Assembly (NCBI GenBank): GCA_028658405.1
Contig: JAKOGY010000022.1
Location: 1-34,728, forward strand
DNA from: Dolichospermum sp. ST_sed8
GTDB lineage: Bacteria; Cyanobacteriota; Cyanobacteriia; Cyanobacteriales; Nostocaceae
Direction: 5' to 3'
DNA: 34,728 nt
Position 1 is the first letter of the stretch; each line of letters opens with the position of its first letter. The notes below the pieces were generated by a model. That model had not been told where the DNA came from and did not search any database. It saw only the letters and a list, made by a program, of their open reading frames with translations. Shown here in pieces: positions 1-34,728 of this stretch. Both the position numbers and the translations under genes were made by a program.

Positions 1-66
1 AAATCCAGATTAAACGCTCCTAAACTAAATTCATATCAAGCGTTCAAAAGCAGGACAGTAACCATC
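1..66. repeat. 66-bp exact direct repeat, copy of 9530-9595
   Basis: The first 66 bases are identical to 9530-9595. That second place spans the convergent 3' ends of the DUF6679-type gene and the MBL-fold hydrolase gene. Here only the tails of those two genes are present: the stop of the first at about 11-13 and the last dozen codons of the second from 31. The identity ends at ACCATC, which is also the first six bases of the next repeat (61-118), so the junction has 6-bp microhomology. It is either a real rearrangement scar or an assembly edge effect. Confidence 0.9.
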
Positions 67-200
67 TATAAACTAATATCCTGAAAATCCTCAAATCCTG
101 GATATCCTGATTCAGACAAATACAACTTTCATCACCAAACAAACCATCTATAAACTAATATCCTGAAAATCCTAAAATCCTGGATATCCTGATTCAGACA
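61..200. repeat. two copies of a 58-bp direct repeat
   Basis: Positions 61-118 and 143-200 match over 58 bases with one mismatch (82-base period). The core contains CCTGAAAATCC and ends CTGATTCAGACA. A shorter relative lies at 14489-14530, next to the ureG stop codon. This is a dispersed non-coding repeat family, placed just past the 3' ends of minus-strand genes in both locations. Confidence 0.85.
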
Positions 201-214
201 ATTGAGAGAGATTC

Positions 215-243
215 ATATCCCCGACTTCTGAAGTCGGGGATAT
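215..243. repeat. dispersed palindrome ATCCCCGACTTC...GTCGGGGAT
   Basis: This near-perfect palindrome has arms ATCCCCGACTTC and GAAGTCGGGGAT, just downstream of the GTPase stop (minus strand). Relatives sit at 5571-5603, 17099-17132 and 23217-23249, all intergenic and often at gene ends. It would fold into a stable hairpin and may help end or protect transcripts, but the family is repetitive. Confidence 0.8.
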
Positions 244-249
244 GGCAGA

Positions 250-1707
250 TTAAGCCACAACTTCCACAGGTTTGGCTTCTGGTAACAACCGTTTCACACC
301 TTGCTTGACAAAAGCTTCCAACACAGCCATTTTTTGATTTTGCTGGAATACACTTTGCAAAACTTGACGCAGTTTGTCGAGATTTAAAGCACTTCCAGAT
401 TCTAAAGCAATTTCTTGCTGTTCAAAATATGCCACTAAACTTAATCCGGCTACTCTTGTGAGGTAAGCAGCACTAACTCCCTCTACCATTCCCCCAGCGA
501 CAAAGGTAGCAACGTTAGTTTTAAGAATACCTGTGACAGCCCTAGTTGAAAGTTCTACTAAACCTAATTTCAACATTAAACTTCCCATAGTTCCAGCTAC
601 TTGTTGCGCTTGTTCTAAGGAAATTTTCTGCTGATAAATATTACCCAAATCTATGACCATTTGAGCAGTAATCGCCGCAGTTGCTAGAATATCCAAAGCA
701 GGTACGGGATTAGCGAAAGCTGCTGCTGCTGCAATCCATTGATATTGTTCTATAAACGGTGTAGAGCGATCGCGTCTCACGCCATTTAAACAATTTTTAG
801 CTTCAGCTTTTAGTAATAATACTTTGCGGTTGGTGGTATTACAAACTAGCTGTTCTCCTTGCTGTCCCACAACTTCCGTTAATTGTTGTGTCAATTGCTG
901 GATATCTGGCGTTGGTTGTTCCATCCATTCTTGGAAAGAACCATCTTCTTTATGTTTCCGCACTTTCACAGCTACGGGAGAAGCCGCAGTCGCAACTACA
1001 TTTGCACCAATGCGCTGTTTTAATGATTGTAAAACTGTAGCGCGTTCTTCTGGCTGATACTGGTCTTGTTTGTTGAAAACTAGCAATGTCGGCTGTTTTG
1101 CGGCTTTTAGCTGTTGTAAAACCTGAAATTCTGAATCTGTTAAATCACCGTTTGTCAGAAATAAGACAAAATCAGATTTTTGCATTTCTGATAAAGTGAC
1201 AACATCAGAATTTTCACCAACTACCGCAAATAAAGGCGCTGTTTCGGCAAAATGTAAAGACATTCCCGGAAACGCTTGGGCATTTTTTACAACTTCAATA
1301 ATCGTACTTTTACCTACAGATTTTCCACCAGTCACGGCAATGGCAATTTCCTTTCTATCTAGTTCTAAAGGTAATTTAGCCAGGTTTTCTCGGAGAATTT
1401 CTAAAGCAGGATGAGTAGCTGCTTCTTGAGCAAGCTGATTAATTATTACTTCGATTTGAGCGATCGCTTTATCTACAGATGCCCGGTTTACAAGTATATC
1501 ATTTAGCTGTTCACCTAATTGGGGCTGATTTTTGTTGAATAACCACAAACCCCCACTGACAGCTAAAGCACTCAAAAGTCCAAATTCTCCCACTTGAACT
1601 ATTGAATCATGCCAACTGTTTAACATCCACAGGGAGAACGATAGTCCTAGTCCTCCCACTAATATTGGTCGTTGTAACTTCACAATTCTGATTCTCCACG
1701 CGAGCAA
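250..1707 (-). CDS. membrane-associated GTPase with DUF697 domain
   Basis: Predicted P-loop GTPase of 485 residues. Two hydrophobic segments lie near the N terminus (about 12-30 and 42-57). The GTP-binding P-loop GGKSVGKS is at about 127-134 and the base-recognition motif NKQD at about 212-215. The C-terminal third, about 318-460, is the hydrophobic helical DUF697 domain found with such GTPases in cyanobacteria. The first start in frame is TTG, with GGAG 10 bases before it; a GTG at codon 9 is an alternative. The gene stands alone and is transcribed away from the arsenic operon. The family is thought to act at membranes; the exact role is unknown. Confidence 0.85.
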   Translation of the reverse strand: MLAWRIRIVKLQRPILVGGLGLSFSLWMLNSWHDSIVQVGEFGLLSALAVSGGLWLFNKNQPQLGEQLNDILVNRASVDKAIAQIEVIINQLAQEAATHPALEILRENLAKLPLELDRKEIAIAVTGGKSVGKSTIIEVVKNAQAFPGMSLHFAETAPLFAVVGENSDVVTLSEMQKSDFVLFLTNGDLTDSEFQVLQQLKAAKQPTLLVFNKQDQYQPEERATVLQSLKQRIGANVVATAASPVAVKVRKHKEDGSFQEWMEQPTPDIQQLTQQLTEVVGQQGEQLVCNTTNRKVLLLKAEAKNCLNGVRRDRSTPFIEQYQWIAAAAAFANPVPALDILATAAITAQMVIDLGNIYQQKISLEQAQQVAGTMGSLMLKLGLVELSTRAVTGILKTNVATFVAGGMVEGVSAAYLTRVAGLSLVAYFEQQEIALESGSALNLDKLRQVLQSVFQQNQKMAVLEAFVKQGVKRLLPEAKPVEVVA

Positions 1708-1831
1708 AAAGCTTTTACTCCACTTTAGTTTAAAACTTGGTACTCCGATTGAGGTTGGTGAACAAATTTCTTCTGATGCTGAAAACTAGCAAGCGGCTAA
1801 AAACATTCTTATTGCTATCTATAAACAATAC

Positions 1832-1847
1832 ATCAAATTTTTTTGAT
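1832..1847. promoter_or_regulatory. ArsR-type operator 1 (ATCAA-N6-TTGAT)
   Basis: This is a perfect ATCAA-N6-TTGAT palindrome about 107 bases before the pstS-like start. As I recall, this is the element described for ArsR binding before the arsenic operon of Synechocystis. A second, nearly perfect copy lies 53 bases downstream. No arsR gene is in the window, so the regulator would be encoded elsewhere. The match is seen directly; binding is inferred. Confidence 0.6.
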
Positions 1848-1877
1848 TAATTGTTTTATTTAATGATAAGGTAGATA

Positions 1878-1907
1878 TTGACATATCAACTTTTTTTGAA
1901 ATAATAG
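1878..1907 (+). promoter_or_regulatory. promoter with embedded ArsR-type operator 2
   Basis: A TTGACA hexamer at 1878-1883 serves as a -35 candidate. A weak A/T-rich -10 candidate starts at about 1901-1902, giving a 17-18 base spacer. The second operator, ATCAA-N6-TTGAA at 1885-1900, fills that spacer, so a bound repressor would occlude the polymerase site. This arrangement suggests arsenic-induced transcription of the downstream genes. Confidence 0.5.
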
Positions 1908-1953
1908 GTACATAGGACAAATACTCTGCTCACTAATTATACAGGTAAAATCA

Positions 1954-3012
1954 GTGAATAAAACAGCAACCAAATTAGTCTTAACCTTCGGAATATTAGC
2001 ATTAACAACCAGTTTTACAAATACGTCTGGTCTTGCACAAAATATTAAACAACCAACTGAAGCGACAAAAATCACTAACTCTACCACTGACACAATTATC
2101 AAAGTAGACGGTTCTAGTACCGTATATCCCATTACCGAGGCTATAGCCAAAATATACCAATCCAACCCTAAAAATAATAGTCAAGTAAAAGTTAGTATTT
2201 CTGGTACTAGCGGTGGGTTTGAAAAATTTTGTACTGGTAAAATAGATATCAGTAATGCCTCTCGGCCAATTAACCAGTCGGAAATGGCAGCTTGTAAAAA
2301 AAATGGTGTAAGCTACATGGAATTACCCGTAGCTTTTGATGCCCTAACTGTTGCTGTTAACCCCCAGAACAGTTGGGCAAAAGACATTACAGTAGCCGAA
2401 TTGAAAAAAATATGGGAACCTGCGGCTGAAGGAAAAATTACAAAATGGAATCAAGTCCGCGCTTCTTGGCCAGATAGTCCAATTAAATTATATGGTGCTG
2501 GTGGTAAATCTGGAACATTTGATTATTTTACTGAAGCAATTGTCGGTAAAGCCAAAGCCAGCCGCAAAGATTACACAGCCAGTGAAAATGATGATATTTT
2601 AGTTACTGGTGTTAATAAAGATCCTAATGCTTTGGGTTACTTTGGTTATGCTTACTACGAAAAAAACAAAAATAAGCTAAAACTTGTAGCAGTTAATAGT
2701 GGTAAAGGTGCTGTTTTACCATCACCAGAAACAGTAGAAAAAGCCAAATATCAACCACTTTCTCGACCTCTATTCATTTATGTGAATCTTCGGTCTAGTA
2801 AAAACAAAACTTTGGTGTATAATTTTGCAGATTTTTACATTAAAAATGCGGCAAAAACAGCCAGTTCTGTTGGCTATGTTCCTTTATCAGAGGAAGCTTA
2901 CAAACTAAATTTTATCCACTTGTATAAGGGTAAAGCCGGAACAGTATTTGGTGGCAAAGCTGAGTTTAACCTGACTCTTGGGCAATTATTACGCAAACAA
3001 AAGCAATTTTAG
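1954..3012 (+). CDS. PstS-type phosphate-binding protein of the arsenic operon
   Basis: Periplasmic substrate-binding protein of the PstS family, 352 residues, the usual length. It starts at GTG and has a signal peptide (positive N terminus, hydrophobic core, cut near residue 29). Phosphate-binding loops are visible: DGSSTVYP at about 52-59, the SGTSGG and SNASRPI region at about 83-105, and GKSGTFDYF at about 184-192. The gene ends 15 bases before the GAPDH gene, so the two are co-transcribed, and it lies directly behind two ArsR-type operators. No pstC, pstA or pstB is present. A likely role is selective phosphate scavenging under arsenate stress; this is inference from context, and general phosphate uptake is the alternative. 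Confidence 0.88.
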
Positions 3013-3027
3013 TAATTAATAAAAATT

Positions 3028-4044
3028 ATGACAATTAGAGTAGGAATAAATGGATTTGGCCGCATAGGACGGTTGGCACTCCGTGTGGCTTGGAATTGGA
3101 CAGAAATAGAATTTGTCCACATTAATGAAACTAAAGGTGGGACAGAAGCAGCAGCACATTTACTCAAATTTGATTCTGTACATGGACGTTGGCAACCAGA
3201 AGTAGAATCTATAGAAAACCAAGTTGTTATTGATGGTAAATCCCTAAGTTTTACTGAACATTCTCAACCGAGTGAAGTTGCTTGGGAAGACTTTGGTGTT
3301 GATATAGTTTTGGAATGTTCTGGTAAGTTTAGAACACCTGCTACCCTTGACCCTTATTTTAAAAGAGGTGTGCAAAAAGTAATTGTTGCCGCACCTGTGA
3401 AAGAAGAGGCTTTAAATATTGTCATGGGCGTAAATGATGACCTCTACGAATCTGACAAACATCATTTATTAACAGCAGCTTCTTGTACTACCAATTGTTT
3501 AGCCCCAGTCGTAAAAGTAATTCATGAAGGCTTAGGAATTAAGCATGGAGTAATTACTACAATTCATGATAATACTAATACTCAAACTATAGTAGATACA
3601 CCTCATAAAGATTTGCGTCGCGCTAGAGCCACAAGTATGTCATTAATTCCGACTAGCACAGGTTCAGCAACAGCTATTGGGTTAATTTATCCAGAATTGA
3701 ATGGTAAATTAAATGGTTTAGCAGTGCGTGTAGCTTTGTTAAATGCTTCTCTAACAGATTGTGTATTTGAAGTAGTCCGACCAACAACAATTGCAGAAAT
3801 TAATGGTTTATTAAAAGCTGCATCAGAGCAAGAACCATTAAAGGGAATTTTGGGTTATGAAGAACGTCCTTTAGTATCTATTGATTATAAAGATGATCCT
3901 CGTTCTTCGATTATTGATGCCCTTTCTACAATGGTTGTCAATGAAACCCAAGTGAAAATCTTGGCGTGGTATGACAATGAATGGGGTTATGCAAATCGCA
4001 TGGTGGAATTAGCCCGAAAGGTGGCTTTAAGTTTGCATAAATAA
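3028..4044 (+). CDS. ArsJ-associated glyceraldehyde-3-phosphate dehydrogenase
   Basis: NAD-binding GAPDH, 338 residues. The Rossmann motif [10 protein letters not shown] is at about 6-15. The catalytic cysteine is in ASCTTNC (about Cys153), with a partner histidine at about 180. The segment after that histidine reads HDNTNTQ instead of the glycolytic HSYTGDQ, and I associate this with the arsenic-operon branch. With arsenate in place of phosphate, the enzyme makes 1-arseno-3-phosphoglycerate, which ArsJ exports (known for the GAPDH/ArsJ pair). It sits between the PstS-like gene and arsJ. A housekeeping role is unlikely given this context. Confidence 0.92.
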
Positions 4045-4063
4045 TGGTTTTTGATGAATGATG

Positions 4064-4095
4064 TGGGGTATTTGATTTACCCCATTTCTTTAATT
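4064..4095 (+). terminator. terminator-like hairpin between GAPDH and arsJ
   Basis: TGGGGTA (4064-4070) and TACCCCA (4078-4084) form a perfect 7-bp stem with a 7-base loop, followed by a T-rich run. It lies 20 bases after the GAPDH stop, in the 104-base gap before arsJ. It could lower readthrough into arsJ or stabilise the upstream message. Confidence 0.5.
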
Positions 4096-4148
4096 CCTGA
4101 ATCCTGTTTTTTGACTCCTAATATATTTACGATTTTGAATTTTTAATT

Positions 4149-5411
4149 ATGGCTTCTACTACTGCTTCTAATTCTAATTTCAAGAATTATGTTCTGGTGA
4201 CACTGGCATACTGGGGGTTCACCTTGACTGATGGAGCTTTGAGAATGTTGGTGTTGCTCTATTTTAATAAAATTGGTTATACACCCATTCAAATTGCTTC
4301 TCTGTTCCTGTTTTACGAGGTATTTGGAGTTGTTACAAACTTTCTCGGCGGTTGGATTGGTTCTCAGTTTGGTTTAAAGGTGACTCTTTACACTGGTATT
4401 GGGTTGCAGGTGTTTTCCTTAATCATGCTGTCTTTTCTTAATCCAGGTTGGGCGCAGTGGCTTGCAGTCCTCTATGTGATGGTTGCACAGGCATTTTCGG
4501 GAATTGCTAAGGACTTAACCAAGATGAGTTCTAAAAGCGCCATTCGCTTGGTTGTGCCTCAAGATGCTCAATCTTCTTTGTTTAAGTGGGTGGCGGTGCT
4601 GACAGGTTCTAAGAATGCTTTGAAAGGTGTCGGTTTCTTTATTGGTAGCGCCCTTCTCAGTTCTGTTGGCTTTATTAATTCTCTGTGGATTATGGCTGGA
4701 GGACTTTCTGTAATTATGTTTTCTGGGTTAATGCTGCCTAAAGGTATGGGGAAAATTAAGAAAAAGGTCAAATTTAGCCAACTTTTTTCTAAAAGCGCAG
4801 AAATTAATATTCTCTCGGCGGCACGATTCTTTTTATTTGGGTCTAGAGATGTATGGTTTGTTGTAGCTTTACCAGTGTTTTTACGGCAGACTTTAGGCTG
4901 GTCTTTTTATCAAGTGGGAGGGTTTTTGGCTTGTTGGGTAATTGGTTATGGCATAATTCAGTTTTTAGCACCAACACTCATACAGCGGTTTGGTTCTGGC
5001 CGTCCACCCCAATCTCAGACTATTCGGTTTTGGACATTTACTTTAACGGCTGTTCCTGGTGCGATCGCTCTGGCACTACAATTAGGTTTACCTCCTAATC
5101 TTGTAATTATTAGTGGACTTTTAGTTTTTGGTGTCGTATTTGCTTTTAATTCTGCTGTTCATTCCTATCTGGTTTTGGCATTTACTGATGATGACAAAGT
5201 TGCCTTAAATGTAGGTTTTTACTATATGGCAAACTCCGGTGGTCGTCTTGTGGGGACGGTGTTATCTGGCTTAGTTTATCAAATATTTGGACTAGTTGGT
5301 TGTCTGTGGACATCAATGTTTTTTGTATTAGCAGCAGGTTTAGTTTCTCTGAAGTTACCTAATCCTCAACCTAGTAAATCTATAGCTTGGAAAGCTGGAG
5401 ACGGAGAGTAA
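4149..5411 (+). CDS. arsJ: organoarsenical efflux MFS permease ArsJ
   Basis: Major facilitator superfamily protein of 420 residues with about 10-12 hydrophobic segments throughout. The early block LTDGALRMLVLLYFNKIGY and the following inner loop resemble ArsJ permeases. In the known pathway ArsJ exports 1-arseno-3-phosphoglycerate, made by the GAPDH encoded just upstream; the ester then breaks down outside, so the pair acts as an arsenate efflux system. The adjacent special GAPDH is the strongest support. It starts at ATG, 104 bases past the GAPDH stop. Confidence 0.9.
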   Translation: MASTTASNSNFKNYVLVTLAYWGFTLTDGALRMLVLLYFNKIGYTPIQIASLFLFYEVFGVVTNFLGGWIGSQFGLKVTLYTGIGLQVFSLIMLSFLNPGWAQWLAVLYVMVAQAFSGIAKDLTKMSSKSAIRLVVPQDAQSSLFKWVAVLTGSKNALKGVGFFIGSALLSSVGFINSLWIMAGGLSVIMFSGLMLPKGMGKIKKKVKFSQLFSKSAEINILSAARFFLFGSRDVWFVVALPVFLRQTLGWSFYQVGGFLACWVIGYGIIQFLAPTLIQRFGSGRPPQSQTIRFWTFTLTAVPGAIALALQLGLPPNLVIISGLLVFGVVFAFNSAVHSYLVLAFTDDDKVALNVGFYYMANSGGRLVGTVLSGLVYQIFGLVGCLWTSMFFVLAAGLVSLKLPNPQPSKSIAWKAGDGE

Positions 5412-5470
5412 TATTTATTAGTCTAAAGATATGCCATAGAAACAGGTATATCCTACCGTAGTTGGATGAA

Positions 5471-5486
5471 TCAAAAATCTATTTGA
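5471..5486. promoter_or_regulatory. weak ArsR-like palindrome before acr3
   Basis: TCAAA-N6-TTTGA forms a perfect 16-base palindrome about 145 bases before the acr3 start. It resembles but does not match the ATCAA-N6-TTGAT operators upstream of the PstS-like gene. It could give acr3 its own arsenic-responsive control. Chance occurrence in A/T-rich DNA is quite possible. Confidence 0.25.
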
Positions 5487-5570
5487 GTTTTAATATAGTA
5501 GTGGGCAATCAGTGACAGTTTTTGCCTCTTACCCAAATACTAATTTGTAATAAATACACAATAACAACAA

Positions 5571-5603
5571 GATCCCCGACTTCTTTAAGAATTCGGGGAT
5601 CTG
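5571..5603. repeat. dispersed palindrome ATCCCCGACTTC...GGGGATC
   Basis: This is a member of the same palindrome family as 215-243, with an imperfect right arm (AATTCGGGGATC). It lies between arsJ and acr3 and ends about 27 bases before the acr3 start, so a hairpin could affect the acr3 leader. Confidence 0.75.
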
Positions 5604-5629
5604 AAATTAAACTTATAGAGGTTAATTAA

Positions 5630-6706
5630 GTGGAATATATAACTAAAAAACCGACTATCAAACGCCTTTCTTTTCTGGATCGCTTTTTGACATTGTGGAT
5701 ATTTCTCGCAATGGCAATTGGAGTCAGTTTAGGATATTTTTTCCCCACAGTAGAAGTTTTCATCAATCATTTTCAAGTGGGAACTACTAATATCCCCATT
5801 GCCATTGGTTTAATTTTGATGATGTACCCAGCTTTAGCAAAGGTAAAATATGAAGAATTAGGAGATGTATTTCGTAATATAAAAATTCTCGGACTATCAT
5901 TATCACTAACTTGGATAATTGCCCCAATAGTGATGTTTACACTTGCTATTCTTTTTTTACGCGATAAACCTGAATATATGACTGGGTTAATCATGGTGGG
6001 AATAGCCCCTTGTATTGCTATGGTAATTGTCTGGAGTGACTTAGCTAAAGGAGACACTGAATATACAGCCGGATTAGTTGCTTTTAATAGTATTTTTCAA
6101 GTTTTCTTTTACAGCGTTTATGCTTGGTTTTTTCTTTCTGTTTTACCGCCTTTATTTGGCTTACAAGGAACTATTGTAAATATCAGTATTGGGGAAATTG
6201 CCAACAGCGTTTTTATCTATTTAGGTATTCCTTTTCTGGCTGGATTTATGACTCGCGTTGTTTTAGTGAAAGCTAAAGGTAAACAGTGGTATCATCAGCA
6301 GTTTATTCCCAAAATTAGTCCCATTACTTTAATCGCTCTTTTATTTACAATCATGGTAATGTTTAGTTTAAAGGGAAATTTGATTGTGCAAATTCCTCTG
6401 GATGTTGTCCGCATTGCCATTCCCCTAATTATCTACTTTCTATTGATGTTTTTGAGTAGTTTTTACCTAGCATGGAAAATCAAAGCTGACTATGCAAAAG
6501 CTGCTAGTGTGGCATTTACCGCTGCTGGTAATAATTTTGAATTAGCAATAGCTGTAGCTATTTCTGTCTTTGGAATTAAATCTGGTGTGGCTTTTGCTGC
6601 TGTCATTGGACCATTGGTAGAAGTGCCAGTCTTAATTAGTTTAGTCAGTGTATCTTTCTGGATCAAGAAACATTTTTTTCGCTCATCTCCACCAATAAGA
6701 TTATAA
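5630..6706 (+). CDS. acr3: ACR3-family arsenite efflux permease
   Basis: Arsenite exporter of the ACR3 (bile/arsenite/riboflavin transporter) family, 358 residues with about ten membrane segments. The conserved cysteine in [12 protein letters not shown] (about Cys128) and a conserved glutamate in the last membrane segment (GPLVEVP, about 331) are both present. It starts at GTG with an AGAGG ribosome site eight bases before it. It lies 218 bases past arsJ, with a palindromic repeat between, so it may be read from the upstream promoter or its own. It expels arsenite formed by arsenate reduction and complements the GAPDH/ArsJ route. No arsenate reductase gene is seen here. Confidence 0.93.
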
Positions 6707-6742
6707 TTAAATACGTTTAATCTATTGATTTATTTAAATTTA

Positions 6743-7531
6743 ATGAAAGTTGCTGATTTAATTACCTGGTTTGAAGAATGGGCAAATCCTACTTGGTGCG
6801 AAAGTTGGGATAATTGCGGTTGGCAAGTAGAACCCGGTATTTTGTCCACACAAGCGCGAGTCTTGGTGTGTTTAACTCCCACTTTAGCAGTCATGCAGGA
6901 AGCGATCGCTCTCCATGCTAATCTAATTTTCGCCCATCATCCCCTGATTTTTTACCCCCCCAAATCTTTCCGCACTGGAGAAGCTTTAACGGAAATGGTG
7001 CGGTTAGCTTTTACCCATAATATCGGTATTTACACCGCTCATACTAATTTTGACCAAGTTGCAGATGGAACTGCTGATGTTTTAGCGCAACTTCTCCAAC
7101 TTCAAGAAGTATCACCCATTGTTCCTACCCAAGCAGGTTTAGGTTATGGGCGTGTAGGAATATTAAAACCTACTTTGACATTACAAGAGTTACTTAAAAA
7201 TATTCAATCTCAATTAAATCCGCCCCATTTAATTTTTTCCCCAATGGCTGATTTACAACAGCAAATTTCACGGGTAGCTGTTTTAGGTGGTTCGGGTGCA
7301 GGTTATATTTCAGAGGTAGTTAAAACTAATGCCCAAGTTTATCTAACTTCTGACTGTAAATTTCATCAATTTCAAGAAAGCCGTGATCGTAATCTTGTAT
7401 TAATTGATGCTGGTCATTATGCCACAGAACGTCCTGCTTGCGATCGCTTAGTCCAGAAATTTCAAGCCATTAACTTAGATTGGGTGCAATTGAGCCAGCA
7501 AGATGAAGATTTTCGGCAGTTTTTAACCTAG
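6743..7531 (+). CDS. Nif3-like dinuclear metal centre protein (DUF34)
   Basis: Nif3/YbgI family protein of 262 residues. I chose the ATG whose product begins MKVADLITWFEEW, since this matches where the family starts; an in-frame TTG 18 bases upstream is less likely. Metal ligands are visible in FAHHPLIF (about 62-69), HTNFDQ, and DAGHYATERP near the C terminus. The family binds two metal ions; proposed roles include GTP cyclohydrolase-like or other hydrolase activity, none settled. It follows acr3 by 36 bases and may be co-transcribed, but the gene is widespread and not specific to arsenic loci. Confidence 0.88.
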   Translation: MKVADLITWFEEWANPTWCESWDNCGWQVEPGILSTQARVLVCLTPTLAVMQEAIALHANLIFAHHPLIFYPPKSFRTGEALTEMVRLAFTHNIGIYTAHTNFDQVADGTADVLAQLLQLQEVSPIVPTQAGLGYGRVGILKPTLTLQELLKNIQSQLNPPHLIFSPMADLQQQISRVAVLGGSGAGYISEVVKTNAQVYLTSDCKFHQFQESRDRNLVLIDAGHYATERPACDRLVQKFQAINLDWVQLSQQDEDFRQFLT

Positions 7532-7817
7532 TTAGATCACCGTAAACTACCCATACTAAGTAATACTTACTTTTTTGCTAAGATTGTGAAGTGTTTGTAA
7601 ATTTTCCCGCTGTATTTTTCATTATACAGCACCGTCATCCTCATAAATTGTCCGTAAAAATCCTGAGATAAAGAAGCATTATTTCTATTTTCGTGATTTT
7701 GATCACTATATTTATGTAATGAGAAGCACTATAAATAGATGGTTTGCATCAATGTATTTGAAAAATAATTGTTGCAAAATAAAAATAATCAATTGCTCTC
7801 TTATATTTTTAGTTATC

Positions 7818-8033
7818 ATGATTCGTTCACTGGTTAAATCGGCCTTCCAAACTGGATGTCTGAGTGTTGCATCTGAGGGTTTAATCCATCAAGTGCTAAC
7901 AACCAGATGTTATCAGTCGAATGATTTGGTGGCTCTTGCTGCACTTAATGATGAAATTATCCGTGGCAAAATTAAACGCGAAGCACCTGCTCATAACCTA
8001 TTGAAATTTGATGCTCTCAACAATCACCGATAA
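7818..8033 (+). CDS. small conserved-looking protein, 71 aa
   Basis: I do not know the function. The frame is open from an ATG at 7719, but the product from the ATG at 7818 (MIRSLVKSAFQTG...) looks like the real protein: the upstream part is A/T-rich and of odd composition. The 71-residue product appears mainly helical, with a segment (SNDLVALAALNDEIIRGKI) of the kind seen in small cyanobacterial hypothetical proteins. It is followed by about 1.2 kb of mostly non-coding, repeat-rich DNA. No clear ribosome site was seen. Confidence 0.5.
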   Translation: MIRSLVKSAFQTGCLSVASEGLIHQVLTTRCYQSNDLVALAALNDEIIRGKIKREAPAHNLLKFDALNNHR

Positions 8034-8603
8034 CTAACTTTGAACAAACGCATAAAAATTAACTTGATTAATTTTACTCACTTGCATACTGCATATAAGA
8101 TTGTTGATTAAATGTATGAAATTACTTTTGCCGTACTGAAACCTATGTAGAGATGTGTTCTTATAATATCTCTACACATAAATTTATATCTTGTTTAAGT
8201 AACGCCTTTTTCATATTACTCAAATATTTATACTCAAAAAATTATTCACCAAATAGGGCAATAGATGCGTGGAGGAAGTGCCAACTTAGAATTTATTCGC
8301 CGTGACCGAAAAATTTTAGATTTTGGATTTTAGATTTTGGACCCTAGAATTTTCGGTACAGGTTCCCCGCCTCTTCAGGGCGGAATTAATCCAAAATCGC
8401 CAATCTAAAATTCTCAAGCTCCACACTTGAGGGTGGAGTCAATCCAAAATCCAAAATCGCAAATCCAAAATTGGCTGACATGATAGAATTAATTAGCAAG
8501 TAGGAATAACCATCAACGCAAGGAAGTGTTTTATTAAGGAGAAACCCCTGATTTATCTCGTCTCGGCATAGCCGTAGCCTGGGTAAACAAGCAATGGTAA
8601 ATC
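8034..8603. other. repeat-rich non-coding stretch
   Basis: No convincing gene was found. A hairpin with arms GTAGAGAT (8147-8154) and ATCTCTAC (8168-8175) lies early in the stretch. From about 8305 to 8470 there are many copies of GATTTTGGATT-like words, first on one strand and then inverted (AATCCAAAATC), broken by two hairpins (CCGCC...GGCGG and CTCCAC...GTGGAG). Together these could form a long imperfect stem-loop. Confidence 0.6.
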
Positions 8604-8720
8604 ATGGAGCGTTTAACATTAAAAATTGATGGACTCACAAAAGCAGCAAAAAAAATCAAAAGTAAGCGCAATTGCAATACCTGTCGTACTGGTAGTTGTC
8701 TTGAGCGTCTAGGAGGATAA
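8604..8720 (+). CDS. possible small cysteine motif protein, 38 aa
   Basis: This short ORF begins MERLTLKIDGLTKAAKKIK and ends with a CNTCRTGSC cluster (CxxCxxxxC) before a stop. The lysine-rich helix-like first half and the compact cysteine motif are unlike random A/T-rich translation, which argues for a real protein, perhaps metal-binding. It lies alone in a repeat-rich gap, has no strong ribosome site, and I do not recognise a family. Confidence 0.35.
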   Translation: MERLTLKIDGLTKAAKKIKSKRNCNTCRTGSCLERLGG

Positions 8721-9230
8721 TTGACTATCCTTTTTAAGCAAGTCTTAAAGAATCTGCGTGTCTTTAGACCGCAGAGTGTCAAGGTTAAGAAATTAAAAAT
8801 AATGTTATCATTTATATATGATATATATTATAACCTTGGAGAAAATCTTCTAGATACTATCTACTCGGTTGTCTGTACTTAGCTAGATAGTCTGGTTAAA
8901 CGGCAGAAAGCTGTGTTATGTTCAGAATAATATTTTTATTGGTAAAGCGTGCTACCAAGGATAACTAACTGTCCCTGGAAGTAACGCCAAATCAAACAAA
9001 AATCTCTGTAGATGTTAACATTTGCCACAGCCGTTCAACTAATGCGGTAAACTAAAGCTTAAGACCCAAAATTTCATCTAAAACTAATGACTAAAAATAA
9101 GTGGTAAAATTGAGTCACTAAACTTACTAGGTTTTCACTACGAAATTCACCTCTTAGAGGCTGATATTTCCGGGATAAAACCCAAATCTGACAGGTTTAA
9201 CTACGTTGTATAAAAAGGCAGAAGCACTAC
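8721..9230. other. non-coding stretch upstream of the DUF6679-type gene
   Basis: No gene was seen. A small hairpin CTGCG...CGCAG (8754-8774) shares the core GTGTCTTTAGACC with the RNA-like module before the Uma2 gene (34643-34710). The last 150 bases probably hold the promoter and leader of the following gene; no element could be fixed with confidence. Confidence 0.5.
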
Positions 9231-9542
9231 ATGCTACACCGCAAAATTTATCAACTGTGTTGCGACGGGCGGGAGGTATGTGTTTTTTTGCGGGATCAGC
9301 AACGCTGGATAGAGCGGGCCCGCATCATTGATATCGAAGGCGATTTAGTGACTTTACGCTATGAAACAGACGAAGAAGATGAGCTTTGCTCTTGGGAGGA
9401 AATGGTTCGTCTCGAAAGCATCGGATCTGTTACTCAAAAATTAGCTTCAGTGCAACGCGGTAATATAGATCCGCTGACAACTGAGGACTGTCCAGAAGCA
9501 GAGCGTATCCCTAACCCTTATACTGACCTAAATCCAGATTAA
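9231..9542 (+). CDS. small DUF6679-type cyanobacterial protein
   Basis: A 103-residue acidic protein beginning MLHRKIYQLCCDGREVCVFL. I believe it belongs to the cyanobacterial DUF6679 family (function unknown); the strong conservation I remember for this N-terminal block supports a real gene. The middle segment DLVTLRYETDEEDELCSW suggests a small beta-rich fold. It converges with the MBL-fold hydrolase gene with only 17 bases between stops. Its last codons are repeated at the very start of the window. Confidence 0.75.
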   Translation: MLHRKIYQLCCDGREVCVFLRDQQRWIERARIIDIEGDLVTLRYETDEEDELCSWEEMVRLESIGSVTQKLASVQRGNIDPLTTEDCPEAERIPNPYTDLNPD

Positions 9543-9595
9543 ACGCTCCTAAACTAAATTCATATCAAGCGTTCAAAAGCAGGACAGTAACCATC
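9530..9595. repeat. 66-bp exact direct repeat, partner of 1-66
   Basis: This is identical to window bases 1-66. Here the sequence is part of two genes, so this is likely the original locus and the copy at the window edge the derived one. Confidence 0.9.
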
Positions 9596-11218
9596 AAGGG
9601 TAACTTTGAAATTATATAAGGGGGCAGCGGGGTTCCAACACCGTTGCCCTCTTTGGTGTCGGCAGCTACCACAGCAAGCAACATCACCAGAATTAGGACG
9701 AAGGTTATTTGAGTTTAATAGTTCTCGTGGAGATAACCCCCGGAATACCAAATCTTCACCCTGCCAACGCGCTTCTATTAAACCTGTATCAGCAAATTGT
9801 CGCCAGCGGGGATCTGCCGTCACTGCATCGGGGAGAGTGATAGTAATAACAGTTCCTAACTCTGTCAATTCCCCCTCATAATTAATTTCTGGGGGCGCAG
9901 GTTGTAAAAATGTTTCCCCAATCGGTAATTCTACTAGAGTCCCGGCTGCTGGTGAATGAACATGATAGCGGTTTTGTAACTCTTCTAAACAAGTTAGGTC
10001 TGCTAGATAACTAGGAGAACCATGCACAAAAATCACGTGCTGGGGTCGTAAATTATGAATGAGTTGAGTTGTTCCCGGTCCATCACTGTGTTGCGCTAAA
10101 AGATAACTTTCAACTTTTGTCGGCGCTAAATATTCTTGATTAACTTTAATATCAATTTTTTCAGGTAGAAGAATCAGCCAATTGCCTCTGTCAGCTTGGC
10201 AGTATTTACGTAAATCTGCGGAAGAATCCGTGATGACAATACAAGGAGATGTCCCTAAAGTTGCCAGATTTTCCGGTTTTAATCTGCGAACACGAGGTTT
10301 TACCCGTTCATCCCAAAATAAGGGTTGATGACGGGCAAAATTCTGCACTGAAGCCGGAAAATGGGGTAAAAGTTCTAAATAGGCATCGCAACCAGCGGCC
10401 ACAGCACCATCAACCCAAATGTCTAGATCTCTGCCTGTAAAGTGGTGATGAGAACGTAACAGCATGAGTAATTCTTGACCTAAACCTAAAGCTGGTGCTG
10501 GTAAAATTACTGAATAGCTTTCATCTGTTCCAGCGGCGCTGATAGCGCGATGAATCCTTTCTGCTAGTTGATTTTCTTGGTTACGACGATGGGGATGACG
10601 GGATGTTCCATAACTACCTTCAATTAATAGTACGTCTAAATTTAAACCTCTAAGTTCATCCAGTCGTAAGCCTTCTACCAAACGGGAGTTGGATAGGAAA
10701 AAATCACCCGTGTAAAGTAACTTATAATCGCGGTTGGGGGTGTGGTAAGTGAGGAGGATAACCACAGCACCGGGTAAATGACCTGCGGGAAATAATTCTA
10801 CTATTAAATTTTCTCTGATTTCTATAGGCGATCGCAATGGTAACGCCTGACAAAATGAAGAAATTCTGGGTATCTCTTCTTCTAGCCAATTTAACGGTAA
10901 TAATTTCGTTGTTACCTCACTAGCATATATGGGCAACAAGGGAAAAGCTTGATGTAGTGTTAATAAACCTCTAGCATGATCTGGATGAGCATGACTAATT
11001 AAAACCAAATCCGCTGGCATTGGTGATGTACCACTTTCTGCCGATTCAGTTAAATTCTGCGCTACAGGTGAAATATTTGTCAAGCCGAAATCTAACAGGA
11101 TACGGTGCGAACCCATTCTCACCAGTAGACATACACCCTCATCTTGATGCTGAACACTATAGGGTAAACATTCTAGCTCATTAGAGGTTTCGACCGCATC
11201 AATTGATATATTATCCAT
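9560..11218 (-). CDS. MBL-fold, beta-CASP-like metallohydrolase
   Basis: Metallo-beta-lactamase-fold protein of 552 residues. The metal site HAHPDH lies at about 76-81, followed by a later Asp in YTGDFFLS. The inserted region with VILPAPALGLGQELLMLL and the late FVHGSPSYL resemble beta-CASP nucleases (RNase J/CPSF-73 type), so RNA or DNA is a likely substrate. The C terminus adds a cysteine cluster (CCGSC, then two further Cys, about 510-547) that could bind metal. It starts at ATG and stands alone on this strand. The exact substrate is not known from sequence. Confidence 0.8.
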   Translation of the reverse strand: MDNISIDAVETSNELECLPYSVQHQDEGVCLLVRMGSHRILLDFGLTNISPVAQNLTESAESGTSPMPADLVLISHAHPDHARGLLTLHQAFPLLPIYASEVTTKLLPLNWLEEEIPRISSFCQALPLRSPIEIRENLIVELFPAGHLPGAVVILLTYHTPNRDYKLLYTGDFFLSNSRLVEGLRLDELRGLNLDVLLIEGSYGTSRHPHRRNQENQLAERIHRAISAAGTDESYSVILPAPALGLGQELLMLLRSHHHFTGRDLDIWVDGAVAAGCDAYLELLPHFPASVQNFARHQPLFWDERVKPRVRRLKPENLATLGTSPCIVITDSSADLRKYCQADRGNWLILLPEKIDIKVNQEYLAPTKVESYLLAQHSDGPGTTQLIHNLRPQHVIFVHGSPSYLADLTCLEELQNRYHVHSPAAGTLVELPIGETFLQPAPPEINYEGELTELGTVITITLPDAVTADPRWRQFADTGLIEARWQGEDLVFRGLSPRELLNSNNLRPNSGDVACCGSCRHQRGQRCWNPAAPLYNFKVTLDGYCPAFERLI

Positions 11219-11321
11219 CCTTTGCTCCTCACCTCCATCAAACTATTGGCTGAGAAATTTGGCTTTTAGCAATATTTTTCAGCAAAGTTCTAAAAGTTGC
11301 AAACCTTGGTTATAACTCTTA

Positions 11322-11444
11322 TTAATGTGCAGAACCATTACCATGATAGTCTTTAGAATCATAAAAGCCATTTTTCGTACCAAAGAATAAGCACGAAACC
11401 GTAAATATAACAGTTAAACCCACTAAAATCAGCTTGATATCCAT
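11322..11444 (-). CDS. 40-aa single-span membrane protein, possibly NdhP-like
   Basis: The product starts MDIKLILVGLTVIFTVSCLF, a single membrane helix, and ends in a polar tail ...DYHGNGSAH. An AAGGA ribosome site lies about 10 bases before the ATG. Size, one N-terminal helix and a conserved-looking tail fit the very small subunits of cyanobacterial thylakoid complexes. NdhP of the NDH-1 complex is my tentative candidate, but I could not confirm it by comparison. Confidence 0.65.
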   Translation of the reverse strand: MDIKLILVGLTVIFTVSCLFFGTKNGFYDSKDYHGNGSAH

Positions 11445-11685
11445 TGATTTTTTATCCTTGAACTCAGATTTTTTAATCTTATATCAGTGTTTTTGCCTTT
11501 GGGCAGAATCACGAGAAAATCTTTACCATGATTAGGTTCTATGTAAATATAGCACTTTTATGGTATGGTCAGGGGCAACTTGTCAGAATCAAGATGTCCA
11601 GGATTAGAGGATGAAGACAGGGATTTTATCACCAACTACCTATAAGCGATTATAGCGGTTATCGCTCTTGATGCAATATAATCGA

Positions 11686-11704
11686 GGGCGCAGACCCTGC
11701 GCCC
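11686..11704. repeat. dispersed palindrome GGGCGCAG-ACC-CTGCGCCC
   Basis: This perfect 8-bp-arm hairpin belongs to a dispersed repeat class. A relative lies inside the RND permease gene at about 31584-31635, and a variant lies at about 20706-20735. Confidence 0.75.
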
Positions 11705-11934
11705 CTACAGAGTTTGCGATTGGCTGACTGTATCTCACTCAAGTGCATACCGCTATATTAGGTCGCGCTTCACTATTGCCCTATTCAGCATTTAAGCTTT
11801 TGAGAATTTGCTGGGCTAACAATTCCTTAATTTCTGTATGTCTGGGTACAGCTTTAATGACCTTTGGCGAATTTATCAAAACAGTTTATAATGAAATAGA
11901 TTTTGGTGAGAAACTTACGGTATGTCAGTAACCC

Positions 11935-12293
11935 AACCCTAAAGGGACTGGGCTTGCAAGAGTAATCAAGCAAGCCGTGCTGACCAGACCACCCACAAGC
12001 GATGTCGAAGGGTAGCCGTTATTTGAGTCACGACACCCACCGAATGCGTAGCTAGTTCCCTGCTCTGTCATTTGCAATTAAACAGTTTTAAGGTAACAGA
12101 AACAGTGTTGCAAGTCTAAAAAGCTTTTATAACGCAGTCGTTGCTAACATTACCCCAGAAATGGGAGTTGGTTTCCAGATTCCAATCAAAAATCTGGTTT
12201 CAATTTAATATCCACAGCGGTTAAAACCGCACGTGTCGCTTCCCTCTCAGGGCTAAAGCCGCTGAGTTTCCCACTTACCGGGTATTCTTATGA
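11935..12293 (+). ncRNA. HEARO-like RNA (IscB omega RNA class), orphan
   Basis: A structured stretch with no ORF. In order it has: a small CCC/GGG hairpin (about 11936-11945); a perfect 7-bp hairpin GGCTTGC/GCAAGCC (11951-11976); a conserved-looking block with GTGCTGACC and GGGTAGCCG; a CCAGATT/AATCTGG hairpin near 12176; GCGGTT/AACCGC (12217-12230); and a final CTCAGGGC/GCCGCTGAG stem. It ends ...ACCGGGTATTCTTATGA, with an ATG at 12290. This order and ending match my memory of HEARO RNAs, which lie directly before iscB start codons and guide that nuclease. Here the frame after the ATG stops after seven codons and no IscB follows. Ends are approximate. Confidence 0.6.
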
Positions 12294-12304
12294 AAAAATT
12301 TCAA

Positions 12305-12383
12305 GGCGGTTAAAACCGCTCGTGCCGTTTCCCTCTCACCGGCTAAAGCCGCTGAGTTTCCCACTTACCGGGTATTCTTATGA
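12305..12383 (+). repeat. second copy of the HEARO-like RNA 3' module
   Basis: This repeats 12216-12293 over about 78 bases with few changes. It includes the GCGGTT/AACCGC hairpin, the CTCA...TGAG stem-loop with GGCTAAAGCC, and the end ACCGGGTATTCTTATGA. The ATG at 12380 opens a frame of only 13 codons. Tandem duplication of the 3' end is the simplest origin. Confidence 0.8.
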
Positions 12384-12718
12384 GTATTTTTCCCAGGATT
12401 TTATTCCACAGCAAATCTTGATCAGCGATCACTCTTAATATTAATTAACTTCCTCATCAAAAATTATAAGATATGCACTCTCAGCCACTTTCAAAAATCT
12501 CTACAAGATTTGCATGAACGAAAAACGGAGAAATTTCATCAAAATTAACACACTAGGATTATACTCAACATGGCTTAATTATTTGATTTGATTTAAGTGG
12601 GTAGAGTCCAGGTCCCAACCGTTTTGAGTATAAATAAAGTACAACTCTTGATGGATGTAATCTGTCCTTGGGTTAGACAGTCGTTACCAAGAATTGTAAG
12701 TTAATAAATTCACGTTCC
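12384..12718. other. A/T-rich gap with one inverted repeat
   Basis: No gene was found and no recognisable IscB remnant. A perfect 10-bp inverted repeat, TTATACTCAA (12559-12568) with TTGAGTATAA (12624-12633), encloses 55 bases. Confidence 0.5.
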
Positions 12719-13282
12719 TTAGAGGGTAATATCTTCTCCACGCTCAGTAAAGCGGACATCTTTTATTTTCCACTGGGAATTACTAATTAATGTTTTGCGG
12801 ACACTACTAAACAACGCAAACTGTTCACAACTAGAAAGAGAAGATACTTGTCGTTTTGACTCTGGTGAGACTCTCAAATCAACAATAGCAACACCATTCT
12901 TAACATTAACACGATAACCTGACACGCTAAAATCTGCTGTATTCTGTTCCTTGAATATTTTACCTATGGCCTCATTCATAGGTTCTTGGGCGGAAACGTC
13001 AGCTTTTTTGGGAATTAGCTCTTGACATTGGGCATCACTTGTGTATACGGTGACGTTTGTAGTTTTACCAGAGATAGCTTTAGTATTGGAATTATTGGTA
13101 TATGGTTCAACTACAGGGGTTGGAGACTTTTGTAGTTTCTTTGGGGGACTGGTGTTAATTTTGCTATTTGGTGTTGTTTCTGGAGTTGGGTTATTAGCGG
13201 TGTTGTTAGTATCGCAACTACTAATAACAGTGGAGAATGCTACCAAAAGTAAGGATAAAAGATATTGTTTGTAATTGTACAT
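12719..13282 (-). CDS. GerMN-domain lipoprotein
   Basis: The product from the ATG at 13282 (187 residues) starts MYNYKQYLLSLLLV, a lipoprotein signal ending in a lipobox-like VISSC with Cys at about 23. A Thr/Pro/Asn-rich linker follows (about 27-70), then a GerMN domain (about 78-187) recognisable from VTVYTSDAQC, the MNEAIGKIF helix and VNVKNGVAIVDL. The frame stays open up to an ATG at 13372, which would bury the signal, so the later start is preferred. Cyanobacterial GerMN proteins are exported and of unknown function. It lies downstream of the TumE-type gene on the same strand. Confidence 0.75.
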   Translation of the reverse strand: MYNYKQYLLSLLLVAFSTVISSCDTNNTANNPTPETTPNSKINTSPPKKLQKSPTPVVEPYTNNSNTKAISGKTTNVTVYTSDAQCQELIPKKADVSAQEPMNEAIGKIFKEQNTADFSVSGYRVNVKNGVAIVDLRVSPESKRQVSSLSSCEQFALFSSVRKTLISNSQWKIKDVRFTERGEDITL

Positions 13283-13373
13283 ATAGCAATTGTGTTTGAT
13301 TTTTACAAGAAAATTCATCAGGGGAAGGAAAGAAAAAACCTGAATATCAATGATAACTACCTTTGTACCCATC

Positions 13374-13763
13374 CTATTTTATTTCTTGACTGATTAAATC
13401 AATAACTTCTAAAATATTCATACAAACACTTGAATAAACATTAAATTCTTCACTAATATGAACATGATGAGGAAAATTTGGTAAATTAGGAAAATGCTCC
13501 ACATTATCCCATCTCTTTTTTAACTGAGTTTGAGTAGAATCCATCCATTGATGACGATAGGTTTCCGCAATACATTTATCTCCCTTGATTTTAAAAAATT
13601 CCACCACTTCTAAAAAATCACCATTAATTAAATTCAATCTGGCTCGAAAATAACCTTGATCAGATAATGCTCTTTCTTTAACAATAGTAATTTTATCAAT
13701 TATAGGACTGGTGATTAATTTAGCTTTTATTTCGGTCAAATAATCCTGAATTATCATATTCAA
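13374..13763 (-). CDS. TumE-type toxin (DUF6516)
   Basis: A 129-residue protein resembling the TumE/DUF6516 toxin family. It has an N-terminal helix, a beta-rich centre (YFRARLNLINGDFLEVVEFF), a YRHQWMD motif, and HFPNLPNFPHHVHI followed by a C-terminal helix. The aromatic/His-rich PHHVH stretch is characteristic of the family as I recall it. The start codon is one base after the stop of the antitoxin-type gene, which is the usual order for this pair. The family acts as a growth-inhibiting toxin neutralised by its partner; the target was not deduced here. Confidence 0.75.
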   Translation of the reverse strand: MNMIIQDYLTEIKAKLITSPIIDKITIVKERALSDQGYFRARLNLINGDFLEVVEFFKIKGDKCIAETYRHQWMDSTQTQLKKRWDNVEHFPNLPNFPHHVHISEEFNVYSSVCMNILEVIDLISQEIK

Positions 13764-13764
13764 T

Positions 13765-14082
13765 TTAAGATTGAAGTAATGTTAAACGCTTTTGTAAATC
13801 CAACCACATTTGATAAAAAGCACTCCATTCAACAAAGTCTACGTTATCTCCTAATTGTCCGGTTTTAAATTGGCGATAGAAATCTTTAGATGATAATTGA
13901 TACTGTTGCTCAAATTCTTGTAAATCGATCTCTAGTTCTTGAATTTGTACCTGAATATTATTTATTTCCTGAATAATAATCTTTCTGAGAGATAAAGCCA
14001 AAATATCACTATATCCGCCTTGTTCAGAAAGTGCTTCTAGGGTTTTTAATTGATTGATTATTTCTGCTTGGGTTGTCATCAT
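13765..14082 (-). CDS. TumA-type antitoxin
   Basis: A 105-residue, strongly helical, Glu/Gln-rich protein (IQVQIQELEIDLQEFEQQ is a coiled-coil-like stretch at about 38-55). It ends with WSAFYQMWLDLQKRL. Size, coiled coil and position just before a TumE-type gene point to the cognate antitoxin. It starts with two consecutive ATG codons, either of which could be used. Identification rests more on context than on motifs. Confidence 0.65.
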   Translation of the reverse strand: MMTTQAEIINQLKTLEALSEQGGYSDILALSLRKIIIQEINNIQVQIQELEIDLQEFEQQYQLSSKDFYRQFKTGQLGDNVDFVEWSAFYQMWLDLQKRLTLLQS

Positions 14083-14488
14083 TATTTTTTAATTGTAGAT
14101 GGGGTTAATATTTATTATAACAGGGTAAATTAAATGAACTAAGTTATGTTCACTTTGTACAACGTTTGTAATAAATTTTACCGATTTTCATGAAAATATG
14201 AAGTTATATAAATTTTAGGTAGTTATTAAAACTTCCATACAATTAGATATATTGGTTGAGTGAAATAAAGTTGAGTTAGCCAATATAAAAATAGTCACAA
14301 TATTATCATGCCTACCTTGATATATGCTAACTTTTTAGTATACTGTATCAATTGACAAAATAGATTAATTGTCAATATCCAAAATTATACATTAAGATAA
14401 GTAATTATTCAATCATAGTTTGTAAGATAATTTATGATTACCATAGATTAATTACATCGTACCATCATAATATCAATCACCAGTTAAC
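14083..14488. other. A/T-rich gap without a gene
   Basis: No ORF, RNA gene or strong hairpin was seen. It probably holds the promoter of the TumA/TumE pair (read leftwards), but no element could be defined. Confidence 0.5.
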
Positions 14489-14530
14489 ATCCTGAAAATC
14501 CTTTAATCCTGTAAATCCTGATTCAGACAA
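14489..14530. repeat. dispersed ATCCTGAAAATCC...GATTCAGACAA repeat
   Basis: This is a single shorter copy of the repeat seen twice at 61-200. It abuts the stop codon of ureG. Confidence 0.8.
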
Positions 14531-15127
14531 TTAACAAATCGCTGCATTAACAAAGTGAATAACATCTCCTAAACCAGCTTGAGTTTTCAGGTTTGTAAAA
14601 ATAAAAGGTTTATCACCGCGCATTTTTTTCGCATCTCGTTCCATGACATTCAAATCAGCACCAACATAGGGAGCAAGATCGGTTTTATTAATAACTAATA
14701 AGTCAGATTTTGTAATACCTGGACCACCTTTACGGGGAATTTTATCACCAGCAGCTACATCAATTACATAAATGGTTAAATCTACTAATTCAGGACTAAA
14801 AGTAGCAGCTAAATTATCCCCACCACTTTCTAAAAAAACTAAATCTAAATCTGTAAATTTTTCTTCTAATTGTTCAATTGCAGCTAAATTCATGGAAGCA
14901 TCTTCACGAATAGCAGTATGGGGACAACCTCCCGTTTCTACTCCTAAAATGCGATCGCTTGACAAAGCCTGAGAACGGACTAAAAACTGAGCATCCTCTT
15001 GGGTATAGATATCATTTGTCACCACTGCTAACTGATATTTTTCTCGTAAACCCTTACATAAAGCATCTACCAAAGCCGTTTTCCCCGAACCCACGGGACC
15101 CGCAACTCCCACTCTTAAAGCAGTCAT
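14531..15127 (-). CDS. ureG: urease accessory GTPase UreG
   Basis: A 198-residue GTPase that drives nickel insertion into urease. It shows the P-loop GPVGSGKT (about 10-17), the nickel-binding Cys-Pro-His in [11 protein letters not shown] (about residues 66-76), the ESGGDN motif (about 101-106), and the guanine-recognition NKTD (about 147-150). The length is normal. It is last in the ureE-ureF-ureG run, five bases after ureF, so the three are one operon. It works in the cytoplasm with UreF, UreH/D and UreE; the structural genes ureABC are not in the window. Confidence 0.97.
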
Positions 15128-15132
15128 AATGA

Positions 15133-15819
15133 TTAACTCCTAAACAATCTAGTATACTGGGTTTCGTGCTGCATACTTGCTAAAGACAAACCCCAATTAC
15201 AACATCCCAAATCATCATCTGCCATTGTGAGAATTTCCCCCACAGTAGAAGTTAATAAAGGTTGTAAACCCAGTAATAACTCTTGTCCCGCAGTTTGTCC
15301 GAGAGGAATAAGTTTAATACCAGCCGTAATTAAATTATTTGCCCAACTGTGTAAGTATGCTAATAAAGCAGCTTGAATATTTATATGCCAATGAGCGCAA
15401 GCTATGGCAAAAGCGATCGCATAATTGCCAGGATAACCCACAGCATTGACCACAGGCAAAATTTTCGGTTCTAGCTTACCTAATAATTGCATCAGAGACC
15501 GTCCCATTTGCCAACTAGCAGCCCGTAATTCCTCCGTATCTCTCGCCGCTGACAACCATAAATTCCACCGCTTTAAAGCCTCCAGATCACCTAACTGAAC
15601 AGCATGGAAACCCCTCACCATTACCGCCGCATCTAGGCGAATTGAGCCATAAAGTAACTCAGATTTTAGCCAATTTTTAAGATTTTCAACATTAGTAATA
15701 GTACCATTTTCTATTAAGATTTCCAAACCTTCCGAATAGCTATAAGCACCAACAGGTAAAGCGGGACTTGCTAATTGTAAAATCGCCAAAAAATGGCTAT
15801 GGGTGAGAGTGATTTCCAT
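15133..15819 (-). CDS. ureF: urease accessory protein UreF
   Basis: A 228-residue, all-helical protein of the UreF family. The recognisable block [18 protein letters not shown] lies at about 17-34, and the [11 protein letters not shown] and later [15 protein letters not shown] blocks match the family. UreF bridges UreG and the apo-urease/UreH complex during nickel loading. Its start overlaps the end of ureE by 23 bases, showing tight co-expression, and ureG follows after five bases. Confidence 0.96.
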
Positions 15820-16237
15820 AAGCTCCTAACTCTGGTTGAAAAGGGACAATTTCTTCTTTAATTTCTAACCCCAATTGTGTTAACATAGCAGCTAGAACTA
15901 CATCTGGAGATAAGCGTAAATAAGTGGGAGTAATTTCCACAGGGACATGACGATTTCCTAAATGATATGCAGCCCTTAATAATAAAGAAATTTCTGCCAA
16001 TACAGTGATAACAGGTTCAGGTTCAGCAATAATTCTCATATAAATACTTTGGTTTTCATCTGTGAGAATATCGCCATCATGTAATACTGTACCTCTAGCT
16101 AAACGCAAAAAAACCTCCTTACCATCTGCTAATATAAATTTATGACGGCTGCGAGTCCGTTCTTGGGCAGTCAGGGAAAGAGTAATAGTCACTATAGCAT
16201 CATTATTAGGTGGTTGACGTTGGGTAAAAGTCAGCAT
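15797..16237 (-). CDS. ureE: urease nickel chaperone UreE
   Basis: A 146-residue UreE. The N-terminal beta domain ([18 protein letters not shown], about 19-36) and the C-terminal metal-binding domain ([14 protein letters not shown], about 89-102) are both seen. The conserved histidine of the GNRH motif binds nickel. The tail GNHSHP carries two histidines only, so it lacks the long His-rich tail of some homologues. It is first in the ureEFG run; a terminator separates it from the upstream DUF2267 gene. Confidence 0.95.
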
Positions 16238-16302
16238 AATTCCCGAAATTAACTTAGATGATTTTGTAACTTTATTTATAGTAATTCATTCTCGATGATT
16301 GG

Positions 16303-16345
16303 TAAACAAAAAGATACCCGATTTATTATAAAAATCGAGTATCTT
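16303..16345 (-). terminator. rho-independent terminator of the DUF2267 gene
   Basis: Read on the minus strand, a stem of about 13 bp with one mismatch (AAGATAC-CGATTT and its complement, 16311-16345) is followed by TTTTTGTTT. It lies 28 bases after the DUF2267 stop and before ureE, so the two are probably separate units. Confidence 0.7.
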
Positions 16346-16372
16346 AAATTTTTGACTTGCAAATTTTTTTGA

Positions 16373-16774
16373 CTAAGCAGGGACTGTATTTATCATTGAT
16401 ATATTAAATAATTCCTCATAATCATGGGAAAAATAGTCATAGAATTTGCGGAAATTTTCTGGAGAAACAGCAAGCTGGACAACAGCAAAAACAGCCCGCA
16501 CATGAATAACAGCTATTGTAGGTTCTACCTTTTCTTTCTGACTGATACATTCAATAAATTCTTGTAAATTCAAAGATTGAATAGGTTCTGTTTCACCTCC
16601 ATGCAAATATTCTCTCAACTCCTGGGGTATTTCTGCTGCTAATTTTTCTCTTTCATCACTAGGAATAATTTGTTTAATAATTTCCAAAGTAGAACGGGTA
16701 GCAACTTCTGCCTCTTGACGGGATTCTGATTGCGCTAGACTTTGGACATGGGTGATAAATTCAGTATATTCCAT
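16373..16774 (-). CDS. DUF2267 family protein
   Basis: A 133-residue helical protein of the DUF2267 family. The N terminus MEYTEFITHVQSLAQ and the block ATRSTLEIIKQIIPSDEREKL, followed by PQELREYL, are typical. The function of the family is unknown; similar proteins are found in many cyanobacteria. A purine-rich GGAG sits about 9 bases before the ATG. It has its own terminator and seems monocistronic. Confidence 0.88.
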   Translation of the reverse strand: MEYTEFITHVQSLAQSESRQEAEVATRSTLEIIKQIIPSDEREKLAAEIPQELREYLHGGETEPIQSLNLQEFIECISQKEKVEPTIAVIHVRAVFAVVQLAVSPENFRKFYDYFSHDYEELFNISMINTVPA

Positions 16775-16879
16775 TTTTTTTATCTCCAGTATTTAAATCA
16801 ATAACGAAATAATTATGAGTGGCAATACATTTCCTTAACTGAACAATATTGTTACTCCCCTCCCAGTATAAGATTACCT

Positions 16880-16920
16880 ATCTTCCTCCTTCTTCCTTCT
16901 TCCTTCTTCCTTCTTCCTTC
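16880..16920. repeat. tandem heptamer repeat TTCTTCC
   Basis: About five to six head-to-tail copies of the 7-base unit. Short tandem heptamers of this sort (STRR) are known from heterocystous cyanobacteria. Confidence 0.85.
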
Positions 16921-17098
16921 GCGTTCTTCGCTCCTTCGTGGTTCATTTAATCTATATTCGGTAGTGAGAAGGGAGTAAGATTGAATATTCTAAAACCTGA
17001 GCCTCCTAATTTAGAAAACTTACTTCAGTCTAACCTTTAAGCATTAACTTAACTTCGCTCTAAAGAAGTAGATAGAGATATATCTAAAGTGAGATTTC

Positions 17099-17132
17099 AG
17101 ATCCCCGACCTTTTGAAGAAGTCGGGGATCTA
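17099..17132. repeat. dispersed palindrome GATCCCCGAC...GTCGGGGATC
   Basis: This is the longest-armed member of the palindrome family of 215-243, with arms GATCCCCGAC and GTCGGGGATC around a CTTCAA-like centre. Confidence 0.8.
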
Positions 17133-17323
17133 TTCTATTATTCTGGATGAGAATAAATAAACACAGAGCAAATTATAGATATTATACTCTGTGTAATATC
17201 TAGGGGTAATCTGCACCTTTAACCCTTAACGCTCTTTGCTTCTTAAATAATAAATTTAAGCTAATTTATATTAATATAATTCTATCCCTTGGCTGGTTCT
17301 TAAATACAATTTCTATTGTAATA

Positions 17324-17351
17324 GTAGGGACAATTCATCAATTATCCCTAC
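17324..17351 (-). terminator. hairpin after the squalene-hopene cyclase gene
   Basis: GTAGGGA and TCCCTAC arms extend inward through AATT/AATT with one mismatch, just past the cyclase stop. There is no clear U-run, so it may be a weak terminator or a 3'-end stabiliser. Confidence 0.4.
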
Positions 17352-17362
17352 AATATTGTCTG

Positions 17363-19276
17363 TTAGTAACGTATTGCTTGATATCGTCCTAAAGCCATTA
17401 AAGGGAAATACTGTTGATAAAGGTGATACTTCAAATAAAAATGACAAGGAAAACCAGTTCCTGTAAAGTAAATTTCATCCCAAGTACCATCTAATTTTTG
17501 TGTTTCCAATAGGTAATTAATCCCCTTTTCAATACTATCAAGAGCTAATTTACCCGTAGCTTCACCTGCGGCTATTAACCCAATTAAAGCCCATGCAGTT
17601 TGAGACGCTGTACTGTTACCTTTTCCCTTCAAACTAGGATCATTGTAACTAAAACAAGTTTCTCCCCAACCACCATCAGTATTTTGTACTTTCTCTAACC
17701 AAGCTGTACCCTGTTCTATGTTTTTACTATATTTCCGGGGATTTATTAAAGCTAAAGCCGATAAAACGCCGCTAGTTCCATAAATGTAATTTACACCCCA
17801 ACGCCCAAACCAACAACCTTCTATTTCTTGTTCGGCTACGAGATAATCTAGAGACTTTTCTAAATTATTTGGTGGAATTGATAAATTACAGGCACCTAAC
17901 ATTTCTAATACTCTAGCTGTGACATCAGCAGTATTAGGATCAATCATAGCTTTCAAATCACCATAAGGTACCCAATTGAGCCATTCTTGGTCATTATCAA
18001 GATCAAAAGCTGCCCAACCTCCCGGTTTACATTGCATAGAAGCAATCCAATTTAAAGCCCTATCAATAGCTTGTTTTTTCAGTTCTTCATTTGGTAGTTT
18101 TGCTTGATATAAAGCCATAACAACCACAGCCGAATCATCCACATCAGGATAAAAGCGATTTTCAAATTCAAACGCCCAAGCCCCAGGTTTTCCCTGCTTG
18201 TTTTTGACGTTCCAATCACCATAATCCAGAATTTGTTTCTCTATTAACCATTCTCCAGCTTTCACTATAGCCGGATCATTTGCTGCAAAACCTGAATCAA
18301 TCAAAGCCCGAATCGCCCAAGCAGTATCCCATACAGGAGAAACACAAGGTTGCACACAGTAATTATTTTCTGTTTCGATAGCAAAATTATCAACTGCTTT
18401 TAAACCCCGCTCTATAATTGGGTCATTAACATCATAATCTAAACATTTTAAAGCTAACAGAGAATTTAACATAGCGGGAATAATTCCCCCCCAATCACCT
18501 GTAACTTCTTGACGTTCTAAAATCCATTTTTCGGCGGCTTCAATACCTTCATGTCTGAAAGGAAGAAAATTTAAACTTTCTGCTAATTTAAAACCATCAT
18601 CGAGAATATTAAAAATATCTGACCAATCACCATTTTTTGGTAATTCCCAACGGACATTATCCACACCTTCGGCATATAATTCATCTAAATTAATTGGTTG
18701 ATCAATTTCAAAAATAGGTTTACGATCAAAAACAATTAATAATGGCACAGTGCTAGAACGCGCCCAACTCGAAAGTTCATAAATATTGAAAGGAAAATTA
18801 TCGGGAAGCAACATTACCCAAGATGGTAAAGAAGGCAGTCCGCGCCAATTATAACAGCCAATTAAAGCCAGATGTAATTTTGTAAAAATGCGAGTTTTGC
18901 TAATACCACCTTTTGCTAAAATTAGCGATTTCGCTTTTACCATTACCGGATCTGTAGCAGGTACACCTAACAACCTCAAAGCCATATAGGCTTCTACAGT
19001 GGTATTTAAATCCCCACCATCACCATAAAACAATTCCCAACCTCCATGTTCTCGTTGTTGAGAACGGAGATAATTTTCAACTTTATGTAAAGGTCTGGTT
19101 TTGTCAGTTCCCCAAATCTTATGTAGTAAAACAGCTTCAGAAGTGATGGTAACATTAGATTCTAACTCTGCCCACCAATAACCATCAGGGTTTTGAATTG
19201 AAAGCAGATGTTGTTGACTAGCTGTAATCGCATCTACAACTTGCTTGACTTTTGCCCGATCTTGTGTTTGCATCAA
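17363..19276 (-). CDS. shc: squalene-hopene cyclase
   Basis: A 637-residue terpene cyclase of the usual length that converts squalene to hopene at the cytoplasmic membrane. The catalytic acid motif DVDD lies at about 378-381 (YPDVDDSAVVVM). Several QW motifs are visible: PDGYWWAEL (about 30-38), REHGGWELF, the GDWGG region, QCKPGGWAAF and NTDGGWGE. It starts at ATG (MMQTQDRAK; the second ATG is possible). It lies back to back with the HpnB-like glycosyltransferase gene across a 149-base gap, making a hopanoid unit. Confidence 0.97.
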   Translation of the reverse strand: MMQTQDRAKVKQVVDAITASQQHLLSIQNPDGYWWAELESNVTITSEAVLLHKIWGTDKTRPLHKVENYLRSQQREHGGWELFYGDGGDLNTTVEAYMALRLLGVPATDPVMVKAKSLILAKGGISKTRIFTKLHLALIGCYNWRGLPSLPSWVMLLPDNFPFNIYELSSWARSSTVPLLIVFDRKPIFEIDQPINLDELYAEGVDNVRWELPKNGDWSDIFNILDDGFKLAESLNFLPFRHEGIEAAEKWILERQEVTGDWGGIIPAMLNSLLALKCLDYDVNDPIIERGLKAVDNFAIETENNYCVQPCVSPVWDTAWAIRALIDSGFAANDPAIVKAGEWLIEKQILDYGDWNVKNKQGKPGAWAFEFENRFYPDVDDSAVVVMALYQAKLPNEELKKQAIDRALNWIASMQCKPGGWAAFDLDNDQEWLNWVPYGDLKAMIDPNTADVTARVLEMLGACNLSIPPNNLEKSLDYLVAEQEIEGCWFGRWGVNYIYGTSGVLSALALINPRKYSKNIEQGTAWLEKVQNTDGGWGETCFSYNDPSLKGKGNSTASQTAWALIGLIAAGEATGKLALDSIEKGINYLLETQKLDGTWDEIYFTGTGFPCHFYLKYHLYQQYFPLMALGRYQAIRY

Positions 19277-19425
19277 ATACCTACCTCAGCACCAAATAAT
19301 ATTCAATAACATAACCGAAATGAGAGAACATTATTCCCCAGAATTGAGTAAACATTGTATTCTGTCCAAGGAGCATGAGAATTAAATTTGTTTTTTAAAT
19401 TTTGAATGGGGATAAAGCAACAGTT

Positions 19426-20589
19426 ATGGCAGCAATTTTATTGAGTTCTACACTTCTATCCTTAGTCATTTGGTTATTTTTAATCTTATTTTGGGGGCAA
19501 TTTTGGCGAGTTGATCAGCAATTAGAAGTAAATAAAAATACTGATATCACTACTTTGCCAACTGTGTGCGTAATAGTTCCCGCCCGCAATGAAGCCGATG
19601 TGATTCCCATTAGCTCGCGATCGCTCCTCCTTCAAGACTATCCTGGTAATTTCACCATCTTGTTAGTAGACGACGGCAGTAGCGATGGTACAGCCAATTT
19701 TGCCCAAGGAGTAGCCCACGCCCTCGACAAAACGCAACAATTGCAGATTGTATCTAGCACCTCATTACCTACAGGTTGGACAGGAAAATTGTGGGCAATG
19801 GAACAAGGTGTACAAACAGCCAGTGAATTGAAACCAGACTATTTTTTACTGACTGACGCAGATATAGAACATGATCCCAGCAACTTACAGCGCTTAGTTG
19901 CCAAAGCCGAGGCACAAAAATTAGACCTCGTATCCATCATGGTACGCTTGCGCTGTCAAAGCTTTTGGGAACAACTATTAATTCCTGCTTTCGTCTTTTT
20001 CTTCCAAAAACTCTACCCCTTTACCTGGGTAAATAACCCCAAAAAAGCGATCGCCGCTGCTGCTGGAGGTTGTATCTTAATTCATAGAGAAGCCCTCAAT
20101 AGAATTGGTGGACTACAAATTATTCGTCAGGCTTTAATTGATGATTGTTCTCTGGCCAAAGCTGTCAAATCCAGTCATGGAAAAATCTGGTTAGGACTCA
20201 GCACCTTAACAATTAGCTTACGTCCTTACGATTCCCTGAAAACAATTTGGGATATGGTAGCCCGCAGTGCCTATACCCAACTCAATTATTCCCCCTTATT
20301 ACTAGCAGGGAGTTTGTTGGGAATGACATTAGTTTATTTATTACCACCAATAGGAATTATTTTGGGTGCGGTGTTGGGGAATTGGATGATTACCCTGTCC
20401 TCTTTCATCGGATATCTACTCATGACTTTCGCTTATTTCCCAATTATTCGCTTTTATAAATGTTCTCCAATTTTTGCTTTTAGTCTACCAATCATTGCTT
20501 TTTTATATACTCTCATGACAGTAGATTCAGCATTACAACATTGGCAAGGGCGTGGGGGTGCATGGAAAGGTAGGGTATATACCAATTGA
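19426..20589 (+). CDS. hpnB: hopanoid-associated glycosyltransferase HpnB-like
   Basis: Family 2 glycosyltransferase with an N-terminal membrane helix and several C-terminal membrane helices (about 290-375). Substrate motifs are visible: PARNEAD, LLVDDGSSDGT (first Asp pair), LTDADIEHD (metal-binding DxD) and DDCSLAKAV. The frame is open to a TTG at 19402, but the ATG at 19426 (MAAILLSSTLL) has GGGGA upstream and gives a normal N-terminal helix. Divergent placement from squalene-hopene cyclase supports a role in hopanoid head-group synthesis. HpnB's exact reaction is not well defined. Confidence 0.85.
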   Translation: MAAILLSSTLLSLVIWLFLILFWGQFWRVDQQLEVNKNTDITTLPTVCVIVPARNEADVIPISSRSLLLQDYPGNFTILLVDDGSSDGTANFAQGVAHALDKTQQLQIVSSTSLPTGWTGKLWAMEQGVQTASELKPDYFLLTDADIEHDPSNLQRLVAKAEAQKLDLVSIMVRLRCQSFWEQLLIPAFVFFFQKLYPFTWVNNPKKAIAAAAGGCILIHREALNRIGGLQIIRQALIDDCSLAKAVKSSHGKIWLGLSTLTISLRPYDSLKTIWDMVARSAYTQLNYSPLLLAGSLLGMTLVYLLPPIGIILGAVLGNWMITLSSFIGYLLMTFAYFPIIRFYKCSPIFAFSLPIIAFLYTLMTVDSALQHWQGRGGAWKGRVYTN

Positions 20590-21103
20590 GGGAGCAGGGA
20601 GAAATTTTTTGTCTTTCTTCTTCTGTATTCCTGGTGACGTACTCTACACACTTCCTTTCAGGTGAGTGTGGGCAACGAGCGTGACTCCTAATCCGGACAT
20701 CAACGTAGGGGCGTATTGCTATACGCTTCTACACCGTGCGCCCCACGGTTCTTTGGTTTTGAGATTTGTTTTTTGTTTTGTAGGCAATAAATTCGCCCGT
20801 ATCGCTTATATACAAGCACTAAAGTGAATGAGCTTTACGCTTGCCGGGTAATCCTGTAAAGACAATAGATCAAAAGTAGTCAGAATATTTAAAAGAAGTC
20901 CGGATTGGACATTACTAATGGGGGATAAAGTAGTGGGAATTGACAATCCCCGCTCTAACTCCTCAACTACAGCCTAGAGCTACTTGCTAACGCAGATTTA
21001 TAGCAAACGTTTGTGTAACTAACGGGGAATGACCTATTACACTGGCTTTGCTGTAACCAAAATTTATCACCCCCCTTCAAAAAAACAATAACACAGCACC
21101 ATC
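20590..21103. other. intergenic region without a gene
   Basis: No ORF is supported. A repeat of the TAGGGGCGTA...TACGC class lies at about 20706-20735. The last 100 bases probably contain the promoter of the FG-GAP protein gene, but no element was fixed. Confidence 0.5.
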
Positions 21104-23197
21104 ATGGAACCAATTATTAACTCCACTACATCCGAAAATAACACTAATCAATTAACACCTATAGATCCTTTAGTCATTGATCCTAACGTTATAGATCCTG
21201 CAAATACCTATTTTATCGTTGGCGGTGTGAATGACGATAAACTAGGCTACTCCGTTAGCAATGCTGGCGATATTAACCGTGATGGACTTGACGATATAGT
21301 CATCGGTTCACCTTTAAGCGATCGTAATGATCAAAGTAACTCCGGGAAAACTTATGTAGTCTTTGGCAAAAATAACTTTCAACAAACCATAGACCCCTCC
21401 ACCCTCAATGTTACTCCAGACTTGGTGATTAATGGGGTTGGAGAAGGTGATGAATCAGGCCATTCCGTTAGCAATATTGGGGATATTAACGGTGATGGTA
21501 TTGATGACCTAGCTATTGGCGCACCCTTATCAGACATCAATGGAAATAATTCTGGGGCTGCTTATATCATCTTTGGCAGTGAAGAGTCCAACTATTTTAG
21601 TAATCCCATCGAACTCTCTAACCTTGACACCACACAGGGTTTGACCATCAAGGGTGGTCAGTCTGGTGATCATGCAGGTTGGTCTGTTAGTAGCGCTGGC
21701 GATTTTAATGGTGATGACATCAAAGACCTATTAATCGGTGCAACCAGTCCTAATGATGACGAATCAGGTAATCAAGGAGAAGCCTATATCATCTTTGGGA
21801 AAAAAGATGGTTTTGGTTCCACTTCCACCTTAGACCTCTCCAACATTGGGGTTAATGATGGTTTAAAAATCATCAGCAATGATGATGATAACCTCGGCTA
21901 TTCCGTGAGCGATGCTGGAGATATCAACGGTGATAATATTGATGACATCATTGTTGGTGCGCCCTATGCTAATGACAATTCTGGAAGCAGTTTTGTTATT
22001 TATGGACGGAAGAAGGTTGAGTCCGAAAACTCCCTTACTTCCAATATCATCAATGTCTCTAATCTCAGTAGCAGCAATGGTTTTACCTTCAACGGACAAA
22101 GTGGTGATAAATCAGGCTTCTCTGTTAGCAAAGCTGGAGATATCAATGGTGATAATATTGATGACATCATTATTGGGGCAAAAGACGGAAATCCCAATGA
22201 CAAAGAATTTGCGGGCAGAGCATATGTAGTATTTGGGAAACAAGGTGGTTTCGATTCAAACTTAACCCTCTCCAATCTAAATGGCACAAATGGCTTTACC
22301 ATCAATGGTATTACTCCCTTTGACAATACTGGCTCGTCTGTTAGCGCTTTAGGAGATTTTAATGGTGATAATGTTGATGACATTATTGTTGGGGCAATAA
22401 ATGCTACTAATAGTTCTGGACGAGGCTATGTCATTTATGGTAGTAAAACAGGCTTTGCTCCTACCTTTGAACTCTCTAGTTTCGACACATCTAACTACGA
22501 CGGTAAAAAAGGTTTTATAATTGACGGCGTTGAAAATAGTAACTTAGGTCACTCAGTCAGTAGTGCCGGAGATGTCAATGGTGACAGTGTTAACGATTTA
22601 ATTATTAGCGCACCCTTTGCTAATTCCCAAGCAGGTGAAGCCTATGTGATGTTTGGAACTGGAACTGGGACTGGAACTGGAACTGGTAACTCTTCGAGTT
22701 CATCTGAGCAAAATCCAATACAAAGGGAATCGCTAGATTTACGGGGTATTACTGGTCTAGTAAACGTTGAATTTGTAGTTAACAGAGAAGCAAATTACAA
22801 CAATTTTGTTGGCTTTTACCGCGTGACTGGTGATAATGGCGGTATTGATACCAATGGTGATGGTACGGCTGATATCCTCCCAGGACAGGATGGTTATACT
22901 CAAGCAGCTATTAATGGCCGTGTTTCTGCTATTGCTTTGACTGTGAACAACGGTGGAACAGCAAATTTCAATACTACTCTTGCAAATGGTGCTACGTATG
23001 TACCATTCATTGTAGTAAATAATACGATAAATACCAGTAACCCAGAAGCTTACTTCACCTTCTTGGGTGCTAACTCAGATGGTGTTGATCATGTGCGGGT
23101 TTTAGGCAATAATACCTTTGCTTTCGAGGATATACGTGGTGGTGGTGACAATGATTTTAATGATATAGTTGCTCAAGTCAAATTGACTTTTGCTTAA
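21104..23197 (+). CDS. FG-GAP beta-propeller protein with DUF4114 domain
   Basis: Probably an exported calcium-binding surface protein of 697 residues. Seven repeats of the form GYSVSNAGDINRDGLDD-IVIGSP (about 45-515) each carry a DxNxDxxDD calcium loop, enough for a seven-bladed integrin-like propeller. A Gly-Thr linker (about 518-529, from a GGAACT tandem repeat) leads to Ser residues and a C-terminal DUF4114 domain that ends FEDIRGGGDNDFNDIVAQV. There is no N-terminal signal peptide, so type I (C-terminal signal) export is likely. It lies upstream of the giant RTX protein and may share its location or partner. Confidence 0.88.
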   Translation: MEPIINSTTSENNTNQLTPIDPLVIDPNVIDPANTYFIVGGVNDDKLGYSVSNAGDINRDGLDDIVIGSPLSDRNDQSNSGKTYVVFGKNNFQQTIDPSTLNVTPDLVINGVGEGDESGHSVSNIGDINGDGIDDLAIGAPLSDINGNNSGAAYIIFGSEESNYFSNPIELSNLDTTQGLTIKGGQSGDHAGWSVSSAGDFNGDDIKDLLIGATSPNDDESGNQGEAYIIFGKKDGFGSTSTLDLSNIGVNDGLKIISNDDDNLGYSVSDAGDINGDNIDDIIVGAPYANDNSGSSFVIYGRKKVESENSLTSNIINVSNLSSSNGFTFNGQSGDKSGFSVSKAGDINGDNIDDIIIGAKDGNPNDKEFAGRAYVVFGKQGGFDSNLTLSNLNGTNGFTINGITPFDNTGSSVSALGDFNGDNVDDIIVGAINATNSSGRGYVIYGSKTGFAPTFELSSFDTSNYDGKKGFIIDGVENSNLGHSVSSAGDVNGDSVNDLIISAPFANSQAGEAYVMFGTGTGTGTGTGNSSSSSEQNPIQRESLDLRGITGLVNVEFVVNREANYNNFVGFYRVTGDNGGIDTNGDGTADILPGQDGYTQAAINGRVSAIALTVNNGGTANFNTTLANGATYVPFIVVNNTINTSNPEAYFTFLGANSDGVDHVRVLGNNTFAFEDIRGGGDNDFNDIVAQVKLTFA

Positions 23198-23216
23198 AAG
23201 ACATTTCTCAGATTCA

Positions 23217-23249
23217 TATCCCCGACTTCTTGGAGAAGTCGGGGATTTT
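23217..23249. repeat. dispersed palindrome ATCCCCGACTTC...GAAGTCGGGGAT
   Basis: Perfect-arm member of the palindrome family, about 20 bases after the FG-GAP gene stop, followed by TTTTG. It may serve as its terminator. Confidence 0.8.
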
Positions 23250-23254
23250 GTTTA

Positions 23255-23479
23255 GCAGCATGGATTAAACAAGCTGCTAGAAAAACTCAAATTATTATCA
23301 CTACCCATAGTCCTAATCTTTTAGATCATTTTACAGATTGTTTAGAAAATGTTTATTGTTTTTATGATAAAACACATTTTTCTATGAAAATACTCTCACG
23401 AGAAATGTTAAGAGAACTCCACAAAAAAGATTATCCAATTTTGTGGGATGGGCATCTGGTTCCCTCCTTGTATTATTAG
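23255..23479 (+). pseudogene. 3' remnant of an AAA/ABC-type ATPase gene
   Basis: An open frame without a start codon translates to a segment with KTQIIITTHSPNLLDHF, the strand-plus-His switch that follows Walker B in AAA-15/21 or RecF-like ATPases. It runs on through ENVYCFYD to a stop at 23477-23479. The rest of the protein is missing, and a palindromic repeat abuts its left edge. A defence or overcoming-lysogenization (OLD)-like ATPase is a possible source, but the fragment is too short to tell. Confidence 0.55.
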
Positions 23480-23698
23480 CGGGCAAGATGCCCGCACCAC
23501 AAGAAATTTTGGGATATTTTTTTAATTGGAAGTCTCTAAACCAAAAACTAGTTTGATAGCTTGCGTGACGTTAGCCATAAAGTCCTCTTGTCAGTATCAA
23601 TTAGATCCCTCTAAATCTCCCTTAAAAAGGGAGACTTTGATTCTGGTTCCCCCTTTTTCAAGGGGGGTTAGGGGGGATCTAAAAGTGCCTAAAGTCAC

Positions 23699-23751
23699 AG
23701 TCGGTTTTAACCGACTTTAGCTATAAGACAGGGAATTTATTCCCTGGATTC
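23699..23751. repeat. 53-bp direct repeat, left flank of the RTX gene
   Basis: It matches 29746-29798 at 52 of 53 positions in the same orientation. It starts with the palindrome AGTCGGTTTTAACCGACT and runs through CAGGGAATTTATTCCCTG. The two copies bracket the 1819-residue surface protein gene. Confidence 0.9.
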
Positions 23752-23855
23752 CTGGATTCCTGGATTCCTGGATTCCTGGATTCCTGGATTCCTGGATTCC
23801 TGGATTCCCTGGATTCCTGGATTCCCTGGATTCCCTGGATTCCTGGATTCCCTGG
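23743..23855. repeat. tandem octamer array CCTGGATT, about 13 copies
   Basis: Head-to-tail CCTGGATT units, with some 9-base variants (CCCTGGATT). It is attached to the 53-bp repeat; the right-hand copy has only a few short units (GGATTCT). Its minus strand is open but gives a low-complexity peptide and is not a gene. Confidence 0.9.
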
Positions 23856-24028
23856 GTTCTTTGAAAGCTTTTTAACCATTTTGAGTATATATCCGAAATT
23901 TAGAGTTGACACTGGTAATTAATTGTGTCACGCTAGTATCTATACAACCCTTGACAATAAATGTCATAATCCGTGACAAATCCTATCGTCTCCATAAATC
24001 AATTTAATACCAATAATTAATCAAATCC

Positions 24029-27000
24029 ATGAATACCGTACTTAACCCCCTGCTCACACAGACATACAACAAACTTAGCACCTTTGCAGGTTCAGATAAC
24101 TTCTGGAATCTATTCGATACTACATTTGGTACACAATACAATCGTAGCACAGCGGAAATTCTGCGTTTACAATGGCTATCTGGTGATTTTAGTCAACTTC
24201 CACAAATTGAGATTCTTGATAATAGCACTCTTGCTAATGCTAACGGCGCTTATGCCGGCAGCACTAATAAAATTTATTTATCAGCTAATTTTATCGCAAC
24301 TTCCACACCAGAAGCCATTAGCGCAGTTTTGTTAGAGGAAATTGGACATTTTGTAGATGCTCAAATTAATCAAACAGATACTCTCGGAGATGAGGGAGAA
24401 AAGTTTTCTGCATTAGTGCGCGGACAGAATTTAACAACTCAGGAATTAACGAGAATTAACATAGAAAATGATTGGGCAAATATTACTGTAGACGGCAACC
24501 AACTAAGTGTAGAACAGGCTGCACCAATTGTTTTAACAGTGACAACAACCGCAGATCAAAATGATGGTAGTGCTACTGGTGGTTTATCTTTGCGGGATGC
24601 GATTTTAATAGCCAATGCTAATACAACCAATGATTACATTATCAATTTGACAGGAGGACAAACTTATTCATTGAGTATTAAGAATACTGCTGCACTTAAT
24701 GATGGTGGAGATGAACAAGCAGCCGTCAGAGGAGATTTAGATATTTTAGCTGGTGGAAAAATTACCATTAAATCTGTTGGCACTCAAAAAGCAATTATTG
24801 ACGCAACAAATTTAAAAACAAGTTTTGCATCAGGCTTTGGAGATTCGGCAATTGATGTCAAAGACAATGCCTATTTGATTTTGAATGGTGTAACGATTAC
24901 TGGTGCATCTGTAGGTGCAGTTTGGATCGGCACTAATAGCACCGCAGAAATTAGTAATAGTCTCATTACTAATAATGAAATTACCGTCGCATCTGCTGGT
25001 TCTGAGAGTAATCAGGATGGCAGTGGTATTGCAAACTATGGAACTTTACTTTTAAAAGACAGCACTATTAGTAATAATAAAGCTGCACGTGATGGTGGTG
25101 GTATTTTCAACGCTGGAACGTCTACAATTACCAATACTACGATTAGTGGTAATATAGCGAATCGACACGGTGGTGGTATTTACAACGGTGATGAATATTA
25201 TCAAAATAATGTAGTTCTTAGCATTACTAATACAACTGTTAGTGGTAATAGTGCCAATGGTATTGGTGGTGGTATTTTTAACCGTGAAATAGCTTATCTG
25301 AATAACAGCACTATCACTAATAATACTGCTGATTTAGATAGCAATAGTGGCAGTACGGGTGGCGAAATTTATTATTTCAAGAGCTATAATGGTTCGACAA
25401 CGGGAACGGTTAACATAGATAGCAATAGTGACAGTACAGGTGGCGGAATTTATAACTTAAATATTGATTCTAGTATTTTTAGCGTGCCTTATTTTCCGGG
25501 AACAATTTATGCCAAAAATACAATCATTGCAGGCAATTTTGGCACACCAAATAATAGCAATGGTGATATTTATGGACCAATTAATGGCAATAACTATAAC
25601 TTAATAGGCAATACAACAGGATCTAGTGGCACAATTGGCACGGGAACGGATCTTGTTAACTCTAATATTCTCCTTGGTACTCTGCAAAATAACGGCAGTA
25701 AGAACCAAACCCATGCTTTATTAGATGGAAGTCTAGCGATTAATGCGGGTAATAATAGTCTAATTTCCTTAGACACAAATGATATTGATGGTGATGGAAA
25801 TACAACTGAAACCATTCCTTTTGATCAACGAGGAACAGGTTTTTCTCGAATTGCAAATAATCGTGTAGATATTGGCGCATTTGAGTTTCAAGGAATCCCT
25901 TCTCCCTTTATCACAATCAATAATATTTCTATTATTGAAGGGAACAGTGGCACAAAAACGGGAACTGTAACAGTTAATTTAAACGCCGCATCTCTTCAAA
26001 CGGTGACAGTTAATTACACAACAGCTAATAATACCGCCATTTCTGGAATTGATTATACTACTACCAGTGGTCAATTGTCTTTTGCACCAGGAGAAACCAC
26101 TAAAACCATAAATGTGAATATCCTGGGAGATAATATTGCTGAAGCTAATAAAAGTTTCTTTGTTAACCTTAGTAATCCCACAAATTCCTTCCTTTACCAA
26201 ACCAATGTACAAGGAATTGTTACCATTACTGATGACGAACCTCATCCGATTATTCTGGGAAGTAATTCAATACCCAATCCAGCTATTACTCTAACCGTAA
26301 ATACAACTACAGATCAAAATGATGGTAGTGCTACCAATGGTTTATCGTTGCGGGATGCGATTTTAATAGCCAATGCTGATACAACCAACGATTACATTAT
26401 CAATTTGACAGGGGGAACAACCTATAAACTCACAGCTTTTTCTCTCACTGATACCAAAGGGGGAGATTTAGATGTCCTCGGTAATGTCACCATTCAATCA
26501 ACGGGAACTGAACCTGCCACAATTGATGCTAGTGGTTTGACAAATCCAGATAGGGTTTTTCAAGTATCTAATTACTTAAACTTGGGCAATATTGTAGTCA
26601 CAGGAGGTTCAACAAGTGGCGCTGGTGGTGGGATTCATATTGGACAGAATGCTACAGCCAGCTTATTCAACACGACTGTCAAAAACAATTCCAGTTCATC
26701 GACAGGAGGAGGAATATTTAATAGTGGTTTAATGGTGTTACTCAACTCAACTGTTGCTGATAATAAATCTGTTAATTCTCTTGGTGGTATCTATAATTCT
26801 GGTCAAGCAATTCTGTTGGGAACAACGATTAAAAATAACCGTGCGAAGTCGGGTGGTGGTGTCTCTAATGATGGAACCTTAACTATCAGTAATAGCACGA
26901 TTTATAATAACACCGCTGAATATTTTGGTGGAGGAATATACCAGAATGCAGGTACACTTAGCTTAATTAACAGTACCATAAGCGAGAATTACGGTTATTA

Positions 27001-29488
27001 TAGCGGTGGAATTGGTGCGGAAGATGGGGTAGTTAATATATTTAATAGTACCATTACCAAGAACATTGCCACTAGTAACTATCAGAGTCCTGCTGGGGGA
27101 ATTGTCAATAATGGGAACAGAGCTTCTCTTAACCTCAAAAATACAATTGTTGCTGGAAATATAGGCGCAAATCCTAATATTTTGGGCAGCATAAATATCA
27201 ATAATAACAACTTAATTGGCGGTGACGCTAAACTCGGACCATTACAAGATAATGGCAATGGCATTTTTACCCATGCACTACTTAGCGGTAGCCCAGCAAT
27301 TAATGCAGGTAATAACGACTTAATTGCAACAGACATTTTTGATATTGATATTGATGGCAATGATACCGAAACTATCCCCTTTGATAACCGAGGTAGTGGA
27401 TATACACGAATTTCCGGTGGTACAGTTGATATCGGTGCATTTGAATTTCAACCCGTCCCTAACCTCAGTCTTAGTATTAATGACGTTACCTTAACTGAAG
27501 GCAACAGCGGTACAAAAAACGCCACCTTTACCGTCACCCTTTCCGGTGAAACCTTCCAACCAGTCACCGTTAATTATGCCACGGCTAATGGCACAGCTAC
27601 CGCAGGAAGTGACTACACAGCCACAACGGGAACATTAATCTTTAACGTTAACCCTGGAGAAACCAGTAAAAAAATTACCGTTCCTATACTTGGGGATACC
27701 TTGGTTGAAGGCAACGAGACCTTTTTTGTTAACCTAAGTAACCCTATCAACGCCAATATTGCCGATACTCAAGGGATAGCAACAATTACCAATGATGATT
27801 TCCCTGTCATTAACCTCAGCGCCAATCAAAGCATTGTCGAAGGTTTCACCAGTCCCCAAAACCTTAGTTATACCGTTACTCTTTCCAGCGCCAGCACTCA
27901 AACCATTACAGTCCAATATGCCACCGCTAACGGTACAGCCACAGCCGCCTCAGACTATACCAGCACCAGCGGAACTCTCACCTTTAACCCTGGTGTTACC
28001 AGTCAAGTCATCAATATTCCCATTCTCAATAATTCCATTAACGAAGCCAATGAAACCTTTACATTAACCCTGTCCTCTCCCACTAATGCCAACTTAGGTA
28101 CAACCAAAACTGTCACCACAACCATCACCGATACCCTCACCGCTGCCGTTACCACCACCCTACCAGCCAACGGAGAAAACCTGACTTTAACAGGAACAAT
28201 AGCTATAAACGGTACAGGTAACGCAGGTAATAACGTCATCATCGGTAACGCTGCTAATAATATTCTCAACGGTGCTTTAGGTATTGATACCCTAATTGGG
28301 GGAACTGGTAATGATATTTATCGTGTAGATACCACCACTGATATGATTACCGAAAATGTAGGAGGGGGAACAGATACCATTCAATCCAGTGTCACCTTTA
28401 GTCTTGCCACCTTACCCAACATCGAAAACCTGACTCTGCCAGGAACAGCCGCGATTAACGGGACTGGTAATGCTGGTAATAACGTCATCATCGGTAACGC
28501 TGCTAATAACAGCCTTGATGATAGTGCTGGTAACGACATTCTCAACGGTGGTTTAGGTCTTGATACCCTAATTGGGGGAATTGGTAACGATATCTATGTT
28601 GTAGATACCACCACTGACATCATCACGGAAAATGCCAATGAGGGAAGAGATACAATTCAATCTAGTGTCACCTTTAGTCTTGCCACCTTACCCAACATCG
28701 AAAACCTGACTCTGACAGAAACAGCCGCGATTAACGGGACTGGTAATGCAGGTAATAACGTCATTATCGGTAACGCTGCTAATAACATCCTTGATGGTGG
28801 CACTGGTAACGACATTTTCAACGGTGGTTTAGGTATTGATACCCTAATTGGTGGAACTGGTAACGATATTTATGTTGTAGATACCACCACTGACATCATC
28901 ACGGAAAATGCCAATGAGGGAAGAGATACAATTCAATCTAGTGTCACCTTTAGTCTTGCCACCTTACCCAACATCGAAAACCTGACTCTGACAGGAACAG
29001 CCGCGATTAACGGCACAGGTAATGCTGGTAATAATGTCCTCACTGGTAACGCTGCTAATAACATCCTTAGTGGTGGTTTAGGTAACGACATTCTCAACGG
29101 TGGTTTAGGTATTGATACCCTAATTGGGGGAATAGGAATTGATCGTTTTGACTACCGCAATTTAGCTAATTCCGTCTTTAATAGCGTTGATGTGATTACC
29201 GACTTTAATGCTAATGCTAGTAATGATTTATTCTTGGTTACGACGGCACGATCAGTATTCTCTAATGCCGGAAATGTGACAACATTTGATATAACAGGCA
29301 TGACAACCAATTTAACTACTGTTAATTTTGGCGCTAATGCTGCTGCTCAATTCACCTTTGGTCGTCGTACCTTTGTGGCCATTAATGATGCTACAGCCGG
29401 ATTTAGTGGTACTACTGATGCCATCGTTGAGGTAACAGGTTTAATTGGCACTCTGGGAATTGGTAACTTTACAACTACCTTGGTTTAG
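24029..29488 (+). CDS. giant RTX surface protein with beta-helix, Calx-beta and bluetail domains
   Basis: Probably an extracellular, calcium-binding protein of 1819 residues. An N-terminal domain (about 1-165) has a protease-like LLEEIGHFVD stretch but lacks the HExxH first histidine. Two modules follow: a right-handed beta-helix with choice-of-anchor Q ending (about 169-620), then a Calx-beta domain (about 627-737); a second helix (about 753-1140), then two Calx-beta domains (about 1144-1369). RTX calcium repeats (GGTGND, GGLGND) fill about 1390-1705. The C terminus is a bluetail-type domain (about 1707-1819, with DAIVEVTGLIGTLGIGNF). There is no signal peptide, so type I secretion is likely. 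The two helix modules are paralogous. Confidence 0.92.
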   Translation: MNTVLNPLLTQTYNKLSTFAGSDNFWNLFDTTFGTQYNRSTAEILRLQWLSGDFSQLPQIEILDNSTLANANGAYAGSTNKIYLSANFIATSTPEAISAVLLEEIGHFVDAQINQTDTLGDEGEKFSALVRGQNLTTQELTRINIENDWANITVDGNQLSVEQAAPIVLTVTTTADQNDGSATGGLSLRDAILIANANTTNDYIINLTGGQTYSLSIKNTAALNDGGDEQAAVRGDLDILAGGKITIKSVGTQKAIIDATNLKTSFASGFGDSAIDVKDNAYLILNGVTITGASVGAVWIGTNSTAEISNSLITNNEITVASAGSESNQDGSGIANYGTLLLKDSTISNNKAARDGGGIFNAGTSTITNTTISGNIANRHGGGIYNGDEYYQNNVVLSITNTTVSGNSANGIGGGIFNREIAYLNNSTITNNTADLDSNSGSTGGEIYYFKSYNGSTTGTVNIDSNSDSTGGGIYNLNIDSSIFSVPYFPGTIYAKNTIIAGNFGTPNNSNGDIYGPINGNNYNLIGNTTGSSGTIGTGTDLVNSNILLGTLQNNGSKNQTHALLDGSLAINAGNNSLISLDTNDIDGDGNTTETIPFDQRGTGFSRIANNRVDIGAFEFQGIPSPFITINNISIIEGNSGTKTGTVTVNLNAASLQTVTVNYTTANNTAISGIDYTTTSGQLSFAPGETTKTINVNILGDNIAEANKSFFVNLSNPTNSFLYQTNVQGIVTITDDEPHPIILGSNSIPNPAITLTVNTTTDQNDGSATNGLSLRDAILIANADTTNDYIINLTGGTTYKLTAFSLTDTKGGDLDVLGNVTIQSTGTEPATIDASGLTNPDRVFQVSNYLNLGNIVVTGGSTSGAGGGIHIGQNATASLFNTTVKNNSSSSTGGGIFNSGLMVLLNSTVADNKSVNSLGGIYNSGQAILLGTTIKNNRAKSGGGVSNDGTLTISNSTIYNNTAEYFGGGIYQNAGTLSLINSTISENYGYYSGGIGAEDGVVNIFNSTITKNIATSNYQSPAGGIVNNGNRASLNLKNTIVAGNIGANPNILGSININNNNLIGGDAKLGPLQDNGNGIFTHALLSGSPAINAGNNDLIATDIFDIDIDGNDTETIPFDNRGSGYTRISGGTVDIGAFEFQPVPNLSLSINDVTLTEGNSGTKNATFTVTLSGETFQPVTVNYATANGTATAGSDYTATTGTLIFNVNPGETSKKITVPILGDTLVEGNETFFVNLSNPINANIADTQGIATITNDDFPVINLSANQSIVEGFTSPQNLSYTVTLSSASTQTITVQYATANGTATAASDYTSTSGTLTFNPGVTSQVINIPILNNSINEANETFTLTLSSPTNANLGTTKTVTTTITDTLTAAVTTTLPANGENLTLTGTIAINGTGNAGNNVIIGNAANNILNGALGIDTLIGGTGNDIYRVDTTTDMITENVGGGTDTIQSSVTFSLATLPNIENLTLPGTAAINGTGNAGNNVIIGNAANNSLDDSAGNDILNGGLGLDTLIGGIGNDIYVVDTTTDIITENANEGRDTIQSSVTFSLATLPNIENLTLTETAAINGTGNAGNNVIIGNAANNILDGGTGNDIFNGGLGIDTLIGGTGNDIYVVDTTTDIITENANEGRDTIQSSVTFSLATLPNIENLTLTGTAAINGTGNAGNNVLTGNAANNILSGGLGNDILNGGLGIDTLIGGIGIDRFDYRNLANSVFNSVDVITDFNANASNDLFLVTTARSVFSNAGNVTTFDITGMTTNLTTVNFGANAAAQFTFGRRTFVAINDATAGFSGTTDAIVEVTGLIGTLGIGNFTTTLV
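28190..29130 (+). repeat. in-gene RTX repeat units of 249 and 276 bp
   Basis: The RTX region is made of tandem DNA units. Equivalent points lie 249 bases apart for the first pair and 276 bases apart for the next two; the difference is exactly nine residues, one RTX nonapeptide. The second and third units are identical over about 120 bases, which points to recent duplication or gene conversion. Confidence 0.85.
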
Positions 29489-29516
29489 ATTTTCGTAGTA
29501 CACACAAGTGATTGAA

Positions 29517-29713
29517 TCGCCCCCTAACCCCCCAAAATTCAAGACTTGGGAAGGCAGACAAGGTGACAAGGGAGGAAAACCGGACAAACGAATGGATGAT
29601 TGGTAACAAAACAACCCATAAACCGAGTATTCTGTGGATAAAATCCTCCTTGTCTACTATCCTTCCTTGTCATCAGTTGGTCTTGCCCCAAAATTGGGGG
29701 ATTTAGGGGGCGA
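29517..29713. repeat. MITE-like element with 23-bp inverted ends
   Basis: The left end starts TCGCCCCCTAA and includes CCCCCCAAAATT (29517-29539); the right end AAAATTGGGGG...TAGGGGGCGA (29690-29713) is its near-perfect complement. The ends enclose about 150 bases with further weak inverted similarity (GACAAGG/CCTTGTC). No ORF and no target-site copy was established. Confidence 0.5.
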
Positions 29714-29745
29714 AATAGGCCGAAATGAAGAAAGGGGGGAACTAG

Positions 29746-29798
29746 AGTCGGTTTTAACCGACTTTAGCTATCAGACAGGGAATTTATTCCCTGGATTC
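29746..29798. repeat. 53-bp direct repeat, right flank of the RTX gene
   Basis: Partner of 23699-23751, same orientation, one mismatch. It lies 258 bases after the giant protein's stop. Confidence 0.9.
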
Positions 29799-30126
29799 TG
29801 GATTCTGGATTCTTTGAACCCACATTCCGCACCCTTAAATATCACACCCCAAGAAAACCGATACATTTAGGAACGCAAATTTAATAACCTGCAATTCTGA
29901 GTTAACGTGGAATGGTGCGTTACGCTGTCGCTAACACACCCTACTTTTGCAATTTATTTACACCGATTTCCAATCATACAAGGTACATCTTAGCCCCCTC
30001 ATCGCTTGCACCGGAGGGGGTTGGGGGTGGGGTTCTTGTTCCAGGTTTGATGACAATTTGCTGTAATTCACATTCCTTAGTACATTAGAACAGTACAAAA
30101 TTTAGCTTCTGAGGGTTGCCACTTTT

Positions 30127-30813
30127 TCAGCAAGCCCTAAATAATAACTCTGTGACTGCTGTTAAAGCTTTGAGTCCTTTTAATGAACCAGTAATTAGTC
30201 TTATTCCTGCTAGGGGTTGACGAATTAATTCCCAAGCCAAGGGTAAAGGTTGCAATGAACCATCTGCACTAATGGCTGATGTGATATTTGGGATATCATG
30301 ATGAGCATCATCGCTGACTACTCGCAGTATAGCTACTTGTACCTTTGGCAACTCTTGGAAAAATTCTAGGAATGGGTATCCTTCCATATCTACAACCTCA
30401 GCGCCAGATTGTTGATGTAAGTGATGTTTTTCTTTGGCTGTACTTATGATGCGTTGGCTACGCCCGCCGCAGGCATCGCTCGTTAATCCTTTGACTAAAG
30501 ATACATGATCCCCAAGTTGATTATGTATATCTGCGGTAAATGAATTATGACATTCTTGCAGATTTCCTTGATAAAAGCAATTTTGATATAAAACAATATC
30601 TCCAACCTGATAATTTTGGCTCAAACTACCACATAAACCCATCATTAGAATGCGATTCTCTTCGTTATGGGTTAATTGTTGTAAATATTGCCGCACAGGT
30701 TCGATTCCCATTGGCATCGCTAATACTTGGGGTGAAGAACTGGTAACGCGACCTAATCCGCGACAGACGGCTTGATATTCTGCTCCCTGGGGGACTAAGA
30801 TCAAAGTTGACAT
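30127..30813 (-). CDS. nucleoside phosphorylase family protein, possibly HpnG-like
   Basis: A 228-residue member of the PNP/MTA-SAH nucleosidase family. The base-binding region GLCGSLS (about 59-65), the EVVDMEGYPF block with the key Glu (about 139-148) and the catalytic-type Asp in RVVSDDA (about 164-170) are visible. HpnG (adenine removal from adenosylhopane) is a candidate because hopanoid genes lie 10 kb away; MTA/SAH nucleosidase is the alternative. Oddity: codons about 112-122 (DACGGRSQR) come from a dispersed genomic repeat inserted in frame. It starts at ATG and is divergent from the RND gene. Confidence 0.8.
   Translation of the reverse strand: MSTLILVPQGAEYQAVCRGLGRVTSSSPQVLAMPMGIEPVRQYLQQLTHNEENRILMMGLCGSLSQNYQVGDIVLYQNCFYQGNLQECHNSFTADIHNQLGDHVSLVKGLTSDACGGRSQRIISTAKEKHHLHQQSGAEVVDMEGYPFLEFFQELPKVQVAILRVVSDDAHHDIPNITSAISADGSLQPLPLAWELIRQPLAGIRLITGSLKGLKALTAVTELLFRAC
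30446..30483. repeat. dispersed repeat inside the phosphorylase gene
   Basis: The segment reads GCGATGCCTGCGGCGGGCG on the coding strand and continues TAGCCAACGC. I know this as a common intergenic repeat of Nostoc-type genomes. It keeps the frame and adds roughly 7-8 residues at about residue 114. Confidence 0.65.
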
Positions 30814-30979
30814 AAAAATAGGAAATCAGATAACTACATACAGATTATGGTGTTGCTTAGAACACCTTAGCTAAATTAACCATAGCCATTTTCCTCTGAG
30901 AAGTTCTATACTAACCTGTCAGTTGTCAGTTATAAAAAAACCGATGACTAATGACCAATGACTAAGATAATTTTATCAG

Positions 30980-33814
30980 ATGGTACAAACCAATAAATCA
31001 GAATCTGCACGCGAAAGCTTCAATATTTCCAAATTAGCAATTAAGTTTTCTTGGTTGACGGTGTGTTTTTGGATAGGGATAGCGGTAGCTGGTATCCTTG
31101 CCTTCAGTTCCCTCAAATATGCCTTATTTCCAGATATTACCTTTCCCGTAGTGGTGGTAAGTGTTCAAGCACCCTTAAACAATGCCTTAGATACGGAAGA
31201 AAAACTGACTAAACCACTGGAGGAAAGTCTAAAATCACTAGCAGGACTTGAGGATATTCGTTCATCAACTTATCCTGGTCAAACGGCTGTTAGTCTATCT
31301 TTCGTTGTTGGTACTAATTTAGAAACTGCCACTAACAAAATTTCTCAAGTAGTCAATCGCCTAAATTTACCCAAGGATGCAAATAAAAAAATCATCCCTT
31401 TGAATCTGAATGAATCAGCCGCTGTCAGCTATGCGATTGAAAGTGCATCTGGGAAGATTGATAATTTACAACAACTAGCAAAAGATAAAATTATTCCAGC
31501 GATCGCTAAAATACCAGGAGTGCTAAAAGTATCTCTATTAGGAGATGGTAACAATGCACTACCCCAAACAAGGAGTCAGCAACGTAGGGGCGCAGGGCCT
31601 GCGCCCATGAGTCAGAAAGCAGAAAAAGGGCCTGCGCCCATCAGTCAGAAAGAAGAAAAAAGGGAAAATGCTTTATTACCCCCAGTGGGAACATTAATCA
31701 GGTTTAATGGTAAAGACGCTTTAGCCTTTCAGGTAATTAAAAAAGGTGATGCTAATACATTAGAAGTAGTTAGTCGGGTAGAAAAAGAAGTCCAACAGCT
31801 AAGGTCTAGCTTAAAAGATGTCACCCTCACCTTAGCTGCTACCCAAGCAGAATATATTCGCAATGCCACCCATTCCACCATAGATGCACTGATAGAAGCA
31901 ATTGTCCTGTCGGTAGTTGTTATATTTCCCTTTTTATGGAATTGGCAAGCCACCCTAATTTCTGCTTTAGCTATTCCTATATCTTTGTTAGGGACATTTA
32001 TCGTTATGGCGATATATGGCTTTAACTTAGAAACTATCACCCTGTTAGCATTAGCCTTGGTAATTGGCTCAATAGTTGATGATGCCATAGTTGATGTTGA
32101 AAACATCATGCGGCATATTGAAGAAGGGAAAACCCCCCGCGAAGCCGCCCTGATAGCCACTAATGAAATTGGTTTAACTGTCACCGCAGCCACTTTGACA
32201 GCGGTAGCAGTATTTTTACCTATCGGTTTAATGGGTGGAGTCATTGGTCAGTTTTTCAAACCCTTTGGGATTACCGTTTCCGCTGCTATGCTGACATCTT
32301 TGTTAGTGGCACGGACGTTATCACCAGTCTTAGCTATTTACTGGCTCAAAGCTAAACCATCCAATTCTCCCCAGAAACAAAGTAAAATTTGGCTAGAATT
32401 TGATCAAGCTTACCGGAACTTGTTAGCCTGGTCATTGAAGCACCGCTTGATAGTTGTTGGTTTGGCTGTAGGTAGTTTCATTGCTGGTATCGCCCTGATT
32501 CCCCTGATTCCCAAAGGGTTTATTCCCAAACTCGACCGAGGAGAATTTAATATTGTTTATACTGCTCCTTTACCTAGTTTTCCTGCGGATCTTGCACCAG
32601 GGGTGCCAGGAGGACAAGGAAAACCAGGAGGACAACCAGGAGAACCGGGACAAAAAGATAAATTAGGAAATTCGTCTTTGTCTGCTGCGGCTTTAGCTGC
32701 TTCATCATCTTCTATTCCCATTCCTAATCCTTTAAATGATTCTTTGGATGTTGCTAAGAAACTGGAAGAAGTAGTGAGGAAGTCTCCCGCAGTGGCAACG
32801 GTGTTTACTACTGTGGGTTCTCGTGAAGGTGAGCCAAACAAAGGTACGCTGTACGTTAAGCTCAAAGCAGAGCGAGAAGTACAAACGGCGGAAGTACAAG
32901 ACCAACTTCGCGCTGCTTTGCCAAAATTGGCAGGTGTAACTACAAGTGTAGAAGATATTCAGTTTGTAGATACAGGTGGGCAAAAACCTCTGCAAATAGC
33001 TTTACAGGGTAATGATCTCAAGGCTTTGACTACAGCAGCTAAAGCTATTAAAGCCCGAATTGAGAAAATATCTGGTTTTGCTGATGTGACTATTACAGGT
33101 GCATCTTATCAACAAGACGCGATTTTACAAATTGAACGTTTGAATAATCAGCGAGTAGTTTATATCGGTGCTAATCTGGGTCAAAATTTAACTTTAGGTA
33201 ATGCAACTGATCAGGTAGTAGCTGAGGCTAAAGCTGTTATACCTGCGGGTGTTTCTTTGAATTTAGGGGGAGATTCTGCCCGTCAGAATGAAGTTTTTGG
33301 TAGTTTCGGCACAACTTTGGGATTATCGGCACTTTGTATTATTGTGGTGCTGATTTGGTTGTTTAAAAGTTGGGTAGACCCCATAGTTATTGGTCTTTCT
33401 TTACCTTTAGCCGTGGTTGGGGCGTTGCTGGCACTGTTATTGACCAAGAGTGATTTTGGGATGATATCTCTGATTGGTTTTGTGTTTTTGCTGGGGATTA
33501 CTAACAAAAATGCCATCTTAATCGTAGATTACATTAACCAGTTACGGGATTCTGGACTAGAACGAACTGAAGCAATTCTCAAAGCCGGTCCTGTACGTTT
33601 GCGCCCCATTATGATGACTACAGCCGCGACAATTTTGGGAATGGTTCCCATTGCTTTGGGCTTAGGTGCGGGTTCGGAATTGCGATCGCCTATGGCTGTA
33701 TCTATTGCTGGTGGTTTAGTAAGTTCAACTATTCTCAGTTTATTTGTTGTTCCGGTATTCTACGCGATTTTAGATGATTGGTTTCCTAGAAAGAAGGTGA
33801 CAAGTAACAAGTGA
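30980..33814 (+). CDS. RND efflux permease, AcrB-like
   Basis: Inner-membrane proton-driven exporter of 944 residues, shorter than the usual 1030-1050. TM1 is at about 28-48. The proton-relay Asp pair sits in GSIVDDAIVDVENI at about 363, and the TM10 lysine in LLGITNKNAIL at about 842. The two periplasmic loops are reduced. Two odd in-frame segments occur: about 195-236, rich in GAGPAPMSQK-type sequence derived from intergenic GGGCGCAGG repeats, and about 537-580, a collagen-like Gly-Pro-Gln run followed by Ala/Ser. No adaptor (HlyD-type) gene is next to it, so its partner is elsewhere. It starts at ATG. Confidence 0.9.
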   Translation: MVQTNKSESARESFNISKLAIKFSWLTVCFWIGIAVAGILAFSSLKYALFPDITFPVVVVSVQAPLNNALDTEEKLTKPLEESLKSLAGLEDIRSSTYPGQTAVSLSFVVGTNLETATNKISQVVNRLNLPKDANKKIIPLNLNESAAVSYAIESASGKIDNLQQLAKDKIIPAIAKIPGVLKVSLLGDGNNALPQTRSQQRRGAGPAPMSQKAEKGPAPISQKEEKRENALLPPVGTLIRFNGKDALAFQVIKKGDANTLEVVSRVEKEVQQLRSSLKDVTLTLAATQAEYIRNATHSTIDALIEAIVLSVVVIFPFLWNWQATLISALAIPISLLGTFIVMAIYGFNLETITLLALALVIGSIVDDAIVDVENIMRHIEEGKTPREAALIATNEIGLTVTAATLTAVAVFLPIGLMGGVIGQFFKPFGITVSAAMLTSLLVARTLSPVLAIYWLKAKPSNSPQKQSKIWLEFDQAYRNLLAWSLKHRLIVVGLAVGSFIAGIALIPLIPKGFIPKLDRGEFNIVYTAPLPSFPADLAPGVPGGQGKPGGQPGEPGQKDKLGNSSLSAAALAASSSSIPIPNPLNDSLDVAKKLEEVVRKSPAVATVFTTVGSREGEPNKGTLYVKLKAEREVQTAEVQDQLRAALPKLAGVTTSVEDIQFVDTGGQKPLQIALQGNDLKALTTAAKAIKARIEKISGFADVTITGASYQQDAILQIERLNNQRVVYIGANLGQNLTLGNATDQVVAEAKAVIPAGVSLNLGGDSARQNEVFGSFGTTLGLSALCIIVVLIWLFKSWVDPIVIGLSLPLAVVGALLALLLTKSDFGMISLIGFVFLLGITNKNAILIVDYINQLRDSGLERTEAILKAGPVRLRPIMMTTAATILGMVPIALGLGAGSELRSPMAVSIAGGLVSSTILSLFVVPVFYAILDDWFPRKKVTSNK
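31582..31637. repeat. GGGCGCAGG palindromic repeats inside the RND gene
   Basis: A full palindrome GGGGCGCAGG-GCCTGCGCCC and, about 30 bases on, a second partial copy (GGGCCTGCGCCCA), both read in frame. The intergenic relative is at 11686-11704. Confidence 0.8.
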
Positions 33815-33826
33815 TTTTCATTGAAG

Positions 33827-34026
33827 AAGGGAACAGGGAACAGGGAATAGGGAATAGGGAATAGGGAATAGGGAATAGGGAATAGTTTTTCCTATTTCGG
33901 TATTCAGTGAACTGGGAGTAAAAGACCCCAACTTCTATAAGTGGCGTGTTTCAGGTGGGTCTAAATCCCCCCTTTGTGTTACTCCGGTGTTCACTGTTCA
34001 CTGTTCCCTGTTCCCTGTTCCCTGTT
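33827..34026. repeat. complementary GGGAACA / TGTTCCC tandem arrays between convergent genes
   Basis: GGGAACAGGGAACAGGGAA (about 33827-33845) leads into AGGGAAT octamers up to about 33884. The complementary TTCCCTGTTCCCTGTTCCC array lies near 34001-34025. Together they can form a long hairpin between the RND gene and the convergent Uma2 gene, perhaps a two-way terminator. Confidence 0.7.
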
Positions 34027-34052
34027 TGCTCTTTAATATTACCTCAATGATA

Positions 34053-34646
34053 TTATTTTTCTATTCCTTTCAAAAACTTAGTTCTAGCCGTAATAATTGA
34101 AGGCATTAAAACACAATTTACTAATAAATTAATATCTAAATCTGGGAATAATTCACTTTGATTAATTTGCTCATAGTTATCATTTTTGAGATGATATAGA
34201 GACAGTTGATTATTTTCCCAAAACCAAACTTCAGGAATATTAAAACGTTTGTATTTTTCTAGCTTGTCAATACTGCCACTGGTAATATTAACTTCAATCG
34301 CTAAATCAGGATTTTCCTTCTTTTCACCAATATAATAAGATTCATCAGGTTCAAAAGCAGCACTCTTTTCTTTTGCACGACGAGTAGCACTACCGACTGG
34401 GATAATATTTATACCTATTTCACAAGAGTATAATTCTACAAGAAAGCCAAGAATACTCTTAATCATTTCATGTTGTTCACCCACTGTCATAAATTCAATG
34501 TACCCATCAAGATAAGTTATCCGCAAATTTCCTGCATCTGCGGTTAAGGCTTCTATTTTCTCCAATTCTTCCCAAGTGTAATAACCAGGTAAGACAAATC
34601 GCTGTTCAGCAATTGCGGTAATTTTATCTAAGGTTAGGGGAGTCAT
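34053..34646 (-). CDS. Uma2-family (DUF820) putative nuclease
   Basis: A 197-residue PD-(D/E)XK-like protein of the Uma2 family, which is greatly expanded in cyanobacteria. The order YLDGYIEFM (about 45-53), FEPDESYYI (about 97-105), PDLAIEVNI (about 112-120) and the lysine of the SGSIDKLEKY helix (about 124-133) matches the predicted active site. Family function is not settled; nuclease activity is predicted. Unusual: its ATG is the terminal ATG of an RNA-like module (34643-34710) seen also at 12216-12293. Confidence 0.9.
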   Translation of the reverse strand: MTPLTLDKITAIAEQRFVLPGYYTWEELEKIEALTADAGNLRITYLDGYIEFMTVGEQHEMIKSILGFLVELYSCEIGINIIPVGSATRRAKEKSAAFEPDESYYIGEKKENPDLAIEVNITSGSIDKLEKYKRFNIPEVWFWENNQLSLYHLKNDNYEQINQSELFPDLDINLLVNCVLMPSIITARTKFLKGIEK

Positions 34647-34710
34647 AAGACCTCGCGGTATGCGGGAAACTCAGTGTCTTTAGACCTGAGAGGGAAGCGA
34701 CACGGGCGGT
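34643..34710 (-). promoter_or_regulatory. HEARO-type RNA 3' module forming the Uma2 leader
   Basis: Read on the minus strand, this matches 12216-12293. It has CGTGTCGCTTCCCTCTCAGG, a stem-loop with TCTAAAGA, CTGAGTTTCCC, TACCG, and an end CTTATGA, whose ATG is the Uma2 start. In the stem, G-C at 12216-12293 is replaced by T-A here on both sides, a compensatory change. The module continues toward or past the window end. Confidence 0.65.
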
Positions 34711-34728
34711 AATAAAGGCATTGAATCT

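Follow-up and report, generated by a model that had tools for sequence, protein, structure and literature searches.

A Uma2 start codon as the probable ATGA target of an IS200/IS605-type, HEARO-family element in Dolichospermum

At one end of a contig from Dolichospermum sp. ST_sed8 (a genome of 5.78 Mb in 532 contigs), a gene of the Uma2 family, whose members are putative restriction endonucleases, opens directly at the edge of a short, hairpin-bearing module that recurs elsewhere in the same DNA. This arrangement raises the question of whether the module and the protein belong together, or whether they have come to share a position and nothing else. The original prediction, made from the window (that is, the entire contig C144, 34,728 bases in length), held that the end of an omega-RNA had been joined to a different putative nuclease, either through a chance insertion that provided translation signals or as a functional pairing of RNA and nuclease. 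The analyses described here indicate that the module is very probably the end, on the target side, of an IS200/IS605-type mobile element that carries a HEARO omega-RNA and was inserted at a pre-existing ATGA of the Uma2 gene, and that the Uma2 protein is unlinked to that RNA.

The positional observations behind the original prediction were borne out: on the minus strand, positions 34643-34710 match the module at 12216-12293 at 85% (E 8.9e-16), and the first codon of the Uma2 open reading frame is precisely the ATG that closes the module (Table 1). The further proposal that the module supplies that codon is contradicted by relatives of the window gene (for example L092-L103, whose proteins are 79-85% identical), in which ATGACT is found at the same place with no module before it. 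Because these relatives begin in this manner, the Uma2 start codon is ancestral; as read from this comparison, the ATGA predates the insertion and served as its target. The suggestion that an insertion now forms the Uma2 leader is supported, with the element inserting 5' of ATGA.

Table 1. Features of the window and of related elements discussed in the text
Feature	Position	Strand	Remarks
HEARO RNA (RF02033)	11924..12153	+	113.7 bits, gathering score 83; 5' end of short element, sharp boundary GTCAGTAACCC
Far end of short element 11924-12289 (366 nt), with target ATGA at 12290-12293	12216..12293	+	
Second copy of element end, with target ATGA at 12380-12383	12300..12383	+	
Uma2 gene	34053..34646	-	197 aa; Pfam PF05685, E 1.7e-15
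Putative target tetranucleotide ATGA	34643..34646	-	Native Uma2 start codon plus one base
Terminal part (target-side end) of IS200/IS605-type, HEARO-family element	34647..34728	-	Cut by contig end at 34728
Hairpin foot TTTCCC (other strand GGGAAA)	34664..34669	-	Presumed DNA guide selecting the target, a role taken from IS608
Subterminal imperfect hairpin CTCAG-GTC-TAAA-GAC-A-CTGAG	34670..34690	-	Covariation across own-genome copies; similar hairpins at the opposite element end
TTTTAC/ATAA sister subfamily	L402-L431; own contigs C26, C65, C116, C185, C206, C267, C275 and others		

In other respects the window gene is an ordinary member of the Uma2 family (PF05685), with a start common to its relatives, and its sole link to the element is one of position. 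No copy of the module motif (sought in nearly exact form, over at most 300 bases) was found in 108 other fetched Uma2 loci, a set in which the start is poorly aligned in distant members (for example L104 and L109-L117), several loci are the same gene counted twice, and the Uma2 matches of the ST_sed8 genome are represented by three out of six; within this set the module is not recurrently linked with Uma2. No synteny past the Uma2 gene was seen in comparison with the fetched relatives, and a 400-base query drawn from the relative L092 returned Uma2 arrays and scattered repeats, none of them attributable to the left flank of the Uma2 copy.

The nature of the module was clarified by its position within other elements of the same genome. 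At the gathering score of Rfam, the HEARO RNA listed in Table 1 is the sole match in the window, and the module falls outside it. Genome-wide, 43 HEARO matches are found (31 of them above the cut-off), and 26 of the 30 loci read display a sharp boundary on the HEARO side (GTCAGTAAC) that is preceded by differing DNA; the four others (L004, L010, L028 and L029) have a different start on that side. For 29 module-type ends a partner 5' end was identified, at distances of 349-476 nt in 21 cases and 883-1605 nt in eight; two pairings in the window (366 and 456 nt) use a single 5' end, so that the separate elements number at most 28, and those of 883 and 955 nt (L061 and L057) were obtained with a loose motif and may be due to chance. 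In L001 and L002, both of which harbor IscB-like reading frames, the module is the far end of an element of 1.6 kb, and the L001 copy (1605 nt) encodes an intact IscB (427 aa; NCBIfam guided_IscB at 456 bits, the cut-off being 175). Because of the 5'-end pairings and the IscB-bearing L001 and L002, the module is assigned to the terminus that lies far from the HEARO RNA, and its description as an omega-RNA end is not upheld. The IscB gene of L002 (1599 nt) is present as two ORF pieces (1697-3016). The two ends standing in tandem at 12216-12383 of the window fit the insertion of one element at an internal ATGA of another, with either order of events. Two element ends also stand in tandem at L044 (contig C84).

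The copy in front of Uma2 is visible at one end only, over its last 82 nt, and its HEARO portion is deduced from its likeness to complete elements. Its last 86 letters, with the target included, are identical at 85 positions to the short HEARO element L007 and at 84 positions to L024, both of which were read to both ends; because of this match, the Uma2 copy is probably a short HEARO element as well, the remainder of which would be hidden past the contig end at 34728. A search of the genome with the module DNA returned 43 matches at E values of up to 10 (the weakest two being poor), and 42 copies of the hairpin end conform to an exact pattern that was found 0 times in a control.

The hairpin within the module had been reported to preserve its pairing by a switch on both arms, and this is correct: GGC/GCC in the copy at 12216-12293 corresponds to GTC/GAC in the Uma2 copy, and among 17 distinct 33-nt hairpins from the genome 49 of 51 inner-stem cells are paired (against a mean of 32 and a maximum of 40 in 2,000 shuffles). 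The covariation, which had been taken to suggest selection on RNA structure, is family-wide and could reflect either RNA or a hairpin that TnpA binds in the DNA; three RNA folds, taken singly, are only mildly better than those of shuffled sequences (z -1.1 to -1.4).

The most consistent property of these ends is the tetranucleotide that follows them. From 66 regular-expression matches in the genome, 53 ends with at most two substitutions were kept, one of which (C318) is unreadable at a contig end; divergent or partial copies (for example those of C405, C18 and C224) stand outside this count. ATGA comes next at every one of the 52 readable ends, and in 50 of them its distance from the stem arm is exactly 17 nt. 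Within the genus, where 12 of 16 genomes carry such ends, ATGA is found within 14-20 nt after 144 of 147 hairpin ends (a C84 end listed twice was entered once), and one of the three exceptions is cut by a contig end. For six elements, empty sites were identified base by base in relatives, with the flank joined straight to ATGA and no duplication of the target, and nine of ten rebuilt junctions were spanned, by coordinates, in at least one relative. For the tenth (L007), no genome of the genus gave a match across the junction; at the empty site of L022, a 6-base indel located at the junction or immediately past it sets the relatives apart. This evidence pertains to the element family rather than to the Uma2 copy itself. 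One site is occupied in two genomes (G013:C1:1085638-1086161 and L056), and contig C15 of G003 has only about 80 bases there.

HEARO elements reportedly integrate next to ATGA or GTGA. Like the HEARO/IscB OMEGA systems (RF02033; IscB, NF040563), the elements described here possess a HEARO RNA at one end, an IscB gene in a full-length copy and ATGA after the far end; they differ from those systems in that the 21 closest pairings are too short to accommodate IscB. In PMC9755519, HEARO ORFs are treated as IscB, RF02033 is found in 65% of their 5' UTRs, and TnpA is located beside only a few. With the IS200/IS605 family (IS608 and ISDra2), the elements share subterminal hairpins, a fixed and short target, the lack of a target duplication, and candidate guide bases located 5' of the hairpin, and relatives within the genus carry a Y1 TnpA together with the same kind of end. 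In IS608 the guide is a tetranucleotide lying 5' of the hairpin at the end, and it pairs with a target retained in the left flank (PMC5934647); ISDra2 is inserted 3' of TTGAT without duplication (PMC8612924). The targets of IS608 and ISDra2 are TTAC or TTGAT, whereas those seen here are TCAT (that is, ATGA on the other strand) and, in a sister subfamily, TTAT.

That sister subfamily provides a comparison of presumed guide and target. It has the hairpin foot TTTTAC in place of TTTCCC, and of its 47 copies in the genus 30 were read: 27 are followed by ATAA at 17 nt, two by ATAA one base earlier, and one by GTAA. On the transferred strand, the C-to-T change in the target is accompanied by a G-to-A change in the foot, the combination that pairing would demand; one more base of the foot is changed as well. 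The association of TTTCCC with ATGA, and of TTTTAC with ATAA, is a correlation of the kind that target choice by DNA guide bases would produce, the register being that of IS608 by analogy. In tnpA loci of relatives, the same kind of end directly follows tnpA in seven of eight cases (five with ATGA and two with ATAA); at L334, a Y1 TnpA (PF01797, E 1.5e-37) and a TnpB are accompanied by the same kind of end and by a matching hairpin at the opposite end, and hairpins of the CTCAG/CTGAG type are present at both ends of the HEARO copies and of this tnpA/tnpB element alike. In the ST_sed8 genome itself, a tnpA remnant on contig C405 is followed by an end of this kind, and the other tnpA loci (L262-L267 and L269-L273) gave only chance-like matches and no copy of the end. 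No tnpA was seen in the HEARO copies, which may be mobilized in trans by the TnpA of their tnpA/tnpB relatives. The module is one end of a family of IS200/IS605-type elements that comprises HEARO/IscB elements, short derivatives, and tnpA/tnpB elements.

An element that is always followed by ATGA might be expected to meet start codons, and the frequency with which it does so was compared with background ATGA sites drawn from the same fetched loci rather than from the whole genome. An ORF of 60 aa or longer starts at 22 of the 52 ends in the ST_sed8 genome, the background figure being 276 of 1965 sites (14%); in the relative G013 (61 loci read, with 61 of 62 ends used and the C2 copy left out), the corresponding counts are 32 of 61 ends and 109 of 566 background sites (19%). 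The two sets are not fully independent, since the two genomes, G000 and G013, share the downstream site at seven ends, and the same applies to some ATAA-type ends (L424 and L430 among them). The original prediction had also raised the matter of whether the module ends at random with respect to genes, and the answer is divided: the remaining 30 ends do not lie at an ORF of that length, and all 52 are at ATGA. When the ATG was required to be the 5'-most of its ORF, a test conducted on the 29 paired ends, 10 of 29 ends qualified against 103 of 1798 background sites (p 4e-6), the start-like count being 9 of 27 without L061 and the doubled window entry. Outside long ORFs, the figures are 7 of 22 against 71 of 689 (p 0.006) and, at a threshold of 100 aa, 4 of 22 ends compared with 50 of 689 sites (p 0.08), under a rule for 'inside a long ORF' that drops the start-like L007 and L008 (cysS) on account of an upstream in-frame GTG or TTG. 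Because the excess shrinks once ATGA sites inside long ORFs are removed, the purging of insertions that break genes can account for a share of it.

The genes found at these ends are diverse. Of 20 further start-like proteins that were scanned (Uma2 apart, and with the ORF of L044 left out), 12 pass the Pfam cut-off, three fall below it and five have no match; the 12 include cysteinyl-tRNA synthetase (cysS), NuoH, DAC, UPRTase, GrpE (whose start may lie further upstream, the frame being open for 47 codons), DUF29, Pmp3 and DUF1800. Start-like sites in G013 include hemA and another Uma2 gene. The genes cysS, nuoH and hemA are as a rule needed for growth, and because of this the copies of cysS and nuoH, and of hemA in G013, that have an element end at their start are presumably still expressed. 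None of the titles and abstracts returned by a literature search of limited coverage dealt with HEARO insertion at start codons, which constitutes a weak negative.

These observations bear directly on the competing explanations for the locus. A joining of an omega-RNA end to Uma2, such that the RNA guides or regulates the nuclease, would account for the abutment of the module to the Uma2 start and for the conservation of the hairpin, and could draw on the second, different Uma2 gene that has an end at its start in G013 (L369). The module nevertheless lies outside the HEARO model, was found at none of the 108 other fetched Uma2 loci, and adjoins unrelated genes (cysS, nuoH, DAC, UPRTase) in the same manner. 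The encounter itself is unremarkable because the genome contains 116 Uma2 matches (113 above the cut-off), such that 0.43-0.51 of the 22 start-like sites would be expected to fall on one (for an assumed 5,000-6,000 genes); G013 has one Uma2 among 32 start-like sites. On the census of ends and the comparison with Uma2 relatives, a functional pairing was rejected as very improbable. Some of the own-genome Uma2 matches are clustered (for example on C510 and C122). Misassembly at a repeat is scarcely more credible as the origin of the junction: the position at a contig end and the presence of the repeat in dozens of copies are what such an artifact would involve, but Uma2 and 82 bases of the element lie in one unbroken contig, and their junction follows the ATGA rule of the other copies.

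A more serious alternative, possible even if on balance unlikely, is that the element end acts as a mobile 5' leader that is kept at start codons, where it would supply a ribosome-binding site or promoter in replacement of displaced native signals. The excess of start codons above background in both genomes, the result for 5'-most ATGs, and the involvement of growth-needed genes (cysS, nuoH and, in G013, hemA) are consistent with such a role, as is the presence of GAGG in the last 12 bases of 25 of the 52 ends. Against it, GAGG shows no significant excess at the start-like ends (13 of 22, compared with 12 of 30 others; p 0.26), and purging can account for some of the surplus of start codons. 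The candidate role of GAGG in the element end as the cause of the start-codon excess was dropped, no significant difference having been found.

The explanation that is strongly favored remains the insertion of an IS200/IS605-type element at a pre-existing ATGA, and transposition is read here from the comparison of sequences. Such elements, which carry a HEARO omega-RNA with or without IscB, would move as a single strand (in the manner of IS608 and ISDra2) and insert 3' of a defined tetranucleotide, which here is TCAT on the transferred strand and ATGA on the other. Recognition of that tetranucleotide, which would remain in the flank, would depend on its pairing with guide bases in the hairpin foot, as in IS608 and ISDra2. 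The ATGA opening a pre-existing Uma2 gene would be one such site, and because the element targets ATGA the insertion would fall exactly on the start codon, abutting it and now forming the DNA just upstream of Uma2, which is presumably still expressed from the insertion-bearing copy. Uma2 is in this respect an ordinary victim of an element that is of a known type and has an instructive target, and nothing points to a novel pairing of RNA and nuclease.

The idea of a fusion between an omega-RNA and a nuclease is replaced by a simple rule, namely that the element reads ATGA and so meets start codons. A broader and distinctly doubtful proposition is that this is a mobile-leader family, in which 40-50% of insertions lie on the first codons of ORFs, genes needed for growth included, and bring new signals for translation or transcription, and in which the omega-RNA and IscB protect insertions by cutting the empty allele; if this were true, the family would rewire the expression of many genes through insertions at start codons. 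The insertions also provide many natural cases in which to test gene survival with a transposon directly on the start codon, and the ATGA and ATAA subfamilies form a natural pair for the DNA-guide rule of the IS200/IS605 family.
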